Origin: Barrientosiimonas humi
GTDB taxonomy: Bacteria > Actinomycetota > Actinomycetes > Actinomycetales > Dermatophilaceae
Assembly: GCF_006716095.1 (NCBI RefSeq)
Contig: NZ_VFOK01000001.1
Span: forward strand, 1,271,375-1,335,374
Reading direction: 5' to 3'
DNA: 64,000 nucleotides
Part shown: one piece after another, positions 1-64,000 of the stretch
How the letters are laid out: every line of letters begins with the position of its first letter
How positions within the stretch are numbered: the first letter of the stretch is position 1
Notes under the pieces: model-generated
Told to the model about the DNA's origin: nothing
What the model saw: the letters and a program-made list of their open reading frames with translations, nothing else
The model's database searches: none
Position numbers and translations under genes: made by a program

Positions 1-1386
1 CTCGTCGTGCTGGTCTCGACCGTGCCGATCGTCGTGACGGTGCTGCGCAACCAGACGGAATACACCCGCCTGTCGCGACTGTCGCAGGACCAGACCGGCG
101 ACGTCGCGAGCACCGTCGAGGAGAGCGCGCTCGGGCTGCGCGTCATCAAGGCGTTCGGCCGCGACGAGCACGCCTACGGCACGTTCGACCGGCGGGCGCG
201 CACCCTGTTCGACACCCAGATCGACAAGGTCAACCTCAAGGCGCGCTTCTGGACGCTGCTGGAGATCATCCCCAACGCGACCCTGATCATCGTGCTCGGG
301 CTGGGCGCGGTCGCCGTGGGTCAGGGCCGGGTCACGCTCGGCACCCTGGTCGCCTTCATCACGATGATGCTCTCGCTGGTCTGGCCGATCTCCTCGCTGG
401 GCTTCCTGCTGTCGATGACCCAGGAGTCGATGACCGCGGCCGACCGCATCGTGCAGGTCTTCGACGAGGAGCGCACCATCGACGACGGCGACCGCGAGCT
501 CGCCGCGCCGCAGGGCCACCTGCGCCTGGAGAACGTCGGGTTCCGCTTCCCCGACGCACGGCCCGACGAGTGGACGCTGCGCGGGGTCGACCTCGACCTG
601 CAGCCCGGCGAGACGGTCGCGCTCGTCGGCGCGACCGGGTCGGGCAAGTCGCTGCTCACCGCGCTCGTGCCGCGCCTGTACGACGTCACCGAGGGGCGCA
701 TCCTGCTCGACGGCGTCGACATCCGCGACCTGACGCTGCCCTCGCTGCGCAGCGCTGTCGCCACCGCGTTCGAGGACCCGACGCTGTTCTCGATGTCGGT
801 GCGCGAGAACCTCACGCTCGGCCGGCCCGACGCCACCGACGCCGAGGTCGAGCAGGCGATCGAGGTCGCCCAGGCCCACTTCGTGCACGAGCTGCCGTAC
901 GGCCTCGACACCCGCATCGGCGAGCAGGGCATGAGCCTGTCCGGCGGTCAGCGGCAGCGGCTCTCGCTGGCCCGCGCGGTGCTCGCCCAGCCGGCCGTCA
1001 TCGTGCTCGACGACACCCTGTCGGCGCTCGACGTGCACACCGAGGCGCTGGTCGAGGCCTCGCTGCGCAGCGTGCTCGCGCACGTCACCGGCATCGTCGT
1101 CGCCCACCGCGCCTCCACCGTGCTGCTCGCCGACAAGGTCGCGCTGCTCGAGCGCGGCACGATCACCCACGTCGGCACGCACGCCGAGCTGCTCGCGACG
1201 GTCCCGGCCTATCGCCACCTGCTGGCCGCAGACGGTGACGAGCGACCAGCCGAGGGCGCTGGCTGGCACGACCACGAGGGCGACACCCGCGCCGCGGTCG
1301 AGCGGTCCGTCGACCGGGCCGTCCGCGACGACGAGGGCGACGCCGCGGCCGACGTCGACTGCGACCTCGAGGAGCTGCGCCGATGA
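1..1386 (+). CDS. ABC exporter subunit 1 (TMD-NBD half-transporter), 5' end cut by window edge
   Basis: This is the C-terminal 460 or so residues of a fused permease-ATPase half-transporter; the reading frame is open to base 1, so the true start lies upstream. The visible part has the last membrane helices (about bases 250-450) and a full nucleotide-binding domain with Walker A GATGSGKS, signature LSGGQ (about 935-949) and H-loop VVAHR. The Walker B ends LDDT, so the catalytic Glu is replaced by Asp, which marks a degenerate ATP site in heterodimeric exporters. The next gene overlaps by 4 bp (ATGA) and supplies the complementary half. By family it exports drugs or lipids at the plasma membrane; the substrate is unknown. 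The tail after the ATPase is Asp/Glu/Arg-rich. Confidence 0.93.
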   Translation, partial: LVVLVSTVPIVVTVLRNQTEYTRLSRLSQDQTGDVASTVEESALGLRVIKAFGRDEHAYGTFDRRARTLFDTQIDKVNLKARFWTLLEIIPNATLIIVLGLGAVAVGQGRVTLGTLVAFITMMLSLVWPISSLGFLLSMTQESMTAADRIVQVFDEERTIDDGDRELAAPQGHLRLENVGFRFPDARPDEWTLRGVDLDLQPGETVALVGATGSGKSLLTALVPRLYDVTEGRILLDGVDIRDLTLPSLRSAVATAFEDPTLFSMSVRENLTLGRPDATDAEVEQAIEVAQAHFVHELPYGLDTRIGEQGMSLSGGQRQRLSLARAVLAQPAVIVLDDTLSALDVHTEALVEASLRSVLAHVTGIVVAHRASTVLLADKVALLERGTITHVGTHAELLATVPAYRHLLAADGDERPAEGAGWHDHEGDTRAAVERSVDRAVRDDEGDAAADVDCDLEELRR

Positions 1387-3284
1387 GCCAGAGCACCCGC
1401 GACGAGGTCGAGCGCGACGCCGACGACCGGGCCACCGACGCCGACGAGGCGACCGCCCCGCCCGACCGCATCGAGCGCTGGCGCGGCCGGCTCGACGAGC
1501 CGAGCGACGACGTCGCCGGCGACGAGGCGGCCCCGCGGCGCAGCGAGGCCAAGCGCCTGCTCGTCGACCTGCTGCGCCCCTACCGCAGGGTGCTCGCCCT
1601 GCTGATGGTGGTCGTCGTCCTCGAGAACGCCGCCCGGCTCTCGGTGCCCAAGCTGGTGCAGCTCGGCATCGACAACGGCGTGCCGCCGCTGCAGCGCAGC
1701 GACGACGCGGGCCCGCTGCTCACCGTCGTCGGCGTGCTGGTCGGGGCCGTCGTGGTCCAGGCCGTCACCCGGGTGATCTTCCTGCGCCAGTCCGGCCGCA
1801 TCGGCCAGGAGATCCTGCTCGAGGTGCGCCGCCGGCTGTTCAAGCACTTCCAGCGCCTCGACATCGGCTTCCATGACCGCTACACCTCCGGCCGGGTCGT
1901 GAGCCGGTCGACCAGCGACGTCGAGGCCATCCAGGAGATGACCGACAGCGGGTTCGACGGGCTGATCACCGCGGTGCTCACCATGGTCGGCACCGCCGTG
2001 CTGCTGCTCACCCTCGACTGGCAGCTGGGTCTGGTCTGCCTGCTGGGCTTCCCGGTGCTGATCCTGCTCGTGCGCTGGTTCAGCCGCGAGTCGACCCGCA
2101 CCTACCGCACGGTCCGCGAGACCGCCGCGCTGGTGATCGTGCACTTCGTCGAGACGATGACCGGCGTGCGGGCCGTCCAGGCCTACCGCCGCGAGCGGCG
2201 CAACCAGGACATCTTCGAAGACGTCGCCACCCGCTACCAGCTCGCCAACGAGCGGGTGTTCCGGCTGTTCGCCATCTTCATGCCCTCGATCAAGCTCGTC
2301 GGCAACATCACCACCGGCATCGTGATCCTCTACGGCGGCTGGCGGGTCTTCCACGGCGAGATGACCATCGGCGTGCTCACCGCGTTCCTGCTCTACCTGC
2401 GGATGTTCTTCGAGCCGATGCAGGAGGTGAGCCAGTTCTACAACACGTTCCAGTCGGCCACCTCCGCGCTGGAGAAGATCGCCGGCGTGCTGGCCCAGGA
2501 GCCGGCCGTGCGTGACCCCGAGCAGCCGCGCGAGATCGCCGGCGTGCGGGGCGCCGTGCGGTTCGAGGGCGCCGAGTTCGGCTATGTCGAGGACCGCCCC
2601 GTGCTGCCGCACCTCGACCTCGACATCCCGGCCGGTCAGACGATCGCGCTGGTGGGGGCGACCGGCGCCGGCAAGACCACGATCGCCAAGCTCATGGCCC
2701 GGTTCTACGACCCCACCGCCGGCCGGGTCACCCTCGACGGCGTCGACCTGCGCGACCTGTCCCAGGCGACCCTGCGCCAGCACGTCGTGATGGTGACCCA
2801 GGAGAACGTCATGTTCGAGGGCACCGTCGCCGACAACATCCGGTTCGGCCGGCCCGACGCGAGCGACGAGCAGGTGCGCGCCGCGGCCCGGGCCGTCGGC
2901 GCCGACACCTTCGTCGAGGCGCTGCCGCAGGGGTACGACACCGACGTCGCCAAGCGCGGCGGGCGGCTGTCGGCGGGTCAGCGCCAGCTGGTGGCGTTCG
3001 CCCGCGCGTTCCTCGCCGACCCCGCCGTGCTGATCCTCGACGAGGCGACCTCCAGTCTCGACGTGCCGAGCGAGCGGCTGGTGCAGCGGGCCCTGGAGAC
3101 CGTGCTGGCCGACCGCACGGCGCTGATCATCGCCCACCGGCTGTCCACCGTCGAGGTCGCCGACCGGGTGCTCGTGCTCGACCGCGGCCGGGTCGTCGAG
3201 GACGGCTCGCCGCAGGAGCTCGTCGGGCAGTCCGGCGGCCGCTACGCCGCGCTGCACGACGCCTGGACGGAGTCGCTCGCGTAG
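1383..3284 (+). CDS. ABC exporter subunit 2 (TMD-NBD half-transporter)
   Basis: A 633-residue fused ABC half-transporter, translationally coupled to the preceding subunit. A charged cytoplasmic extension of about 60 residues comes first, then a six-helix exporter domain, then an ATPase with Walker A GATGAGKT, Walker B LILDEATSSLD and H-loop IIAHR. Its signature reads LSAGQ rather than LSGGQ. Together with the LDDT Walker B of subunit 1 this gives one consensus and one degenerate ATP site, as in TmrAB- or BmrCD-type heterodimers. The substrate cannot be read from sequence. A GC palindrome CGGCCGCGCGGCCG follows the stop codon and may help end transcription. Confidence 0.95.
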   Translation: MSQSTRDEVERDADDRATDADEATAPPDRIERWRGRLDEPSDDVAGDEAAPRRSEAKRLLVDLLRPYRRVLALLMVVVVLENAARLSVPKLVQLGIDNGVPPLQRSDDAGPLLTVVGVLVGAVVVQAVTRVIFLRQSGRIGQEILLEVRRRLFKHFQRLDIGFHDRYTSGRVVSRSTSDVEAIQEMTDSGFDGLITAVLTMVGTAVLLLTLDWQLGLVCLLGFPVLILLVRWFSRESTRTYRTVRETAALVIVHFVETMTGVRAVQAYRRERRNQDIFEDVATRYQLANERVFRLFAIFMPSIKLVGNITTGIVILYGGWRVFHGEMTIGVLTAFLLYLRMFFEPMQEVSQFYNTFQSATSALEKIAGVLAQEPAVRDPEQPREIAGVRGAVRFEGAEFGYVEDRPVLPHLDLDIPAGQTIALVGATGAGKTTIAKLMARFYDPTAGRVTLDGVDLRDLSQATLRQHVVMVTQENVMFEGTVADNIRFGRPDASDEQVRAAARAVGADTFVEALPQGYDTDVAKRGGRLSAGQRQLVAFARAFLADPAVLILDEATSSLDVPSERLVQRALETVLADRTALIIAHRLSTVEVADRVLVLDRGRVVEDGSPQELVGQSGGRYAALHDAWTESLA

Positions 3285-3302
3285 CGGCCGCGCGGCCGGC
3301 CC

Positions 3303-4547
3303 TCAGGCTCCGGCGAGGTGCGCCGGGTCGGGCAGCTTGTCGGTGCCGAAGAGCCGCTGCGCGTTGCGGCCGAGGATGTTGTCGCGCGCGGTCTCCGACA
3401 ACCCGTCGATCGTCATGATCCGGGCCGGCGGGTCGAAGTCCCAGTGCGGCCAGTCCGAGGAGTAGAGCAAGGTCTGCTCGGCGTTCATCATGTCGAGCGT
3501 CTGGCGCAGCGCCTGCGGGTGGCTCACCTCCAGCGGCTGCGTCGTGTAGTACATCTCGCGCATGTACTCGCTGGGGAACTTCTCCAGCAGCGGAGCGTCC
3601 GAGACGCGCAGCAGGTACTCGTGGTCGAGCCGCTGCATGAGGAACGGGATCCACGCCAGGCCGCTCTCGATCCAGATGACGTCGAGGCCGGGGAAGCGCT
3701 CCGGCAGCCCGTTGAACAGCCAGTTGGACAGGTGCGTCATGTTGCACGTCACGAACGACATGGCGTGCACCGCGGTGAACCTGTTCATCGTCTTGGTCCA
3801 GGAGTCGCCCCAGTTGGGACCGGCGTGGAAGCCCAGCGGCATGCCGTGCTTCTCCAGCTCGGCGTAGACCGGCATGTAGGCGTTCTCGTGGACGCTGAAG
3901 AAGCGCTGGCTCGTGATGAGGAAGCCCAGCACGCCCGGGTGGTCGTGGTAGAGCCGGATCGTCTCGATCGCCGCGTCCGGGTCGGTGATCGGCAGGCCCA
4001 GCATCGTCTTGATCCGCGGGTCGCGGCCGAGCACCTTCTCGGTGAACCACTTGTTGTACGCCATGATCAGCGCGGTCGCGATGCGCGGGCTCGGGTGCAT
4101 CCCGATGCCGAGCATCGTCTGCGGGAAGACCACCTGGTAGTCGATCCCGAGCGCGTCGATCGCCCGCTCGGTCACGGTGTAGGACTGTCCCTCACCCTCC
4201 GGCACCGGCTCGCGCCGCTCGGGGGCGTGCGGGATGCGTCCGCCGACCTCCTGGAAGCGCAGGCCCGGCATGTCGGCGGTCAGGGCGAACTCGCGCGCAC
4301 CCGACACCGACTCGGCGATCCCGCGGCCGTAGTCGCGCAGCACCTCGTCGTCGAGGTTGCCGAGCACCTCGTCCCACTCGAGGATCTCCTCGTGGTGGGA
4401 GTCGATGTCGACGATCAACCGGTCGCGCAGCCCGAAGGTCTCGATGTCCCTGGTCGCGTTGCGCAGGATCTCCCGGGTGTCGCTGCTGAAGTCCAGCTGC
4501 TGCACGGGGTGCCGGGTCACCCGGGGCTGGTCGGCCGTCGTGCTCAT
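3303..4547 (-). CDS. Amidohydrolase-2 family metal-dependent hydrolase/decarboxylase
   Basis: A 414-residue TIM-barrel amidohydrolase of the group that includes gamma-resorcylate and ACMS decarboxylases. The likely metal ligands are visible: DIDSHH near residues 47-52, HAG near 241 and SSDWPH near 363-368. By family it would decarboxylate or hydrolyse a small aromatic or cyclic acid. It is last in a three-gene operon with a 106-residue protein (ATGA overlap) and a Rieske ferredoxin-like protein, opposite an AraC-type regulator. That context suggests catabolism of an unidentified compound, which is inference. The substrate is unknown. Confidence 0.88.
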   Translation of the reverse strand: MSTTADQPRVTRHPVQQLDFSSDTREILRNATRDIETFGLRDRLIVDIDSHHEEILEWDEVLGNLDDEVLRDYGRGIAESVSGAREFALTADMPGLRFQEVGGRIPHAPERREPVPEGEGQSYTVTERAIDALGIDYQVVFPQTMLGIGMHPSPRIATALIMAYNKWFTEKVLGRDPRIKTMLGLPITDPDAAIETIRLYHDHPGVLGFLITSQRFFSVHENAYMPVYAELEKHGMPLGFHAGPNWGDSWTKTMNRFTAVHAMSFVTCNMTHLSNWLFNGLPERFPGLDVIWIESGLAWIPFLMQRLDHEYLLRVSDAPLLEKFPSEYMREMYYTTQPLEVSHPQALRQTLDMMNAEQTLLYSSDWPHWDFDPPARIMTIDGLSETARDNILGRNAQRLFGTDKLPDPAHLAGA

Positions 4548-4864
4548 GCTGCTCCTTCCCCGGTCTGGCTCTGCCAGAGCGTCAGGTCGAAGGTGTTCAG
4601 GTTCTCCGCGTCCATCAGCGCGGTGATCAGGGCGACCGCGTTGGTCGCGGTCAGCCCCTCGGTCGCGACCGGCACCTTCCCGCCCGAGGCCTGGCAGGCG
4701 CCGGCATAGATCCGGGCGGTGTCGGTGACCAGCCGCGACAGGGCGTCGGGCGTCAGGGCGAGGGGCTCGCCGGCCTGGACCCGCTCCACCAGGGCGTGCA
4801 GCCGGTCGATGTGGTCGACCAGCTCGGTCGACGGTTCGGTGGTGGTGGTCTCAGACGTGGACAC
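4544..4864 (-). CDS. Small protein of unknown function within the Rieske-amidohydrolase operon
   Basis: A 106-residue soluble protein that I do not recognise. It has a Ser/Thr/Glu-rich start, then a helical region (about residues 15-55) and a C-terminal segment ending in DLTLWQSQTGEG. There is no signal peptide or membrane helix. It overlaps the Rieske gene upstream by 14 bp and the amidohydrolase downstream by 4 bp, so the three are almost certainly translated from one mRNA. It could be a small subunit or chaperone of a multicomponent enzyme; nothing in its own sequence proves this. Confidence 0.8.
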   Translation of the reverse strand: MSTSETTTTEPSTELVDHIDRLHALVERVQAGEPLALTPDALSRLVTDTARIYAGACQASGGKVPVATEGLTATNAVALITALMDAENLNTFDLTLWQSQTGEGAA

Positions 4865-5228
4865 GGATGTGCCCTCCTTCCTCGGTGACCTCGACCGGGC
4901 TCAGCGCCACGGCGGCGGTCGAGGCGTGCTGACCCGTGGTGATGACGAACTCCGCCCCGTGCCAGGGGCAGACGAGATGCATCTCGCTGCGGTCGTACTC
5001 CATGCCCTTGGCGAGGTGGTCCTCGATGCGCTCGCGCACCTTGGGCATGATCCGGCCCTGGCAGACCGGCCCTCCCTGGTGCGGGCAGACGTTGTCGTAG
5101 GCGTACAGCCGGCCCTCGACCCGGAAGATGCCGATGGTGCGGTCGTCGACGTCGACGACCAGGCGGCCCAGCTCCGGGACGTCGGACGAGACGCCGACGT
5201 CGACGCCGGCACTCCGTGTCCTGCTCAT
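4851..5228 (-). CDS. Rieske [2Fe-2S] ferredoxin-like protein
   Basis: A 125-residue single-domain Rieske protein. The cluster ligands are CPH (residues 48-50) and CPWH (87-90). The insertion between the two loops is longer than usual (about 36 residues, charged, helical). By family it carries single electrons, often to an oxygenase or reductase. It is the first gene of the operon with the 106-aa protein and the amidohydrolase; no oxygenase large subunit is adjacent. A palindrome TTGACA-C-TGTCAA lies about 30 bp upstream, between it and the divergent AraC gene. Confidence 0.9.
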   Translation of the reverse strand: MSRTRSAGVDVGVSSDVPELGRLVVDVDDRTIGIFRVEGRLYAYDNVCPHQGGPVCQGRIMPKVRERIEDHLAKGMEYDRSEMHLVCPWHGAEFVITTGQHASTAAVALSPVEVTEEGGHIRVHV

Positions 5229-5258
5229 GCGCGCTCCTCTCGTTGCTCGGCGTTATTG

Positions 5259-5271
5259 TTGACACTGTCAA
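5259..5271. promoter_or_regulatory. Palindromic operator between Rieske operon and AraC-type regulator
   Basis: TTGACA-C-TGTCAA is a perfect 13-bp inverted repeat, flanked by a second imperfect pair (CGTTATTG and CAATAAACG). It sits in the 77-bp gap between two divergent genes, so it could be read in both directions. It is a candidate binding site for the adjacent regulator, but AraC proteins usually bind direct repeats, so a different regulator is also possible. Confidence 0.5.
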
Positions 5272-5305
5272 TAAACGCCGGTGCGAGCGTCGGAGCGAGG
5301 TCGAG

Positions 5306-6172
5306 ATGGGACCGGTGATGGTAGAAACGCGCGGCGGCCGGGACGACCTGGGGATCGCCGTGGTCCGGCTGGGGCGCGACCTGGGGGAGCCGGTGGCGCA
5401 GGTGCTGCCCGAGCGGCTCGCGACGCACGAGCTGATCCTGGTGCTCGAGGGCGCCGGCTCGGTGGAGGTCGACCGCACCGAGCACGCCTGCGGCCCGGGC
5501 ACGGTGCTGCTCGTGCGTCCGGGGCAGGTGCAGCGGGTGGCCACGGTGTCGGACGGCCGGCCGGAGTGGCGCGAGGCGATCGCCGTGCGGTTCGCCGGCA
5601 GCTTCCCGCGCAGCGTGTCGATCAGCCTGCCGGACGTCGCCGACGAGGCCTTCGGTGCCCGTCGGTGGAACCTGACCGGGCGCGAGCTGGAGACGGTCGG
5701 CGCCGGCTTCGCCTGCCTGGCCGAGGAGTACGCCCGGGTCGGCGACGACGCGAGCGGCACCTCGGTCGAGCTGCTCCGGCTGACCCTCACCTCGGTGCTG
5801 CTGCGGCTCACCCGGGTGCGCAGCGAGGAGACCGGCGCGGGCTCGCTCTCCCCGGGCTACCACGCCTTCCGGCGCGAGCTGGAGCGGTCGTACGCCACCG
5901 TGCACACCACGAAGGCCTACGCCGACCGGCTGGGCTTCTCGCCCCGCGCGCTCAACGAGGTCTGCCGCGCCGCCGCGGGCCACACCGCCAAGGAGCTGAT
6001 CGACGCGCGCATCGTGCTGGAGGCGCAGCGGCTGCTGGCCGACACCGACCTGCCGGTCGCCGCGATCGGGCGGCGGCTCGGCTACGATGAGGCCACCAAC
6101 TTCGGGAAGTTCTTCCTGCGCTGCACCGGCACGACACCGGGGGAGTTCCGGCGCCGGCTGGCGCCACGCTGA
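5306..6172 (+). CDS. AraC-family transcriptional regulator with cupin-like sensor domain
   Basis: A 288-residue regulator. The N-terminal half reads like a cupin (AraC-binding) sensor: LILVLEGAGSVEV, a Pro-Gly turn VRPGQVQRV, then mixed strands. The C-terminal 100 residues hold the two helix-turn-helix units ending GTTPGEFRRRL, the usual AraC close. I chose ATG 5306 because it follows GCGAGG; a longer frame from 5216 would run through the divergent promoter, and ATG 5318 is an alternative. It is divergent to the Rieske/amidohydrolase operon and is its likely regulator. Confidence 0.88.
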   Translation: MGPVMVETRGGRDDLGIAVVRLGRDLGEPVAQVLPERLATHELILVLEGAGSVEVDRTEHACGPGTVLLVRPGQVQRVATVSDGRPEWREAIAVRFAGSFPRSVSISLPDVADEAFGARRWNLTGRELETVGAGFACLAEEYARVGDDASGTSVELLRLTLTSVLLRLTRVRSEETGAGSLSPGYHAFRRELERSYATVHTTKAYADRLGFSPRALNEVCRAAAGHTAKELIDARIVLEAQRLLADTDLPVAAIGRRLGYDEATNFGKFFLRCTGTTPGEFRRRLAPR

Positions 6173-6193
6173 GCGCGAGCGGCGCCGGGGGCC

Positions 6194-7183
6194 TCAGGCC
6201 TCCAGGAGGCCGCGCTCCTCGTGGGCGGTCAGACCCGCGCGGCGCGGACGGCCCGGGCCGTGCCGCAGCTCCCAGGCGAGCACGTCGGCCACGGTCTCGG
6301 CGAGCGGCCGGCGGCGCAGGCCCAGCGCGGGTGCCCGGTCGCCGCGCCGGGCGGTGAACCCGGCGTAGTCGGGCAGCGGCAGCCACAGCGGCAGCGACCG
6401 CGGCCCCATCCACGGGGCCACCTCGTGCTCGGCGAGCCACTCGGGGGAGCGCGCCACCACCGGTCCCTGGTGGCCGGTGACCTCGCGCACCAGGCTCAGG
6501 TAGTCGGGGAGGCGCACCTGCTCGCCGACCGCGTCGACCACCCCGCTGACCTGCCGCTCGGCCGCCTCGACGAGCCAGGCCGCCAGGTCGCGCACGTCGA
6601 GCTGCTGGGTCACCAGGTCGGGGGAGTCGGGAACCAGCACCGAACCGTCGTCGGTGGCCGGATGGGCAAAACGCAACGGCCAGTAGCCCGTTCGGCCACT
6701 GACGTCACCCGGTCCGGCGATGAGACCGGCGCGCGCGACGAGCACCCGGTCCGCGCCCAGCGTCGCGAGCAGGTGCTGCTCGGCGGCCACCTTGCCCTCG
6801 GCGTAGCGCTCCTCGGTCCACCGCTCGTCGGGCGACAGGGCCGGGCGCAGCTGCGCCGACTCGTCGGCGCCGGGGGTGCGCTCGTCGGCGTAGACGCTGC
6901 TGGTCGAGACGAAGACCCAGTGGCCCGCCCGCGAGGAGAGCGCCTCGGTCGCGGTGCGCACGTGCTGCGGGTCGCGCGCGACGTCGACGACGGCGTCGAA
7001 CGCGCCGGTGAGGCCGGCGTACCCCTCGACCGCGTCGCGGTCGCCGCGCACCAGCGTGGCGCCCTCGGGCACCTGACCCGACTCGCCGCGCGCCAGGCAC
7101 ACCACCTCGTGCCCGCGGCGTAGCGCCTCGGCCGCCACCTGACCGCCCACCCACGCCGTGCCGCCCAGCACCAGAAGTCGCAT
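6194..7183 (-). CDS. NAD-dependent epimerase/dehydratase (extended SDR)
   Basis: A 329-residue Rossmann-fold protein. The N-terminus shows the dinucleotide motif LGGTAWVGGQ, then STSSVY (serine of the catalytic triad) and YAEGK (the YxxxK pair). These mark an active extended short-chain dehydrogenase that acts on a nucleotide sugar or a similar metabolite. The substrate is not evident. It stands alone, convergent with the AraC gene and divergent from pafA. Confidence 0.88.
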   Translation of the reverse strand: MRLLVLGGTAWVGGQVAAEALRRGHEVVCLARGESGQVPEGATLVRGDRDAVEGYAGLTGAFDAVVDVARDPQHVRTATEALSSRAGHWVFVSTSSVYADERTPGADESAQLRPALSPDERWTEERYAEGKVAAEQHLLATLGADRVLVARAGLIAGPGDVSGRTGYWPLRFAHPATDDGSVLVPDSPDLVTQQLDVRDLAAWLVEAAERQVSGVVDAVGEQVRLPDYLSLVREVTGHQGPVVARSPEWLAEHEVAPWMGPRSLPLWLPLPDYAGFTARRGDRAPALGLRRRPLAETVADVLAWELRHGPGRPRRAGLTAHEERGLLEA

Positions 7184-7244
7184 GGGCTCACCCGACCACA
7201 GCCGACACGGGTGGCGCCAGCGATCGGCCCGCGCGGACCGCGAC

Positions 7245-7250
7245 TAGAGT
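7245..7250 (+). promoter_or_regulatory. -10 element of a leaderless pafA transcript
   Basis: TAGAGT ends 6 nt before the pafA ATG, placing the transcription start at or beside the start codon. No -35 consensus is visible. pafA has no Shine-Dalgarno sequence, which agrees with leaderless translation. Confidence 0.6.
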
Positions 7251-7256
7251 CGTTGC

Positions 7257-8618
7257 ATGGAACGGCGGATCTTCGGCATCGAGAACGAGTACGGCGTCAC
7301 GTGCACGTTCCACGGGCAGCGCAGGCTGACGCCCGACGAGGTCGCCCGCTACCTCTTCCGCAAGGTCGTCAGCTGGGGCCGCTCCAGCAACGTGTTCCTC
7401 GGCAACGGCGCCCGGCTCTACCTCGACGTCGGCAGCCACCCGGAGTACGCCACGGCCGAGTGCGACGACGTGCACCAGCTGGTGGTCCACGACAAGGCGG
7501 GGGAGCGGATCATCGAGGGCCTCGTCGAGGACGCCCAGGCGCGCCTCGTCGACGAGGGCATCGAGGGCCAGATCTACGTCTTCAAGAACAACACCGACTC
7601 CGCGGGCAACTCCTACGGCTGCCACGAGAACTTCCTGATCTCGCGCAAGGGGGAGTTCCAGACGGTGAGCGACGTGCTCATCCCGTTCCTGGTCAGCCGG
7701 CAGATCACCTGCGGCTCGGGCAAGATCGCCATGCTCGGCCAGACACCGACGTACTGCGTGAGCCAGCGGGCCGACCACATCTGGGAGGGCGTCTCCAGCG
7801 CCACGACCCGCTCGCGGCCGATCATCAACACCCGCGACGAGCCGCACGCCGACGCCGAGCGCTATCGCCGGCTGCACGTCATCGTCGGCGACTCGAACAT
7901 GAGCGAGACCACGACGCTGCTCAAGGTCGGCTCGGCCCACCTGGTGCTGCGGATGATCGAGGACGGCGTCGTGATGCGCGACCTCACCCTGGAGAACCCG
8001 ATCCGGGCGATCCGCGAGATGAGCCACGACATCACCGGTCGCACGCCGGTGCGCCTCGCCAACGGCCGTGAGCTGTCGGCGCTGCAGCTGCAGACCGAGT
8101 ACTTCACCAAGGCGCGGGAGTACGTCGACCGCGAGGGGGTGACCGACAGCGTCACCAAGCAGGTGATGGACCTGTGGGAGCGCACCCTCACCGCCATCGA
8201 GACCGACCGGCTGAGCCTGGTCGACACCGAGATCGACTGGGTGATCAAGCACAAGCTGCTCGACTCCTACTCCCGCAAGCACGGGCTCTCGCTCGGCGAC
8301 CCGCGCATGCTGCAGCTCGACCTCGCCTACCACGACATCAACCGGCGGCGCGGGCTGTTCTACCTGCTGCAGCGCCGCGGCCAGGCCGCCCGGATCAGCA
8401 CCGACCTGGAGGTCTTCGAGGCCAAGACCTTCCCGCCGCAGACCACCCGGGCCAAGCTGCGCGGCGACTTCATCCGCGCGGCGCAGGCCAAGCGGCGCGA
8501 CTTCACCGTCGACTGGGTGCACCTGAAGCTCAACGACCAGGCCCAGCGCACGGTGCTGTGCAAGGACCCGTTCCAGGCGTCCGACCCGAGGGTGCAGCGG
8601 CTCGTCGACGGCATGTAG
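7257..8618 (+). CDS. pafA: Pup-protein ligase PafA
   Basis: A 453-residue enzyme that joins the prokaryotic ubiquitin-like protein Pup to lysines of target proteins, using ATP to activate the C-terminal glutamate of Pup. It begins [10 protein letters not shown], the glutamine-synthetase-like ATP site of this family, and carries [15 protein letters not shown] with the catalytic Asp region. Length matches the family. The FKBP genes, DUF3866 and pafBC downstream are the usual actinobacterial neighbours. The proteasome and pup genes are not in this window; in other actinobacteria they lie upstream. Confidence 0.98.
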
Positions 8619-8679
8619 GGCCCGCACAGCCGCGGGGGTTAGTCTGAGCCGTCCTTCCGACGACGATGAGGTTTCCTTC

Positions 8680-9705
8680 GTGCGTTCCACCCGACTGCGG
8701 CTGGTTGCCGCTGCCGTTGTTCCGCTCGCGCTCCTGACGGCCTGTGGCGACGACGCCACCGACGCCGCGTCCTCGAGCAGCCCGACCACGGCGGCCTCGC
8801 CGCTCACGGTCGCGCCCGACAAGGTCACGCCGATCACGGCGGCCGCGGTCTCCCAGAGCAACCCGGCCAAGCCGACCATGAAGCTGTCCACGACGCCGTT
8901 CCAGGTCAACGCGACCACGACGAAGGTGACCAAGCAGGGCACCGGCAAGACCGTCGGCGCCAAGGACATCGCGTACGTCTCCTACGTCGCCGTCAACGGC
9001 ACGTCCGGCAAGACGATCGAGTCGACCTTCGGCAAGCCGAACGCCGCGTTCAACCTCGGCAACCCCGGCACCTTCCCCGGCCTGGTCAAGGCGCTCAAGG
9101 GCAAGAAGGTCGGCACCGAGATGGTCGTCGCGGTGCCGCCGTCCGAGGGCTTCGGCGCCCAGGGCAACAAGCAGGTCGGCATCACGAGCAAGGACACGAT
9201 GGTGTTCTTCGTGAAGGTCAACGACTCGATGCCGCTGCTCACCGAGATCAAGGGCAAGGAGAAGCAGCCCAGCGACGAGAACCTGCCCAGGGCCACCGTC
9301 CCCGCCGGCGCGGGCAAGGAGGCCAAGATCACCGAGCCCAAGACCAAGGAGCGCCCCACCAAGACGGTCAGCGAGGAGCTGATCACCGGTGAGGGTCCCA
9401 AGGTCGTCGAGGGCCAGACCGTGCTGGTCTCCTACACCGGCAAGATCTGGGGCGGCAAGGTCTTCGACTCCACCGCCAAGCAGGGCGGGCAGCCGGCCAC
9501 CTTCGCGCTGCAGACCGGCAGCGCCGGCGGCCAGCAGGGCGTCGTCCCCGGCTTCGTGAAGGGTCTGGCGGGCCACCCGGTCGGCAGCCGCGTGCTGGTC
9601 GTCATGCCCCCGGCCGACGGCTACGGCAAGACCGGCAACCCGCAGGCCGGCATCAAGGGCACCGACACGCTGATCTTCGTGGTCGACATCCTCGCCGCGA
9701 TCTGA
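8680..9705 (+). CDS. FKBP-type peptidyl-prolyl isomerase lipoprotein, two FKBP domains
   Basis: A 341-residue secreted lipoprotein. The signal peptide ends in the lipobox LLTAC, so the mature protein should be anchored to the outer face of the membrane. Two FKBP-like domains follow (about residues 75-190 and 235-340). Only the second has near-canonical elements (VLVSYTGK, GFVKGLAGHPVGS, PPADGYG); the first is more diverged. It should catalyse cis-trans isomerisation of prolyl bonds in exported proteins. The start is GTG after a short leader with GATGAGG. The single-domain FKBP gene follows 36 bp later. Confidence 0.92.
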   Translation: MRSTRLRLVAAAVVPLALLTACGDDATDAASSSSPTTAASPLTVAPDKVTPITAAAVSQSNPAKPTMKLSTTPFQVNATTTKVTKQGTGKTVGAKDIAYVSYVAVNGTSGKTIESTFGKPNAAFNLGNPGTFPGLVKALKGKKVGTEMVVAVPPSEGFGAQGNKQVGITSKDTMVFFVKVNDSMPLLTEIKGKEKQPSDENLPRATVPAGAGKEAKITEPKTKERPTKTVSEELITGEGPKVVEGQTVLVSYTGKIWGGKVFDSTAKQGGQPATFALQTGSAGGQQGVVPGFVKGLAGHPVGSRVLVVMPPADGYGKTGNPQAGIKGTDTLIFVVDILAAI

Positions 9706-9741
9706 GCCACCGAACCCACCACCGCACGCCAAGGAGCTCCC

Positions 9742-10161
9742 ATGCCGTTCGACCCCAGCACCACCAAGCCCGAGATCGACTTCCCCGGCGACACCCCGCC
9801 GACCGAGCTGGTCATCGAGGACATCACCGAGGGCGACGGCCCCGAGGCGGCCCCCGGCGACACCGTCAAGGCGCACTACGTCGGTGTCGCCTGGTCGACC
9901 GGCGAGGAGTTCGACGCCTCCTGGAACCGCGGCGCGCCGCTGGACTTCCAGGTCGGCGTCGGCCAGGTCATCCAGGGCTGGGACGAGGGCATCGTCGGCA
10001 TGAAGGTCGGCGGCCGGCGCAAGCTGATCATCCCGCCGGAGCTCGGCTACGGCGACCGCGGCGCCGGCGGGGCGAGCAAGCCCGGCGAGACGCTGATCTT
10101 CGTCGTGGACCTGGTCGCCACCAACAAGCCCGGCGCCGGCCGCGCGTTCGGGCTCGGCTGA
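9742..10161 (+). CDS. FKBP-type peptidyl-prolyl cis-trans isomerase
   Basis: A 139-residue cytoplasmic FKBP with no signal peptide. It contains the canonical elements AHYVGVAWSTGEEFD, QVIQGWDEGIVGMKVGGRR and PPELGYGDRG. It should speed prolyl isomerisation during protein folding. AAGGAGCT precedes the ATG. It follows the lipoprotein FKBP in the same direction and is probably co-transcribed. Confidence 0.96.
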   Translation: MPFDPSTTKPEIDFPGDTPPTELVIEDITEGDGPEAAPGDTVKAHYVGVAWSTGEEFDASWNRGAPLDFQVGVGQVIQGWDEGIVGMKVGGRRKLIIPPELGYGDRGAGGASKPGETLIFVVDLVATNKPGAGRAFGLG

Positions 10162-10243
10162 TCTCTGTCGCGTCTCCTCCTCCGTACGGACTCGCAGGCT
10201 CCTCCGCACGGCATCGTCGACACGACGTGTTGATCTCTGTCGC
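10159..10243. repeat. Two interleaved short direct repeats between FKBP and DUF3866 genes
   Basis: TGATCTCTGTCGC occurs at 10159-10171 (starting in the stop codon) and at 10231-10243. Between the copies, CTCCTCCGYACGG occurs at 10177-10189 and 10199-10211. The gap separates two convergent genes, so it probably contains 3' ends. No clean terminator hairpin was seen. Confidence 0.55.
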
Positions 10244-10257
10244 CTGACCTCTCCCGC

Positions 10258-11340
10258 CTAGAGCAAGCTCGCTGCGTGGCGGCCGGCGGCGGCGGCGGCG
10301 AGGAACGCCGCCTCGTCGGCGTCCAGGTCGCGGCCCATCGTGCGCAGCGGCACCGGTGAGGCCTCGAGCGCCCGGCGCAGCCCCTCGACCGGCACGTCGA
10401 CCCGGCGCAGCCGGTCGTCGCTGAGCGCGACCATCGCGTCGGCCTGATCGGAGACGGTCGCGCCGAGCGGCCCGGCCAGCCCCGGCACCGGGAGGTCGGC
10501 GGGCACCCGGGCGACACGGGCGTACGCCGTGGTCGAGTGGTGCGAGACGCCCTGGTGACGCTCGCGCGGGTCGGCCTGCGACACGCGCAGCGCGGCGACG
10601 CCGCGGCCGCCGAGCACGTGGGTGGCGTTCAGTGCCTCGCCCGCGGCCACGCCGGAGAAGCCCCATCGGGTGCCGGTGCCGAGGTTGCCCGGGCCCTGGG
10701 TCAGCACGACGACGTCGGCCCCGAGCACCGCCCGGGCCGCGAGCAGCCCGGAGTGCACGGTGACCGCCTCCAGGTCCCCGCCGTACGCCTGCCCCACCGT
10801 CACCGAGCCGGCCAGCCACCCCGCGTCGCGCAGGCCGGCGACCGTGCGGGAGAAGGCGATCGGCAGCGCGCCGCCGTCGCTCATGACGTAGGCGACCCGC
10901 GGCTCGCCGCCCGCCGCCTCGCGCAGGCCGGCGACGACCGCCGGCAGCGCCGAGTGCAGGTCGGCGACCACGACCGGGAGCCCGCCCAGGTCGTCGGCCT
11001 CGCGCAGCAGCTCGTGGTGCGGCGACTCCTGCTCGTCGGCGCCGAGGACCATCGTCTGGGTGGGGGTGTAGCGCGCCTTGACCACGTGGCCGGGCGAGGG
11101 CGGCGGGTCCTCGGGCAGCGCGTCGGGCAGCGCCACCACCAGCGCGAAACCGCCGGTGCCGAGCCCGCGCTCGAGGGCGGCGACGTTGAGCAGCACCCGG
11201 TCGCCGACCGCGGGCTCGCCGACCTCGTCGAGATAGGTCAGCGCGCGCACCTGCTGCTCGCCGACCCGCACCAGGTGCTCCACGGTGCCGGCCGACCGGG
11301 ACAGCTCCTGCTCGACCACGCCCTCGCGCCACCTGATCAC
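10258..11340 (-). CDS. DUF3866 family protein
   Basis: A 360-residue protein of the DUF3866 family, typical of actinobacteria and clostridia and often beside pafBC. It has an N-terminal beta-rich segment and a central alpha/beta part with conserved Gly-rich turns (TQGPGNLGTGT, HSGLLAAR). The function is not established. I chose GTG 11340 because TAGCGT lies exactly 7 nt upstream, which fits a leaderless mRNA; GTG 11349 would add three residues. It is divergent from pafB, with the two -10 elements only 16 bp apart. Confidence 0.85.
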   Translation of the reverse strand: MIRWREGVVEQELSRSAGTVEHLVRVGEQQVRALTYLDEVGEPAVGDRVLLNVAALERGLGTGGFALVVALPDALPEDPPPSPGHVVKARYTPTQTMVLGADEQESPHHELLREADDLGGLPVVVADLHSALPAVVAGLREAAGGEPRVAYVMSDGGALPIAFSRTVAGLRDAGWLAGSVTVGQAYGGDLEAVTVHSGLLAARAVLGADVVVLTQGPGNLGTGTRWGFSGVAAGEALNATHVLGGRGVAALRVSQADPRERHQGVSHHSTTAYARVARVPADLPVPGLAGPLGATVSDQADAMVALSDDRLRRVDVPVEGLRRALEASPVPLRTMGRDLDADEAAFLAAAAAGRHAASLL

Positions 11341-11347
11341 GCGTCGC

Positions 11348-11353
11348 ACGCTA
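11348..11353 (-). promoter_or_regulatory. -10 element of DUF3866 gene
   Basis: TAGCGT (minus strand) ends 7 nt before GTG 11340, consistent with a leaderless transcript. It faces the pafB -10 element at 11370-11375. Confidence 0.5.
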
Positions 11354-11369
11354 GTACGAACTCCCTCGC

Positions 11370-11375
11370 TAGGGT
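11370..11375 (+). promoter_or_regulatory. -10 element of pafBC
   Basis: TAGGGT ends 7 nt before the pafB ATG, consistent with leaderless expression of the pafBC unit. Confidence 0.55.
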
Positions 11376-11382
11376 TGGGGGC

Positions 11383-12369
11383 ATGGCTGCGGCAACCTCA
11401 CCAGCGCACAAGACCGAGCGACTGCTCAACCTGGTCATCTGCCTGCTCTACACGCGCCAACCGCTCGCCAAGCAGCAGATCCGCGCCGCCGTGCCGCAGT
11501 ATGCCGAGGTCGCCTCCGACGAGTCGTTCGACCGGATGTTCGAGCGCGACAAGGACGAGCTGCGCGACCTGGGGATCCCGCTGCGCACCGAGGCGGTCGA
11601 CGCGTTCTTCGACGACGAGACCGGCTATCGCATCGACCAGCGCGAGTACGCCCTTCCCGAGATCACCTTCGAGGCCGACGAGCTCACGGTGCTGGGCCTC
11701 GCCGCGCGCACCTGGCAGCAGGCGAGCCTCGGCGGCCCCGCCGCGCAGGCGATGCGCAAGCTGCGCGCGCAGGACGTCACCCGCGACGAGGCGTCGGTGC
11801 TCGCCCTCGAGCCGCGGGTGCGCACGACCGAGGCGGCGTTCGAGCCGATGAAGAACGCCGCGCTGCGCCACCAGGTCGTGACCTTCGACTACCGCAAGGG
11901 GCGCGGCGCGCCGGAGGGGCGGCGGCTGCAGCCGTGGGCGGTCACCAGCTGGCACGGCCACTGGTACGCCACCGGGTTCGACCTCGACCGCGACGCCCCC
12001 CGGGTGTTCCGGCTGAGCCGGGTGGTCGGTGCCGTGCGCACGCAGGGCAAGCCCGGCGCGTACGCCGTGCCCGACGACCACGACGCCGTCGCCATGATCG
12101 CCGCCACCGGCGACGCCGGGGCCACCACCCGGGCGCGGCTGCAGGTGCGCGCCGGCGCCGGCAACACGCTGCGCCGCAGCGCGACGGACGTCCGCCGGGT
12201 CGACGACGACTGGGACGAGCTCACCGTGGAGCGCACCGACCTCGGGGCCCTGGTGGCCGAGGTGTGCGGCTTCGGGCCCGCGGTGCTGGCGCTGGAGCCG
12301 CCGGAGCTGGTCGAGCAGGTGGGAGCCCGGCTCGACGCGCTCGTCGCCGCGCACGGAGGGGCGAGCTGA
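11383..12369 (+). CDS. pafB: WYL-domain transcriptional regulator PafB
   Basis: A 328-residue regulator with an N-terminal winged helix (residues 10-90), a WYL sensor domain (about 150-230, containing the WHGHWYATGFDL core) and a WCX C-terminal region. In mycobacteria PafB acts with PafC to activate the RecA-independent DNA-damage response from promoters of the form TTGTCRGTG-N8-TANNNT. The ATG at 11383 is favoured by its leaderless -10 element; the longer upstream frame is antisense to the DUF3866 gene. Its stop overlaps the pafC start (TGATG). Confidence 0.95.
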   Translation: MAAATSPAHKTERLLNLVICLLYTRQPLAKQQIRAAVPQYAEVASDESFDRMFERDKDELRDLGIPLRTEAVDAFFDDETGYRIDQREYALPEITFEADELTVLGLAARTWQQASLGGPAAQAMRKLRAQDVTRDEASVLALEPRVRTTEAAFEPMKNAALRHQVVTFDYRKGRGAPEGRRLQPWAVTSWHGHWYATGFDLDRDAPRVFRLSRVVGAVRTQGKPGAYAVPDDHDAVAMIAATGDAGATTRARLQVRAGAGNTLRRSATDVRRVDDDWDELTVERTDLGALVAEVCGFGPAVLALEPPELVEQVGARLDALVAAHGGAS

Positions 12370-13343
12370 TGGCCGCGCCGGAGAGTGCGACCGCGCGCCT
12401 GGCGCGGCTGCTGACGATGGTGCCGTGGCTGGTCAACCGCCAGGGCATCGACCTGCAGCAGGCCGCGCGCGAGCTCGGGGTCAGCCCCGAGCAGATCGAG
12501 GCGGACCTGCTGCTGCTGTTCGTCTGCGGCACCCCGGGCCACCTGCCCGACGACCTCATCGAGGCCGAGTGGGAGGACGGCCACGTCTACCTGCGCAACG
12601 CCGACACCATCGCCCGCCCGCTGCGGCTCGACCGCGACGAGGCGCTGGCGCTGATCGTCGGGCTGCGCACCCTGCTCGACGTGCCGGGGCTGGGGGAGCG
12701 GGCCGCGGTCGAGCGCGCCCTGGCCAAGCTCACCGAGGCCACCGGCGAGACCGCCGGCGACACCGGCCGGGTGCGGGTGGCCCTCGACGACGACGCCTCC
12801 GACACCGTGCTGCCGGTCGTGCGCCAGGCGCTGGAGCAGGACCGGCGGCTGCACCTGCGATACCTGGTCGCGGCGCGCGACGAGGCCACCGAACGCCACG
12901 TCGACCCGATGCGGGTGCTGAACATCGACGGCCACTGGTACCTCGAGGGTTGGTGCCACCGCGCGCAGGACCAGCGGCTGTTCCGGCTCGACCGCGTCGA
13001 GCGCGTCGCGCTGCTCGACGAACCCGGCACCCCACCCGCCGACGCGCGCCCGCGCGAGCTCGACGGCGGCGTGTTCCAGCCCTCGCGCGAGGACCTGCTG
13101 GTGCGGCTGCGCCTCGCGCCGGGCGCGAGCTGGGTCGCCGAGTACTACCCCGTCGAGCGGGTCGAGGAGACCGACGACGGCGCGAGCGTGGTCGACCTGC
13201 GGGTCGCCGACCCCGCGTGGGTGGTCTCGCTGGTGTGGCGGCTGGGCGGCCAGGCCACGGTGCTGGAGCCCGCCGAGATCGCCGAACGGGTGCGGGCGGG
13301 CGCGGCCGAGGCGCGCGCGGCGTACGCCTCGGAGTCTGCGTAG
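12369..13343 (+). CDS. pafC: WYL-domain transcriptional regulator PafC
   Basis: A 324-residue paralogue of PafB, translationally coupled to it by a 1-base stop/start overlap. It has a winged-helix start (ARLLTMVPWLVNRQG), a WYL domain around NIDGHWYLEGWCHRA and a WCX end. PafB and PafC form one functional activator in mycobacteria, where single-stranded DNA made during replication stress is thought to be the signal. A matching target promoter is present upstream of the DUF222/HNH gene at 49020. Confidence 0.95.
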   Translation: MAAPESATARLARLLTMVPWLVNRQGIDLQQAARELGVSPEQIEADLLLLFVCGTPGHLPDDLIEAEWEDGHVYLRNADTIARPLRLDRDEALALIVGLRTLLDVPGLGERAAVERALAKLTEATGETAGDTGRVRVALDDDASDTVLPVVRQALEQDRRLHLRYLVAARDEATERHVDPMRVLNIDGHWYLEGWCHRAQDQRLFRLDRVERVALLDEPGTPPADARPRELDGGVFQPSREDLLVRLRLAPGASWVAEYYPVERVEETDDGASVVDLRVADPAWVVSLVWRLGGQATVLEPAEIAERVRAGAAEARAAYASESA

Positions 13344-13403
13344 ACTGAAACAGGTCCACCACAAGGGTGGGCTCGCTCCCACCGATCGGAAGAGGCGCCT
13401 GAC

Positions 13404-13856
13404 GTGGCACGACTGTTCGACAACCCGATGGCCGTGATCATCCTGGTCCTGATCATCGTCGTCGTCTTCGGCTGGAAGCGTCTGCCCGACGCCGCCCGCA
13501 GCCTGGGTCGCTCGACCAAGATCCTCAAGAGCGAGCTCGGCGACCTGGGTGACAGCAAGGCTTCCCGCGAGACGGTGCAGGGCGAGACCCGGCAGCCGGG
13601 CCAGGGCGCGACGCCCGCCGGCGGACCGGTCCCCGGCGAGAGCGCTCCGGGCCAGGGCTACACCGCCCCCGGCCAGGGCTACCAGACCCCGCCGCAGGGC
13701 GCGGGCCAGGGCTACCAGCAGCCGACGTACGGCCAGCCGCAGCAGCCGGGCGGCCAGCAGCAGCCCCAGCAGCCCGGCGGGCAGCAGGAGGCGCCGCACT
13801 ACCAGCCCCCGCAGTACCAGCCGCCCCAGCAGGGCGGCGGCCAGCAGGGCCGCTGA
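13404..13856 (+). CDS. tatA: Sec-independent translocase subunit TatA
   Basis: A 150-residue TatA protein. One N-terminal membrane helix (about residues 9-22) is followed by the amphipathic helix KRLPDAARSLGRSTKILKSE. The rest is a Gln/Gly/Pro-rich tail with repeated GQGYQ-like units, longer than in model TatA proteins but usual for actinobacteria. It forms the pore for folded twin-arginine substrates. The start is GTG, with GAAGAGG upstream. A weak hairpin GGTGGG/CCCACC sits in its 60-bp leader and TAGACT (13341) is a possible -10. Confidence 0.95.
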   Translation: MARLFDNPMAVIILVLIIVVVFGWKRLPDAARSLGRSTKILKSELGDLGDSKASRETVQGETRQPGQGATPAGGPVPGESAPGQGYTAPGQGYQTPPQGAGQGYQQPTYGQPQQPGGQQQPQQPGGQQEAPHYQPPQYQPPQQGGGQQGR

Positions 13857-13895
13857 GCGCGCCCCGCCGGCACCCCTTGACGCGCAGCCTCTGAC

Positions 13896-14741
13896 ATGGC
13901 GCTGCTTCGGCGCAGGGCCGACAACCCCGAAGCCCGGATGTCGCTCGGTGAGCACTTCCGGGAGTTCCGCAACCGCCTGCTGATCTCGGCGACCGCGATC
14001 CTGGTCGGCGGGATCGTCGGCTGGATCCTCTACGACCCGGTGAGCATCGGCTCGTGGCGCTTCGACGGCGTCTGGAACTACATCATCGCGCCGATGAACG
14101 AGTACCAGCGGCGCAACCCGGGCAGCGAGATCCAGCCCAACTTCGGGCAGGCCACCCAGGCGTTCAGCCTGCGGATGAAGATCGCCTTCTTCGTCGGGCT
14201 CATCCTGTCCAGCCCGGTGTGGCTGTGGCAGATCTGGGGCTTCCTCGTGCCCGGCATGACCAAGCGCGAGAAGAAGGTCGCGCGGCTGTTCATCGTCACG
14301 GCGGTGCCGCTGTTCCTCGCCGGCTGCCTGTTCGGCGGCACGGCGATCACGAACATCCTCGAGGTGCTCTACAACTTCACCCCCGACACCGCGACGAACA
14401 TCGTCGACGCGACCTACTACGTCAACTTCGTCACCAAGTTCATCCTGGTGATGGGGCTGTCGTTCCTGCTGCCGGTGATCCTGATGGCGCTCAACACCAT
14501 CCGGATCCTCCCGGGGCGGATCATGCTCAAGGGGTGGCGCATCGCGATCATCGGCATCGCGGTGTTCGCGGCCATGATGTCGCCGACGCCCGACGCGTGG
14601 TCGATGTTCGTGGTGATGATGCCGATGGTGATCCTGTACTACGGCGCCTGCTTCCTCGCGATCCAGATCGACAAGCGTCGCGAGAAGCGTGAGCGGCCCG
14701 ACTGGCTGGACCTGCCGGACGACCAGGCCTCCGAGATCTGA
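13896..14741 (+). CDS. tatC: Sec-independent translocase subunit TatC
   Basis: A 281-residue integral membrane protein with six helices, the receptor for twin-arginine signal peptides. The N-terminus carries MSLGEHFREFRNRLL, the conserved TatC opening, and a middle loop holds PGMTKREKK. It lies 39 bp after tatA and is expected to be co-transcribed. No tatB is adjacent, as is common in actinobacteria. Confidence 0.97.
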   Translation: MALLRRRADNPEARMSLGEHFREFRNRLLISATAILVGGIVGWILYDPVSIGSWRFDGVWNYIIAPMNEYQRRNPGSEIQPNFGQATQAFSLRMKIAFFVGLILSSPVWLWQIWGFLVPGMTKREKKVARLFIVTAVPLFLAGCLFGGTAITNILEVLYNFTPDTATNIVDATYYVNFVTKFILVMGLSFLLPVILMALNTIRILPGRIMLKGWRIAIIGIAVFAAMMSPTPDAWSMFVVMMPMVILYYGACFLAIQIDKRREKRERPDWLDLPDDQASEI

Positions 14742-14755
14742 GCCGCGCGCCGACA

Positions 14756-14761
14756 TACGCT
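14756..14761 (+). promoter_or_regulatory. -10 element of helicase gene
   Basis: TACGCT ends 6 nt before ATG 14768, consistent with a leaderless transcript separate from tatAC. Confidence 0.5.
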
Positions 14762-14767
14762 CGGGGT

Positions 14768-17575
14768 ATGCCCACCTCGCCTGCCGAGAGCTATGCCGCC
14801 GCGCGCGACCGGCGCCGGTTCGACAGCACCCACCTCGGCCGCTTCGCGCAGGGATACGACTTCCCGCTCGACGACTTCCAGGTGCGCGGCTGCGCCGCCG
14901 TGCAGGACGGCCGCGGCGTGCTCGTCGCCGCCCCCACCGGGTCGGGCAAGACGGTGGTGGGGGAGTTCGCCTGCTTCCTGGCCCTGCACACCGGCCGCAA
15001 GACCTTCTACACCACGCCGATCAAGGCGCTGTCGAACCAGAAGTACACCGACCTGGTGCAGCGGCACGGCGCGGCGAACGTCGGTCTGCTCACCGGCGAC
15101 TCCTCGATCAACGGCGAGGCGCCCATCGTCGTGATGACCACCGAGGTGCTGCGCAACATGCTGTACGCCGGCAGCAGCACCCTCGACGAGCTCGGCTTCG
15201 TGGTCATGGACGAGGTGCACTACCTCGCCGACCGGTTCCGCGGCGCGGTCTGGGAAGAGGTCATCATCCACCTGCCGGAGTCGGTGCAGGTCATCTCGCT
15301 GTCGGCGACGGTGAGCAACGCCGAGGAGTTCGGCGACTGGCTGACCGAGGTGCGTGGCGACACCGAGGTCATCGTCGAGGAGCACCGGCCGGTGCCGCTG
15401 TGGCAGCACATGATGGTCGGGCGCGACCTGATGGACCTGTTCGTCGAGGAAGACCGAGCCGGCGAGGGTGACGACGACGCGGCCCTGGCAGTCAACCCCG
15501 AGCTGCTGCGCCGCATCCAGCGCGCCGACGCCGACGCCCGGCCGCGGCGCGAGGACGCCGGTGCGCCCCGCGGGCGGCGCGGCCGCCAGACCCGGGGCCG
15601 CCGCGGTGGCCCGCCGCCGCGCGGCGGCCGGCCGGGCGGCGGTCCGAGCCGCGCCGAGGTCATCGACCGCCTCGACCGCGACGGGCTGCTGCCGGCGATC
15701 ACCTTCATCTTCAGCCGGGTCGGCTGCGACGCCGCGGTCGGGCAGCTGCTCGCCTGGGGCACCCAGCTGATCCCCGAGGAGGAGGGGCGCAAGATCCGCC
15801 GGCTCGTCGAGGAGCGGGTCGCCGGGCTGCCCGAGGAGGACCTCGGCGTCCTCGGCTACTGGGACTTCGTCGAGGGCCTGTCCCGCGGGTTCGCCGCGCA
15901 CCACGCCGGGATGCTGCCGACCTTCCGCGAGATCGTCGAGGAGCTGTTCACCGCCGGCCGGATCAAGGCGGTCTTCGCCACCGAGACCCTGGCGCTCGGC
16001 ATCAACATGCCGGCACGCACCGTCGTGCTCGAGCGGCTGGTGAAGTTCAACGGCGAGAACCACGTCGAGATCACCCCGGCCGAGTTCACCCAGCTCACCG
16101 GTCGCGCCGGCCGTCGCGGCATCGACGTCGAGGGCCACGCGGTCGTGCTGCACCACCGCGGCGTCGACCCCGAAGCGGTCGCCGGCCTCGCCTCGACCCG
16201 CACCTATCCGCTGCGCTCGAGCTTCGTGCCGACCTCCAACATGGCCGTCAACCTGCTCGACCGGGTCGGTCGCGGCCCGGCCCGTGAGGTGCTGGAGTCA
16301 TCGTTCGCCCAGTTCCAGGCCGACCGCGCGGTCGTCGGCATCTCGCGCGCGATCCGGCGCAACGAGGAGGGCCTGGAGGGTTACGCCGACGCGATGCGCT
16401 GCCACCTCGGCGACTTCGCCGAGTACGCCCGCATGCGCCGCGAGCTCAGCGACCTGCAGAAGCAGGCGCACAAGCGCCCGGCGGGCAGCCTGCGCGCCGC
16501 CGCCGCCCAGTCGCTGACCCGGCTGCAGCCCGGCGACGTCGTACGCATCCCCACCGGGCGGCGGGCCGGTCTCGCCGTCGTCATCCCGGGCCGGCGCGGC
16601 TCGCAGCGCGGCGGGGGAGACCCGCTGGTGCTGACCCTCGACGCGCAGATCCGCAGCCTCGGCGAGAGCGACGTCACCGAGCCGGTCGAGCCGATCGCCC
16701 ATCTCGACGTGCCCCGCACGTTCAGCGGCCGCAGCCCCCGGTCGCGCCGCGACCTCGCGGCCACGCTGCGGGCGAAGGTGCCGCACGACCCGCCGCGCCG
16801 GCCCTCCGCGGCCCGCGACGAGGGAGAGGACGACGCCGAGCGCGCCGAGCTCGAGCGGCTGCAGGCCGCGCTCAAGGCGCACCCGTGCCACGAGTGCCCC
16901 TACCGCGAGGACCACGCGCGCTGGGCCGAGCGGTGGTGGCGCCTGGAGCGCGAGACCGAGGGGCTGCGGCGCAAGGTCAGCAACCGCACGCACACGGTCG
17001 CACGCACGTTCGACCGCATCTGCGACCTGCTGGCCGAGCTGGGCTACCTCGACGAGGACGGCCAGAAGGTCACCGACGACGGGCGCATGCTGCAGCGCAT
17101 CTACACCGAGAAGGACCTGCTCGCGGCCGAGTGCCTGCGCCGCGGGGTCTGGCGCGGGCTCGACCCGGCCTCGCTCGCCGCGGTCGTCAGCACGCTGGTG
17201 CACGAGCCCCGGCGCGAGGGGGCCGACCTGGCGCCGCGCATGCCCACGGGCCAGGTGCAGGACGTCGTGCGCGAGATGGACAAGATCTGGAGCGACCTGG
17301 AGGACCAGCAGCGGCTGCACCGGCTCACGCCGATGAACCCGCCCGACGCCGGCATCGCCTGGATGGTCCACCGCTGGGCGAGCGGCCAGCGCCTCGAGGT
17401 GGTGCTGCGCGACAGCGAGCTGTCGGCCGGTGACTTCGTGCGCCGCTGCAAGCAGCTGGTCGACCTGCTCGACCAGGTCGCCGACGCCACCACCGACCCG
17501 GCGCTGCGCAAGAGCGCCCGCAGCGCGGTCGACGCCGTGATGCGCGGTGTCGTCGCGGCCGACCGCCTCGACTGA
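14768..17575 (+). CDS. helY: DEVH-box RNA helicase, Ski2/Mtr4-like (HelY family)
   Basis: A 935-residue superfamily 2 helicase related to yeast Ski2/Mtr4. Motifs in order: APTGSGKT (near residue 55), DEVH (near 148), SATVSN, and QLTGRAGRRG (near 442); a C-terminal DSHCT-type helical domain follows. By homology it unwinds structured RNA, probably in decay or ribosome maturation. Between the two RecA-like domains (about residues 257-295) is an Arg/Gly/Pro-rich insertion that resembles an RGG RNA-binding segment. It sits after tatAC, a common actinobacterial order. Confidence 0.93.
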   Translation: MPTSPAESYAAARDRRRFDSTHLGRFAQGYDFPLDDFQVRGCAAVQDGRGVLVAAPTGSGKTVVGEFACFLALHTGRKTFYTTPIKALSNQKYTDLVQRHGAANVGLLTGDSSINGEAPIVVMTTEVLRNMLYAGSSTLDELGFVVMDEVHYLADRFRGAVWEEVIIHLPESVQVISLSATVSNAEEFGDWLTEVRGDTEVIVEEHRPVPLWQHMMVGRDLMDLFVEEDRAGEGDDDAALAVNPELLRRIQRADADARPRREDAGAPRGRRGRQTRGRRGGPPPRGGRPGGGPSRAEVIDRLDRDGLLPAITFIFSRVGCDAAVGQLLAWGTQLIPEEEGRKIRRLVEERVAGLPEEDLGVLGYWDFVEGLSRGFAAHHAGMLPTFREIVEELFTAGRIKAVFATETLALGINMPARTVVLERLVKFNGENHVEITPAEFTQLTGRAGRRGIDVEGHAVVLHHRGVDPEAVAGLASTRTYPLRSSFVPTSNMAVNLLDRVGRGPAREVLESSFAQFQADRAVVGISRAIRRNEEGLEGYADAMRCHLGDFAEYARMRRELSDLQKQAHKRPAGSLRAAAAQSLTRLQPGDVVRIPTGRRAGLAVVIPGRRGSQRGGGDPLVLTLDAQIRSLGESDVTEPVEPIAHLDVPRTFSGRSPRSRRDLAATLRAKVPHDPPRRPSAARDEGEDDAERAELERLQAALKAHPCHECPYREDHARWAERWWRLERETEGLRRKVSNRTHTVARTFDRICDLLAELGYLDEDGQKVTDDGRMLQRIYTEKDLLAAECLRRGVWRGLDPASLAAVVSTLVHEPRREGADLAPRMPTGQVQDVVREMDKIWSDLEDQQRLHRLTPMNPPDAGIAWMVHRWASGQRLEVVLRDSELSAGDFVRRCKQLVDLLDQVADATTDPALRKSARSAVDAVMRGVVAADRLD

Positions 17576-17609
17576 TCCGCGAACCCGCTGTCACGACGCC
17601 GTCATGACC

Positions 17610-17744
17610 GGCGTGCGTCCACGCCCGATGTCGGGGGTTGTGACGGCGTACGGCCCGCGTGGCGTGCGCCTACGCCCGATATCGGGGGTTGTGACGGCGT
17701 ACGGCCCCCGCGGCGTGCGTCCACGCCCGATATCGGGGGTTGTG
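17610..17744. repeat. 51-bp tandem repeat with palindromic cores
   Basis: About 2.7 copies of a 51-bp unit begin at 17610, 17661 and 17712. Each unit reads GGCGTGCG, then ACGCCCGATATCGGGGGTTG, then (units 1 and 2) TGACGGCGTACGGCCC. The core CCCGATATCGGG is a perfect 12-bp palindrome in units 2 and 3 and CCCGATGTCGGG in unit 1. It lies between the convergent helicase and PH-domain genes. Because 51 is a multiple of three, both strands show short repetitive reading frames; I do not regard them as genes. Confidence 0.85.
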
Positions 17745-17767
17745 GCCGGGCTGCGCCGCGCCGTACG

Positions 17768-18319
17768 TCAGTAGCGGCTGCCGCGCGGGCGGCGCGGCTC
17801 ACCGGGCGGGTACTCCCCGTCGTCGGTGCCGTCGTCGACCTGGAACAGCAGCTCGTTCATGCGCACGTGCACCTGCTCGACATCGGGGATGTCGTGCAGC
17901 CGCACGCCGGCCTTGTCGGTGGCGTCGGAGACGATGAGCGTGCCGCAGCCGAGGATCCGGTCCAGCAGGCCCTTCTCGTAGGTCACGTCGTTGATCCGGT
18001 AGAGCGGGATGTCGCGGCCGGAGCGGGTGACGATGCCCTCGCGGGTGATCAGCCGCCGGTTGGTGATGACGTAGATCGTGTGCCGCCACTTCATGATCGG
18101 CACGACGACCCACGCGATCGTCGCGAGCAGCGCGATCCCGAGCACCACCCAGGTCAGCCACCCGGGCCAGTCCTGGGAGCGCACCAGCCAGATCGCCCCG
18201 AGCGTCAGGGCCACGATCAGCACCAGCGCCAGGACCGGCAGCACGATCTTCTTGACGTGGGTGCGCAGCTCCAGCTCGACGCGTTCGCCCTGGGCCAGCA
18301 GCTTGTCCGAAAAGGCCAT
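17768..18319 (-). CDS. Membrane protein with bacterial PH domain
   Basis: A 183-residue protein with two N-terminal membrane helices (about residues 25-47 and 58-78) and a bacterial PH-2 domain (about 80-155, containing YVITNRRLITREGIV and RINDVTYEKGLLDR). The tail is Pro/Arg-rich. Such proteins are common and their function is poorly defined; many are thought to act in membrane or envelope homeostasis. It lies 39 bp downstream of the exonuclease gene in the same direction. Confidence 0.88.
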   Translation of the reverse strand: MAFSDKLLAQGERVELELRTHVKKIVLPVLALVLIVALTLGAIWLVRSQDWPGWLTWVVLGIALLATIAWVVVPIMKWRHTIYVITNRRLITREGIVTRSGRDIPLYRINDVTYEKGLLDRILGCGTLIVSDATDKAGVRLHDIPDVEQVHVRMNELLFQVDDGTDDGEYPPGEPRRPRGSRY

Positions 18320-18358
18320 GGGCGCATGGTGCCACGGACCCGCGCGGGCCCGGGACGC

Positions 18359-19303
18359 TCAGGCCGGCAGCGGCGGGAGGTCGAGCGCGGCGAGCAGCCG
18401 GCCGACCGGGGTGCGCGCGTCGTACGTCTGCGCCAGCTCCGCGAGCCGGTCGGGGTCGGCGACGCGGGTCGGCAGCGCCGTGTCGAGCCCGTCGGGCACC
18501 GGCACGTCGAGCGCGACGTCGACGACCTTGGGCGCGACGTCGAGGTAGTCCGAGGCCGCCTCGAGCCGGGTGCGCTGGGCACCCTTGAGCTGCGGGTCGC
18601 CGTCGGCGAGCGCGCGGCGGATCCCGGCGAGGTCGCCGTACCGGTTGATCAGCGTGGCCGCGGTCTTCTCGCCGATGCCGGCCACGCCCGGAAGCCCGTC
18701 GCTGGTGTCGCCGCGCAGCACCGCCATCTCGGCGTACGCACGGCCCCCGGTGATGCCGTACTTCGCCTGCAGGAACGACTCGTCGACCAGGTCGGGCTCA
18801 CGCACCCCGCCGCGCGCGGTGTAGAGCACCCGCACGCTCTGCTCGTCGTCGGCGAGCTGGAACAGGTCTCGGTCGCCGGTCACGACGTCGACGGTCGAGA
18901 CGCCGTGCGCCCGGTGCGCGAGCGTGCCGATGACGTCGTCGGCCTCGTAGCCGTCGACGCCGAGGCGGGTGATCCCGACCGCGGCCAGCAGGTCGACGAT
19001 CACCGGCACCTGCGGGGTCAGCTCCTCGGGCGACTCCTCCTGCACGTCGCTGCCGTCGACCAACCGGTGGGTCTTGTACGACGGGATCGCCTCGACGCGG
19101 AACGCCGGCCGCCAGTCGTTGTCCCAGCACGCGACCAGGTCGGTCGGCGCATACGCGGTGACGAGCGTCGCGATCATGTCGGTGAAGCCGCGGACCGCGT
19201 TGTTCGGCGGCTGGTCGGGGGAGTCTCGCCGGTCGGGCACCCCGTAGAACGCCCGGAAGTACAGCGAGGCCGAGTCCAGCAGCATGAGGCGGCGCGCAGT
19301 CAT
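18359..19303 (-). CDS. 5'-3' exonuclease (Pol I-type flap nuclease domain)
   Basis: A stand-alone homologue of the N-terminal nuclease domain of DNA polymerase I, 314 residues. Metal-binding and helix-hairpin-helix motifs are present: DSASLYFRAF, GYEADDVIGTL, TGDRDLFQL and GDTSDGLPGVAGIGEKTA. It should remove RNA primers or flaps during replication and repair. ATG 19303 (MTARRL) is preferred; ATG 19312 would add three residues. It is divergent from the Lrp gene. Confidence 0.92.
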   Translation of the reverse strand: MTARRLMLLDSASLYFRAFYGVPDRRDSPDQPPNNAVRGFTDMIATLVTAYAPTDLVACWDNDWRPAFRVEAIPSYKTHRLVDGSDVQEESPEELTPQVPVIVDLLAAVGITRLGVDGYEADDVIGTLAHRAHGVSTVDVVTGDRDLFQLADDEQSVRVLYTARGGVREPDLVDESFLQAKYGITGGRAYAEMAVLRGDTSDGLPGVAGIGEKTAATLINRYGDLAGIRRALADGDPQLKGAQRTRLEAASDYLDVAPKVVDVALDVPVPDGLDTALPTRVADPDRLAELAQTYDARTPVGRLLAALDLPPLPA

Positions 19304-19352
19304 GCGGCACATGGTGGCAGGTCGTTCCCCCGCCGCGGGGCGGGCTTGGCCC

Positions 19353-19358
19353 TAGGGT
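19353..19358 (+). promoter_or_regulatory. -10 element of Lrp-family gene
   Basis: TAGGGT ends 7 nt before ATG 19366. This supports ATG 19366 over the in-frame GTG at 19357, which would overlap the -10 element. Confidence 0.55.
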
Positions 19359-19365
19359 GTCCGGC

Positions 19366-19839
19366 ATGGAGGCACTGGACCGGCAGATCGTGCAGCTGCT
19401 GGCCCGCGACGGACGGATGAGCTTCACCGACCTCGGCCGGCACACGGGGCTGTCGACCTCGGCCGTGCACCAGCGGGTCCGCCGGCTCGAGGAGCGTGGC
19501 GTCATCCGCGGATACCGCGCCTCGCTCGACTACGAGCAGGCCGACCTGCCGCTCACCGCGCTGATCTCGGTGACGCCGTTCGACCCGGCTGCGCCCGACG
19601 ACGTGCCGGAGCGGCTGACGCACATCACCGAGATCGACTCGTGCTACTCCGTCGCCGGTGACGAGAGCTACGTGCTGCTGGTGCGGGTGGCCTCGCCGTC
19701 GGCGCTGGAGGAGCTGCTCGCCAAGGTGCGGGCCGCGAGCAACGTCACGACCCGCACCACCGTCGTGCTCAGCACGCCGTGGGAGGACCGCTCGCCGATC
19801 GACCGCCCAGACGCCGTCGAGGTCGACGAAACCGCTTGA
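19366..19839 (+). CDS. Lrp/AsnC-family transcriptional regulator
   Basis: A 157-residue regulator with an N-terminal helix-turn-helix (FTDLGRHTGLSTSAVHQRVRR) and a C-terminal RAM effector domain with the usual Gly-Asp turn (VAGDESYVLLVRV). By family it responds to an amino acid and controls amino-acid metabolism or transport. The target and effector are not evident. It is convergent with the SCO6745-type gene. Confidence 0.93.
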   Translation: MEALDRQIVQLLARDGRMSFTDLGRHTGLSTSAVHQRVRRLEERGVIRGYRASLDYEQADLPLTALISVTPFDPAAPDDVPERLTHITEIDSCYSVAGDESYVLLVRVASPSALEELLAKVRAASNVTTRTTVVLSTPWEDRSPIDRPDAVEVDETA

Positions 19840-19852
19840 GCCGCAAGGCCGT

Positions 19853-20734
19853 TCAGCGCTTGGTGCCCGGCAGGATTCCGGCGTCGATCACGGCCTTGAC
19901 GAACGGCCGCACCTCACCGAGCAGCTGCGCGGCGTCCTCGTCGCCGGCCCACACCGCGGCGTCGTCGGTGGCCGCCTCCATGGCGTCGTAGAGCGCGGCG
20001 CCCTCGTCGGTCATCGTCTCCGCGCCGTCCTCGAGCCGCAGCAGCCCGCGGTCGGCGAGCCGCCCGGCCGCCGCGAGCCACTGCTCCTCGCTCCAGCCGC
20101 GGGTGACCTGGGCGAGCTTGCGGCCCAGCCCCCGCTTGCGCACCGCCGGGTCGGGGTGGCTCGCCTCGTGGAAGACGACGGCCTCGGTCGGTGCGAAGCC
20201 GGCCTGCACCAGCACGGCCAGGTGGCCGTCGCCGCGCCACTCGCGCAGGACCGCCGTGGCGTGCCACAGCCCCAGGTGCGGCTGCTGCGGCCACGGCTGG
20301 GCCGCCCAGGCCGAGGCCAGCGGCCGCCCGGCGTACGTCTGTGCCTCGGCGACCCCGCGCAGCCGGGAGACGATCCCCGGCAGCGCCGGGTCGTCGACCC
20401 GGTCGCCCAGGGCCTCGCGCAGCGAGCGGTCGACGGCCTGCTCGCGCAGCGCCATCACCTGCTCCAGACCGTGCTCGCTCGCCCGGCGCCACGCCGGTTC
20501 GACCACCTCGGGGGAGAAGTTGAAGAAGCACGCGGTGACGACCGACGGCGCCGCCGCGCCGAGCGGGCCGCCCCGGGCACCGGCGTACAGCGCGCTCCAG
20601 TCCAGACCCGCCGACTCGGCGAGCTCGCCGAGGTGCGGGCTGAAGTAGGCGAGCACGTGCAGCGGCTCGAGCGTCTCGTACGCCTGTCGCGCCGTCGCGC
20701 GCGCAGCGTCGTCGTGCCGGAACGGGACGGTCAT
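19853..20734 (-). CDS. SCO6745-type winged-helix protein
   Basis: A 293-residue actinobacterial protein resembling the SCO6745 family. It has an N-terminal helical region, the conserved segment GRPLASAWAAQ and a C-terminal MarR-like winged-helix part (SEEQWLAAAGRLADRGLL). DNA binding has been suggested for the family, but no role is established. ATG 20734 has a clear GGAGGA upstream; the longer frame extends antisense into the next gene region. Confidence 0.75.
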   Translation of the reverse strand: MTVPFRHDDAARATARQAYETLEPLHVLAYFSPHLGELAESAGLDWSALYAGARGGPLGAAAPSVVTACFFNFSPEVVEPAWRRASEHGLEQVMALREQAVDRSLREALGDRVDDPALPGIVSRLRGVAEAQTYAGRPLASAWAAQPWPQQPHLGLWHATAVLREWRGDGHLAVLVQAGFAPTEAVVFHEASHPDPAVRKRGLGRKLAQVTRGWSEEQWLAAAGRLADRGLLRLEDGAETMTDEGAALYDAMEAATDDAAVWAGDEDAAQLLGEVRPFVKAVIDAGILPGTKR

Positions 20735-20762
20735 GGGGAGTCCTCCGTCGTGGTGGGCGTGG

Positions 20763-21248
20763 TCAGGCTCGGGCGATGTCTGCGGTGGTCGCGTCGGTGA
20801 CCCGGACCAGGTCGGCCGGTGCGAGCTCCAGGTCGAGTCCGCGACGGCCGCCGCTGACCAGCACGGTGCCATGCTCCAGGGCCGAGGTGTCGACGAGCGT
20901 GCGCAGCTGTCTGCGCTGACCGAACGGGCTGATGCCGCCGACGACATACCCGGACGAGCGCTCCGCGGCGCGCGGGTCGGCCATCGCGACCTTCTTGACG
21001 CCGAGCGCTGCGGCGACGGCCTTGAGGTCGACCTGGCCGGTCACGGGGACGATCGCGACGGCCAGGGCCGAACCGTCGTCGACCAGCAGCGTCTTGAGCA
21101 CGCGGGCGGGGTCGACCCCCAGCGCGTCGGCGGCCTCCTGACCGAAGTCGGTCACTGCGGGGTCGTGGTGATAGCTGCGCTCGGCGAAGTCGACGCCGGC
21201 GGCCTGCAGCGCGGCAGCGGCGGGCGTGGGCGCGGACCGCTTGGCCAT
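20763..21248 (-). CDS. YbaK/EbsC-type Cys-tRNA(Pro) deacylase
   Basis: A 161-residue YbaK-fold protein that removes cysteine wrongly attached to tRNA-Pro. Visible elements are KTLLVDDGSALAVAIVP, LGVKKVAMADP and GYVVGGISPFG, all typical of the family's active-site pocket. ATG 21248 matches the family start. It lies 13 bp after the MFS gene in the same direction and probably shares its transcript. Confidence 0.93.
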   Translation of the reverse strand: MAKRSAPTPAAAALQAAGVDFAERSYHHDPAVTDFGQEAADALGVDPARVLKTLLVDDGSALAVAIVPVTGQVDLKAVAAALGVKKVAMADPRAAERSSGYVVGGISPFGQRRQLRTLVDTSALEHGTVLVSGGRRGLDLELAPADLVRVTDATTADIARA

Positions 21249-21261
21249 CACGAGTCTCCCG

Positions 21262-22494
21262 TCAGCACGACTCGGCCGGGCTCTCGGCGGCGTGGGCCCC
21301 GGTCCGTCGCGCACGTGCCTGTGCGCGCAGGGTGCGCCGGCGGGTGAGCACGTGCCCGGTCCACAGCAGCGCCGCGCCGACCGTGAGCGACAGCGCCGTC
21401 GCGGCGAGGCCGAGCCCCGAGCCGGAGACGGCGGGGGAGACCACCGAGCTGATCACCGCGCCCATGATCAGCTGGGTGAACGCCTGCACCGACGCGGCGG
21501 CCCCGCGCGCGTTGCCGGGCGCCCGGTCCAGGATCGCCAGGATCATCACCGGGAAGGTGAGCGCGATGCCGAACGAGGTGAGGCTCGGGCCCACGACGGC
21601 CCAGGGGAGGGCGACGTCGCCGGCGAGCGCGGCGTACACCACGTTGCCGAGGCCCGTGACGAGGCTGATCGCGAGGCCCAGCGTCGCGATGCGGCCCGGG
21701 GTGGTGCGCCCGCCGAGGCGCCCGGCCACGTAGGACCCGACGACCAGGCCGCCGATCATCGGCACGAACAGCACCCAGTAGTCCTGCTCCCCGCGGCCGA
21801 GCAGTCCCTCGACGATCGCCGGGGCGGAGGAGATGTAGAGGAACATCGCGCCGAAGTTGAGCCCCGTCGCGACGGCCAGCACGGTGGTCGGCAGGTCGCG
21901 GTAGCGCCGCGCCACCGACCGGATCACGGTGCCGGCGCGGAACGGCTGCCGGTCCTGCTCGGGCAGCGACTCGCGCAGCCCGAACGTCGCGGCCAGCGCG
22001 AGCCCGGCACCGAGCGCGGCGAGGAACCAGAAGATGGTGCGCCAGCCGTACGGCACGAGCAGGCCGCCCACGATGGGCGCCACGGCCGGGGCCGCGCCGA
22101 AGACCATCGTCACCTGGCTGAGCAGCCGCTGCGCGGCCGAGGCGTCGAGCAGGTCACGGATCATCGCGCGGCCGACGATCGTGCCGGCGCCGGCGAAGAT
22201 CCCCTGGGCAGCACGGGCCACGAGCAGCAGGCCGAAGGAGGGGGCGAGCGCGCAGGCCACGGCGGTGACGGCGTACGCCGCGCACGAGGCGATGATCACC
22301 GGGCGGCGGCCGAAGGCGTCGGACAGCGGTCCGTGCAGCAGCGACATCAGCGCCAGGCTCACCAGGTAGACCGAGATCGTCTGCTGGAGCGCGGGCGCGG
22401 TCACGTCGAGCTCGTCGGCGATCGCGCCGAAACCGGGGAAGATCGTGTCGATGGTGAACGGCCCGATCATCGCCAGCAGCGCGAGCATCAGCAC
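21262..22494 (-). CDS. Bcr/CflA-type MFS drug efflux transporter
   Basis: A twelve-helix drug:proton antiporter of the Bcr/CflA group; motif A reads GPLSDAFGRRPV. The frame opens at GTG 22494 inside the first helix and lacks a good ribosome-binding site. A better upstream start, GTG 22541 (with CAGGAT 6 nt before it), begins MTSTPAPDR but is one frame off and stops after 17 codons. A single-base shift near 22515 would join it to QERRVGLVLMLALL, a normal Bcr-type N-terminus. The gene may therefore carry a frameshift or assembly error, or may really start at 22494. Confidence 0.85.
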   Translation of the reverse strand: MLMLALLAMIGPFTIDTIFPGFGAIADELDVTAPALQQTISVYLVSLALMSLLHGPLSDAFGRRPVIIASCAAYAVTAVACALAPSFGLLLVARAAQGIFAGAGTIVGRAMIRDLLDASAAQRLLSQVTMVFGAAPAVAPIVGGLLVPYGWRTIFWFLAALGAGLALAATFGLRESLPEQDRQPFRAGTVIRSVARRYRDLPTTVLAVATGLNFGAMFLYISSAPAIVEGLLGRGEQDYWVLFVPMIGGLVVGSYVAGRLGGRTTPGRIATLGLAISLVTGLGNVVYAALAGDVALPWAVVGPSLTSFGIALTFPVMILAILDRAPGNARGAAASVQAFTQLIMGAVISSVVSPAVSGSGLGLAATALSLTVGAALLWTGHVLTRRRTLRAQARARRTGAHAAESPAESC

Positions 22495-22580
22495 CAGTCC
22501 GACGCGGCGCTCCTGCGGTCGGGGGCCGGGGTGCTCGTCACCGACCCATCCTGACGCACGCCCTCACGGCACCCGCCGGC

Positions 22581-22680
22581 CAGGTCAGCCCTCGGTCCGG
22601 GTTCGGCCATCGAGTCGAAAATTTCTTGGCCGCGAACGCATCGCGCTGACCTGCGAGAACGCGAGAATGCCCAGGTCAGC
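22581..22680. promoter_or_regulatory. Triple 9-bp site, two copies forming an inverted repeat
   Basis: CAGGTCAGC occurs at 22581-22589 and 22672-22680, and its complement GCTGACCTG at 22645-22653. The last two form a perfect inverted repeat with an 18-nt spacer ending 6 bp before a -35 element (TTGACA 22687). This looks like an operator set for the MFS gene, the promoter or both. The binding protein is unknown. Confidence 0.5.
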
Positions 22681-22686
22681 GGCCAG

Positions 22687-22714
22687 TTGACACGGTGTGC
22701 CTCGTCGGTAGATT
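22687..22714 (+). promoter_or_regulatory. Sigma-70-like promoter upstream of lnt
   Basis: TTGACA, 16 nt, then TAGATT. This is the best consensus -35/-10 pair seen in the window. Transcription would start near 22721 and run toward lnt, about 205 nt away. Confidence 0.55.
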
Positions 22715-22913
22715 GCCGTTCTAGCGCCGGTCCTTCCGAGCGACCGATGCACCAGACGATGGGCCCCTCGCCTAGTAGACAACAGGCGCGTTGCACCCGC
22801 TGCGCGTGACTGGCCCCAACGGCGAGGTGGCCCATCTGTCATGTCGGGGGAGGGGCCCGCTGGCCCGCGACGGCGCCGCGCGGGGCTCTCGGCGTTCGCC
22901 CAAGTTGGCCCCC

Positions 22914-22919
22914 TACGAT
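22914..22919 (+). promoter_or_regulatory. -10 element of leaderless lnt transcript
   Basis: TACGAT ends 6 nt before GTG 22926 and supports that start for lnt. Confidence 0.5.
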
Positions 22920-22925
22920 CACGCC

Positions 22926-24491
22926 GTGCCGCTCCGCTCCCTCCTCGCGATCGCCGCCGGCCTGTGCCTGTGGCTGGCCCAGCCCGGACCGCAGATCTGG
23001 CCCCTCGCCCTCGTCGGTGTCGCGGGGCTCGCGTACGCCACGGCGGGCGTGGACCGGCTGCGCGACGGCTTCCTGCTCGGGGTGCTCACCGGGCTCGCCG
23101 CGTTCGTCCCGACGCTGAAGTGGAGCGGGATCTACGTCGGGCCGATGCCCTGGCTCGCGCTCAGCGCCTCGCAGGCGGTCTACGTCGGCTTCCTCGGCAT
23201 CGCGCTGGCGCTGCTGCAGCGCGACGGGAGGGTACGCGTGCTGCTGGGTGCCGCCAGCTGGGTCGCCATGGAGTGGGCCCGGTCGACGACGCCGTTCGGC
23301 GGCTTCCCGTGGGCGCGGCTGGCCTTCTCGCAGGCCGAGTCGCCGCTGGTCCACCTGGCCTCGGTCGCCGGCGCCCCGGGCGTGACCTTCGTCGTCGCGG
23401 TGATCGGCGGGGCGCTCGCCCTGGCCGCGCAGCGCTGGCAGGCGCGCCGGTGGGGTGCGGGCCTGGTGCCGGTGGCGGCCGCGGGCGCGCTGGTGCTGGT
23501 GAGCATCCCGTGGCCGACGCCGACCGACGGCAAGCCGCTCACCGTGGCGGCGATCCAGGGCAACGTGCCCGCCCCGGGCCTGGACTTCAACGCCGAGCGG
23601 CGCGCGGTGCTGGACAACCACGCGGGGCTGACCCGGCAGGTCGCGAGCGACGCCGCCGCGGGACGCGGCCCCAGCCCCGACGTGGTCTTCTGGCCGGAGA
23701 ACTCCTCCGACATCGACCCGCTGCGCAACCCGGACGCGCAGCAGGTCATCACCGACGCCGTGCGCGCGGCCGGGGTGCCGACCGTCGTCGGCGCCGTGCT
23801 GCAGGAGCCGGCCCCCAACGTCAGCAACACCTCGCTGCTGTACGGCCCCGACGGGCAGCTCCTGGACCGTTACGTCAAGCAGCACCCGGTGCCGTTCGCG
23901 GAGTACATCCCCTACCGCTCCTTCTTCCGGATGTTCACCGACAAGGTCGACCTGGTGCGCAACGACTTCACCGCGGGCACGGAGAGCACCGTCTTCCAGA
24001 TCCCGACCCGCAGCGGCACGGTGCCCACCGCGCCGGTGATCTGCTTCGAGGTGGCCTACGACTCGCTCGTGCGCCAGCCGGTGCAGGACGGCGCCCAGCT
24101 GCTGCTGGTCCCGACCAACAACGCCACGTTCGGCTACTCCGACGAGTCGGTGCAGCAGCTGGCGATCTCCAAGCTGCGCGCCATCGAGACGGGCCGCAGC
24201 GTCGTGCACATCTCGACCGTCGGCGTCAGCGCGCTGATCCGCCCCGACGGCACCGTGACCCAGCAGTCGGGGCTGTTCACCCGCGACGCGCTGGTCGACG
24301 ACGTGACGCTGCGCACCGAGCAGACGCTCGCCACCAAGGTGGGTCGCATCCCCGAGGTCGCGCTGAGCGTGTTCGCCGCGCTCGGCATGCTGGTCGCCTG
24401 GCGCAGCCGACGCGCCAGTAGGGTTCCTTCTCGTGCATCCCGGTCGGCCCGACCGGGGAGCGACGAGAAGGAAGCCGATGACAGGTCCTGA
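22926..24491 (+). CDS. lnt: Apolipoprotein N-acyltransferase
   Basis: A 521-residue membrane enzyme that adds a third acyl chain to lipoproteins. The N-terminal third is a bundle of membrane helices; the rest is an extracytoplasmic nitrilase domain with the triad visible in WPENSS (Glu, near 258), YVKQHPVPFAEY (Lys) and VICFEVAYD (Cys, near 373). GTG 22926 fits the leaderless -10 element; the longer frame from 22791 reads through the promoter region. Its last 14 bp overlap the ppm gene. In M. tuberculosis the two activities are fused in Ppm1; here they are separate proteins. Confidence 0.94.
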   Translation: MPLRSLLAIAAGLCLWLAQPGPQIWPLALVGVAGLAYATAGVDRLRDGFLLGVLTGLAAFVPTLKWSGIYVGPMPWLALSASQAVYVGFLGIALALLQRDGRVRVLLGAASWVAMEWARSTTPFGGFPWARLAFSQAESPLVHLASVAGAPGVTFVVAVIGGALALAAQRWQARRWGAGLVPVAAAGALVLVSIPWPTPTDGKPLTVAAIQGNVPAPGLDFNAERRAVLDNHAGLTRQVASDAAAGRGPSPDVVFWPENSSDIDPLRNPDAQQVITDAVRAAGVPTVVGAVLQEPAPNVSNTSLLYGPDGQLLDRYVKQHPVPFAEYIPYRSFFRMFTDKVDLVRNDFTAGTESTVFQIPTRSGTVPTAPVICFEVAYDSLVRQPVQDGAQLLLVPTNNATFGYSDESVQQLAISKLRAIETGRSVVHISTVGVSALIRPDGTVTQQSGLFTRDALVDDVTLRTEQTLATKVGRIPEVALSVFAALGMLVAWRSRRASRVPSRASRSARPGSDEKEADDRS

Positions 24492-25287
24492 CCCAGCCTC
24501 CCGTGCTGCGCGGCGGCGAGTCCTCGTGCTCGTCCCCACCTACAACGAGCGCGAGTCGCTCCCGACGATCGTGCGCCGGCTGCGCGCGTCGGTGCCGGCC
24601 GCCGACCTGCTGGTCCTCGAGGACAACTCGCCCGACGGCACCGGCGAGATCGCCGACCAGCTGGCCGCGGCCGACCCGCACGTGCAGGTCATGCACCGCA
24701 CCGCCAAGGAAGGGCTGGGCGCGGCGTACCTCGCCGGTTTCGCCTGGGGCCTGGAGCGCGGCTACGACTTGCTCGTCGAGATCGACGCCGACGGCTCGCA
24801 CCCGGCCGAGGTGCTGCCCCGGATGATCGAGGAGGCCGAGCACGCCGACGTCGTCATCGGTTCGCGGTACGTCCCCGGCGGCTCGGTCGTCAACTGGCCC
24901 TGGCACCGGCAGGCGCTGAGCCGCGGCGGCAACCTCTACATCAAGCTGCTGCTCGGCATGCCGGTCAACGACGCGACCGCGGGGTTTCGGGTCTATCGCG
25001 CCTCGGCGCTGCACACGATGGGCCTCCAGGCGGTCGAGTCGATGGGCTACTGCTTCCAGGCCGACCTCACCTGGCGCGCGACCCGGGCCGGTCTGCGGGT
25101 CGTCGAGGTGCCGATCCGGTTCGTCGAGCGCGAGGTGGGGGAGTCGAAGATGAACCCCGAGGTCGCCCGCGAGTCGCTCGTGCGGATCACCGAGTGGGGT
25201 GTCGGCTACCGGGCGCGGCAGGCGCGGAACATCGCGACCGGTGCCGCGCGTTCTCTCCACGAGAAGACCCGCAAGCCTCAGGAGTGA
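24478..25287 (+). CDS. ppm: Polyprenol-phosphate mannosyltransferase (GT2)
   Basis: A 269-residue GT-A glycosyltransferase with VLVPTYNERESLPTIV, LEDNSPDGTGEIAD and the metal-binding EIDADGSHP (DxD). It makes polyprenyl-phosphate-mannose from GDP-mannose, the donor for mannosylation outside the membrane. No membrane helices follow, so it probably relies on Lnt for anchoring, as described for split mycobacterial and corynebacterial pairs. ATG 24478 lies inside the lnt end with GAGAAGGAAG upstream. Confidence 0.94.
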   Translation: MTGPDPASRAARRRVLVLVPTYNERESLPTIVRRLRASVPAADLLVLEDNSPDGTGEIADQLAAADPHVQVMHRTAKEGLGAAYLAGFAWGLERGYDLLVEIDADGSHPAEVLPRMIEEAEHADVVIGSRYVPGGSVVNWPWHRQALSRGGNLYIKLLLGMPVNDATAGFRVYRASALHTMGLQAVESMGYCFQADLTWRATRAGLRVVEVPIRFVEREVGESKMNPEVARESLVRITEWGVGYRARQARNIATGAARSLHEKTRKPQE

Positions 25288-25294
25288 GCCCCGC

Positions 25295-25837
25295 ATGAGC
25301 CACCCGTCACGTCCGCAGCAACCGAACCGGAAGTGGCGGGCCGCCGTGCCCCTGTTCCTGCTCGCCGAGGTGCTCGTCGTGATCGGGCTGTTCCAGCTGA
25401 TCGGCTGGTGGACGATCGTCGTGCTGCTGGCCATGTCGGCGCTGGGCCTGCTGGTCATCACCCGCAGCTCGCGCCGCGCCTGGCGCGACATCCGCACCAT
25501 GCGCCGCACCGGCGTCGCGCCCGAGCGCACGGCCGGCGACGCCGGCTTCACGCTGGCCTCCGGCGTGCTGCTGATGATCCCGGGCGTGCTCAGCGGCCTG
25601 CTCGGTCTGCTGCTGCTCGTGCCGTTCACCCGCGTCGCCGTGCGCCGCACCGTCGGGGTCGTCGCGACCCGCAAGGTGCTCGGCGCGATGGGCGTGCGGG
25701 TGTACGACGGCGCCGGCACCCAGCTGTTCGGCGACGTCGTCCCGGGCGAGCGGGCCGAGCAGCCGCGCCCGACGTACGAGCAGGTGCCGCGCCAGGCCAT
25801 CGAGGGCAAGATCGTCGATGGCGGCGGCAACCGCTGA
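25295..25837 (+). CDS. fxsA: FxsA family membrane protein
   Basis: A 180-residue membrane protein with FxsA-type helices: VPLFLLAEVLVVIGLFQLIG, an adjoining helix, and MIPGVLSGLLGLLLLVP. The tail is soluble and ends in KIVDGGGN. FxsA relieves exclusion of phage T7 in E. coli; its normal role is unknown. ATG 25295 is 8 bp after the ppm stop, so the two are likely co-transcribed. Confidence 0.9.
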   Translation: MSHPSRPQQPNRKWRAAVPLFLLAEVLVVIGLFQLIGWWTIVVLLAMSALGLLVITRSSRRAWRDIRTMRRTGVAPERTAGDAGFTLASGVLLMIPGVLSGLLGLLLLVPFTRVAVRRTVGVVATRKVLGAMGVRVYDGAGTQLFGDVVPGERAEQPRPTYEQVPRQAIEGKIVDGGGNR

Positions 25838-25878
25838 CTGGCGCTGACGCGACGCGCCCAGAGACGGCCCGAACGCGG

Positions 25879-25914
25879 GATCAGCCCGGTGACCTCGCGG
25901 TCACCGGGCTGATC
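25879..25914. terminator. Bidirectional terminator between fxsA and rbpA
   Basis: A perfect 16-bp stem (GATCAGCCCGGTGACC with its complement) and a 4-nt loop (TCGC) lie between two convergent genes. There is no long T-run, as is usual for high-GC actinobacteria. Confidence 0.85.
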
Positions 25915-25934
25915 TGTCGTATGCCTGCGCGGAG

Positions 25935-26294
25935 TCAGGCGGTGCGCTTGCGCCGCGGCTTCTCGCCACGGGTCTCGCGCAGCCAGGTCAGGCGCTCCTC
26001 CAGCAGCTCCTCGAGCTCGGGGATGGAGCGACGCTCCAGCAGCATGTCCCAGTGGGTGCGCTGGGGCTTGGTGGGCTTGCGCTCCGGCTCGGGCCCGTCG
26101 ATCAGCTTGGCCTCGCGGCCGCACCGGCACTCCCAGATCGGGGGGATCTCCGCCTCGACCGAGAACGGAAGCTCGCTGATGTGGCCCTCAGGGCAGGAGT
26201 ACCGGGTGATCTGGCGCTCGGAGAACGCAACCCCCGCCTCGGACTCCAGCGACAGCGTGCTGAGGTTCGTCCCCCGCAATGAACGCTCTGCCAT
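25935..26294 (-). CDS. rbpA: RNA polymerase-binding protein RbpA
   Basis: A 119-residue actinobacterial RNA polymerase accessory protein that binds the core and the principal sigma factor and stabilises the open complex. The N-terminal MAERSLRGTNLS, the zinc-ribbon-like core (YSCPEGH ... WECRCG) and the C-terminal sigma-interaction helix with THWDMLLERRSI are all present. GAGGAG precedes the ATG. A SigR-type promoter lies 64 bp upstream, in line with rbpA belonging to the SigR regulon in Streptomyces. Confidence 0.97.
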   Translation of the reverse strand: MAERSLRGTNLSTLSLESEAGVAFSERQITRYSCPEGHISELPFSVEAEIPPIWECRCGREAKLIDGPEPERKPTKPQRTHWDMLLERRSIPELEELLEERLTWLRETRGEKPRRKRTA

Positions 26295-26357
26295 GTCATC
26301 TCCTCAATCGTCGCCGGGGCCGTGTCGTGGATGGGTGGACACGGTGTCGTGCTGTGC

Positions 26358-26383
26358 AACGACCGGAACCCTCTCGGTGTTCC
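26358..26383 (-). promoter_or_regulatory. SigR/SigH-type promoter of rbpA
   Basis: On the minus strand GGAAC (26383-26379) is followed by exactly 18 nt and GTT (26360-26358), matching the disulfide-stress sigma consensus GGAAT-N18-GTT. The GTT is 64 nt from the rbpA ATG. The same bases form a short hairpin (CGGAAC/GTTCCG). Confidence 0.7.
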
Positions 26384-26505
26384 GTGGACGTCCGAGCGGC
26401 GAACGGCCGCGCCCCGCCCGGCGGCGCGCCCGGGCGGAAAAAGCGTGACTGCATCAGGGACGGGCGGGGCGGCCGCCCGGTTGCATGATCTTCGTCACAG
26501 ACGCG

Positions 26506-27891
26506 TCACACCACGCTGGGCATCGGGTTGCCGGCCTGGCGGATGCCCTCGCGGATGTCGCAGCGGGCGAGCAGCACGCCGCCGACCACGAAGAACAGCA
26601 CCAGCGCGATGATCGACAGGCGGTAGGAGCCGGCCAGCTGGTAGACGAGGCCGAAGATCAGCGCGCCGAACCAGCTCGTGCCGCGCTCCATCGCCTGGTA
26701 CAGGCTGAAGAACTCGCCCTCCCGGCCGCGCGGGATGAGCTGGCTGAACAGCGAGCGGGCCAGGGCCTGGGTGCCGCCGAGCACGATGCCGATGCCGACG
26801 CCGAGGACCAGCCACAGCCCGAACTGCTGCTCGGGCATGAAGAAGGCGATGATCACCACGACGGTCCACAGCACCAGCCCGCCGAGGATGACGCGCTTGG
26901 CGCCGAGCCGGGCGGCGAGGCGGCCGAACAGCAGCGCGCCGCCGAACGCGACGAACTGCACGAGCAGCACGGTGGTGATCAGCTGGCTCTCGCCGAAGCC
27001 GAGCTCCTCCTGGCCGTAGAGGCTGGCGCTGGAGATGACGGTCTGGATGCCGTCGTTGAAGAACAGGTAGGCGACGAGGAACAGCAGCGTGTTGGGGTAG
27101 TGCCGCATCTCGCGGAAGGTGTCGGCGAGCTGGCGCAGGCTGCCGCCGACAACGCCCGCGCGCACGTCGACCGGCTTGGCGCGGGTGCCGTGCAGCGAGC
27201 GCAGCCCGAGATAGGGGATGAGCGTGAAGACCGCCCACCAGACGCCGGCGGACAGCAGGCTCACGCGCACGGCCTGCCCGCGGGTGAGGCCGAGCGAGTC
27301 GTACGCCGAGAGCAGCACGAGGTTGAGCGCGAGCAGGATGCCGCCGCCGAGATAGCCGAACGCCCACCCGCGGCTGGAGACCCGGTCACGCTCGTCGGGC
27401 CCGGCGATGCGCACCAGCAGGGAGTCGTAGACGACCAGCGAGGCGCCCAGGCAGATGTTGGCGATGATGATGAGCAGGACGCCCAGCTGCCAGTTGGTGC
27501 CCTGCACGAAGAACATCGACGCGGCGGCGATCGAGCCGGCCCAGGCGAAGCCGCCGAGCAGCCGGGTGGGGCGCGGCGAGCGGTCGGCGATGGCCCCGAC
27601 GAAGATCAGCGTGATCGCCGACAGGATGGTCGCGACGGTGATGGTGTACGGCGCGAGCGAGCCTGGCGAGATCGGCAGCCCCAGCACCGACAGGTTGGTG
27701 CTGCACTGGGCGCCCTCGGCGAGGCCGGGGCAGGCGGCCTCCTTGGCGACCGCGGTGAGGTAGGGGGAGATCAGGACGGTCGCGGTGGTGGTGACGTAGG
27801 CCGAGTTGGCCCAGTCGTACCAGTACCAACGACGCTGCAGCCGGCTCCGCTCGTCGGCGGGGAGATCGTGGGCGATCGTGGCCTCGGTCAC
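26506..27891 (-). CDS. UMF1/Atg22-like MFS transporter
   Basis: A 461-residue twelve-helix transporter. It opens with WYWYDWANSAYVTT, the hallmark of the UMF1 (Atg22-like) MFS group, and has a loop with FGRLAARLGAKRV. Atg22 of yeast exports amino acids from the vacuole; the bacterial substrates are unknown. It begins with GTG 27891. It lies upstream of rbpA on the same strand with a 211-bp gap holding the rbpA promoter. Confidence 0.9.
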   Translation of the reverse strand: MTEATIAHDLPADERSRLQRRWYWYDWANSAYVTTTATVLISPYLTAVAKEAACPGLAEGAQCSTNLSVLGLPISPGSLAPYTITVATILSAITLIFVGAIADRSPRPTRLLGGFAWAGSIAAASMFFVQGTNWQLGVLLIIIANICLGASLVVYDSLLVRIAGPDERDRVSSRGWAFGYLGGGILLALNLVLLSAYDSLGLTRGQAVRVSLLSAGVWWAVFTLIPYLGLRSLHGTRAKPVDVRAGVVGGSLRQLADTFREMRHYPNTLLFLVAYLFFNDGIQTVISSASLYGQEELGFGESQLITTVLLVQFVAFGGALLFGRLAARLGAKRVILGGLVLWTVVVIIAFFMPEQQFGLWLVLGVGIGIVLGGTQALARSLFSQLIPRGREGEFFSLYQAMERGTSWFGALIFGLVYQLAGSYRLSIIALVLFFVVGGVLLARCDIREGIRQAGNPMPSVV

Positions 27892-28021
27892 GGGGGCAAG
27901 CGTGGCACAGCCGTCGCCGCACGCGCCCCATCCGTCACAACTTCATGCCTAGGGGTGTTGCATTCGGCGGTCCGTTTGGCGACAGTATGGGCACCAAAGT
28001 TCGCCTCACGAAGGAGCTGAC

Positions 28022-28231
28022 ATGGGTATCGGCGACAAGATCGGCAACATGGCGCAGGACGCCAAGGGCAAGGCTCAGGAGGCGCTCGGCAACGCCCGCG
28101 ACGACGAGGGCCAGCAGGCCGAGGGTCGCGCGAACCAGTCCGAGGCTGACCTGAAGCAGGCCGGCGAGAACGTCAAGGACGGCGACTTCAAGGGCGCCGC
28201 CGGCGACGTCAAGGACTCCTTCAACAACTGA
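28022..28231 (+). CDS. CsbD-like small stress protein
   Basis: A 69-residue hydrophilic protein with the CsbD pattern: MGIGDKIGNMAQDAKGKAQE, then repeated AEG..NQSEADLKQAGE and GAAGDVKD units. CsbD proteins are often induced in general stress and stationary phase; the biochemical role is unknown. AAGGAGCTGAC precedes the ATG. Codon use is strongly biased to C/G third positions, which suggests high expression. A strong terminator follows. Confidence 0.9.
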   Translation: MGIGDKIGNMAQDAKGKAQEALGNARDDEGQQAEGRANQSEADLKQAGENVKDGDFKGAAGDVKDSFNN

Positions 28232-28255
28232 GTCTCCTCGCGCCGACAACAGCGC

Positions 28256-28292
28256 ACGGCCGCCCCGACCTGCTCAAGGTCGGGGCGGCCGT
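28256..28292 (+). terminator. Rho-independent-like terminator after csbD-like gene
   Basis: A perfect 16-bp stem (ACGGCCGCCCCGACCT with its complement) with a 5-nt loop starts 25 bp after the stop codon, followed by GTTCTGT. Confidence 0.88.
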
Positions 28293-28443
28293 TCTGTACG
28301 TCCGCCGCGCGATCCCGGCGACTCGCGCCGGTGACCGCCGGTGACCGGCGGGGGCGCGGAGCGACGCCGGGCCAGCCGATACGCTGGCCGTTCGTCGTCA
28401 GTCGTGGCACGCGGGGATGCAACCGAGGGGGGAGGTGCCATCC

Positions 28444-30630
28444 GTGGTCGAAGAACGAGGTAGCCGTGCCGGCAGCCGGTTCGGGCCGTACGAGCTGAAG
28501 CACCTGCTCGGTCGCGGGGGCATGGGCGACGTCTACGAGGCGCTCGACACCGTCAAGGAGCGGGTCGTCGCTCTCAAGCTGCTGCCCGAGGCCCTGGCCG
28601 AGGACCAGGAGTATCGCGAGCGCTTCCGCCGCGAGGCGCGCACGGCCGCGCGGCTGCAGGAGCCGCACGTCATCCCGATCCACGACTTCGGGGAGATCGA
28701 CGGCCGGCTGTTCATCGACATGCGGCTGGTGCGCGGGCGCGACCTGCGCTCGCTGCTGAAGCAGAACGGCCCGCTCGGGGCGGCGCGCAGCGTCGCCGTC
28801 GTCAGCCAGGTCGCCGCGGCGCTCGACGCCGCCCACCGCGACGGGCTGGTGCACCGCGACATCAAGCCCGAGAACGTGCTGATCACCGACGGCGAGTTCG
28901 CCTACCTCGCCGACTTCGGCATCGCCAGCTCCGCGCAGGACACCCGGCTGACCGGAACCGGCAGCGCGGTCGGGTCGGTGGCGTACATGGCCCCGGAGCG
29001 GTTCCGCGACGAGGAAGTCACCGCCGCCGCCGACATCTACTCCCTCGGCTGCGTCTTGTACGAGTGCCTCACCGGCCGCACGCCGTTCAGCTCCAGCACG
29101 ATCGCGGCCCTGGTGGCCGCGCACCTGTACGACGCGCCCCCGGCCGCCAGCCAGCAGGCGGGGGTCGACGCGCGGCTCGACGGCGTGGTGGCCCGGGCGC
29201 TGGCCAAGGATCCGCGCGACCGGTTCCCCAGCGCCGGGGCGCTGGCCGACGCCGCCCGCGGTGCGCTGTCGGCGCAGGACCAGGAGGCCGCGACGAGCAT
29301 CATGCGCCGCTCGGCCGGCGGGGGAGCCGCTGGTGGGCTCGCGGCCGGAGGGCTGGCCGCCGGTGGGGTCGCAGGCGGCGCGGCTGCTGCCGCCGGGACC
29401 GGCGGCGCCGGTGCTGGCCCGGGGCCGACGGCAGGCCCGGGTGCGGGCACGGGCGGGCAGGGTTCCGGTCCGGGCGGGCAGGGTTCGGCAGGAGGCGCGG
29501 GGACGACCCGGCAGGTTCCGGGGCGGGCGCAGGACATCACCGCCCAGCTGCCCAAGATCACCGGGGCGGGCACCACCCGTGGCGCAGGCGGTGGGGGCGC
29601 TGGCGGTCGCGGTGTCGGTGCCGGCGGGCTCGCCGCCGGTGCAGGCGTCGCGGGTGCCGGTGCGGCGGCTGCCGCAGCAGGTGGCGGCGGTCGCGGCGGG
29701 GACGCGTGGCAGGGCGACGGCGACGGCTACGACGGGTCCGACGGTGACGCCTGGGGCGAGGACTCCTACGCCGCGGGCGGTGCGGGCGGTGCCGGCCACG
29801 CAGGTGGTGGTGGCGCGGGCGGTGCCGGTCGCGCGGCCGGCGGTGGCGGCGGGGGTAACCCGCCGCGGGCGTACCCCGAGCGGGCGCCGCAGCCGGAGGG
29901 GCGGCGCGGTCCGGCCTCCTGGCTGCTCGCGGCGGCGGTCGCGGCGATGCTGCTGCTCGGCGGGGTGCTGCTGTGGAACCAGCTGCGTGACAACGGTGGC
30001 GGTGCCGCCGACCCGTCGGGCTCCGGGGGCACGCCTCCGGCCACGAGCGGGCCCGCCGGGTCCGGGTCGTCGGGGTCGGACCCGGGCTCCGACTCGCCCG
30101 ACGGCGAGGGTCCGAGCACGCTGCCGGACCAGACGCCCTCGTCGAGCCAGGAGACGCTGCCCGACCCCACCGAGAGCGAGACGACGGACGAGGACGACTC
30201 GCCGAGCCCGGAGCCGTCGACGCCCGAGCCCTCGAGCCCGTCCAGCTCCTCCAGCGAGACGTCCGACGACGAGGAGACCCAGGAGCCGTCCGGGCCCACG
30301 CTCAGCGGCGCGGGGTACGACCGGCAGGGCTGGACGCACAGCGGCGCCGCCCGCTGCAACGCCGACGACAACGCGCGCATGGTCACCCGCACGGCGTCGG
30401 CCTACGTCGTCATCTGCGCCCGCGCCGACAACGGCAACACCTACTACCGCGCCTACCAGACCGACAGCGGCAACGCGATCGAGATCGGCTTCCCGGTGCG
30501 ATCCGGCGGTGGGTGGACGGTCTCCAACGACGGCTACGTCTATCGGATCACCCCGAGCTCGCTAACCATCCGCAACGGCAGCAAGGAAGTCCTCAACGAG
30601 GCCACCCAGCTCTACGACGAGGTGCCCTGA
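28444..30630 (+). CDS. Receptor-like serine/threonine protein kinase with long Gly/Ala-rich linker
   Basis: A 728-residue PknB-like kinase. The domain has GRGGMGDV, the VAIK-type Lys near 45, HRDIKPEN (near 137) and DFG (near 157), so it should be active. Residues 295-480 are extremely Gly/Ala-rich; one membrane helix follows (near 495-513), then an acidic Ser/Pro/Thr spacer and an outside domain of about 105 residues with two Cys (ARCNADD, VICARAD) that may form a disulfide. The outside domain is not a PASTA repeat and is unfamiliar to me. GTG 28444 has GGGGGGAGG 8 nt upstream; ATG 28417 is the alternative. Confidence 0.92.
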   Translation: MVEERGSRAGSRFGPYELKHLLGRGGMGDVYEALDTVKERVVALKLLPEALAEDQEYRERFRREARTAARLQEPHVIPIHDFGEIDGRLFIDMRLVRGRDLRSLLKQNGPLGAARSVAVVSQVAAALDAAHRDGLVHRDIKPENVLITDGEFAYLADFGIASSAQDTRLTGTGSAVGSVAYMAPERFRDEEVTAAADIYSLGCVLYECLTGRTPFSSSTIAALVAAHLYDAPPAASQQAGVDARLDGVVARALAKDPRDRFPSAGALADAARGALSAQDQEAATSIMRRSAGGGAAGGLAAGGLAAGGVAGGAAAAAGTGGAGAGPGPTAGPGAGTGGQGSGPGGQGSAGGAGTTRQVPGRAQDITAQLPKITGAGTTRGAGGGGAGGRGVGAGGLAAGAGVAGAGAAAAAAGGGGRGGDAWQGDGDGYDGSDGDAWGEDSYAAGGAGGAGHAGGGGAGGAGRAAGGGGGGNPPRAYPERAPQPEGRRGPASWLLAAAVAAMLLLGGVLLWNQLRDNGGGAADPSGSGGTPPATSGPAGSGSSGSDPGSDSPDGEGPSTLPDQTPSSSQETLPDPTESETTDEDDSPSPEPSTPEPSSPSSSSSETSDDEETQEPSGPTLSGAGYDRQGWTHSGAARCNADDNARMVTRTASAYVVICARADNGNTYYRAYQTDSGNAIEIGFPVRSGGGWTVSNDGYVYRITPSSLTIRNGSKEVLNEATQLYDEVP

Positions 30631-30896
30631 TGGCCGGCCGGCGCCCCGTGGTGTTCGACCACATGTACGAGCGGATCATGATCATCGGCATGGTGCTCGT
30701 CGGCGGCCTGTGCCTGATCGCGGGGGTGCTGTCGACCGTCGCGGTGCTCGCCGTCGACGGGGTCAACGAGCGGCTGTGGATCTTCGCTCTCGTCCTGGTG
30801 GTCGCCGGGGTCGCGCTGGTGGGCGGTGCGTACGCCTGGTTCGCCCGGTTCACCCGGCAGGAGGACCGCCAACGCACGCGCGCCCCCAACGCATGA
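30630..30896 (+). CDS. Small two-helix membrane protein
   Basis: An 88-residue protein with two membrane helices (about residues 15-38 and 50-72) and a basic C-terminus. I do not recognise a family. Its ATG overlaps the kinase stop (TGATG), so it is co-translated and may associate with the kinase; that is inference from position only. Confidence 0.75.
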   Translation: MAGRRPVVFDHMYERIMIIGMVLVGGLCLIAGVLSTVAVLAVDGVNERLWIFALVLVVAGVALVGGAYAWFARFTRQEDRQRTRAPNA

Positions 30897-30961
30897 AACC
30901 GGGTTAGGTGCATCTGACCCTGATGCATCGAGGTTAAACGCACGAAACCCGGTTTCATGCG
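30891..30961. terminator. Nested inverted repeats between convergent genes
   Basis: GCATGAAACCGGGTT (30891-30905, overlapping the stop codon) is exactly complementary to 30946-30960, with 40 nt between. Inside lies TGCATC/GATGCA (30909-30927). The right arm also forms its own hairpin, CGCA-c-GAAACC-c-GGTTTC-a-TGCG (30939-30961). Alternative foldings are mutually exclusive. The position between convergent genes suits a bidirectional terminator, but the nesting is unusual. Confidence 0.6.
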
Positions 30962-30993
30962 CGGCTGGGGGCCTCGGCCTGGTCACGCCGGGG

Positions 30994-32313
30994 TCATGAC
31001 TGCGCGGTGGTCTGGCGGCGTGCGCCCAGCGCGGCGATCGCGGCCAGCAGCACGATGATGATGGCCGCGAACCAGGTGATGACGGTCGTGGCGGGCAGCT
31101 GCAGCATGGCCAGGCCCATGCCGAGCACGGGCACGATCAGGCCGAGGTAGGAGAACAGGAACAGTCCCGCCAGGGCCTCGCCGCGGCGGTCGGGGGCGGC
31201 CATGGCGACGACCTTGCCCACGGCGTCCTTGAACAGCACCCCCGAGCCGATGCCGGTGACGATGCCGCCGACGAGGAAGGCCGTCAGGCTGGTCGACCGC
31301 ATGCCGATGACGAGCACGACCAGGCCGAGGGCCTGGAGCACCAGACCGAGCGGCTGGCGCGCGTTCTCGCGCAGGTGACCGGTCAGGGTCTGCGCCGCGG
31401 CAGCCGCAGCGAACACGGCGAACACGATCACGCCGGCGAGGGCGCGGGAGGGGCGGTGGAGCTCACCCGCGAGGAACGCGGGGGCCACCGAGGTGAACAG
31501 CCCGAACACGGAGAAGGCGGCGATGCCGGCTCCGGCGGCGGCGACGTACGCCGGCCTGTCGCCGTGGTCGGCGCTCACCCGCTGCGGGCGGTACGGGCGG
31601 CTGCCCCAGCGCAGCTCGACGGTCTCGGGCGTGGCGAGCACGGCGACGATCGCGAGCACGAGCAGGCCGGCGAAGACGGCGTAGGGGGTGCGCAACGGGC
31701 CGTCGACCCACTGCGCGAGGCACCCGGCCACGAGCGTGCCGGCGCCGAGGCCGCCGATGTTGGCGGCCGTGGAGACGATCTGGAAGCGCTGCGGGGAGGC
31801 CTCGGGGCGGTGCGCGCTGTGCAGCTCGTGCAGGTGCGCCGTCGCGGTGGCGGTGAGCATGCCGACGCCGAGACCGCTCACGACCCGGCCGACGATGAGC
31901 GCCGGGAGAGCGCTGCTCAGCAGGAAGACGACGGCGGCGACGAGCTCCAGCGCCAGCGCGGTGACCAGCACCCGCTTGCGTCCGACCCAGTCGGACACGT
32001 GGCCGGCGAGGATCAGGCTGGTGATGACCCCGACCGCGTAGACCGCGAAGACCACGGTGACGGTGAAGGTGGAGAAGCCGTCGGCCTGCATGTACAGGGG
32101 GTAGAGCGGCGTCGGCACCGTCGAGAACGCCATCGCGACGAGGAAGGCGAACGCCACGCACCAGAAGCCGACGCCGTGGCGCGCCGAGCCGGTGCGCGCC
32201 GGCTCGGCCGCTCGGGCGCGGCTGTCGGCCGGGACGGCGGGGGTGGGTTGCTGGGACGGCGGCGCGGACACGGTCGGGCCTCTCGGGGGTGCGTGCGGGG
32301 GATCTGCGTCCAC
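30994..32313 (-). CDS. MFS transporter
   Basis: A 439-residue twelve-helix MFS protein with a 45-residue Pro/Ala-rich N-terminal tail. Motif A reads GHVSDWVGRKRV. The group resembles drug or metabolite exporters of actinobacteria; the substrate is unknown. The start is GTG 32313, with GTG 32271 (MSAPPSQQ) as a shorter option. It is divergent from the LysR gene and shares a 15-bp palindrome with it, so LysR probably controls it. Confidence 0.88.
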   Translation of the reverse strand: MDADPPHAPPRGPTVSAPPSQQPTPAVPADSRARAAEPARTGSARHGVGFWCVAFAFLVAMAFSTVPTPLYPLYMQADGFSTFTVTVVFAVYAVGVITSLILAGHVSDWVGRKRVLVTALALELVAAVVFLLSSALPALIVGRVVSGLGVGMLTATATAHLHELHSAHRPEASPQRFQIVSTAANIGGLGAGTLVAGCLAQWVDGPLRTPYAVFAGLLVLAIVAVLATPETVELRWGSRPYRPQRVSADHGDRPAYVAAAGAGIAAFSVFGLFTSVAPAFLAGELHRPSRALAGVIVFAVFAAAAAAQTLTGHLRENARQPLGLVLQALGLVVLVIGMRSTSLTAFLVGGIVTGIGSGVLFKDAVGKVVAMAAPDRRGEALAGLFLFSYLGLIVPVLGMGLAMLQLPATTVITWFAAIIIVLLAAIAALGARRQTTAQS

Positions 32314-32363
32314 TGTGCGCTTGCCCCAAACATCATGTCCAACGAAGATCAGTGCTGGTCAGA

Positions 32364-32378
32364 ATCACGAATCGTGAT
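32364..32378. promoter_or_regulatory. LysR-type T-N11-A operator
   Basis: ATCACGA-A-TCGTGAT is a perfect 15-bp inverted repeat with the T-N11-A arrangement used by LysR regulators. It lies between the divergent MFS and LysR genes. It also overlaps the alternative LysR start ATG 32377, which argues for the downstream GTG 32398. Confidence 0.7.
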
Positions 32379-32397
32379 GGTCGTTTCGGAGGGTGCC

Positions 32398-33309
32398 GTG
32401 GACCTGCGCCAGCTGGAGTACTTCCTCGCCGTGGCCGAGGAGCTGAGCTTCACCCGGGCCGCCCACCGCCTGCACGTGGTGCAGTCGGGCGTCTCGGCGT
32501 CGATCAAGAGCCTCGAGCGCGACGTCGGCGCACCGCTGCTCGACCGCAGCTCGAAGCATGTGCGGCTCACCGACGCGGGCGCGCGGTTGGTGCCACAGGC
32601 GTACGCCGTGCTCGAGGCTGCGCAGCGGGCCCGCGACGCCGTGGCCGCCGACGACGGAGAGCTCAGCGGGACCGTGCGGCTCGGCACGATGACGTCGGTG
32701 CGGCTGCTCGACGTGCCGGCGATCCTGGGGGAGTACCACCGCCGCCACCCGCGCGTGCAGCTGCTCATGACGGCGGCGCCGACGGGGTCCCGCGGGCTCG
32801 TCACGGCACTGCAGGAGCGGCGGCTCGACCTGGCCTTCGTCGCGACGCGCACGGGGCCGCCGGGCATCCGGTTCGTGCCGATCGCCGAGTCCGAGCTGCG
32901 GCTCGTGGTCCCCGAGGACGACGAGCTCGTACGCCGGTCGCGGGTCGGTCTGCCCGACCTCGCCGGGCGGTCGTTCATCGACGCGCCCGAGGGCTACGGC
33001 ACCCGCGCCGTCATCGACGCGGCGTTCGCGGAGGCGGGCGTCGGTCGGCGGGTGACCCTCGAGATCAACGACCTGGGAACGGGATTCGACTACGTGCGCC
33101 ACGGGCTCGGCATCGCGCTGCTGCCGGACTACCTCATGCCCACCAGCGACCTGACCGGCGTCGCCGTGCTGCGCATGGACGACGTGGCCGACCTGACGTG
33201 GCCGGTCGCGCTGGCCGCCCGTGCCGACCGCGCCCCCAGCGCCGCGGCGGCCGCGCTGGAGGAGCTGGTGCGGGAGATGACCGTCGCGGGCAACCCCGGG
33301 GCCGGGTAG
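32398..33309 (+). CDS. LysR-family transcriptional regulator
   Basis: A 303-residue regulator with an N-terminal winged helix (LRQLEYFLAVAEELSFTRAA, VSASIKSLERDVG) and a periplasmic-binding-like effector domain. GTG 32398 is preferred: GGAGGG lies just upstream and LysR proteins usually begin MDLRQLEYF. It probably regulates the divergent MFS gene and itself through the palindrome upstream. The effector is unknown. Confidence 0.93.
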   Translation: MDLRQLEYFLAVAEELSFTRAAHRLHVVQSGVSASIKSLERDVGAPLLDRSSKHVRLTDAGARLVPQAYAVLEAAQRARDAVAADDGELSGTVRLGTMTSVRLLDVPAILGEYHRRHPRVQLLMTAAPTGSRGLVTALQERRLDLAFVATRTGPPGIRFVPIAESELRLVVPEDDELVRRSRVGLPDLAGRSFIDAPEGYGTRAVIDAAFAEAGVGRRVTLEINDLGTGFDYVRHGLGIALLPDYLMPTSDLTGVAVLRMDDVADLTWPVALAARADRAPSAAAAALEELVREMTVAGNPGAG

Positions 33310-33387
33310 CCGTGCGGCGCGGCCCGTCGCCGGAGGGCGCTGCGGTGCGGCGGGCATACCAGATCGGCACGGTGCGTTGAGGGGGTC

Positions 33388-34464
33388 GTGGACGTGATGG
33401 ACGCCGTCGTGATCGGGGCCGGGCAGGGCGGTCTCGCCGCGTCCTACTTCCTGCGGCAACGCGGGGTCGACCACGTCGTGCTCGACGCCAACCCGGTGCC
33501 GGGCGGCGCGTGGCAGCACCGGTGGGACTCGCTCACGATGCGCGACGTGCACGGTGTCGCCGACCTGCCGGGATCGCCGGCGCCGGAGCGCACCGGCGAG
33601 CGTGCCAACGTCGCCGTGCCGGCGTACTTCGCGGCCTACGAGCAGCAGCACGACCTTCCCGTCGAGCGACCCGTCGACGTCGACCGGGTGACCAGCGACG
33701 GCGACCTGCTCGTCGTGCACGCGGGGGAGCGGCACTGGCGCACGCGCGCCCTGGTCAACGCCACCGGCACGTGGACCAGGCCGAACTGGCCGAGCTATCC
33801 CGGTGTCGAGGACTTCGCCGGTGAGCAGTTCCACACCGCGACCTACCCCGGGCGCGAGCACCTGCGCGGCAAGCGCGTCATCGTCGTCGGGGCCGGTGCG
33901 TCGGCCGTGCAGTTCATCGGCGAGCTCGCGCCGATCGCCGACGTGGTGTGGGTGACCCGCCGGCCGCCGCAGTGGCGCACCGACGACTTCGGCCCCGAGA
34001 CCGGGCTGCAGGTCGTCACCGAGGTGGAGAAGCGGATCGTGGCCGGCCTGCCGCCGATCAGCGTCGTGGGCGCCACGGGGCTGATGCTGCGCGAGCAGGA
34101 GCACGAGGCGGACGCGCTGGGGGCGTACGACCACCCGCGCCCGATCTTCGAGCGCATCGTCGCGCACGGGGCCGAGTGGGCCGACGGCACCGTCGAGCAG
34201 GCCGACGTGATCCTCTGGGCGACCGGATTCCGTTCTGCCGTGGACCATCTCGAGCCTCTGGGGCTGCGTGGACCGCACGGCGGCATCCCGCTCGACCGGG
34301 TGCCGCGCAACGTGCAGGCCGCCAACACGGCGTCCCGCGACCCGCGGGTGCACCTCGTCGGCTACGGCCCCTCGGCGAGCACGATCGGCGCGAGCCGCGC
34401 CGCGCGCCGGGCCGCCATGGAAGTCGCTCAGCAGGTCGCGACCGAGCGCGAGTCTGCGTCCTGA
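33388..34464 (+). CDS. FAD-dependent NAD(P)H monooxygenase-like oxidoreductase
   Basis: A 358-residue flavoprotein with two dinucleotide folds: GAGQGGLAASYF at the start for FAD and VVGAGASAVQF (near residue 170) for NAD(P)H. The spacing and the WATGFR motif in between resemble flavin-containing or Baeyer-Villiger-type monooxygenases and YhcZ/CzcO-like proteins. The substrate is unknown. GTG 33388 follows GAGGGGG; ATG 33397 is an alternative. It lies 78 bp after LysR in the same direction. Confidence 0.88.
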   Translation: MDVMDAVVIGAGQGGLAASYFLRQRGVDHVVLDANPVPGGAWQHRWDSLTMRDVHGVADLPGSPAPERTGERANVAVPAYFAAYEQQHDLPVERPVDVDRVTSDGDLLVVHAGERHWRTRALVNATGTWTRPNWPSYPGVEDFAGEQFHTATYPGREHLRGKRVIVVGAGASAVQFIGELAPIADVVWVTRRPPQWRTDDFGPETGLQVVTEVEKRIVAGLPPISVVGATGLMLREQEHEADALGAYDHPRPIFERIVAHGAEWADGTVEQADVILWATGFRSAVDHLEPLGLRGPHGGIPLDRVPRNVQAANTASRDPRVHLVGYGPSASTIGASRAARRAAMEVAQQVATERESAS

Positions 34465-34496
34465 TCCAAGCCGCCGCGCTCAGGGGCGGCCGGGGC

Positions 34497-34502
34497 TAGG
34501 CT
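34497..34502 (+). promoter_or_regulatory. -10 element of nucleotidyltransferase gene
   Basis: TAGGCT ends 8 nt before GTG 34511, consistent with a leaderless transcript and supporting that start. Confidence 0.45.
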
Positions 34503-34510
34503 CACGTCTC

Positions 34511-35170
34511 GTGCCAGCTGTGCCCGGACCGCCCGCCGACCAACCGCCCGCTGCCGGGCACCTTCCTCCGGACCAGTTCGACCGGTGGTACGGCGGCTGG
34601 GATCCATTGACCCCCAACGACATTGGCGAGTTCATGGCCGGTTTCGACCGGCCCTGGTGGATCATCGGCGGCTGGAGCATCGAGGTCTTCACCGGAGTGC
34701 GTCGCGATCACGAGGACATGGACATCTCCATCCTGTCGAGCGACGCCGAGGCGTTCCGCCGATTCCTCGGCGACCGCTGGACTCCGTGGAACGTCGACGA
34801 GGGCTGGTTCCGGCCGTACGACGACCGGTTCCGCGAGATCCGACCCGACAGCCAGCTGTGGGTCCGGCGCGGCGCGCGGTCGCGGTGGGTGCTCGACGTG
34901 CCGCTGACCCCGGACACCGACGGCTGGTGGACCAACAAGCGCAACCGCTCGCACACCGAGGATCTCGACGACGTCACGTGGGTGGCGCCCGACGGACTGC
35001 GCTATGCCCGGCCGGAGGTGACGCTGATGTTCAAGGCCGCGCAGGTGCGCGAGAAGGACCGCCGCGACGCCGAGGTCCTCCTGCCCCTGCTCGACGACCG
35101 GGCGCGGACCTGGCTGCGGGACACGATGCGCCGCATTGACCCGGACCACCCGTGGGCTGCTCTGCCGTGA
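34511..35170 (+). CDS. Aminoglycoside-2''-adenylyltransferase-like nucleotidyltransferase
   Basis: A 219-residue protein with the nucleotidyltransferase signature IIGGWSIEVFTG, then RRDHEDMDISI, which holds the metal-binding Asp residues. This arrangement matches the aminoglycoside-2''-adenylyltransferase (ANT(2'')-like) domain. Chromosomal members are common in soil actinobacteria and most have no proven resistance role. It is the first of three nucleotidyltransferase-fold genes in this region. Confidence 0.8.
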   Translation: MPAVPGPPADQPPAAGHLPPDQFDRWYGGWDPLTPNDIGEFMAGFDRPWWIIGGWSIEVFTGVRRDHEDMDISILSSDAEAFRRFLGDRWTPWNVDEGWFRPYDDRFREIRPDSQLWVRRGARSRWVLDVPLTPDTDGWWTNKRNRSHTEDLDDVTWVAPDGLRYARPEVTLMFKAAQVREKDRRDAEVLLPLLDDRARTWLRDTMRRIDPDHPWAALP

Positions 35171-35222
35171 TCCTGCCGAAAACCGGTTGCCGCGGGAGTC
35201 GCCCACAGGCTGCGATCGGTCC

Positions 35223-36092
35223 ATGAGCATCGAGCTGGCCACACCGACCGCCGACGAGCTGCCGGAGGCGGCCGACGCGCTGCGGCGGTGGCAGCGGCGC
35301 GACGAGGTGCCCTTTCAGATCCACCCGGGCGACCTCGGCTGGCACCAGTGGGACGGCCCTGCCGCGACGGCGGTCGACGTGCGCACCTGGCGGCGTGACG
35401 GTGAGCTGGTCGCGGTCGGCTTCCTCGACACCCCTGAGGTGCTCCGGCTCGGCATCGCGCCCGAGCTGAGCAGCGACGAAGACCTCGCTGGACGGATCGC
35501 TGCCGACCTCCTGGCACCCGACGCCGGCGTGCTCCCCGCCGGCGAGGTGAGCGTCGAGGCCCACACCGGCGTACGACTGAAGCAGCTGCTCGCCGACGCC
35601 GGCTGGGCCGACGACGAGCCGTGGACCCAGCTGCGGCGCGACCTCACCGATCCCGTGGAGCTGCCGCCCGGGCTGCGGGTCGAGGTGGTGGACGGGCGGA
35701 ACGTCAGCGAGCGCACGGCCGTTCACCGCTCGGCGTTCGGGAGTGCGCGGTTCACCGACGAACGGTGGCGGACGGTGGCGGCGAGCCCCGCGTACGCCGG
35801 TGCGTGTTGCCTGCTCGGCTACGACGAGGACGACGTCCCGGTGGCCGCCATCACCGTGTGGTCGGCGGGAGAGGGCGTGCCCGGACTCATCGAGCCGATG
35901 GGCGTGCACGCCGACCACCGGGGGCGCGGGTTCGGCACGGCGATCACCCTCGCGGGCGCTGCCCGGCTGCGCGAGATGGGAGCATCCAGCGCGGACGTCG
36001 CGACGCCGAGCTCGAACACCGGGGGAGTGGCGACCTACGTCGCGGCGGGGATGTCCGTGCTGGGCGAGGTGCACGACAAGCGTCGGGGCTGA
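35223..36092 (+). CDS. GNAT-family N-acetyltransferase
   Basis: A 289-residue protein. The C-terminal half is a GNAT domain with the acetyl-CoA-binding segment VHADHRGRGFGTAI; the N-terminal half looks like a degenerate second GNAT domain. The substrate is unknown. ATG 35223 is preceded by TGCGAT at 6 nt, a poor -10 element. It lies between the nucleotidyltransferase and an MFS gene in the same direction. Confidence 0.85.
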   Translation: MSIELATPTADELPEAADALRRWQRRDEVPFQIHPGDLGWHQWDGPAATAVDVRTWRRDGELVAVGFLDTPEVLRLGIAPELSSDEDLAGRIAADLLAPDAGVLPAGEVSVEAHTGVRLKQLLADAGWADDEPWTQLRRDLTDPVELPPGLRVEVVDGRNVSERTAVHRSAFGSARFTDERWRTVAASPAYAGACCLLGYDEDDVPVAAITVWSAGEGVPGLIEPMGVHADHRGRGFGTAITLAGAARLREMGASSADVATPSSNTGGVATYVAAGMSVLGEVHDKRRG

Positions 36093-36124
36093 GCCGGCAG
36101 CGGTGGTGCTGCGAGACTGACGGC

Positions 36125-37363
36125 GTGTGGCGTGTGGCGTGGTCGATCTCGCCGTCGTTCCTGCGCTACTGGCGGGCGGCGGCAGTGTCCGGACTGGGCA
36201 CGTACGTCACGCTGTTCGCGCTCCAGGCCCTCGTGGTGCTCGACCTCGACGGCACGGCCAGCGACGTCGGGTGGCTCAGCTCCGCTCGCTGGTTGCCGTT
36301 CCTGGTGTTCGGGCTGATCGTCGGGGCGGTCGTCGACGGCAGGAAGCGGCTCCCGCTGCTCGTGCGAACCCACCTGCTGCAGGCTGTGCTGCTGCTCGCC
36401 GTCCCGGCGCTGTGGTGGGTGGACCTGCTGTCGCTGCCGGTGCTGCTGGTCGTCGTGTTCGTCTACGGCACGGTGTCGGTCGTGAGCGGCGCGGCCGAGA
36501 TGTCGCTGCTGCCGCGCCTGCTCGAGCGCCGCCAGCTGCAGCCCGCGCACGCGCGGGTCGACGGTGCCGACGCCGTGGCATCGACCGCCGGGCCGGCGCT
36601 CGGCGGCGCTCTCGTCAGCGCGGTCGGCGCGCCCGTCGCCGTGCTGCTCGACTCGCTGACCTACCTCTACTCCGCGCTCACCCTGCGCGGCATCCAGCTC
36701 GACGAGCCGCCCGCCCGCACCGGCGTGACCGTGCGCGGGCTCCTGCGCGACGCGGTCGACGGATTCCGTTACGCCTACGGCGCTTCCGGCCTCGCGGTGC
36801 TCGCGATCGCGACCCATGGTTGGTTCGTCGGCAACGCGATCATCGGGGTCGTGCTCGCGCCGTACGCCCTGCGCAACCTCGACCTCTCGGCGTTCCAGTT
36901 CGGTCTGGTCGGCGCGGTCGGCGGGGTGGGAGCCGTCCTGGGCGCCGCAGTCACCACCTGGGTCGGCCGGCGCCTCGGCACGGGGCGGACGATCATCCTG
37001 TGCCACGTGGTCACCGCCCTGGGCGTGGTCGCGATGGTCGGCGCAGGCAGCCGCGCGTCCGGCGCTTGGGCGATGACGTTGCTCATGCTGGGCCAGGGGC
37101 TTTACGGACTCGCGATGGGCATGAGCAACTCGCACGAGATGAGCTATCGGCAGCTGGTCACCCCCGACGAGCTGCAGGCGCGCACGAACACCACGCTGCG
37201 GTCGCTCAATCGGACGGTCATGGTCGTCGTCGCGCCCGTCGCGGGAATCCTGGCTGATGCGTGGGGGATTCGCCCGATGCTGGTCGTCGCCGCGGCCGTG
37301 TTTGCGCTGGTCGCCGCCGGCCTGGCCGCCACGTCGTTCCGCAACGTCCGGGCGCCGGTCTGA
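36125..37363 (+). CDS. MFS transporter (MFS_3/macrolide-efflux-like)
   Basis: A 412-residue twelve-helix transporter beginning SFLRYWRAAAVSGLG, which resembles the enterobactin-exporter and macrolide-efflux type MFS proteins. It carries a loop VGRRLGTGRTI in the middle. The substrate is unknown. GTG 36125 is chosen; GTG 36134 is nine bases shorter. It probably shares a transcript with the acetyltransferase 32 bp upstream. Confidence 0.88.
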   Translation: MWRVAWSISPSFLRYWRAAAVSGLGTYVTLFALQALVVLDLDGTASDVGWLSSARWLPFLVFGLIVGAVVDGRKRLPLLVRTHLLQAVLLLAVPALWWVDLLSLPVLLVVVFVYGTVSVVSGAAEMSLLPRLLERRQLQPAHARVDGADAVASTAGPALGGALVSAVGAPVAVLLDSLTYLYSALTLRGIQLDEPPARTGVTVRGLLRDAVDGFRYAYGASGLAVLAIATHGWFVGNAIIGVVLAPYALRNLDLSAFQFGLVGAVGGVGAVLGAAVTTWVGRRLGTGRTIILCHVVTALGVVAMVGAGSRASGAWAMTLLMLGQGLYGLAMGMSNSHEMSYRQLVTPDELQARTNTTLRSLNRTVMVVVAPVAGILADAWGIRPMLVVAAAVFALVAAGLAATSFRNVRAPV

Positions 37364-37408
37364 CGCCGAGGCATAGACGGATCGCCGCGCCGCCGGTGAA
37401 CTGGTGGC

Positions 37409-37876
37409 ATGACCGCAGTCGGTTCCGTTGCGATGTTCGCCGCCACGATCACGGTGGGACTCACCGCCGGCCTGTTCTTCGCGTTCGCGGTCGCGGTCAT
37501 GCCGGGGCTTGCGCGCACCGACGCAGCCACGTTCGTGCCTGCCATGCAGCGGATCAACGTGGCCATCGTCAACCCCGTGTTCCTCGTCGTGTTCCTCGGG
37601 CCGCTGCCGATGCTGGTGCTCGGCGCGGCGCGCGGGCCGTCGCGGACGTGGGCGACCGCGGCTCTGGTGCTGTACGCCGTGACGGTCGCCATCACGGTGG
37701 CCGGCAACATCCCGCTCAACAACGCGCTCATGAAGGTCCCGACCGACCAGGGCGGCGCGATCCTCGAGGCCGGGCGAGCAGAGTTCGAGACCCGGTGGAA
37801 CCGGCTGCACCTGATCCGAACGGTGGCCGTGATCGTGTCGTTCGTCTGCTGTCTCGCCGCCCTGCGTTCGGGGTGA
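37409..37876 (+). CDS. DUF1772 (anthrone oxygenase-like) membrane protein
   Basis: A 155-residue protein with four predicted membrane helices and the DUF1772 pattern (GLFFAFAVAVMPGL, then IPLNNAL and FETRWNRLHLIRT). Fungal members include anthrone oxygenases; bacterial members have no known role. It lies 45 bp after the MFS gene. Confidence 0.85.
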   Translation: MTAVGSVAMFAATITVGLTAGLFFAFAVAVMPGLARTDAATFVPAMQRINVAIVNPVFLVVFLGPLPMLVLGAARGPSRTWATAALVLYAVTVAITVAGNIPLNNALMKVPTDQGGAILEAGRAEFETRWNRLHLIRTVAVIVSFVCCLAALRSG

Positions 37877-37942
37877 GAGAGCCGCGCCGGCATGGGTCCT
37901 GGTCCGGAAAGCGACTGGCACCAAACAGGTTCGAGCGTCAGC

Positions 37943-38815
37943 ATGGCCATCGTGGCACCCACGACCGATCTGAGCGACGAGCTTCTGCGCCGGCTGGCCG
38001 ACGACCTGGTCCGCGTCGACGGTGTCGTCGCTGTCGCCCTCGGCGGTAGCCGGGCTCGGGGCACGCACGGCCCGTCGTCGGACTACGACCTCGGCGTCTA
38101 CTCCGAGCCTGACCGCCTCGACCTGGCCGCCCTGGGTGGTGTGGCGCGGGCATGGGCCCAGGAGGACGTACGAATCGCTCGGCCCGGGGAGTGGGGGCCT
38201 TGGGTCGACGGGGGAGCCTGGCTCACCGTGCACGGGCGTGCGGTCGACTGGATCCTGCGGGACGTGCAGCGGGTCGCTGAGCAGTGCCGGAGGGCGCAGG
38301 CCGGGGAGTTCGGTTTCCACACGCAGCCCGGGCATCCGCTCGGGTTCCTGGACGTGAGCTACGCCGGCGAGGTGGCCATCGGACATCCGTTGGCCGACCC
38401 GTCCGGATGGCTCGCGTCGCGCCAGCGAAGCGTCGATCCCTATCCCGCCGCGTTGCGACGGGCGCTCGTCGCTCACACCTGGCAGGTCGACTTCCTGCTC
38501 GGCGCCGCGCGCAAGGGCGCTGCCCGGGGTGACGCGGCGTACGTCGCACTGTGCTGCTCGCAGGCGGCGATGTTCTGCGCGCACGGGTGGCACGCGCGTG
38601 CCGGGGTGTGGGTGGTCAACGAGAAGGGGGTCCTCGCAGGGGTCGATCGTCTCGGCGTCGAGCTGGCCGGCTTCAGCGGGGCCGTCCACAGCGTGCTCGG
38701 GCGCCTCGGGGAGACCCCGGACGAGCTGCTCGCGTCGGTGGAGCGGCTGCAGACGGTGCTCGGCGAGTCGGTCAGCCGGCTGAGCCGGGACGGAGGCGGC
38801 GGGGAACAGAGCTGA
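37943..38815 (+). CDS. Nucleotidyltransferase-fold protein
   Basis: A 290-residue protein with the Pol-beta-type signature GGSRARGTHGPSSDYDLGVY (Gly-Ser and two Asp), followed by a helical C-terminal domain. This resembles kanamycin nucleotidyltransferase and related proteins; the target is unknown. ATG 37943 is preferred and ATG 37892 is in frame upstream. Its last 44 bp overlap the 3' end of the convergent APH-like gene. Confidence 0.85.
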   Translation: MAIVAPTTDLSDELLRRLADDLVRVDGVVAVALGGSRARGTHGPSSDYDLGVYSEPDRLDLAALGGVARAWAQEDVRIARPGEWGPWVDGGAWLTVHGRAVDWILRDVQRVAEQCRRAQAGEFGFHTQPGHPLGFLDVSYAGEVAIGHPLADPSGWLASRQRSVDPYPAALRRALVAHTWQVDFLLGAARKGAARGDAAYVALCCSQAAMFCAHGWHARAGVWVVNEKGVLAGVDRLGVELAGFSGAVHSVLGRLGETPDELLASVERLQTVLGESVSRLSRDGGGGEQS

Positions 38816-39818
38816 GCTGGTCGTACGCCGCCGCACGCCAACCCGTCGGGTCGTCGCCGGCGGGGATGAGCAGGAGTGAGTACCAGAGCGTGAGCACGTC
38901 CCACCAGTCGCGCTCGGTCGGGCTGAGCGGGCGCACGTCCTCGTAGCCCGTGAGAAACGTTGCGCGGACGTCCGCGGACACCGGTCCCCAGTCGCGAAAC
39001 CGGGTGCCGAGCAGGACTGCGGCTCGGGCGATCTCGTGGATGCAGCGATCGACCCGGGCTTCCTCGAGGTCGAGGACAGCCACGACGGTGCCGCCGTCGC
39101 ACAGGACGCTCGACGCGCGGAAGTCGCCGTGCAGAAGCTGCGTGGGGAGTGTCTCCGTGGGAGCCGCGTCGACCATCTGACGGAGCACCGTCACGGCGAC
39201 AGGCGGCACGTGCTCTCCGGCGGTGTCGAGCCAGCTCGTGACACGGTCGCCGAGTGCTGCGCGATCGTCTTCGCTCTCGAGAAAGGTTGTGCTGCCTGAA
39301 CATTCGTTCATCGCTAGATGAAACTGCGCGAGCGTGCTTCCTGCGGCGAGCACCTGCTCAGGATCGTCGACGTCGAGATGCTGGGCGTCGATCACGTGCT
39401 GCAGCGACACGGCGGCGCCGTCGACGGTGACCTGGAGCGCGCCACTGCAAGCGGGCAGCGGCGCGGAGACCGGGAGCCCGCGTGCGGCCAGCCACTGGGT
39501 CAGGTCAGCGACCTGGCCCAACCGCGGGAACCGGGACGGCGCCACCGACCACTTCGCGAGCACCCTGCCACTGGGCGTCGTGACCCAGGCGAGCGCGTTG
39601 TAGTCACTCATGACGATGCGGTCGCACGACTCGACGGACAGGCCCCAGCCGTCGTACACCGTGCGGGCGATCCACCGACCCGCGGCCGCGGCGTCGGGAA
39701 ACCCGAACCGGGCGTCGAGCGTGCGCATCGGGTCAAGGTCTTCCCACAGCATCTCGACGGGCGGCACGGGGGAGTCGGGCACGGGTCTGATCATGTCCGG
39801 TCTCGTGGGCGGGGACAT
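38772..39818 (-). CDS. Aminoglycoside/choline-kinase-like phosphotransferase
   Basis: A 348-residue APH-fold protein. The catalytic loop LLHGDFRASSVLCD and the following VVAVLDLEEAR (metal-binding Asp) are visible in the C-terminal half, and a possible nucleotide-binding Lys is in VLAKWSV. It should phosphorylate a small molecule, but resistance cannot be claimed. ATG 39818 gives a family-like length; the frame is open further upstream through the toxin-antitoxin promoter. Confidence 0.83.
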   Translation of the reverse strand: MSPPTRPDMIRPVPDSPVPPVEMLWEDLDPMRTLDARFGFPDAAAAGRWIARTVYDGWGLSVESCDRIVMSDYNALAWVTTPSGRVLAKWSVAPSRFPRLGQVADLTQWLAARGLPVSAPLPACSGALQVTVDGAAVSLQHVIDAQHLDVDDPEQVLAAGSTLAQFHLAMNECSGSTTFLESEDDRAALGDRVTSWLDTAGEHVPPVAVTVLRQMVDAAPTETLPTQLLHGDFRASSVLCDGGTVVAVLDLEEARVDRCIHEIARAAVLLGTRFRDWGPVSADVRATFLTGYEDVRPLSPTERDWWDVLTLWYSLLLIPAGDDPTGWRAAAYDQLSSVPRRLRPGSAG

Positions 39819-39822
39819 GCCG

Positions 39823-39845
39823 GTGTCAGTGGCCGGTGCAATAAT
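39823..39845 (+). promoter_or_regulatory. Possible PafBC-type promoter of the vapBC-like pair
   Basis: GTGTCAGTG (8 of 9 bases of TTGTCRGTG), 8 nt, then AATAAT (one mismatch to TANNNT). Transcription would start near 39852, inside the inverted-repeat operator. It is a weaker match than the site at 49020. Confidence 0.35.
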
Positions 39846-39874
39846 GGCCACAAATATGATGTTCAATGTGGCCA
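39845..39874. promoter_or_regulatory. Inverted-repeat operator of toxin-antitoxin pair
   Basis: TGGCCAC (39845-39851) and GTGGCCA (39868-39874) form a perfect inverted repeat with a 16-nt spacer just before the antitoxin SD. It is the expected position for autoregulation by the antitoxin. Confidence 0.6.
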
Positions 39875-39887
39875 CGGGAGGGCGAGG

Positions 39888-40145
39888 ATGACGCAGGTAG
39901 GCGTCCGCGAGCTGCGTGATGGGCTGAGCCGGCACCTCGCCGCGGTTCGTGAGGGGCGGACCATCACGGTGACCGACCACGGGCGCCCGGTGGCGCGGCT
40001 CGTCCCTGTCGGTGCTCCGACGAACCTCGAAAGGTTGGTAGCAGAAGGCAAGGTCACACCCGCGCGTCGGAAGCGGCGCCCGCTGCCTGCGCCCCTGGAG
40101 ACGGCCGGGGGAGTGAGTGACCTGATCGCCCAGCAGCGCCGGTGA
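39888..40145 (+). CDS. Phd/YefM-type antitoxin
   Basis: An 85-residue antitoxin. The N-terminal part (VGVRELRDGLSRHLAAVREG, then ITVTDHGRPVARLVP) is the Phd/YefM DNA-binding fold, and the basic C-terminal half should bind the toxin. GGGCGAGG precedes the ATG. The stop overlaps the toxin GTG by 4 bp. Confidence 0.92.
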   Translation: MTQVGVRELRDGLSRHLAAVREGRTITVTDHGRPVARLVPVGAPTNLERLVAEGKVTPARRKRRPLPAPLETAGGVSDLIAQQRR

Positions 40146-40570
40146 TCGCCTACCTGGACACCTCGGCGATCGTGCCGTTGCTCGTCGCCGAGCCGAGCAC
40201 GTCTTTATGCCAACGGATCTGGCAGGACGCGGATCGGCTGGTGAGTTCCGCGCTGGCGTACGTCGAAGCGGCGGCCGCCCTTGCCATGGCGCAGCGACAG
40301 CTGCGGATCACCTCCAAGGAGCGCGAGATCGCCTGGTCGCGCTTCACCGAGATCTGGCCTGACGTGGACATCGTGGAGGTGGATACCCAGCTGCTCGTGA
40401 CGGCAGCAGAGCTGACGAGCGAGTTCTCGTTGCGTGGTTATGACGCGGTGCACTGCGCGTCGGCCAAGCTCATCGACGACCCTGACCTCGTGGTGGCGGC
40501 CGGTGACGCGCAGCTGCTTGACGCCTGGTCGCGCCTCGGGCTTGCAGTGCTCGACGTCAACCAGGGTTGA
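40142..40570 (+). CDS. PIN-domain toxin, VapC type
   Basis: A 142-residue PIN-domain ribonuclease. The acidic active-site residues are visible in YLDTSAIVPLL, VEAAAAL and the C-terminal YDAVHCAS and AAGDAQLL. It begins with GTG and is translationally coupled to the antitoxin. VapC toxins usually cut tRNA or rRNA; the target here is unknown. Its 3' end overlaps the convergent GrpB gene by 14 bp. Confidence 0.93.
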   Translation: MIAYLDTSAIVPLLVAEPSTSLCQRIWQDADRLVSSALAYVEAAAALAMAQRQLRITSKEREIAWSRFTEIWPDVDIVEVDTQLLVTAAELTSEFSLRGYDAVHCASAKLIDDPDLVVAAGDAQLLDAWSRLGLAVLDVNQG

Positions 40571-41114
40571 GATCGACGTCGTTCTGACGGTCCTGCCAGT
40601 CGCGAGCCAGGTCCATGAGCTCGGCGATGACGGGTCCCTTGCCGGCGCGGTAGGCAGGCCGGTCGCGGGCGTCGGTGGCTGCAAGCGAGTGCTTGAGCCG
40701 TGCGTAGCGGCGCGCGTCGTCGGGGTGCGCCCGCAGGTAGTCGCGGAACAGCACCCAGTCGCGCCAGGCCGGCGAGGCCTGCTCCACGACGTGCAGGTGG
40801 TGCGTGCGCCGTTCGACGCTCGGGAAGCACAGCGACCACTTGCGCTGGTCGGCGTCACCAGGTTCCGGAGCGGCGACCCAGGACAGATGTTCGAGCCGCT
40901 GGGGCGCGTCGGTGAACGCGGCGTAGTCGTCGACCAGCGCCAGCATGTCGATGATCGGCTTGGCCGCCAGGCCAGGGACCGATGTCGACCCGATGTGCTG
41001 GATGGGTGCCACGAGCACGTCGGCCAGGTCGGACTCAAGCGCTGCCTTCTGCGTCGCAAACGACGACGGCCAGGCCGGGTCGTACGGCTGGATCACGATG
41101 GGGTCCTGGCGCAC
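40557..41114 (-). CDS. GrpB family (UPF0157) protein
   Basis: A 185-residue GrpB-like protein, a nucleotidyltransferase-fold relative often fused to CoaE in other bacteria. The core HIGSTSVPGLAAKPIIDMLALV is present, including the Gly-Ser and the Asp of the fold. Function is not established. It is convergent with the toxin gene and divergent from the methyltransferase. Confidence 0.9.
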   Translation of the reverse strand: MRQDPIVIQPYDPAWPSSFATQKAALESDLADVLVAPIQHIGSTSVPGLAAKPIIDMLALVDDYAAFTDAPQRLEHLSWVAAPEPGDADQRKWSLCFPSVERRTHHLHVVEQASPAWRDWVLFRDYLRAHPDDARRYARLKHSLAATDARDRPAYRAGKGPVIAELMDLARDWQDRQNDVDLNPG

Positions 41115-41298
41115 GTGAGCAGCCTGTCACGCCCGGACCTTCGTCCTCAGATGAACCGGAAGGGACAGGAGCTAATGAGCCGGAAGTAGTGAATGACGTG
41201 CGTGGCCGGAGCGACCTCTGCCGAGTGTCTGGCCATAGATCAGGGGAGGCCCAAAACACCCGAGCCCCTTGGTCTCCAGACAAGATGGTATTAATCGA

Positions 41299-41304
41299 TA
41301 CTCT
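41299..41304 (+). promoter_or_regulatory. -10 element of methyltransferase gene
   Basis: TACTCT ends 6 nt before ATG 41311, consistent with a leaderless transcript. The region just upstream is locally AT-rich (TATTAATCGATA). Confidence 0.5.
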
Positions 41305-41310
41305 CGCGGC

Positions 41311-41949
41311 ATGACGAGCACCGACTGGGTCAAGTGGCACGAGGCGTACGGCCGTGAGGGGTCTGGTCTGGGCGATCGGCTTGCCGCAGTCCAGGCACAA
41401 ATCGTGCGGCGACTCGATGACACAGCCCCGATGCCCTTGAGAGTAGTGAGCGCGTGCGCTGGTGACGGCCGCGATCTGCTGGGAGCGCTGGCCGGCCGAG
41501 CTGACGCCGACCGGGTCAGTGCCTTCCTCGTCGAGTGCAACACCGAACTCGCGACGCGCGCGGAGTCGGCCGCGCTCGCACTGCCCGCTCGGATCGTGGT
41601 TCATGAGGGCAATGCAGCGAAGAGTGATGTCTACGCGGGTTCGGTGCCAGCCGACTTGGTCTTGCTCTGCGGCATCTTCGGCAACATCAGTGATCCGGAC
41701 ATTCAGAGGGTGATTCGGGCCGCGCCGCAGTTGTGCGCGAAGGGCGCCGAGGTTGTCTGGACCCGACACCGTGGCGGCGAATCCGATGTGACACTGCAGA
41801 TTCGATCGTGGTTCGCGGACGCTGGCTTTGAGGAGGTGGCCTTCATCGCTCCTGATTCGGCGGACACGTGGTCGGTTGGGGTTCACCGCCTCGTAGGCCC
41901 AGTGGCTGACCTAGAGCTCGGCCAGGAGTGGTTCCGCTTCTTTCGCTAG
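41311..41949 (+). CDS. SAM-dependent methyltransferase (class I)
   Basis: A 212-residue Rossmann-type methyltransferase with motif I VSACAGDGRDLLG and an acidic second strand (AFLVECN). The substrate is unknown. Its codons are visibly less GC-rich than those of its neighbours, which may reflect a recent arrival. ATG 41311 is supported by the -10 element. Confidence 0.82.
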   Translation: MTSTDWVKWHEAYGREGSGLGDRLAAVQAQIVRRLDDTAPMPLRVVSACAGDGRDLLGALAGRADADRVSAFLVECNTELATRAESAALALPARIVVHEGNAAKSDVYAGSVPADLVLLCGIFGNISDPDIQRVIRAAPQLCAKGAEVVWTRHRGGESDVTLQIRSWFADAGFEEVAFIAPDSADTWSVGVHRLVGPVADLELGQEWFRFFR

Positions 41950-42134
41950 GTCGCCCGCCGGGTTACGACTGACTCCGCGTGAGGTGAACGCCGATAATCG
42001 ACATTATGTCAACTAGTAGTCTGCGTATCGCGTCATCGCCGCGGCAAGATGGCCGCCGCTCCCCCGGTCTGCCGACCTCGGACCAGAAAACTCGTGACCG
42101 TCCGTCAGCCACCAACACACGCTCCCCCTGGCAC

Positions 42135-42401
42135 TCATCGTGACTTGTAGACCCGCGCCCGGTGCCCGATTCGACTCACGACGACTTCCTGCGCCTGGTC
42201 GTCGATCACGTACAGGATGCGGTAGTCGCCGCGCCGAGCCGACCACTGCCCTTCGAAGTCATCGCGAAGAGGCTTGCCGACGCGGTGAGGGTTGCCGACC
42301 AGCGGGCCGTAGATGAACTCGATGATCGCCGGGGTCACCCTGGGCGGCACCTGATCCAGGTCGCGGATCGCTGCGGCCGAGAGCAGAGCTGTGAAGCTCA
42401 C
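42135..42401 (-). CDS. RelE/ParE-type toxin
   Basis: An 88-residue RelE-fold toxin. The family shape is clear: AIRDLDQVPP, a helix, then GNPHRVGKPL, RRGDYRILYVIDD and the end VVVSRIGHRARVYK. RelE-type members cleave mRNA on ribosomes; ParE-type members hit gyrase. The sequence favours RelE. Its start overlaps the antitoxin stop by 4 bp. Confidence 0.92.
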   Translation of the reverse strand: MSFTALLSAAAIRDLDQVPPRVTPAIIEFIYGPLVGNPHRVGKPLRDDFEGQWSARRGDYRILYVIDDQAQEVVVSRIGHRARVYKSR

Positions 42402-42676
42402 GCCTTCCCTACGCCATACCGGCGGCGGACGGCTCCTTCATCCCACAGTTCGCCTCGCTCGCGCTCGGCCAGAGCCTCGTCGGACGCCTCGCGTGCGCCG
42501 GGCTGCGACTGCCAGTGCAACGTCTCCTCGATGGACTCCAGGTCCTCCACCGAGATCAGCACGGCTGCAGGCTTTCCTCGACGGGTGATGGTCACTCGCT
42601 CGTGGGTGTTCACGGCGGAGTCGATCAACTCGTTCAGCTTCGCCTTGGCTTCGGTCAGCGGCAGCGTCGTGCTCAT
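42398..42676 (-). CDS. Phd/YefM-type antitoxin (RelB-like partner)
   Basis: A 92-residue antitoxin with the Phd/YefM start PLTEAKAKLNELIDSAVNTHERVTITRRGKPAAVLIS, split here by function: DNA-binding first, toxin-binding acidic tail second. ATG 42676 is chosen because a perfect inverted repeat lies just upstream; the longer frame would cross it. Confidence 0.93.
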   Translation of the reverse strand: MSTTLPLTEAKAKLNELIDSAVNTHERVTITRRGKPAAVLISVEDLESIEETLHWQSQPGAREASDEALAERERGELWDEGAVRRRYGVGKA

Positions 42677-42680
42677 GCCC

Positions 42681-42705
42681 TTCAGGTTACACGATCGAAC
42701 CTGAA
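42681..42705. promoter_or_regulatory. Operator upstream of RelBE-type pair
   Basis: TTCAGGTT and AACCTGAA form a perfect 8-bp inverted repeat with a 9-nt spacer, 5 bp before the antitoxin ATG. This is the expected place for antitoxin-toxin autoregulation. Confidence 0.65.
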
Positions 42706-42768
42706 TACGGATCTGGACAGATCTGAAAACAGTGCCTCGCGATTTCAAGCCGCCGCCCGATCTCTCAC

Positions 42769-43215
42769 CTATGCATCGAGGTCAGGGCACAGCTGGCTCA
42801 GCTCGACCAGCTGCTCGCGGGTGACGTACGACGGGTTGCTGCCGGCCGGCATCCGCAGCACCTCCATTCCGCCGAGCACCGGGTGCCCGAGCAGCTCCGA
42901 GCGCAGCAACGGAGGCGTCAGCGGCGCCAGCTCGACCGGGATCACGCCGCCTTCGGCCACTCCGGTCGTACGTCCGTGCGCGTAGATCCCGGAAGGCAGT
43001 CCGGGTGCTTTGCCGCTCACCCACAGCAACGCGGGCTGGCCAGCCACGACGAGGTCGGTGCGGTACGACGGTCGTACGCATCGCGTTTCGACGTGCGCGA
43101 ACGCGGACCGCACGTGCGCCTGGGTCTCCGGCTCGTCGCCGCGTGCCTTGAGCAACCACGCGCCGAGGGACTCCGCGGAGAGCGCACGAGCTGCCACCCC
43201 TCGAGCCTGGCACAT
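42769..43215 (-). CDS. Possible EVE/PUA-like small protein
   Basis: A 148-residue protein. The stretch PALLWVSGKAPGLPSGIYAHG resembles the EVE/PUA-like fold that binds modified bases, but the match is by eye only. The end is mixed helix with a hydrophilic tail. ATG 43215 gives this length; the frame is open further upstream into the membrane-protein gene. It lies next to the RelBE-type pair. Confidence 0.55.
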   Translation of the reverse strand: MCQARGVAARALSAESLGAWLLKARGDEPETQAHVRSAFAHVETRCVRPSYRTDLVVAGQPALLWVSGKAPGLPSGIYAHGRTTGVAEGGVIPVELAPLTPPLLRSELLGHPVLGGMEVLRMPAGSNPSYVTREQLVELSQLCPDLDA

Positions 43216-43270
43216 GCTCGAGGAGTGGCGGGCTCGGGGACCTCGACGCCTGCAGCCTCGCACCGCAGGG

Positions 43271-44260
43271 TTACGCGTTAGCCGGTGCGGGCACGGCGGC
43301 GCGGCTGACCGGACGCGCACTCCCCCAGGTCACGCGACGCCAGACCTGCTCCAGCGGGCCCTGCGGGAACCGGCTGAGCCAGACCCGGCTGAGCACGACC
43401 TGCAGCAGCGCGATTCCACCGCACAGGGCGAGCATCCGCAGCAGCCCCTGAGCGGTGCCGTCGATGCCGAGCTGGGTCTGGAACGGGCGCGCCGCCAGCA
43501 GCAGCAGCGTCGCACCGACGTAGTTGGTCAGCGACACCCGGCCGAGTGAGCCGAAGGTCGCCACGAGCGCGCCCCGCACCGGGGTGTGCATGAGGGCCAC
43601 GGTGAGGCCGACGTACGTCGTGGCCATGAGCAGTCCGGTGACGGTGGAGCTCATGGAGAAGCCGAGGGTCCCCGGGTTGGCAGCCAGGCCCGGCAGCAGC
43701 AGCGCCGCCACCGCGCCGGTCACGACGGCGAGCGACAGGGCGGGCCGCCACGCGCCCGGCTGCTCCAGTCGCTGCGGAACGTCGAAGGCGGTCAGTGCGA
43801 GGCCGAGCACGAAAGCCCCTGGGATCAGGGCGAATCCGCCGCCCGCGACGACGCCGGCTGGCAGCAGCACCGCCGTGGCCGCGACGACGCCCCAGCGTGG
43901 GAGCCAGCTCGCCGGCAGGAGCACCAGGAGCCCGGCGAGGGCGTACGGCAGGAGCGCCTCCCCCGGCTGCAGCAGCTGGTGCACTCCCCCGAGTGCGAGC
44001 AGGAAGGCGAAGCGACGGACGTACGGCCAGCGCGAGGTCTCGCCGCGGCGGCGCGCGGACGCGAGCATCAGCCCGAAGCCGAGCCCGAACAGCAAGGAGA
44101 AGATCGGGAAGAACCGCTCGTGCACGGTCAGCCCGAGAGCGACCTGCACGTCGTTGAATCCTTCCTCGGCGGGAAGGTTGAGGACGGTCGGGGCGTTGGC
44201 CGCGAGGATGCCGCAGAGGGCGATCCCCCGGATGACGTCAAGGGTGTCGATGCGCTTCAT
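43271..44260 (-). CDS. DUF418-type membrane protein
   Basis: A 329-residue protein with about eight membrane helices. It opens RIDTLDVIRGIALCGILAAN and has a second conserved block LGRVSLTNYVGATLLL, both typical of the DUF418/heparan-acetyltransferase-like group. Members are thought to be acyltransferases, without proof for this type. ATG 44260 removes a spurious upstream extension. Confidence 0.85.
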   Translation of the reverse strand: MKRIDTLDVIRGIALCGILAANAPTVLNLPAEEGFNDVQVALGLTVHERFFPIFSLLFGLGFGLMLASARRRGETSRWPYVRRFAFLLALGGVHQLLQPGEALLPYALAGLLVLLPASWLPRWGVVAATAVLLPAGVVAGGGFALIPGAFVLGLALTAFDVPQRLEQPGAWRPALSLAVVTGAVAALLLPGLAANPGTLGFSMSSTVTGLLMATTYVGLTVALMHTPVRGALVATFGSLGRVSLTNYVGATLLLLAARPFQTQLGIDGTAQGLLRMLALCGGIALLQVVLSRVWLSRFPQGPLEQVWRRVTWGSARPVSRAAVPAPANA

Positions 44261-44326
44261 GCTGCGAGAATCGCGCGTCTGGACGGGGCCCCACATCGGC
44301 CATGAGATCGGTTGTGCGGCAACAGC

Positions 44327-44344
44327 ATCGGCCGTTCGGCCGAT
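44327..44344. promoter_or_regulatory. Palindrome between DUF418-type and DksA/TraR-type genes
   Basis: ATCGGCCG-TT-CGGCCGAT is a perfect inverted repeat in the divergent gap. ATCGG recurs twice just to the left (44295-44310). It may be an operator; the binder is unknown. Confidence 0.4.
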
Positions 44345-44370
44345 CCCCCGCGGCACCTTCTCGAGCGGGT

Positions 44371-44376
44371 TAGTCT
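44371..44376 (+). promoter_or_regulatory. -10 element of DksA/TraR-type gene
   Basis: TAGTCT ends 6 nt before GTG 44383, consistent with a leaderless mRNA. Confidence 0.5.
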
Positions 44377-44382
44377 GCCCGG

Positions 44383-44718
44383 GTGACGAGCGAGGTGACC
44401 GAGGCGCTGGCGCGGGAGCGCGCCGATGCCGTACGCCGGTTGGCCGACCTCGAGCAGCTGCACCTGCGCATCGTGGACGCCTCGAGGGACGACAACGCCG
44501 ACGATGAGCACGACACCGAGGGTCAGACGATCGCGTGGGACCGCGCGCAGAACTCGGCTCTCGTCGAGGCGACGAAGGAGCGCATCGCCGAGATCGACCG
44601 CGCTACAAAGAGATTCGAGGACGGATGGGACGGGAGCTGCGCTGTCTGCGGCGCCCCGATCCCGCACGAGCGGCTGCTGGCCCGACCCACCGCGACCCGC
44701 TGCGTCGCGTGCGCGTGA
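44383..44718 (+). CDS. TraR/DksA-type C4 zinc-finger protein
   Basis: A 111-residue protein with an N-terminal coiled-coil of acidic and basic helices and a C-terminal four-Cys zinc finger (CAVCGAPI, then CVAC). DksA-like proteins insert the coiled-coil into the RNA polymerase secondary channel. Whether this one does is unproven. The start is GTG. Confidence 0.88.
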   Translation: MTSEVTEALARERADAVRRLADLEQLHLRIVDASRDDNADDEHDTEGQTIAWDRAQNSALVEATKERIAEIDRATKRFEDGWDGSCAVCGAPIPHERLLARPTATRCVACA

Positions 44719-44722
44719 GCCT

Positions 44723-45268
44723 CTAGTCGTCGAGATCGACGCGGCCGGCGGCCCCGGCGAAACCATCTAGGTCGTCGTCGCCGGAGACGCGCATGAGGAT
44801 CTCGTCCACCACGACGTGGAGCGGCCTCGCGGCGTCGATCCGCGTGGCCGGGTCGGGGAGGCCCTCCCCTGTCAGGTGCAGCCGGACGACCAGCTCCCGC
44901 TCCTCCCCCGTCGCCCCGAACTCGTCGGGCCGGGCGTCCAGCCGTCGCTCCAGCGTCGCGAGGTCGACGTCGAGGACGAAGACCTCGTCGAACACGTCGA
45001 TGAAGCGGGCGTGGTTGCGCGAGCCGCCGCAGAAGAACGTGGCGGGCTCGGTGCCGTCGCCGGCCAACGCACGGACCCGGTCGACCGGCCAGATGTGGTG
45101 CCAGTGCGACCCCGGGTCGTCGAGCGGCTCACCCGTCTCCGGATCGCCCTGGTAGGCCAGGTCGGTGTCGCCGTTGATCGCGTGGAAGCCGCGCCGACGC
45201 AGCTCGTGGCAGACGGAGGTCTTCCCCGTGGCCGAGCCGCCCTCGACGAGGTAGTTCCGCACGCCCAC
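44723..45268 (-). CDS. P-loop kinase-like ATPase
   Basis: A 181-residue protein beginning NYLVEGGSATGKTSVCHELRR, a Walker A of the nucleoside/adenylate-kinase type (GGSATGKT). An RDN-like basic segment and the conserved FIDVFDEVFVLDVD follow. It may phosphorylate a small molecule; the substrate is unknown. It begins GTG and is 9 bp downstream of the DinB-type gene. Confidence 0.82.
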   Translation of the reverse strand: MGVRNYLVEGGSATGKTSVCHELRRRGFHAINGDTDLAYQGDPETGEPLDDPGSHWHHIWPVDRVRALAGDGTEPATFFCGGSRNHARFIDVFDEVFVLDVDLATLERRLDARPDEFGATGEERELVVRLHLTGEGLPDPATRIDAARPLHVVVDEILMRVSGDDDLDGFAGAAGRVDLDD

Positions 45269-45277
45269 GGGCTCGGC

Positions 45278-45856
45278 CTACTTCCCCGCCTCGCGGGCGG
45301 CCGCCTCGACCTTCGCGCGATAGGCGTTCCACGAGTCCTGCTGGCGCTCAGGGAGATTCGAGTTCTCGGCGCGCATCCCCGCCGCGCCGTCCAGCTGCTC
45401 GCGCAGGATGTCGGCGTGGCCCGCGTGACGCGACGTTTCGCTCAGCACGTGCACCAGGATCCCGTGCAGCGTCACGTGCGGGCTCGGCCACCACGGCACG
45501 TGGCCCGTGGCCACGAGGTCGAGGGTGCGGATCGTCTCGTCGGCGTGGGCGGACGCTGCGCGATAGATGCCGATGATCTCTTCGCGGCTTTCTTCCGGGG
45601 TCGCCCACATGTCCACGTCCTCGGGCTGGTCGTCGTCCCACCACGGCAGGTACGGCTCGAAGGGGCGACCGAAGACATCGCCGAGATACCGCGACTCCCC
45701 CACCGCCAGGTGCTTGACCAGGCCCAACAGGTTGGTGCCGGTCGGGGTGAGCGGCCGACGGACGTCGTACTCGGACAGACCCTCGGTCTTCCAGACGAGC
45801 GCCTCACGCGCACTGCGCAGGTAGTCGTGCAGAAGGTCCTTCGCCGTGTGGGTCAT
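45278..45856 (-). CDS. DinB/DUF664 family protein
   Basis: A 192-residue four-helix-bundle protein of the DinB/DUF664 group. The metal ligands are probably His residues in LVKHLAVGE and ETSRHAGHADILREQLDG. Actinobacterial members include mycothiol- and bacillithiol-dependent enzymes, but most are uncharacterised. ATG 45856 has GGAAGG upstream. Confidence 0.9.
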   Translation of the reverse strand: MTHTAKDLLHDYLRSAREALVWKTEGLSEYDVRRPLTPTGTNLLGLVKHLAVGESRYLGDVFGRPFEPYLPWWDDDQPEDVDMWATPEESREEIIGIYRAASAHADETIRTLDLVATGHVPWWPSPHVTLHGILVHVLSETSRHAGHADILREQLDGAAGMRAENSNLPERQQDSWNAYRAKVEAAAREAGK

Positions 45857-45896
45857 GCGCCCATCCTTCCCGGGTCGCCTCGCGCGCGAGGCCGGT

Positions 45897-46649
45897 TCAG
45901 CGCCGGGCGTCGACGAGGTGGCGGGTGGAGTGCGCGACGAACGGTTTGCCGGAGCGCATCTGTGCGTCGAGCTCACGCAGCTCGCGGTCGTACCTCGCCA
46001 CGCCGAAGTCCGGCACCCACCAGACCAGCTTGCGCAGCGTCCAGACCACGGCACCGATGTCGAAGAACTCCATCCGGCACGTCGCGGTCCGCAGGTCGAC
46101 GACGTTCAGCCCGGCGTGCTGCGCGGCGGTGGCCTCGTCGTCGGGATGGCGACCCTGGCGTACGTCCTCGGGCAGCGGCCCGAGGAAGTGCTCGATCAGC
46201 TCGAAGCCGGAGGCCGGACCGACGTGCTGGGCGAAGTAGTGCCCACCCGGTTCGAGCACCCGGTGGATCTCCGGCCAGTCGGGACGCACCGGATGCCGTG
46301 AGCTCACCAGCTGGAAGCTGTTGTCCTCCAACGGGATCGGCCCGTCGATAGACGTCTCGACGACCTCCACCCCGCGCGGCCCGAGACGCTCGCGCGCCCG
46401 GGCTGCGTTGGGCGGCCACGCCTCGGTGACGACCATGCGCGAGGGCAGTACGCCTGCCTCGCCGACCACCTCTCCCCCGCCGGTGTCCAGGTCCAATGCA
46501 GACTCGACCGTCGCCAGGCGTTGCGCCAGGAGGCGGGCGAAACCCCACGGTGGGCGCTCCTCCGTCGCGCGGCCGGTCAACCAGTCGAAGCCCCAACCGT
46601 CGACGTCGGCGACCTCGGCCTCGCTGACCAGATCCTCGTAGGAGCGCAT
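45897..46649 (-). CDS. SAM-dependent methyltransferase (class I)
   Basis: A 250-residue methyltransferase with motif I LDLDTGGGEV, an acidic loop VVETSIDGP and the late block LEPGGHYFAQH. Substrate unknown. It lies 40 bp upstream of the DinB-type gene in the same direction and may be co-transcribed with it and the P-loop kinase. Confidence 0.88.
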   Translation of the reverse strand: MRSYEDLVSEAEVADVDGWGFDWLTGRATEERPPWGFARLLAQRLATVESALDLDTGGGEVVGEAGVLPSRMVVTEAWPPNAARARERLGPRGVEVVETSIDGPIPLEDNSFQLVSSRHPVRPDWPEIHRVLEPGGHYFAQHVGPASGFELIEHFLGPLPEDVRQGRHPDDEATAAQHAGLNVVDLRTATCRMEFFDIGAVVWTLRKLVWWVPDFGVARYDRELRELDAQMRSGKPFVAHSTRHLVDARR

Positions 46650-46779
46650 GAGTCCAGGGTGCTAGCGCCGCCCGCCCGTGTCACGGCCTTTTGTCCTACC
46701 CCAGGGTGATTCGAGGTGCGTCGGGCGGTTGATAGATCTGGAGAATCCGCGACAAGCCGTCCCCAGGAGGACCGTTCCG

Positions 46780-47736
46780 ATGCGCATCGGGTTCAAGCTC
46801 ATCGCCGAGGGCTACGGCCCGAAGGAGATCGTCCGGCAGGCCGTGGCCGCCGAGCAGGCCGGCTTCGACTTCGTCGAGGTGAGCGACCACTACCACCCGT
46901 GGCTGTTCAGCCAGCAGCACTCGGGTTACGCCTTCTCGATGCTCGGCGCGATGGCGCACGCCACCGAGACGATCGAGCTGGCAACCGGGGTCACCGCGCC
47001 GATCCAGCGCCAGCACCCCGCGATCGTCGCGCAGGCCGCAGCCACCCTGGGCGTCCTGTCCGACGGCCGCTTCACCCTCGGCCTCGGGTCGGGCGAGCGG
47101 CTCAACGAGCACGTGACGGGCGAGGGTTGGCCCTCGGTCACCGTGCGCCACGAGATGCTGCGCGAGGCCATCGAGATCATCCGGCTGCTGTGGCAGGGCG
47201 GATACAAGTCGTACGCCGGCAAGCACTTCACGCTCGACGACGCCCGCGTCTTCGACCTCCCCGAGGCCGCGCCGCGCATCGTCGTGGCTGCCGGTGGCGA
47301 CCGCGCGGCCACGATCGCGGCCGAGCTGGGCGACGCGCTCTTCGCGACCGAGGCCAAGCCCGAGCTCGTCGAGGCCTATCGCAAGGCCGGCGGGTCGGGA
47401 CCGCGCTACGCCGAGGTGCCGCTGAGCTATGCCGCGACCGAGCAGGAGGCGGCCGAGTCGGCCCACAAGATCTTCCGGTTCGGCCTCCTGGGTTGGAAAC
47501 TCATGTCCGAGCTGCCGAACCCGATCAACTTCGAGGCGGCCGCCTCGTGGATCGGCGTCGACGACGTGCGCGAGGCGTTCGGCTGCGGCCCCGATCTCGA
47601 CCGGCACGTCGAGGTGGCCGCCCAGTTCGCCGACGCCGGCTTCGACCACCTGGCCCTCGTCAACGCCGGGCCCGACATGGACGCCTTCTTCGAGCACGCC
47701 CAGCACGCACTCATCCCGGCGCTGCGGAACCGGTGA
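46780..47736 (+). CDS. LLM-class F420-dependent oxidoreductase
   Basis: A 318-residue TIM-barrel luciferase-like enzyme of the F420-dependent type, close to the G6PD-like group (TIGR03557). Visible are VEVSDHYHPWLF, LATGVTAPIQRQHPAIVAQAAATL and LGLGSGERLNEHVTG. F420 use is inferred from the family. AGGAGG lies 9 nt before the ATG. A terminator hairpin follows. Confidence 0.93.
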   Translation: MRIGFKLIAEGYGPKEIVRQAVAAEQAGFDFVEVSDHYHPWLFSQQHSGYAFSMLGAMAHATETIELATGVTAPIQRQHPAIVAQAAATLGVLSDGRFTLGLGSGERLNEHVTGEGWPSVTVRHEMLREAIEIIRLLWQGGYKSYAGKHFTLDDARVFDLPEAAPRIVVAAGGDRAATIAAELGDALFATEAKPELVEAYRKAGGSGPRYAEVPLSYAATEQEAAESAHKIFRFGLLGWKLMSELPNPINFEAAASWIGVDDVREAFGCGPDLDRHVEVAAQFADAGFDHLALVNAGPDMDAFFEHAQHALIPALRNR

Positions 47737-47755
47737 GCTTCGAGGCGGTGAATCC

Positions 47756-47789
47756 GCTTGTGACTGAACGGGATTGACTAGTCACAAGC
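47756..47789 (+). terminator. Terminator after LLM oxidoreductase
   Basis: GCTTGTGACT (47756-47765) and AGTCACAAGC (47780-47789) form a perfect 10-bp stem with a 14-nt loop, 19 bp after the stop codon. Confidence 0.65.
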
Positions 47790-48038
47790 CTGCCGTCGAG
47801 CGACCGAGCACAGGCTGTCGTTCGCCTCACGCCAGCGCTGCGACATCGACGCCCGGTAGTGCGTGGTCAGACGAACCACGCACTGGCGTACATCGGGATC
47901 GGCCCAGCGCGCGCCGCGGGCGAACCCAGTCACGGTGCGCTTGAGCGTACGCCGGCGCCATCGGCAATCAGATGATGAGTCGTGTTGTGCTGCAACAAGA
48001 TTGAAGAGTTCGATGTGGAGGGTTGCGAGCGGCTGCAA
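47778..48038 (-). CDS. Doubtful small open frame (86 aa)
   Basis: An open frame with an Arg-rich centre and six Cys, not recognised. Its stop lies inside the terminator hairpin and it has no clear ribosome-binding site or -10 element. It could be a relic of a longer gene. I list it only because nothing else explains the gap. Confidence 0.2.
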   Translation of the reverse strand: MQPLATLHIELFNLVAAQHDSSSDCRWRRRTLKRTVTGFARGARWADPDVRQCVVRLTTHYRASMSQRWREANDSLCSVARRQACD

Positions 48039-48140
48039 GCACGCTGCTCGAAGCTGACAAGTCGAGTCGTCGAGAGATCGAAGTTGTTGCGGTACAGGCT
48101 GTTTCGCAGACCACTCCCCGGCCGGCCGTGGAGAAACCTC

Positions 48141-48626
48141 CTAGGTCAAGTCGAGCACCATCATGTGGAGCCCGACGTATCCGTGCGCCGCGGATCGGTA
48201 CGCGCCTGGCACTGTCCCCACGATCCGAAACCCCAGCGACTTCCACAGGTGCACGGCGGCGGTGTTGGACTCGACCACCGCGTTGAACTGAATGGCACGG
48301 TAGCCCTGGTCGCGGTGCCAATCGATGACGTACGCGGCCAGCCGACGGCCCACGCCACGACCGCGTGCTCCAGGGGCAACCATGAAGCTCGCCGTGCCGA
48401 TGTGGTCGCCGCGACCAGGCCGGTTCGGCCCCATCTTGGCGGTCCCGAGCACCGTGCCGTCCTCGAGCACCACCGTTCGGCCAGGGGGTTCCTCGACCCA
48501 CAGGGCGCGCGCCTCGTCGCTGGTCAGGTTCTCGGGGTAGGCGTAGGTCTCCCCCGCCGCGACAGTCTCAGCGAAGATCGGCCAGACCTGATCCCAGTCG
48601 CCGTCCTCTATCGGGCGGATCATCAC
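48141..48626 (-). CDS. GNAT-family N-acetyltransferase (PAT/RimI-like)
   Basis: A 161-residue acetyltransferase with the full GNAT order: IRPIEDGDWDQVWPIF, the acetyl-CoA loop VAPGARGRGVGRRL and ESNTAAVHLWKSLGF. It resembles phosphinothricin-type or generic GNAT enzymes; substrate unknown. Its start overlaps the stop of the flavin-oxidase-like gene by 4 bp. Confidence 0.92.
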   Translation of the reverse strand: MMIRPIEDGDWDQVWPIFAETVAAGETYAYPENLTSDEARALWVEEPPGRTVVLEDGTVLGTAKMGPNRPGRGDHIGTASFMVAPGARGRGVGRRLAAYVIDWHRDQGYRAIQFNAVVESNTAAVHLWKSLGFRIVGTVPGAYRSAAHGYVGLHMMVLDLT

Positions 48627-48961
48627 AGGTTCGTGCCTTCGTCGGCGTGTGCGGCCGGGCGGTGAAGGACGGCGGTCGCCGGTGTGAATCGAATTGCCTC
48701 GCTGTCGCCCTCCGCGGTGCCGTCCACCAGGAGTGTGTAGCCCCGGGGCCGCTGCGGAGGGAAGAGCAGGGTCGCAGCGGGGTTCTTCACCAGGTTGGCG
48801 GCCGATCCCTTGCTGCCGGGGAGGTCGAGCACGCCGTCGGCGTATGTCGTGGGGTCGACCGTCACCGCTTTCACCCGGCCGGCGTCGCTGGTCAGCAGGT
48901 AGCCAGCTCCGAAGTCTCGCAGCGTGGTCGCCAGCTGCTCCAGCTCCACCGGAATGCTCAT
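48623..48961 (-). CDS. Pyridoxamine 5'-phosphate oxidase-like protein
   Basis: A 112-residue split-barrel protein of the PNPOx-like group (FMN or F420 binding), seen from VELEQLATTLRDFGAGYLLT, KAVTVDP and the C-terminal TLLVDGTAE. It is shorter than enzymes with proven activity. A TAGGTT -10 element ends 6 nt before the ATG. It is translationally coupled to the acetyltransferase. Confidence 0.8.
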   Translation of the reverse strand: MSIPVELEQLATTLRDFGAGYLLTSDAGRVKAVTVDPTTYADGVLDLPGSKGSAANLVKNPAATLLFPPQRPRGYTLLVDGTAEGDSEAIRFTPATAVLHRPAAHADEGTNL

Positions 48962-48967
48962 GCCCGC

Positions 48968-48973
48968 AACCTA
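48968..48973 (-). promoter_or_regulatory. -10 element of PNPOx-like gene
   Basis: TAGGTT on the minus strand ends 6 nt before ATG 48961, consistent with a leaderless mRNA. Confidence 0.5.
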
Positions 48974-49019
48974 TCGCTCGGAACGCTGATTTCCTTGGTT
49001 TGGCGGGGTTTTCGAGGGC

Positions 49020-49042
49020 TTGTCAGTGGTCGGTTCTAGGTT
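49020..49042 (+). promoter_or_regulatory. PafBC-type (RecA-independent damage) promoter of DUF222/HNH gene
   Basis: TTGTCAGTG (49020-49028), exactly 8 nt, then TAGGTT (49037-49042): a perfect match to the mycobacterial consensus TTGTCRGTG-N8-TANNNT. The -10 ends 7 nt before the ATG, so the mRNA should be leaderless. PafBC, the activator of such promoters, is encoded in this window. Confidence 0.8.
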
Positions 49043-49049
49043 GTGTTGC

Positions 49050-51548
49050 ATGGTCGATCTGGATGCTGCGGAGCACACCACGGGCGAGCTGCTCGCGGTG
49101 GCCTCGGCTGCGTTGCAGGCGGCCTACACGCGGGTCTCGGGTGGCATCGCGCCGGAGGCGGACCGGTCCGGGGAGGGTGAGCTGGACCCGGCGACGGTGC
49201 TGGCCCAGGTCGGGGCGCTGCACGAGCTGATCAATACTGCTTCGGCGGTGCAGACCCACCGGTTGGCCGAGCACGCCGCGACCGAGACGCACACGGTGTA
49301 CGACCCGGAGTCCGGCCGGTCGACGTACACGCTGCGCAAGGGCCCGACCGGGCGGGTGCGCGACACCGCCGCGGCCGACCTGCAAGGGTTGCTCGCGCTG
49401 GGGCCGGTCACCGCCCGGCGGGTGCTGGCCCAGGCGGTCGAGGCGGTCGCGTTCTTCCCCCAGCTGGTCGATGCGATGGCCACCGGCGCACTGTCCCGGG
49501 CCCAGGTCGAGGCCGTGGGTGATGCGCTGGTCGACGTCGAACCCGCCCACCGGCGCAGCACCGCCCAGGGAGTGGAGCACCAGCTGCTGCTGCGCGGGAT
49601 CGAGGACCTGCCCCCGTCCCGGCTGGGCAAGGTCGCCAAGGCCGCGGTCTACGCCGCCCGCCCCGAGGCCGAACCCGTCGCCCGGGAACGCGCCACCCGC
49701 GACCGGCTCGGGGTGTGGTTCTCCCCCGGCCCGCTGCCCGGGCTGAGCGTGATGAACGCGACCCTGCGCACCCACGACGCGGTCACCATGCAACAAGCCC
49801 TGGAAGCCCTCGCCTGGCGCTACCACACCACCGCCCGCAAGACCCACCACGAACAGCAGCAGCAGGACGCGCAGCAGCGGGACGCGCGCCAGGAGCAGCG
49901 GACCGGTGAGTGTGGCTGCTGCCCGCGCACCACCCACCGCCAGCCGTGCTGCGCATCGGGCGGGTTCGGCGCCGTGCACGACGCCGACTGCGACCCCGCC
50001 CGTCGCGCCGCCACCCAGGCCGCCGACGCGGCCGAGGACGTCCCGGTCGGCGCGCAAGGTGGAGAAAACCCCCTGCCCAAGCTCGGCGAGTGCCGCACCG
50101 ACGCGCTGCGCGACCTGCTCATGGCCCAGGCCAGCATCGAGACCACCGCCACCCTCCTGGTCCCGATCATCCCCTTCCCCGCCACCCCGGCCGCAGAACC
50201 GAAACCGCCGGCAACACAGGCGCCTGCGCCGGTGGCAGAACCGCAACCGGAGACCCAGGATCCCAGCGTCCAGAAGACGACGGCACCGCCCGAGACGGTC
50301 ACGCCGCGACCGGCCACGGACCCGTCACGACCGCCGAAACCTGTTGCCAACCCGACGGATCCGCCCCCGACGTGGAGGTTCGGTCCCGACGCTGCCCAGG
50401 CCGGACCGCCCAGGACAGGATCGGACCGGGCTCCTGCGACACCCGGCAGTGCTGGCGTGCCCGCAGTGCCCCCTGGCCCGCGGGAGCTGGTGCCTCGCGA
50501 CCGGGTGGAGGAGCTCCTGGCCGACCTGCCCGACAAGGTCCCCGACCGTGTCCCTACCGCGTGGATGCACCGCGTCGCCGACCAGCTACGCCGCGCAGAA
50601 CGCACCCGCTCCGTCGTCGAGGAAAGCCTCATCCGGCTCCTCGACCACCACGACATACCCACCGACCGCCCCGACAGCGACCCGCCGAGCAGCAACCACG
50701 CGCAGAACCTCCACGGCCTCGACCTCGCCGGCCTCGACAAGCAGGCCCCTGGCCCGAGGCCGAGTCACGGACCCGACACGCGTCCCGCGCCGTCCGACGC
50801 CCCGCCCAAGGGCACGGCGCCGCGCGACGCCAGGCCGAGTCGTGGACCCGACACGCGTCTGGCACCGTCCGGCGCCCCGCCCGCGGTCACCGGTCCGCGC
50901 GGCAGGCTGACCATCGCCCACGTGCCCGGCAACGTGCTGCTCGACCTCACCACGACCCGCAGCCCCGCTGCAGCCACGCCCGACCGCATGACCAGGACAC
51001 CCGACGACCCCGGTGCGCCTGCCCCTGACCATCACGACGACCCCTTGCCGCCGATCCGCGAGGTGCTCCACCGCCCCGGCAGCATCGACCACGTCCAGAT
51101 CCCCGGCCTGGGCGTCATCCCCGCCGACGTCATCACCGCCATCCTGCGCGCCGGTAGCCTGACCCTGCGGCGAGCCCTGCTCGACACCACCACCGGCGCC
51201 CTGCTCACCGGCCCCTCCCCCGCCCGCACCCCCTACAAACCCAGCCACGCCCTGGCCGAGGCGATCCGGCTCCGCGACGGCACCTGCCGCTTCCCCGGCT
51301 GCACCCGCCCCGCCGAGCACGCCGACATCGACCACGTCAACCCCTACGACCCCGACAACCCCGACGCCCAGACCACCGGCAGCAACCTGCAGTGCCTGTG
51401 CCGCGCCCACCACCGCGCCAAGCAGTCCGGCGCCTGGACCGTCACCATGACCCCCGACGGCATCTGCACCTGGACCGCCATCACCGGCGAACAACGCTTC
51501 ACCTACCCCCAGCACGCCGACCTCCTCGACGCCCCGCCACCTTTCTGA
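49050..51548 (+). CDS. DUF222/HNH endonuclease (13E12 repeat family), long form
   Basis: An 832-residue protein. The N-terminal 260 residues are DUF222. The C-terminal HNH nuclease is complete: CRFPGCTRPAEHADIDHVNPY, then NLQCLCRAHHRAKQ. In between lie a Cys-rich insertion (ECGCCPRTTHRQPCC) and a long Pro-rich linker with a duplicated 75-bp segment. Typical members are 400-550 residues, so this one is unusually long. DUF222/13E12 genes are DNA-damage-induced in mycobacteria, and this one has a perfect PafBC promoter. Their function is unknown. Confidence 0.93.
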   Translation: MVDLDAAEHTTGELLAVASAALQAAYTRVSGGIAPEADRSGEGELDPATVLAQVGALHELINTASAVQTHRLAEHAATETHTVYDPESGRSTYTLRKGPTGRVRDTAAADLQGLLALGPVTARRVLAQAVEAVAFFPQLVDAMATGALSRAQVEAVGDALVDVEPAHRRSTAQGVEHQLLLRGIEDLPPSRLGKVAKAAVYAARPEAEPVARERATRDRLGVWFSPGPLPGLSVMNATLRTHDAVTMQQALEALAWRYHTTARKTHHEQQQQDAQQRDARQEQRTGECGCCPRTTHRQPCCASGGFGAVHDADCDPARRAATQAADAAEDVPVGAQGGENPLPKLGECRTDALRDLLMAQASIETTATLLVPIIPFPATPAAEPKPPATQAPAPVAEPQPETQDPSVQKTTAPPETVTPRPATDPSRPPKPVANPTDPPPTWRFGPDAAQAGPPRTGSDRAPATPGSAGVPAVPPGPRELVPRDRVEELLADLPDKVPDRVPTAWMHRVADQLRRAERTRSVVEESLIRLLDHHDIPTDRPDSDPPSSNHAQNLHGLDLAGLDKQAPGPRPSHGPDTRPAPSDAPPKGTAPRDARPSRGPDTRLAPSGAPPAVTGPRGRLTIAHVPGNVLLDLTTTRSPAAATPDRMTRTPDDPGAPAPDHHDDPLPPIREVLHRPGSIDHVQIPGLGVIPADVITAILRAGSLTLRRALLDTTTGALLTGPSPARTPYKPSHALAEAIRLRDGTCRFPGCTRPAEHADIDHVNPYDPDNPDAQTTGSNLQCLCRAHHRAKQSGAWTVTMTPDGICTWTAITGEQRFTYPQHADLLDAPPPF
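50761..50900 (+). repeat. 75-bp in-frame duplication inside DUF222/HNH gene
   Basis: CGAGTCRYGGACCCGACACG begins at 50761 and again at 50836. The units encode two copies of PSxGPDTRxAPSxAPP in the linker. The 75-bp period keeps the frame. Confidence 0.75.
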
Positions 51549-51682
51549 GCACCGCCACCCGCTGGGCGCAGCCACCCCGCTGACGGGGCCGAGACCTGTT
51601 GGGAGGGCAGCGCCGCGAGAACCAGCGCCCGGGCTCGCACGGCCCAGGCCGCCAGCCGGGTCGCGCGCATGCACGACACGGG

Positions 51683-52237
51683 TTACGACACCGGGAGCGA
51701 GCAGTCCCGCCGCAGCACGAAGAAGTACGGCTGCTGCGCCCCGCGCATGTCCATCGCCCCGAGCACGGCGTCCTCATCGATGCGCCGGAAGGCGTCGTTG
51801 ATCGGAAGCTGGTCGTAGATCATCGTCGCGGAGTCCACGCCGCGGTAGCGCGTCGTGCGCAACCGCGCCCTCGGTCCGCGCGCCCGCAGCCCTGGCCGGG
51901 CGATCGAGACGCGGCCCGGACTGGCCAGGGCCCGCAGCGGCCGTAACCGGTCGCTGATCTCGGCAGCGCCGAACGCCACCACCGGGCTCATCGGCCACAG
52001 CGACCGGCCGTCCCGGCTCGGGAACAGCAGCGGATCGACCCGCTCGGCGTCGACGAAGCGCTTCCCCCACCAGCCGGTCAGCGCGAGCAGACCGTCCATC
52101 GGGTGGCCGGTCGGCACCTCCGCGCCACGCCAGGTCCCGCGCAGCGCCGCCGGCTCCAACGCTGCCAGGCCGTCGAACAGCGCCAAGGCATCCCCCGCGT
52201 CGGCGGGCACGTGCGGGAGCACGTCGTGAGCCTGCAT
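51683..52237 (-). CDS. GXWXG/DUF4334 domain protein
   Basis: A 184-residue protein with the GXWXG motif (RGTWRGAE, then GHPMDGLL and GWWGKRF) followed by a DUF4334 domain (RGVDSATMIYDQLPINDAFRRI). Function unknown. ATG 52237 is supported by TAGCGT 7 nt upstream. It is divergent from the AraC-type gene. Confidence 0.88.
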   Translation of the reverse strand: MQAHDVLPHVPADAGDALALFDGLAALEPAALRGTWRGAEVPTGHPMDGLLALTGWWGKRFVDAERVDPLLFPSRDGRSLWPMSPVVAFGAAEISDRLRPLRALASPGRVSIARPGLRARGPRARLRTTRYRGVDSATMIYDQLPINDAFRRIDEDAVLGAMDMRGAQQPYFFVLRRDCSLPVS

Positions 52238-52244
52238 GCGGACC

Positions 52245-52250
52245 ACGCTA
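52245..52250 (-). promoter_or_regulatory. -10 element of GXWXG/DUF4334 gene
   Basis: TAGCGT on the minus strand ends 7 nt before ATG 52237, consistent with a leaderless mRNA. Confidence 0.5.
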
Positions 52251-52330
52251 CGTGCCACGATCCAGGCGTGAGCGTGAGCCAGTAACGGGCCGGCGGCCCG
52301 AGCCTCGAAGACCTGGCGCGACTGCGTCGG

Positions 52331-52732
52331 GTGCGTGACCGCATCGACCGCGACTACGCACAGCCGCTCGACGTCGCGGACCTGGCCCGTGGCGTACATC
52401 TGTCCGCGGGGCACCTCAGCCGACAGTTCCGGACGGCGTTCGGCGAGTCGCCCTACTCCTACCTCATGACTCGGCGCATCGAGCGCGCGATGGCGCTGCT
52501 GCGGCGGGGCGACCTGAGCGTGACCGAGGTGTGCTTCGCGGTCGGCTGCTCCTCCCTCGGGACGTTCAGCACCCGCTTCGCCGAGCTGGTCGGCGTGCCG
52601 CCGAGCGTCTATCGCCGCGATGCCGCCAGATCGGCCGCGGGCACGTCGACCGAAGGCATCCCCGCGTGCGTGGCCGGGCGCGTGACCCGACCGATCAGGA
52701 ATCGAGAAGCACCGCTGGGACAGCGGTCCTAG
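52331..52732 (+). CDS. AraC-type DNA-binding protein, possible 5' nonsense codon
   Basis: A 133-residue HTH-only AraC protein (AQPLDVADLARGVHLSAGHLSRQFR, then VTEVCFAVGCSSLGTFSTRF). The same frame continues upstream as PSLEDLARLRRVRDRIDRDY, which looks like genuine protein, back to GTG 52268, which has CACGAT 6 nt before it. That frame is broken by TAA at 52283 (codon 6). Either translation begins downstream at GTG 52331, or the gene has an early stop. The DNA-binding part is intact. It is followed 10 bp later by a VOC protein, a common pair. Confidence 0.8.
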   Translation: MRDRIDRDYAQPLDVADLARGVHLSAGHLSRQFRTAFGESPYSYLMTRRIERAMALLRRGDLSVTEVCFAVGCSSLGTFSTRFAELVGVPPSVYRRDAARSAAGTSTEGIPACVAGRVTRPIRNREAPLGQRS

Positions 52733-52735
52733 CGT
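52730..52735 (+). promoter_or_regulatory. -10 element of VOC gene
   Basis: TAGCGT ends 7 nt before ATG 52743, inside the end of the AraC gene; a separate leaderless transcript is likely. Confidence 0.5.
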
Positions 52736-52742
52736 TGCGCCC

Positions 52743-53153
52743 ATGGATCTCAACATCTCCGCCAGCTTCCTGCCGCACACCGACCCCGAGGCCTCGATCG
52801 CGTTCTATCGCGACCTGCTCGGCTTCGAGATCCGCAAGGACGTGGGATACCAGCAGATGCGCTGGATCACCGTCGGCCCGGCCGCCCAGCCCGACACCTC
52901 GATCGTCCTCACTCCCCCGACGCCTGACGGCATGGGCATCACCGAGGACGAGGCCGCGATGATCGCCGAGATGATGGCGAAGGGCACGTACGCCAGCCTG
53001 CTCCTCGCGACGGCGGACGTGGACCAGACCTTCGAGCAGGTGCAGGCCGGTGACGTCGAGATCGTCCAGGAGCCCACCGACCAGCCCTACGGCATCCGCG
53101 ACTTCGCCGTGCGCGACCCCGCAGGCAACCTGTTGCGCATCCAGCAGCGCTGA
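52743..53153 (+). CDS. VOC (glyoxalase/bleomycin-resistance-like) protein
   Basis: A 136-residue VOC-fold protein with two beta-alpha-beta-beta-beta units: DPEASIAFYRDLLGFEIRKDV, then the end DFAVRDPAGNLLRIQQ. Metal ligands are not certain. Members include dioxygenases, isomerases and binding proteins; the role here is unknown. It follows the AraC-type gene. Confidence 0.9.
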   Translation: MDLNISASFLPHTDPEASIAFYRDLLGFEIRKDVGYQQMRWITVGPAAQPDTSIVLTPPTPDGMGITEDEAAMIAEMMAKGTYASLLLATADVDQTFEQVQAGDVEIVQEPTDQPYGIRDFAVRDPAGNLLRIQQR

Positions 53154-53181
53154 GAACCGGGCCTTCGCGTGAGCGAGCAGA

Positions 53182-53187
53182 TAGCGT
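53182..53187 (+). promoter_or_regulatory. -10 element of DyP peroxidase gene
   Basis: TAGCGT ends 7 nt before GTG 53195 and supports that start for a leaderless mRNA. Confidence 0.5.
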
Positions 53188-53194
53188 CGGGCCC

Positions 53195-54124
53195 GTGGCA
53201 ACCCAGAAACTGGTGGCGCCCCCGGCGCGAGCGGCAATGTTCCTCACCCTCACGGTCAACGACGGCAGCGAGGAGGCCGTCCGAGACCTCCTGACCGGAA
53301 TGTCCGGGTTCACCCGGTCGGTCGCGTTCCGCGAGCCCGACGAGCACCTGCTCTGCGTCGTCGGCATCGGCTCGCAGCTGTGGGACCGACTGTTCCCGAA
53401 CCTGCCGAAACCGCGCGGCCTGCACCCGTTCGAGGAGATCAAGGGCGACAAGCACACCGCCGTCTCCACGCCCGGCGACCTGCTGATCCACCTGCGCTCG
53501 GGCCGGCTCGACATGTGCTTCGAGCTGGCGCGTCTGCTCGGGAAGAAGTTCGAGGGGCACGCCGAGATCATCGACGAGGTGCACGGGTTCAAGTTCTTCG
53601 ACGAGCGCGACCTGCTGGGCTTCGTCGACGGCACCGAGAACCCCGAGGGCGACAGGGCCGAGGACGCCGTGACCATCGGCGAGGAGGACGCGGCGTACGC
53701 CGGCGGCAGCTACGTCATCGTCCAGAAGTACCTGCACGACATGGCCGGCTGGGACGCCCTCAGCGTCGAGGAGCAGGAGGACGCGATCGGCCGCAGCAAG
53801 CTCGACGACGTCGAGATGGACGACGACGCGAAGCCCGCCAACGCGCACATCAAGCTCAACGTCATCCACGACGCCGAGGGCAAGCAGCTGCAGATCATGC
53901 GCGACAACATGCCGTTCGGCTCGGTCGGCGAGCGGGAGTTCGGCACCTATTTCATCGGGTACGCCAAGGACCCGAGCGTCACCGAGCACATGCTGCGCAA
54001 CATGTTCATCGGCGACCCGCCGGGCACCTACGACCGGATCCTCGACTTCTCGACCCCGAAGACCGGCGCGCTCTTCTTCGTCCCGTCGGTCGACTTCCTG
54101 GACGATCCCACGCCGCGCGGCTGA
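53195..54124 (+). CDS. Dye-decolourising (DyP-type) heme peroxidase
   Basis: A 309-residue DyP peroxidase. GFVDGTENP (near residue 142) is the family's catalytic Asp motif, and the proximal heme His is likely in ANAHIKLNV (near 218). It has no Tat or Sec signal, so it should be cytoplasmic or encapsulin-loaded; no encapsulin gene is in the window. The C-terminus lacks the usual encapsulin-targeting tail as far as I can judge. It uses H2O2 to oxidise dyes and aromatics. Confidence 0.94.
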   Translation: MATQKLVAPPARAAMFLTLTVNDGSEEAVRDLLTGMSGFTRSVAFREPDEHLLCVVGIGSQLWDRLFPNLPKPRGLHPFEEIKGDKHTAVSTPGDLLIHLRSGRLDMCFELARLLGKKFEGHAEIIDEVHGFKFFDERDLLGFVDGTENPEGDRAEDAVTIGEEDAAYAGGSYVIVQKYLHDMAGWDALSVEEQEDAIGRSKLDDVEMDDDAKPANAHIKLNVIHDAEGKQLQIMRDNMPFGSVGEREFGTYFIGYAKDPSVTEHMLRNMFIGDPPGTYDRILDFSTPKTGALFFVPSVDFLDDPTPRG

Positions 54125-54142
54125 CGCGAGAACCCTGACGCA

Positions 54143-54622
54143 TCAACCCCGCTCGGTCGCCTCGGCCAGCTCGGCGAGCCGGTCGAGCGAGGCCTGCAGC
54201 ATGGCCGGCGAGGTGGACCGGGCGCGCGCCATCCGGCTCTCGTCGGTCAGCTGGGTCCAGTCGTACGTCTGCGTCACCCGGGTGGCCCCGTCACCGGTCG
54301 GCTCCAGCTCCCAGCGCCACAGGTGACCGGCCGGGGCCTCACCCTCGCTCGCGGGGCGCCAGGCGATCAACCGCCCTTCCTCGAACTCCACCACGTGGTT
54401 CTCGCGCACCTTGTCACCGCCCAGCAGCACCATGCGGAAGACGTCCCCGACCTCCCGCACCCGCTGGCCGGCGTCGGCCTGCCCGAGGTTGTCGTTACCG
54501 TCCCACTCCGGCTGCCGGGCAGGGTCGGCGATGAGCTCGAAGATCGTCTCCGGGGTGGCTCGCACCTCGCGGGTCGCGCGCACCACCTGGGTGGTGCCGG
54601 ACAGGTCGTCGTCGTTGGTCAT
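54143..54622 (-). CDS. SRPBCC/START-fold protein
   Basis: A 159-residue protein of the SRPBCC (polyketide-cyclase/START-like) fold: VVRATREVRATPETIFELIADPARQPEWDG, VVEFEEGRLIAW and a C-terminal helix. It binds a hydrophobic ligand by family; which is unknown. ATG 54622 is chosen. It is convergent with the DyP gene. Confidence 0.88.
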   Translation of the reverse strand: MTNDDDLSGTTQVVRATREVRATPETIFELIADPARQPEWDGNDNLGQADAGQRVREVGDVFRMVLLGGDKVRENHVVEFEEGRLIAWRPASEGEAPAGHLWRWELEPTGDGATRVTQTYDWTQLTDESRMARARSTSPAMLQASLDRLAELAEATERG

Positions 54623-54704
54623 GTGGCCATCAAAGCAACGACCGCCGACGGGGGTGGGCGAAAAGGCCAGGCGGCCACCGACGTACGCCTGCCACGCTGC
54701 CCGG

Positions 54705-55514
54705 GTGACCACGCCCGATCCGATCGCTCCCGAGCTGAGCGTCCCGCCCGACCTGATCCTCACGTCGGCCCAGCGGGCCCTCCTGCACGAGGTGGCAAGC
54801 CGTAACGACCGCGACCACGGCGCCGACTTCCTCGGCATAGTGCTGTCCGGGTCGGTCGCGCGCGGGATGGCGACCGAGCGCAGCGACCTCGACGTCTACG
54901 TCGTCCACGCGCAGGAGACCGGCCGATCCACCACCCGCAGCCCCGTCGTCGACGAGATCCCCACGACTCTCGCCGACCTCGACGACGTCTCGCCGTTCGC
55001 GAGCGAGGGGTGGTGGTACCGCTGGTCGTTCGCGTACGCCGTCACCCTGCTCGACCGCACCGGTGGACGCATCGAGCCGGCGGTCGCGCGGCTCGCGGCG
55101 GTCGACGCCGACGAGCAGCGACAGATCCTCCTCGACCACGACCGGCTCGACGGCTGGGTCAACTACGCCTACCGGTCGCTGAAGTCCGACCGCGACGGTC
55201 GCCGGCGCGAGGCCCGGCTCGACGCGGTCGAGTCGATCCCCTGGCTGCTCGACGTCGTGTTCACCCTCGAGGGGCGGGTCCGGCCGTACCACAAGTACCT
55301 CCCGTGGGAGCTGCGCGAGCACCCGCTCCCGCACTGGCCGGGCGAGGACCTGCTGCGGCTGCTCGACGCCACGATGGATGGCGATCCGGCCGCGCTGCGC
55401 GAGACGTACGCCCGGGTCCGGGAGCGCTGTCTGGCTCACGACGCGGCGTCGGGTAGCACCGTGCTGCAGGACGTGGTCGACGACTGGGGCGTCGAGCTGG
55501 AGATCTTCGGCTGA
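54705..55514 (+). CDS. Nucleotidyltransferase-fold protein
   Basis: A 269-residue protein with a Pol-beta-type signature (VLSGSVARGMATERSDLDVYVV: the Gly-Ser and the paired Asp). A helical C-terminal domain follows. It resembles streptomycin/kanamycin-type or minimal nucleotidyltransferases; target unknown. GTG 54705 is chosen (CACGCT 6 nt upstream). It is the third such gene in the region. Confidence 0.82.
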   Translation: MTTPDPIAPELSVPPDLILTSAQRALLHEVASRNDRDHGADFLGIVLSGSVARGMATERSDLDVYVVHAQETGRSTTRSPVVDEIPTTLADLDDVSPFASEGWWYRWSFAYAVTLLDRTGGRIEPAVARLAAVDADEQRQILLDHDRLDGWVNYAYRSLKSDRDGRRREARLDAVESIPWLLDVVFTLEGRVRPYHKYLPWELREHPLPHWPGEDLLRLLDATMDGDPAALRETYARVRERCLAHDAASGSTVLQDVVDDWGVELEIFG

Positions 55515-55516
55515 GG

Positions 55517-55560
55517 GGTCTCGATACGCGCGCTCGTCCCTCACGCGCTACTCGCCCGGC
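55517..55560. repeat. Dispersed intergenic repeat fragment
   Basis: GGTCTCGATACGCGC followed by CTCGTCCCTC and GCGCTACTCGCCCGGC resembles a short repeat (GGTCTCGATACG...CTACTCGAC) that is scattered between genes in many Micrococcales and Nocardioides genomes. I know this by recall, not by search. It lies between two convergent genes. Confidence 0.45.
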
Positions 55561-55569
55561 ATGCGTGGA

Positions 55570-56856
55570 TCAGACGCGTTCGTGGTCCGCGAAGTCGGAC
55601 AGGTCGTCGGAGTACTCCGGGACCGGCTGCCCCTCGTCGGGGTCCGGCAGCCGCTTCTCCGGGTCGAGCACGGTGACGTCGATGCCGTCGTGCTGCGCCC
55701 GGCGCACGGCCTCGGCGAGCATCCGCTCGGCGACGTTGTTGAGCGACGCCACGCGGCGCAGGTCGAGCACGAGACGGTCGACGTCGCCGAGGCTGCCCTC
55801 GAGCGCGCGCAGCACCCGCTCGGCACCGCTGAACTGGATCGCTCCCTGCAGGCTCACGACCCGCACCAGCTGACCCGATGGACCGCGCAGCGTGCGGTCG
55901 CGACGCACGACGGCACGGGCCGGCTCGGGCGCCTCCATGATGTGCATGCCCATGTCGCGCGACATCCGCGAGCACAGCCGCACCCCACGCACGCTGTTGC
56001 CGTGCGCGTCGAGCCGCGGCGAGACCGTGGCGATCCCGACCTGACCCGGCAGCACCCCGAGGATGCCGCCGGAAACCCCACTCTTCGCAGGGAATCCGAT
56101 GGTCGACATCCAGTCGCCGGCGGCGTCGTACATCCCGCACGTCATCATCACGCTGAGCACCTGGCGAACGACGTCGCGTTCGATCACCCGCTCGCCCGTG
56201 ATCGGCTGCACCCCGCCGTTGGCGAACGTCGCGGCCATCGCCGCCAGGTCGCGCGCGGTGACGAGCAGCGAGCACTGGCGGGTGTATCCGGCGACGACGT
56301 CGTGCGGCTCCTGTCCGATGACGTCGTACGACCGGAGCATGTTCGCGATGGCCTCGTTGCGATAGGCGGTGCGCAGCTCGGAGTCGTAGACCTTCTCGTC
56401 GACCTGCAGCTCCCGGCCGGCGAAGGCGGACATGCCCTGGCGGACCAGCTCGAAGCGCTCGTCCGCGCTAGCCCCGGTGTCGCCGATGAGCGCGTGGGTC
56501 GTGAGCGCGCCCGCGTTGATCATCGGGTTGAGCGGCCTGCCCGAGTCGCGCTCGAGCGACAGCTCGTTGAACGCCTCGCCGCTGGGCTCGACCCCGACCC
56601 GGTCCAGCACGTGCTCCAGGCCGTGCTGGGCGATGGCCAGGGCATAGGCGAACGGCTTGGAGATCGACTGGATCGACACCTCGGTCTCGGCGTCACCCGC
56701 CTCGTAGCGCACGCCGTCGACGGTCGAGATGCAGATGCCGAGGACCTCGGGGTCGGCCGCGGCGAGCTCGGGGATGTAGTCGGCCGTCTCCCCCGAGTTG
56801 TCACCGCCGCACTCGTCGAGGATCTGGTGCAGGTAGTCCGGAACGGGTGAACGCAT
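55570..56856 (-). CDS. glsA: Glutaminase with C-terminal STAS domain
   Basis: A 428-residue fusion. Residues 1-310 are a serine-dependent glutaminase: the nucleophile Ser64 and Lys67 of SxxK (SIQSISKPFAYAL), then ERDSGRPLNPMINAGA and NEAIANMLRSY. Residues about 325-420 are a STAS domain (VVSLQGAIQFSGAERVLR, LVLDLRRVASLNNVAERML). It converts glutamine to glutamate and ammonia; STAS may regulate or localise it. CAGGAT lies 6 nt before the ATG, a possible variant -10. It is downstream of the MoxR-VWA pair on the same strand. Confidence 0.95.
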   Translation of the reverse strand: MRSPVPDYLHQILDECGGDNSGETADYIPELAAADPEVLGICISTVDGVRYEAGDAETEVSIQSISKPFAYALAIAQHGLEHVLDRVGVEPSGEAFNELSLERDSGRPLNPMINAGALTTHALIGDTGASADERFELVRQGMSAFAGRELQVDEKVYDSELRTAYRNEAIANMLRSYDVIGQEPHDVVAGYTRQCSLLVTARDLAAMAATFANGGVQPITGERVIERDVVRQVLSVMMTCGMYDAAGDWMSTIGFPAKSGVSGGILGVLPGQVGIATVSPRLDAHGNSVRGVRLCSRMSRDMGMHIMEAPEPARAVVRRDRTLRGPSGQLVRVVSLQGAIQFSGAERVLRALEGSLGDVDRLVLDLRRVASLNNVAERMLAEAVRRAQHDGIDVTVLDPEKRLPDPDEGQPVPEYSDDLSDFADHERV

Positions 56857-56883
56857 GCGGCCATCCTGCCAACTGGGCGCGGC

Positions 56884-58911
56884 TCACCCCACCCAGAAGC
56901 CCCGCCCGCCGAAGAACGCGTCGTAGGACATCGGGTCGCCCGGGTCGCGCGAGCCGAGGTAGCTCCCGAGCACGGCCGCGCCCAGGTCGTCCAGCTCGGG
57001 CGCGACCACGCGGCCGTCGACCCGCGCGGCCATCGACTGCACGAACCGCGCGAGGCCTGGGTCGTCACCGAGCCGGAAGAAGGTCGTCTGCGCCCCGAGC
57101 CACCGGCTCGCGTCGAGCTCGCGCACCGCGTGCGCGATCGTCAGCGGGTGCGGCGGGTAGGAGAAGAACACCTCGCCGTCGGGCTCCAGGTGCGACGTCG
57201 GCTCTCCGTCGGTCACGACGAGCAGCACCGGCTGGGCCGACGGGTGCTTGCGGAAGTGCCGGTTGGCGAGCAGCAGCGCGTGGTGCAGGTTCGTCCCCTT
57301 GTCGTGCCAGGGCTCCAGGGCCGTCAGCTGCTCGATCTCCATCTGTCGCGCCGCACGGCCGAAGCTGATGAGCTGCAGGTCATCGCCCCGGAACCGGGTG
57401 CTGATCAGCGTGTGCAGCGCCAGCGCGGTGCGCTTCATCGGCACCCACCGGCCGTCCATCGCCATGGAGAACGACGTGTCGACGCACAGCGCCACCGCCG
57501 CCTGGGTGCGCGCCTCGGTCTCGGCGACCTCGACGTCGCGGATGTCCAGGCGTACGCCCGTGCTCGGGTCTCCCCCGTCGCCCACCGTGCGCAGCACGGC
57601 GTTGCCGATCGTGCGCGTGACGTCCCACGGCTCGGTGTCGCCGAAGGCCCACTCGCGGCTGGACCCGGTCAGCTCGCCCGCGGCACCCGCCTGGCGCAGG
57701 TCGCGCTGGCCCTGCCGGCCGGACAGCTGCTGGGCCACGTCGCGCAGCAACGCTTTGCCGAGCTGTCGCATGGCGCGCGGCGACAGGCGCAGGTCGCCCT
57801 CGGAAGTCCTTCGCAGATAACCGGATTCGCGCAGCGCCCGCTCGAGCTCGGTGAGGGTGCGCGCGTCGACCGCGGCCTCGTCACCCAGCTGCCGGGCGAG
57901 GGCGTCGAGGTCGACGTCGTCGAGCCGGGCACCGGCGTACATCTGCTGCAGCTGCTCGCTGAGCGCGTCGAGCTCGGCGATGTCCTGGATCACCCCGGTG
58001 CCGTCTCCCAGGCCGACGCCCTCGTCGCCCTGGAAGCGCTCCGAGCCCGACCAGTCCGCGCCCGGGCGCAGCCCGCGCAGGTTGGCGTCGAGGCGGTCGA
58101 GCGCCTGGCTCAGGGCCGGCGACCCGAAGGCCTGCTGCGACAGCTCCATGAGCTCCTGGCGCTGCTCGGGCGACATGGAGTTGAGCAGCCGCTGACCGGC
58201 GGCCGCCCGCTCGGCGAGGGAGTCGATGAGCTCCTCGACGTTCTGCGGCTCGTCGGGGAAGAAGTCGCCGTGCTCGCGCATGAACTGCTGGAACTGCTCG
58301 TCGGTGTCCTCGCCGCGGGCGTGCGCCTCGAGCAGGTCGTTGAGGTCGCTGAGCATCTCGTCGACCCGCTGCCGGTCCTCGTCGGTGGCGCCCTCGAGCG
58401 CCTGCTTCATGCCCTGGAAGCGCTGGTCGAGGACCTCCCGGCCGAGCAGGTCCTTGATCTGCTCGAACGCCTCGCGCGCGTCGCTGGACTGCCAGTCGTA
58501 GGAGGACAGCTCGTTCACCGCGGCCGCCGGCGAGGGCGGCAGGTTGTCCAGCTGCATCTCGCGCAGCGCCCGGTCGCCGTCGTCCATCGTGACGTCGCGG
58601 GCCAGCTGCCCGCGCTCGGCCAGGACGGCCTTGTCGAGCAGCTCCTTGACCTGGCGCAGGGTGCCGTCGAGGTCGTGCTGCTGCAGCAGCTCGCGCCGCC
58701 GCTGCGCGACCTGGGCGGCGAGGTCGTCGAGGCCCCGCTGCTGCTGCCCGCCGCGGCGCAGGAACTCCTGCATCGCCCGCTCCGGGCTGTATCCGGCCAT
58801 GACGTCCTGCCCGATGGCGTCCAGCGCCTCGGACAGGTCGACCGGCGGCGCCAGCGGGTCGGGGCCGCCGGTGTAGCGGCCGTATCGGCTGGAGCGTCCG
58901 TGCGCGCTCAT
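56884..58911 (-). CDS. VWA-domain protein, partner of MoxR-type ATPase
   Basis: A 675-residue protein. The N-terminal 450 residues are helical and rich in Gln, Glu and Leu; the VWA domain follows with an intact MIDAS (DTSFS near residue 478, and TDGEPTSH). It ends in a short tail of Gly, Phe and Trp. No signal peptide or membrane helix is seen, so it should act in the cytoplasm with the ATPase. Its start overlaps the ATPase stop by 4 bp. MoxR-VWA pairs often insert metals or remodel enzymes; the client here is unknown. Confidence 0.92.
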   Translation of the reverse strand: MSAHGRSSRYGRYTGGPDPLAPPVDLSEALDAIGQDVMAGYSPERAMQEFLRRGGQQQRGLDDLAAQVAQRRRELLQQHDLDGTLRQVKELLDKAVLAERGQLARDVTMDDGDRALREMQLDNLPPSPAAAVNELSSYDWQSSDAREAFEQIKDLLGREVLDQRFQGMKQALEGATDEDRQRVDEMLSDLNDLLEAHARGEDTDEQFQQFMREHGDFFPDEPQNVEELIDSLAERAAAGQRLLNSMSPEQRQELMELSQQAFGSPALSQALDRLDANLRGLRPGADWSGSERFQGDEGVGLGDGTGVIQDIAELDALSEQLQQMYAGARLDDVDLDALARQLGDEAAVDARTLTELERALRESGYLRRTSEGDLRLSPRAMRQLGKALLRDVAQQLSGRQGQRDLRQAGAAGELTGSSREWAFGDTEPWDVTRTIGNAVLRTVGDGGDPSTGVRLDIRDVEVAETEARTQAAVALCVDTSFSMAMDGRWVPMKRTALALHTLISTRFRGDDLQLISFGRAARQMEIEQLTALEPWHDKGTNLHHALLLANRHFRKHPSAQPVLLVVTDGEPTSHLEPDGEVFFSYPPHPLTIAHAVRELDASRWLGAQTTFFRLGDDPGLARFVQSMAARVDGRVVAPELDDLGAAVLGSYLGSRDPGDPMSYDAFFGGRGFWVG

Positions 58912-60368
58912 CCGTAGATCGTCTCTCCCGAGCGGGTGTCGGTGTCCTTGTCGACCTTGCGCGCGAGGAACAGGCCCTCGAGAGCCAGCTCGATCGCGCT
59001 GGCCCGCTCACCGTCGGTGGTGGCGTCGAAGCGCTCGGCGATGTCGTCGTACAGCGGGGACTCGCCGAGTGCGGGCAGCCCCTCGAGCAGCTCGCGGGCC
59101 GTGACCCGCTCGCCCGTGGTGACCGTGGAGCCCTCCTCGATGGAGCGCACCAACGGCCCGAGGTCGATGCCCTTGAACCGCGCACGCACCGTCTCGGCGG
59201 TGGCGGTGCGCAGCAGGTGGTCGAGCACCTCGCGCTCCCGGCCCTCCTCACCCGCCTCGAACTCGACCTTGCCGCCGAGCACGTCGACGGCCGTCTCCAG
59301 GTCGACGACGCGGGCCACCGGCTCGTCCTCCCCGCGCACCGTCCCGCGGTGCAGCGCGGAGGCGGCGATGGTCTCGGCGCCCGCTATGGAGAATCTGGCG
59401 CTGACGCCGGATCGCTGGTCGACAGAAGGGGATTCGCGCAGCGCCCGGGTGAACCGGGCGAGGATCTCGAGCAGCTGGTCGGGCACGTCGGCCACGAGGT
59501 GCGCCTCCTGGCGGAGCACCGCGACCTCCTCCTGGAGCTCCCGCGGGTAGTGCGTGCGGATCTCGGCGCCGAACCGGTCCTTCAGCGGCGTGATGATGCG
59601 CCCGCGGTTGGTGTAGTCCTCGGGGTTGGCGCTGGCCACGACCAGGACGTCGAGCGGCAGCCGCAGCACGTACCCGCGGATCTGGATGTCCCGCTCCTCC
59701 ATCACGTTGAGCATCGCGACCTGGATGCGCTCGGCGAGGTCGGGAAGCTCGTTGATGGCGACGATGCCGCGGTGGCTGCGCGGGATGAGGCCGAAGTGGA
59801 TCGTCTCGGGGTCGCCCAGCCGCCGGCCCTCGGCCACGCGCATCGGGTCGACGTCGCCGATGAGGTCGGCCACGGAGGTGTCGGGCGTCGCGAGCTTCTC
59901 GGCGTAACGCTCCTCGCGGTGCCGCCACGAGACGGGCAGGTCGTCGCCGAGCTCGTCGGCGCGGCGCCGGCTCTCGGGGGTGACGGGGTCGAACGGGTGC
60001 TCACCGAGCTCCGACCCCTCGATCACCGGCGACCACTCGTCGAGCAGCCCGACGAGGGTGCGCAGCAGACGGGTCTTGCCCTGACCGCGCTCGCCCAGCA
60101 GCACCACGTCGTGACCCGCGAGCAGCGCGCGCTCCAGCTGCGGCACGACGGTGTCCTCGAAGCCGTGCAGCCCCGGCCAGGGGTCCTCGCCGGCGGCGAG
60201 CTTGGTCAGCAGGTTGGTGCGCAGCTCCTCGCGCAGGGTGCGCTGCTCGTGCCCCGAGGCACGCAGCTCACCGGCGGTCGCGATCTGCGGAGGGGTGGTC
60301 GCGCTCTCGTGGGGCGGGACGTCGTTCGTCGAGCTGTCAGGGGCGGTGGTCTTCGCATCTGGACTCAC
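58908..60368 (-). CDS. MoxR-like/magnesium-chelatase-type AAA+ ATPase
   Basis: A 486-residue AAA+ protein. Walker A is GERGQGKT (near residue 91-98), Walker B GIVAINELPDL (near 200), and the sensor region has VVASANPEDYTNRG. These are typical of the MoxR/ChlI clade. GTG 60368 has TAGCGT 6 nt upstream, so this is the first gene of the unit with the VWA gene. By family it works as a hexameric chaperone with its VWA partner. Confidence 0.93.
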   Translation of the reverse strand: MSPDAKTTAPDSSTNDVPPHESATTPPQIATAGELRASGHEQRTLREELRTNLLTKLAAGEDPWPGLHGFEDTVVPQLERALLAGHDVVLLGERGQGKTRLLRTLVGLLDEWSPVIEGSELGEHPFDPVTPESRRRADELGDDLPVSWRHREERYAEKLATPDTSVADLIGDVDPMRVAEGRRLGDPETIHFGLIPRSHRGIVAINELPDLAERIQVAMLNVMEERDIQIRGYVLRLPLDVLVVASANPEDYTNRGRIITPLKDRFGAEIRTHYPRELQEEVAVLRQEAHLVADVPDQLLEILARFTRALRESPSVDQRSGVSARFSIAGAETIAASALHRGTVRGEDEPVARVVDLETAVDVLGGKVEFEAGEEGREREVLDHLLRTATAETVRARFKGIDLGPLVRSIEEGSTVTTGERVTARELLEGLPALGESPLYDDIAERFDATTDGERASAIELALEGLFLARKVDKDTDTRSGETIYG

Positions 60369-60374
60369 TTCTTG

Positions 60375-60380
60375 ACGCTA
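60375..60380 (-). promoter_or_regulatory. -10 element of MoxR-VWA operon
   Basis: TAGCGT on the minus strand ends 6 nt before GTG 60368, consistent with a leaderless mRNA for the MoxR-type gene. Confidence 0.55.
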
Positions 60381-60448
60381 ACTCCCGATCCCGGGAAGCG
60401 AAACCCGTTCGGACGGGTGGGTGCCCGGGCGAGGAGACGACATGCTCC

Positions 60449-60454
60449 TAGGCT
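60449..60454 (+). promoter_or_regulatory. -10 element of DUF2332 gene
   Basis: TAGGCT ends 6 nt before GTG 60461, consistent with a leaderless mRNA. Confidence 0.5.
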
Positions 60455-60460
60455 GGAACC

Positions 60461-61591
60461 GTGGCTGAGCGTGTGGACCGGGCCGGCGAGACCGTCGACG
60501 ACGTGCGCCGGTTCTTCGCCGAGTTCGCGCGCGACTACCCCGACCTCCCGCTGTACGCCCACCTCACCTCCGCCATGAGCGCGGAAGCCGACCTTGCCCG
60601 GATGCTGCTGGTCGCCCGGCCGGGTCAGGCCCGGCCCGTCCTGTTCCTCGCTGCCCTGCACGACCTGGTGCTGCGCCGCCCGGACGTGCCGGCGGCGCCC
60701 TGGTTCGCACGGGCGGCGGCCGGTGAGCTGGGAGATGGAGACGACCCGTGGCCCGACGTGCGCGCCACCGTGGTGGCGCACCGCGCCGAGCTGGAGCGCA
60801 CGATCGCGACCCGCACGACCCAGACCAACGAGGTCAACCGCGCGGTCTACGTCGCGGCCCTGCTCCACCTGGCCTGCCGCGACGTCGGTGACCTGCCGGT
60901 GGGCCTGGTCGAGCTCGGCGCCAGTGCCGGACTGCTGCTCGGGGTCGACCGCTACCGCGTCGGGCTCGGTGACCTCGTCACCGGTCCGGCGGACTCCGCG
61001 GTGCGCTGCCACGGCGAGGATCGGTCACGAGACCCGTTGCGGTCGTTGCTGATTCCCCCGGTCGCGTCCCGCGTCGGTGTTGACCTGCACCCCGTCTCGC
61101 TCGACGACGAGGCTGTGCGCTGGCTCCAGGCCTGCCTGTGGCCCGACCTCCCGGGCCGGCTCGAACGGTTCCGGGCGGCCGTGGACGTGCTGCGTGACGA
61201 CCCGCCACAGCTGGTCGAGGGCGACATCGTCGACGCGCTCCCCACCGCAGCGGAGGCCGCGCTGTCGGCCGGGCCCGCGAGGCACCTGGTCGTCCTCACC
61301 TCCTGGGCACTGACGTACGTCCACCGCACCCGGCGAGACCAGCTCGCCGGGCACCTGGCGCAGGTCGCGGCCGACGGCACCCCGGTCTCCTGGGTCTCCG
61401 CCGAGCCTCCGGGCGCGGTTCCCGGTGTGCCGCAACGGGACTCGGGGCACGCCGAGGTCAACACGGTGCTGGCGGCGCGGCGCTGGCGCGACGGCGTGGA
61501 GGTCGCTCCCGAGGTCTACGGCCACTGTCACCCGCACGGCGCCTGGGTCGAGCTCGATCCGCTCCCGGGCGGAGGCGACCGTGCAGTGTGA
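60461..61591 (+). CDS. DUF2332 family protein
   Basis: A 376-residue protein of the actinobacterial DUF2332 family. Visible blocks are YAHLTSAMSAEADLARMLL, GLVELGASAGLLLGVDRYR (Rossmann-like glycine turn) and VLTSWALTYV. The Gly-rich block suggests a methyltransferase-like fold, which is unproven. It overlaps the RlmC-type gene by 11 bp and is co-transcribed with it. Confidence 0.88.
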   Translation: MAERVDRAGETVDDVRRFFAEFARDYPDLPLYAHLTSAMSAEADLARMLLVARPGQARPVLFLAALHDLVLRRPDVPAAPWFARAAAGELGDGDDPWPDVRATVVAHRAELERTIATRTTQTNEVNRAVYVAALLHLACRDVGDLPVGLVELGASAGLLLGVDRYRVGLGDLVTGPADSAVRCHGEDRSRDPLRSLLIPPVASRVGVDLHPVSLDDEAVRWLQACLWPDLPGRLERFRAAVDVLRDDPPQLVEGDIVDALPTAAEAALSAGPARHLVVLTSWALTYVHRTRRDQLAGHLAQVAADGTPVSWVSAEPPGAVPGVPQRDSGHAEVNTVLAARRWRDGVEVAPEVYGHCHPHGAWVELDPLPGGGDRAV

Positions 61592-62717
61592 CTACTACGA
61601 CGCCGATCTCTGCCGGTCGTGCACGCTCATGGGGCAGCCCTTCGCTCTGCAGCTGCGCGACCTCGAGCGCCACGTGCGCGACACGCTTGGCGGACTGGTC
61701 ACCGAGAGTGCCTGGCAGCAAACGGCTTTCGGACCCGAGTCGCACTTCCGCAACAAGGCGAAGCTGGTGGTCGGCGGCACGCGCGACGAGCCGACCTTCG
61801 GCATCCTCGACGGCGACCAGCAGGGGGTCGACCTGCGCAGGTGCGGTCTCTACGAGCCCGGCCTGCACGACGCGCTGCAGACGCTCACCGAGCAGGTCGC
61901 GCGCATCGGGCTGGTCCCCTACGACGTGCCACGGCGCACCGGGGAGCTCAAGCACCTCGTCGTCACCCACGCGCCCACCGGCGCGCTCATGGTGCGCTTC
62001 GTGCTGCGCTCCCCAGGGCAGCTCGGCCGCATCCGGCGCGCGCTGCCCGACCTGCAGGCCGCGCTGCCGCAGATCACGGTCGTCTCGGTCAACCTGCAGC
62101 CCGCGCACAAGGCGGTGCTCGAGGGCGAGGAGGAGATCGTGCTCACCGAGCACGAGACGCTGACCGTGCCGGTCGCCGGGGTCAGCCTGAACCTGCGACC
62201 GGACAGCTTCTTCCAGACCAACACCGCCGTCGCCGAGCAGCTCTACGAGCAGGCGGGTGACTGGGTCGCGGCCAGCGGCGCGCGCTCCCTGTGGGACCTG
62301 TTCTGCGGGGTCGGCGGGTTCGGCCTGAGCGTCGGTGCGCGCGTGCCGCTGCAGGTCACCGGGGTCGAGGTGGCACCCGGCGCGGTGGCCGCCGCCCGGC
62401 AGTCGGCTGCGGATCTCATGGCGCGAAACCCGTTGTCGTCCTTCGACTTCCGGGTGGGCGATGCCGCCACCACGCTGCGCGACGAACCGCTGCCCGAGGT
62501 CGTCCTGGTCAACCCGCCCCGCCGCGGCATCGGGCCGCTCGCCGAGACCCTCGAGGCCAGCGGCGTGCCCCAGGTCGTCTACTCCAGCTGCAACGTCGAG
62601 AGCCTCGCGCGCGACCTCACCCGCATGCCGACGTACGCCGTCGCGGACGCGCGCGTGTTCGACATGTTCCCGCAGACGCGCCACCACGAGGTGCTGGTGC
62701 GCCTCGTGCGGGAGTGA
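61581..62717 (+). CDS. rlmC: 23S rRNA (uracil-5)-methyltransferase, RlmC/RumB-like
   Basis: A 378-residue SAM-dependent RNA methyltransferase. The N-terminal Cys-rich iron-sulfur site is visible (CDYYDADLCRSCTLMG). Motif I reads LWDLFCGVGGFGLSVG, and the catalytic loop holds VYSSCNVESLARDL with the nucleophile Cys. It should methylate U747 (E. coli numbering) of 23S rRNA. GTG 61581 starts inside the DUF2332 gene end; translation is coupled. Confidence 0.92.
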   Translation: MQCDYYDADLCRSCTLMGQPFALQLRDLERHVRDTLGGLVTESAWQQTAFGPESHFRNKAKLVVGGTRDEPTFGILDGDQQGVDLRRCGLYEPGLHDALQTLTEQVARIGLVPYDVPRRTGELKHLVVTHAPTGALMVRFVLRSPGQLGRIRRALPDLQAALPQITVVSVNLQPAHKAVLEGEEEIVLTEHETLTVPVAGVSLNLRPDSFFQTNTAVAEQLYEQAGDWVAASGARSLWDLFCGVGGFGLSVGARVPLQVTGVEVAPGAVAAARQSAADLMARNPLSSFDFRVGDAATTLRDEPLPEVVLVNPPRRGIGPLAETLEASGVPQVVYSSCNVESLARDLTRMPTYAVADARVFDMFPQTRHHEVLVRLVRE

Positions 62718-62788
62718 GCGAGGGCGTACGGCGGGGGCCTGTGGATAACTTCCGGGGCGAGCTCGCGATCCGCGCCAGAGTGGTGGCC

Positions 62789-63223
62789 ATGGACACGAAC
62801 CGAGACCCGATCCCCACCACCCCGATCCGCACCCACCACGACCTCCTCACGCTCTGGGAGGCGATCGTCGGCGAGCCTGGCTTCGGCCGGCGGACGCTGT
62901 GGCTGTCGTTCCTCGACGACGACCACCGGCCGATGAAGATGATCCTGCCGTTCGACGACATGCCCGAGAGCGTCGACACCACCGGCGTCGGCCGGCTGTT
63001 CGACTGCGTCAAGGAGGCCAGGGTCGCCGGCACGATCCCTTACGCCTCGGTGGTCGTGATGTTCAGCCGTCCCGGCTCCGGGCGCATCCGCGAGGGTGAC
63101 CGGGCCTGGGCGCGGGCCCTGCACGAGCTGCTCGCCGACCAGACGCCACGGTGGCCGGTGCACCTGGCCACCGACGACGGCGTGGTCGTGCTGGCGCCCG
63201 ACGACCTGGTGGTCGGCGCCTGA
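62789..63223 (+). CDS. Actinobacterial protein of unknown function
   Basis: A 144-residue protein that I do not recognise. It has a central beta-rich part (RTLWLSFLDDDHRPMKMILPFDD, then YASVVVMFSRPG) and a REGDRAWARALHELL helix. CAGAGT lies 7 nt before ATG 62789, a variant -10 element. It stands between rlmC and the convergent MFS gene. Confidence 0.75.
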   Translation: MDTNRDPIPTTPIRTHHDLLTLWEAIVGEPGFGRRTLWLSFLDDDHRPMKMILPFDDMPESVDTTGVGRLFDCVKEARVAGTIPYASVVVMFSRPGSGRIREGDRAWARALHELLADQTPRWPVHLATDDGVVVLAPDDLVVGA

Positions 63224-63295
63224 GCGACCAAGCCGCCCGAGCGCCGACCAGCCGCGAGCGAACCGACCGCGCGCACCGCTCGAGCCAGCCCGCGC

Positions 63296-64000
63296 TCACT
63301 CCTCCAGCGCGAGACCCCGCCGCTCGGGCAGCCCGAACGTCGCGACCGTGGCCACCGCGAACGCGAGCGCGAGCACGAGGAACACCACCGCCGTGCCGCC
63401 GGCCTCGTGCAGCACCGGCACCAGCAGGGGTGCCGCGATCGAGGCGACGCGACCGAAGGCGGTGGCCTGGCCCGAGCCGGTGGCGCGCAGCCAGGTCGGG
63501 TAGATCTCGGGGGTGATGGCATAGAGCGCACCCCATGCGCCGAGGTTGAAGAACGACAGCGCGCACCCGGCCACGAGGATCGACGTCTCGGTGCCGGCCT
63601 GGCCGAACGCCCACGCCGCCACCGCGGACCCGGCGAGGAAGGTCGCGAGCGTCGCGCGTCGGCCCCACACCTCCACGAGCACGGCCGCGACGGCGTACCC
63701 CGGGAGCTGGGCGAGCGTGATGATGAGCGTGAACCCGAACGACTTGGCCACCGGGAACCCTTGTGCGACAAGGAAGGTCGGGATCCAGATGAACGCGCCG
63801 TAGTAGGCGAAGTTCACCCCGAACCACACCAGCCAGAGCGAGACGGTGCGCACGCGCAGCGCGGGCGACCACACCTCGGCCGGTGACGGCTTCGGCGCGA
63901 CCGGCATCGGCGGGGAGCTCACCGGCTCCACGCCGGCCGACTCCTCGAACTCGCGCACGGCGGCCTCGGCCTCCTCGGTGCGGCCGCGCCGCTCGAGGAA
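63296..64000 (-). CDS. MFS transporter (sugar-porter-like), 5' end beyond window
   Basis: The C-terminal half of a twelve-helix MFS permease; the frame runs to base 64000 without a start. Visible are SLWLVWFGVNFAYYGAFIWIP, the loop VEVWGRRATLATF and EIYPTWLRATGSG, the last two typical of sugar-porter and metabolite:proton symporter types. The substrate is unknown. Confidence 0.9.
   Translation of the reverse strand, partial: FLERRGRTEEAEAAVREFEESAGVEPVSSPPMPVAPKPSPAEVWSPALRVRTVSLWLVWFGVNFAYYGAFIWIPTFLVAQGFPVAKSFGFTLIITLAQLPGYAVAAVLVEVWGRRATLATFLAGSAVAAWAFGQAGTETSILVAGCALSFFNLGAWGALYAITPEIYPTWLRATGSGQATAFGRVASIAAPLLVPVLHEAGGTAVVFLVLALAFAVATVATFGLPERRGLALEE

What the first reader, a model, noticed from the sequence alone, without database searches (positions are those of the whole stretch)
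3303..6172. Rieske / unknown 106-aa protein / amidohydrolase operon under a divergent AraC regulator
The three genes are tightly overlapped (14 and 4 bp), so they act together. A lone Rieske protein next to an amidohydrolase-2 enzyme without an oxygenase subunit is unusual, and the middle protein is unknown. It may be a compact catabolic or detoxification module not yet described.
Basis: inference. Interest (0 to 1): 0.6.

Follow-up and report, generated by a model that had tools for sequence, protein, structure and literature searches.

The report
Rieske-driven amidohydrolase-type oxygenase with new partner
Three overlapping genes appear to encode a metal-containing oxygenase disguised as an "amidohydrolase", the small iron-sulfur protein that feeds it electrons, and a small helical partner protein that is found with them in several bacterial phyla but belongs to no described family, and could be a missing part of this recently discovered enzyme class.

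Summary
The trio is real and conserved. The "amidohydrolase" (3303-4547) has all six metal ligands and the second-sphere Asp of the amidohydrolase-related dinuclear oxygenases (AROs: AibH2, SfbO, PtmU3). Its closest solved structures are AROs. So the operon does not lack an oxygenase: the amidohydrolase is most likely the oxygenase and the small Rieske protein its electron donor, a class published in 2021-2024.

The new part is the 106-aa protein. It belongs to no Pfam or NCBIfam family and matches no solved fold, yet 67 of 87 homologous loci in at least four phyla carry all three genes. In whole-genome searches for the small protein alone, every copy examined except one false hit lies beside a Rieske gene, nearly always with an ARO gene too. 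The 14-nt Rieske/small-gene overlap is itself conserved (34 of 53 loci; all 53 in the same relative frame). Genomes carry up to 8 oxygenase paralogues but at most 4 small genes. In linked loci the small protein's sequence tracks the oxygenase more closely than the Rieske protein.

Best guess, untested: a cofactor-free coupling protein joining ferredoxin and oxygenase, working like (not homologous to) those of soluble diiron monooxygenases. Substrate unknown, probably a small carboxylate. The held literature does not mention it.

The parts
3303..4547 (-). ARO-type oxygenase (PF04909, 414 aa)
   Evidence: phmmer: best PDB hits 8sm7 (9e-44), 8sm9, 8sm6, AibH2 6m1w. AF2 model pLDDT 86.5; Foldseek top 20 are all ARO entries.
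4395..4403 (-). first metal-ligand pair D49-x-H51
   Evidence: invariant in 86 of 87 homologues, one truncated; assigned to AibH2 D25/H27 by motif and position only, since the phmmer alignment starts downstream
3825..3827 (-). metal ligand H241
   Evidence: aligns with AibH2 H211; 87/87
3666..3668 (-). metal ligand E294
   Evidence: aligns with AibH2 E265; 87/87
3438..3461 (-). SSDWPHWD: ligands D365 and H368, second-sphere D370
   Evidence: align with AibH2 D337, H340, D342; 87/87. The own-genome PF04909 paralogue L123 lacks the His (GSDFPN).
4544..4864 (-). small all-helical partner protein (106 aa), new family
   Evidence: no Pfam/NCBIfam family; AF2 pLDDT 88.7, helices 13-30, 39-60, 73-86, 91-100; T74 67/67, W97 65/67, acidic at 93 67/67
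4851..5228 (-). ferredoxin-size Rieske [2Fe-2S] protein (125 aa)
   Evidence: PF00355 E=1.8e-13, Rieske_4 soluble ferredoxin 1.9e-8; cluster ligands 71/71
5079..5087 (-). Rieske motif C48-x-H50
   Evidence: 71/71 homologues
4959..4970 (-). Rieske motif C87-x-x-H90
   Evidence: 71/71 homologues
4851..4864 (-). 14-nt overlap of Rieske end and small-gene start
   Evidence: exactly -14 in 34 of 53 loci with this order, all 53 in the same relative frame
4544..4547 (-). 4-nt overlap of small-gene end and oxygenase start
   Evidence: gap is variable in relatives
5306..6172 (+). divergent AraC-type regulator (ORF open from 5216; ATG 5306 more plausible)
   Evidence: HTH_18 2.6e-21, AraC_binding 8.9e-8
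5248..5280 (.). candidate operator: inner dyad TTGTTGACA-C-TGTCAATAA with off-register outer arms CGGCGTT/AACGCCG
   Evidence: as one ungapped 33-bp dyad it is not exceptional; no sigma-70 promoter match

Best explanation
The operon encodes a multicomponent monooxygenase. The amidohydrolase-fold protein is the oxygenase: it binds two metals (Fe/Fe or Mn/Fe) through D49, H51, H241, E294, D365 and H368, and uses O2 plus two electrons to hydroxylate a C-H bond of a small, probably carboxylated, substrate. The ferredoxin-size Rieske protein delivers those electrons one at a time from an unlinked NAD(P)H reductase shared with other systems. The 106-aa helical protein carries no cofactor and acts as a coupling (effector) subunit that docks ferredoxin and oxygenase, so that electron transfer and O2 activation happen only in the productive complex. 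Its production is tied to the Rieske protein by the conserved 14-nt gene overlap. Shown here: conservation, ligand set, fold, gene association. Inferred: redox chemistry, Rieske as donor (by analogy with AibG), coupling role, class of substrate.
For: Oxygenase: nearest PDB sequences are AROs. Four ligands and second-sphere D342 align with AibH2, the D-x-H pair matches by motif, and all are invariant in the family. Foldseek of the AF2 model ranks 20 chains of ARO entries above any decarboxylase. PMC10811679 and PMC10401708 identify AROs by an adjacent small Rieske gene; PMC7782822 shows AibH1H2 needs AibG and AibF in vivo. Small protein: 67 of 71 loci with Rieske + oxygenase have it; 0 of 16 loci without a linked Rieske do. 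Whole-genome search of 29 oxygenase-bearing genomes: 27 have it, and all 30 copies examined adjoin a Rieske gene. Ten more from random census samples are all in full trios. It is always next to Rieske, never across the oxygenase (67/67), yet its distance matrix tracks the oxygenase best (r 0.86; partial 0.72 against 0.25 for Rieske). No conserved Cys or His column, so not an electron carrier. Rieske ferredoxin plus cofactor-free coupling protein is the design of four-component diiron monooxygenases (PMC9004368). Neighbours in relatives include TctC and NMT1 binding proteins, aldehyde dehydrogenases and TPP enzymes.
Against: No biochemistry. Other AROs (SfbO, AibH1H2) turn over without any such protein, using ascorbate or their ferredoxin. 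Rieske-oxygenase loci without a detectable small gene exist (L049, L090, L092, L103), although three of those four genomes carry one elsewhere. 16 oxygenase loci have neither partner linked. Two Rieske-small pairs lie without an adjacent ARO gene, one of them (L169) in an operon with an ACMSD-like decarboxylase. No reductase gene is linked in the window. Tracking the oxygenase would also fit a structural subunit or an assembly factor.
Confidence: 0.7

Rival explanations
1. The small protein is a maturation factor or chaperone that helps load or stabilise the metal site of the oxygenase (Mn versus Fe choice), rather than a coupling protein in turnover.
For: Its sequence tracks the oxygenase. 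Metal choice matters in this class and chaperone delivery has been suggested for AibH1H2 (PMC10401708). Fewer small genes than oxygenases per genome fits a shared maturation factor.
Against: No conserved Cys/His and only three largely acidic columns, so no obvious metal site of its own. It is always next to Rieske, and its start codon lies inside the Rieske gene in most loci of that order, which points to electron transfer rather than maturation.
Confidence: 0.2
2. The small protein is a stable structural subunit of the oxygenase (alpha-gamma type), permanently bound, as AibH1 is to AibH2.
For: Strong co-evolution with the oxygenase; PMC12141560 describes AibH1 as an auxiliary subunit close to the AibH2 metal-binding loop.
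Against: Genomes with 4-8 oxygenases mostly have 1-3 small genes; four tandem oxygenases share one small gene in L168; linkage is to Rieske, not to the oxygenase.
Confidence: 0.2
3. The amidohydrolase is an ordinary mononuclear decarboxylase or hydrolase of the ACMSD/resorcylate-decarboxylase kind, and the Rieske and small proteins serve another, unlinked oxygenase.
For: Same Pfam family and fold; one Rieske-small pair does sit beside an ACMSD-like gene (L169).
Against: All six dinuclear ligands plus the second-sphere Asp are present and invariant. A mononuclear-type protein such as the own-genome paralogue L123 has H-x-H and no D-x-x-H. AROs outrank decarboxylases by sequence and structure.
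Confidence: 0.07
4. The small ORF is a spurious or non-functional overlapping frame.
For: Low sequence conservation (18-43% identity to the window protein) and no known domain.
Against: Family-wide profile, invariant T74 and near-invariant W97 across phyla, confident AF2 fold, conserved overlap and frame, three gene orders.
Confidence: 0.01

Closest known systems
Amidohydrolase-related dinuclear oxygenases: SfbO and the proteins deposited as 'TruffO' (PDB 8SM6-8SM9), Liu et al. 2024, PMC10811679
   Same: PF04909 fold, six-ligand dinuclear site, single oxygenase polypeptide with an adjacent small Rieske gene, native substrate unknown.
   Different: Only 21-28% identical by structural alignment. 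The window protein belongs to a separate subfamily linked to a conserved 106-aa protein that the paper's main text does not mention (its supplement and figure could not be read here).
AibH1H2-AibG-AibF, 2-aminoisobutyrate monooxygenase, PMC7782822 and PMC10401708
   Same: AibH2 metal ligands; Rieske ferredoxin as electron donor; catabolic operon.
   Different: No AibH1-type second amidohydrolase, no linked FMN reductase, and an extra small helical protein.
Four-component soluble diiron monooxygenases (toluene 4-monooxygenase, isoprene monooxygenase IsoABCDEF), PMC9004368
   Same: Working plan: dinuclear oxygenase, Rieske ferredoxin and a small cofactor-free coupling protein.
   Different: Different oxygenase fold (not PF04909). 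The small protein shows no significant sequence or fold match to any solved structure, coupling proteins included. An analogy, not membership.
ACMSD / gamma-resorcylate decarboxylase family (mononuclear PF04909 enzymes)
   Same: Fold and Pfam family.
   Different: They lack the second metal's ligands (D-x-x-H; from family knowledge and paralogue L123) and are weaker matches by sequence and structure.

Membership tests
Amidohydrolase-related dinuclear oxygenase (ARO) | PF04909 fold | tested here: met
   PF04909 E=6e-25; Foldseek top hits are AROs, TM-score up to 0.83 normalised by target
Amidohydrolase-related dinuclear oxygenase (ARO) | all six dinuclear ligands (AibH2 D25, H27, H211, E265, D337, H340) plus second-sphere D342 | tested here: met
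   H241, E294, D365, H368, D370 by phmmer alignment; D49, H51 by motif and invariance
Amidohydrolase-related dinuclear oxygenase (ARO) | adjacent small Rieske gene in the same transcription unit | tested here: met
   window 4851-5228, same strand with overlaps; 71 of 87 homologous loci. Co-transcription itself was not measured.
Amidohydrolase-related dinuclear oxygenase (ARO) | redox-active dinuclear Fe/Fe or Mn/Fe site; O2-dependent C-H oxidation | not testable with these tools
   needs purified protein, ICP, EPR and turnover assays
AibH1H2-type heteromeric hydroxylase | second amidohydrolase subunit (AibH1) encoded alongside | tested here: not met
   one amidohydrolase gene in the operon; the other two PF04909 loci of the genome lie about 0.75 and 1.0 Mb away
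Soluble diiron monooxygenase coupling proteins (MmoB/TmoD/IsoD) | sequence or fold homology of the small protein | tested here: not met
   no PDB sequence match to a coupling protein; no Foldseek hit at E<=0.001
Soluble diiron monooxygenase coupling proteins (MmoB/TmoD/IsoD) | small cofactor-free protein encoded with Rieske ferredoxin and dinuclear oxygenase (works-like only) | tested here: met
   association and no conserved Cys/His; binding and catalytic effect untested
Rieske non-heme iron oxygenase | Rieske domain fused to a catalytic alpha-subunit domain | tested here: not met
   125-aa protein with the Rieske domain only
ACMSD/resorcylate-type mononuclear decarboxylase | mononuclear site without D-x-x-H ligand; closest relatives are decarboxylases | tested here: not met
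   D365-W-P-H368 invariant; best decarboxylase hit 4e-12 against 9e-44 for an ARO

The most novel reading that the evidence does not exclude
The 106-aa protein founds a new family of coupling proteins that gate electron transfer from a Rieske ferredoxin to Mn/Fe or diiron oxygenases of the amidohydrolase fold. This would be an independent invention of the MmoB/TmoD principle, and one ferredoxin-coupling pair would serve several paralogous oxygenases with different substrates in the same cell.
Probability: 0.45. Interest if true: 0.78.

Novelty: new variant of a known kind. Interest (0 to 1): 0.6.

Why it matters
AROs are a young class of Mn/Fe or diiron C-H hydroxylases. The two best studied members bind their substrates very weakly in vitro (KM 83 mM for PIPES, a surrogate, with SfbO; above 100 mM for Aib with AibH1H2; PMC10811679, PMC10401708), and the AibH1H2 authors suggest native protein partners may influence substrate binding. 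This subfamily comes with a conserved partner that has no annotation, so whether partner proteins tune AROs becomes directly testable. The small protein also gives a genomic marker for a set of probable oxygenases now annotated as amidohydrolases.

Tried and rejected
Tblastn of the small protein alone against plasmids found nothing and a single-sequence search of 58 near relatives found only itself: such searches are too weak for this family, and a profile was needed. Pfam, NCBIfam and PHROG hits for the small family are scattered chance matches; PDB profile hits are mainly designed helical proteins; Foldseek against PDB and viral models gave nothing significant. Greedy longest-ORF neighbour calling was unreliable in high-GC loci and was replaced by GC-periodicity scoring. 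Neighbour Pfam tallies did not single out one substrate. Riboflavin and 2-hydroxyisobutyrate catabolism papers surfaced by term search proved unrelated. 'TruffO', the name in the PDB titles, found no relevant paper. A composite operator dyad was examined and is only suggestive. A census hit, L166, was a false positive (E 9e-4, no partners).
Full report
OBSERVATION. Pfam gives Rieske (PF00355), Amidohydro_2 (PF04909) and AraC-type HTH_18/AraC_binding; the 106-aa protein has no Pfam or NCBIfam hit. The AraC ORF is open from GTG 5216, which would overlap the Rieske gene, but ATG 5306 is a better start, leaving about 77 bp between the divergent genes with a dyad at 5256-5274. As one ungapped 33-bp dyad it is not exceptional in this window.

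WHAT THE AMIDOHYDROLASE IS. Sequence search of PDB ranks first the dinuclear oxygenases of this superfamily: 8sm7 (9e-44), 8sm9, 8sm6 (SfbO), AibH2 (6m1w and others), 8sm8, PtmU3; decarboxylases follow at 4e-12 or worse. AibH2 binds two metals through D25, H27, H211, E265, D337 and H340, with D342 in the second sphere (PMC7782822, PMC10401708). The phmmer alignment places H241, E294, D365, H368 and D370 of the window protein on H211, E265, D337, H340 and D342. The first pair, D49-S-H51, lies upstream of that local alignment and is assigned by motif. All are invariant or nearly so in 87 homologues. A PF04909 paralogue in the same genome, by contrast, has H-x-H and GSDFPN without the His. An AF2 model (pLDDT 86.5) has 20 chains of ARO entries as its best Foldseek matches, ahead of ACMSD. 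PMC10811679 defines this class as amidohydrolase-related dinuclear oxygenases and finds them by an adjacent small Rieske gene. So the operon does not lack an oxygenase.

CONSERVATION OF THE TRIO. With five plasmid loci, one locus from an actinobacterium of the same class and the window, 87 loci were scored with profiles. 67 have oxygenase + Rieske + small gene, 4 have oxygenase + Rieske only, 16 have neither partner linked, none has the small gene without Rieske. Three gene orders occur (Rk-sm-AH 48, AH-sm-Rk 14, AH-Rk-sm 5), always with Rieske and small gene adjacent. The tree places the window with Segniliparus rugosus (62% identity) in a mainly pseudonocardial and acidobacterial clade. The trio is absent from the sampled members of the window organism's own family, which suggests horizontal gain. 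Trios occur in Actinomycetota, Pseudomonadota, Acidobacteriota and Vulcanimicrobiota.

GENOME-WIDE TEST. Whole-genome search with the small-protein profile in 29 genomes that carry the oxygenase, more than half of them chosen because the fetched oxygenase locus lacked a linked small gene, found it in 27. All 30 loci fetched have a Rieske gene next to the small gene and 28 an adjacent ARO-type gene. The exceptions: L136 lies in the same contig region as four tandem oxygenases that share a second Rieske-small pair (L168), and L151/L169 has an ACMSD-like gene instead. Oxygenase copies number 1-8 per genome, small genes 0-4. Every genome with one oxygenase has one small gene, except two metagenome bins with none. 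Random samples: 396 Actinomycetota genomes gave 7 loci, including the window, all in trios; 151 genomes of the Rhizobiaceae sample gave 5 true hits, one already counted above, all in trios, plus one false hit. Control: 28 more distant ARO loci (25-32% identity) have no small gene within 1.5 kb although 15 have a Rieske gene, and genomes rich in those AROs have none anywhere (G059, G086, G103, G120, G135).

THE OVERLAP. In loci with Rieske directly before the small gene, the overlap is exactly 14 nt in 34 of 53, and all 53 keep the same relative frame; the small gene's start lies within the last codons of the Rieske gene and the Rieske TGA within the first codons of the small gene. This suggests translational coupling and an old Rieske-small pair.

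THE SMALL PROTEIN. AF2 with 50 sequences gives a confident four-helix model (pLDDT 88.7) with no PDB match. T74 is invariant, W97 65/67, position 93 always acidic, no column with mostly Cys or His, so it is unlikely to carry electrons or a metal. In linked loci its distances correlate with the oxygenase at r 0.86 and with Rieske at 0.69; the partial correlations are 0.72 and 0.25. Shared ancestry inflates all of these values, so only the contrast is informative, and the short length of both small proteins adds noise.

MECHANISM. Adjacency to Rieske, sequence tracking of the oxygenase and absence of cofactor residues together suggest a protein bridging the two: a coupling protein as in four-component diiron monooxygenases, where a cofactor-free protein modulates the oxygenase and a Rieske ferredoxin delivers electrons (PMC9004368). 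It is not a homologue of those. Rivals are a maturation factor or a permanent subunit. Substrate: nearby TctC and NMT1-type binding proteins, aldehyde dehydrogenases, TPP enzymes and acyl-CoA enzymes in relatives point to small organic acids; nothing in the window itself narrows it.

LIMITS. No experiment; AF2 monomers only; loci are related, so counts are not independent events; the census scored only the best first-look candidates per genome and could miss divergent copies; the supplement of PMC10811679 could not be read, and preprints and most subscription papers are not in the library searched.

Noticed in passing
L168:691-6504 (G406 contig C48): Four tandem ARO oxygenase genes, all with complete ligand motifs, share one small gene and one Rieske gene; a second Rieske-small pair lies about 10 kb away (L167).
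   Followed up: partly
L169:4843-6546: A Rieske-small pair is followed by an ACMSD-like (H-x-H, TDYPF) decarboxylase-type gene instead of an ARO, while the genome's ARO-type genes are elsewhere.
   Followed up: partly
L108:7989-8858 (Edaphobacter modestus): A truncated, near-identical oxygenase copy without partners lies on another scaffold than the full trio L089 of the same genome.
   Followed up: no
window 5248-5280: A TTGACA-C-TGTCAA dyad with off-register CGGCGTT/AACGCCG arms lies between the Rieske and AraC genes; possible operator.
   Followed up: partly
window 1-3284: Two overlapping ABC-exporter half-transporter genes run convergent to the operon and end 18 bp from the oxygenase stop; no link to the trio was found.
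   Followed up: no
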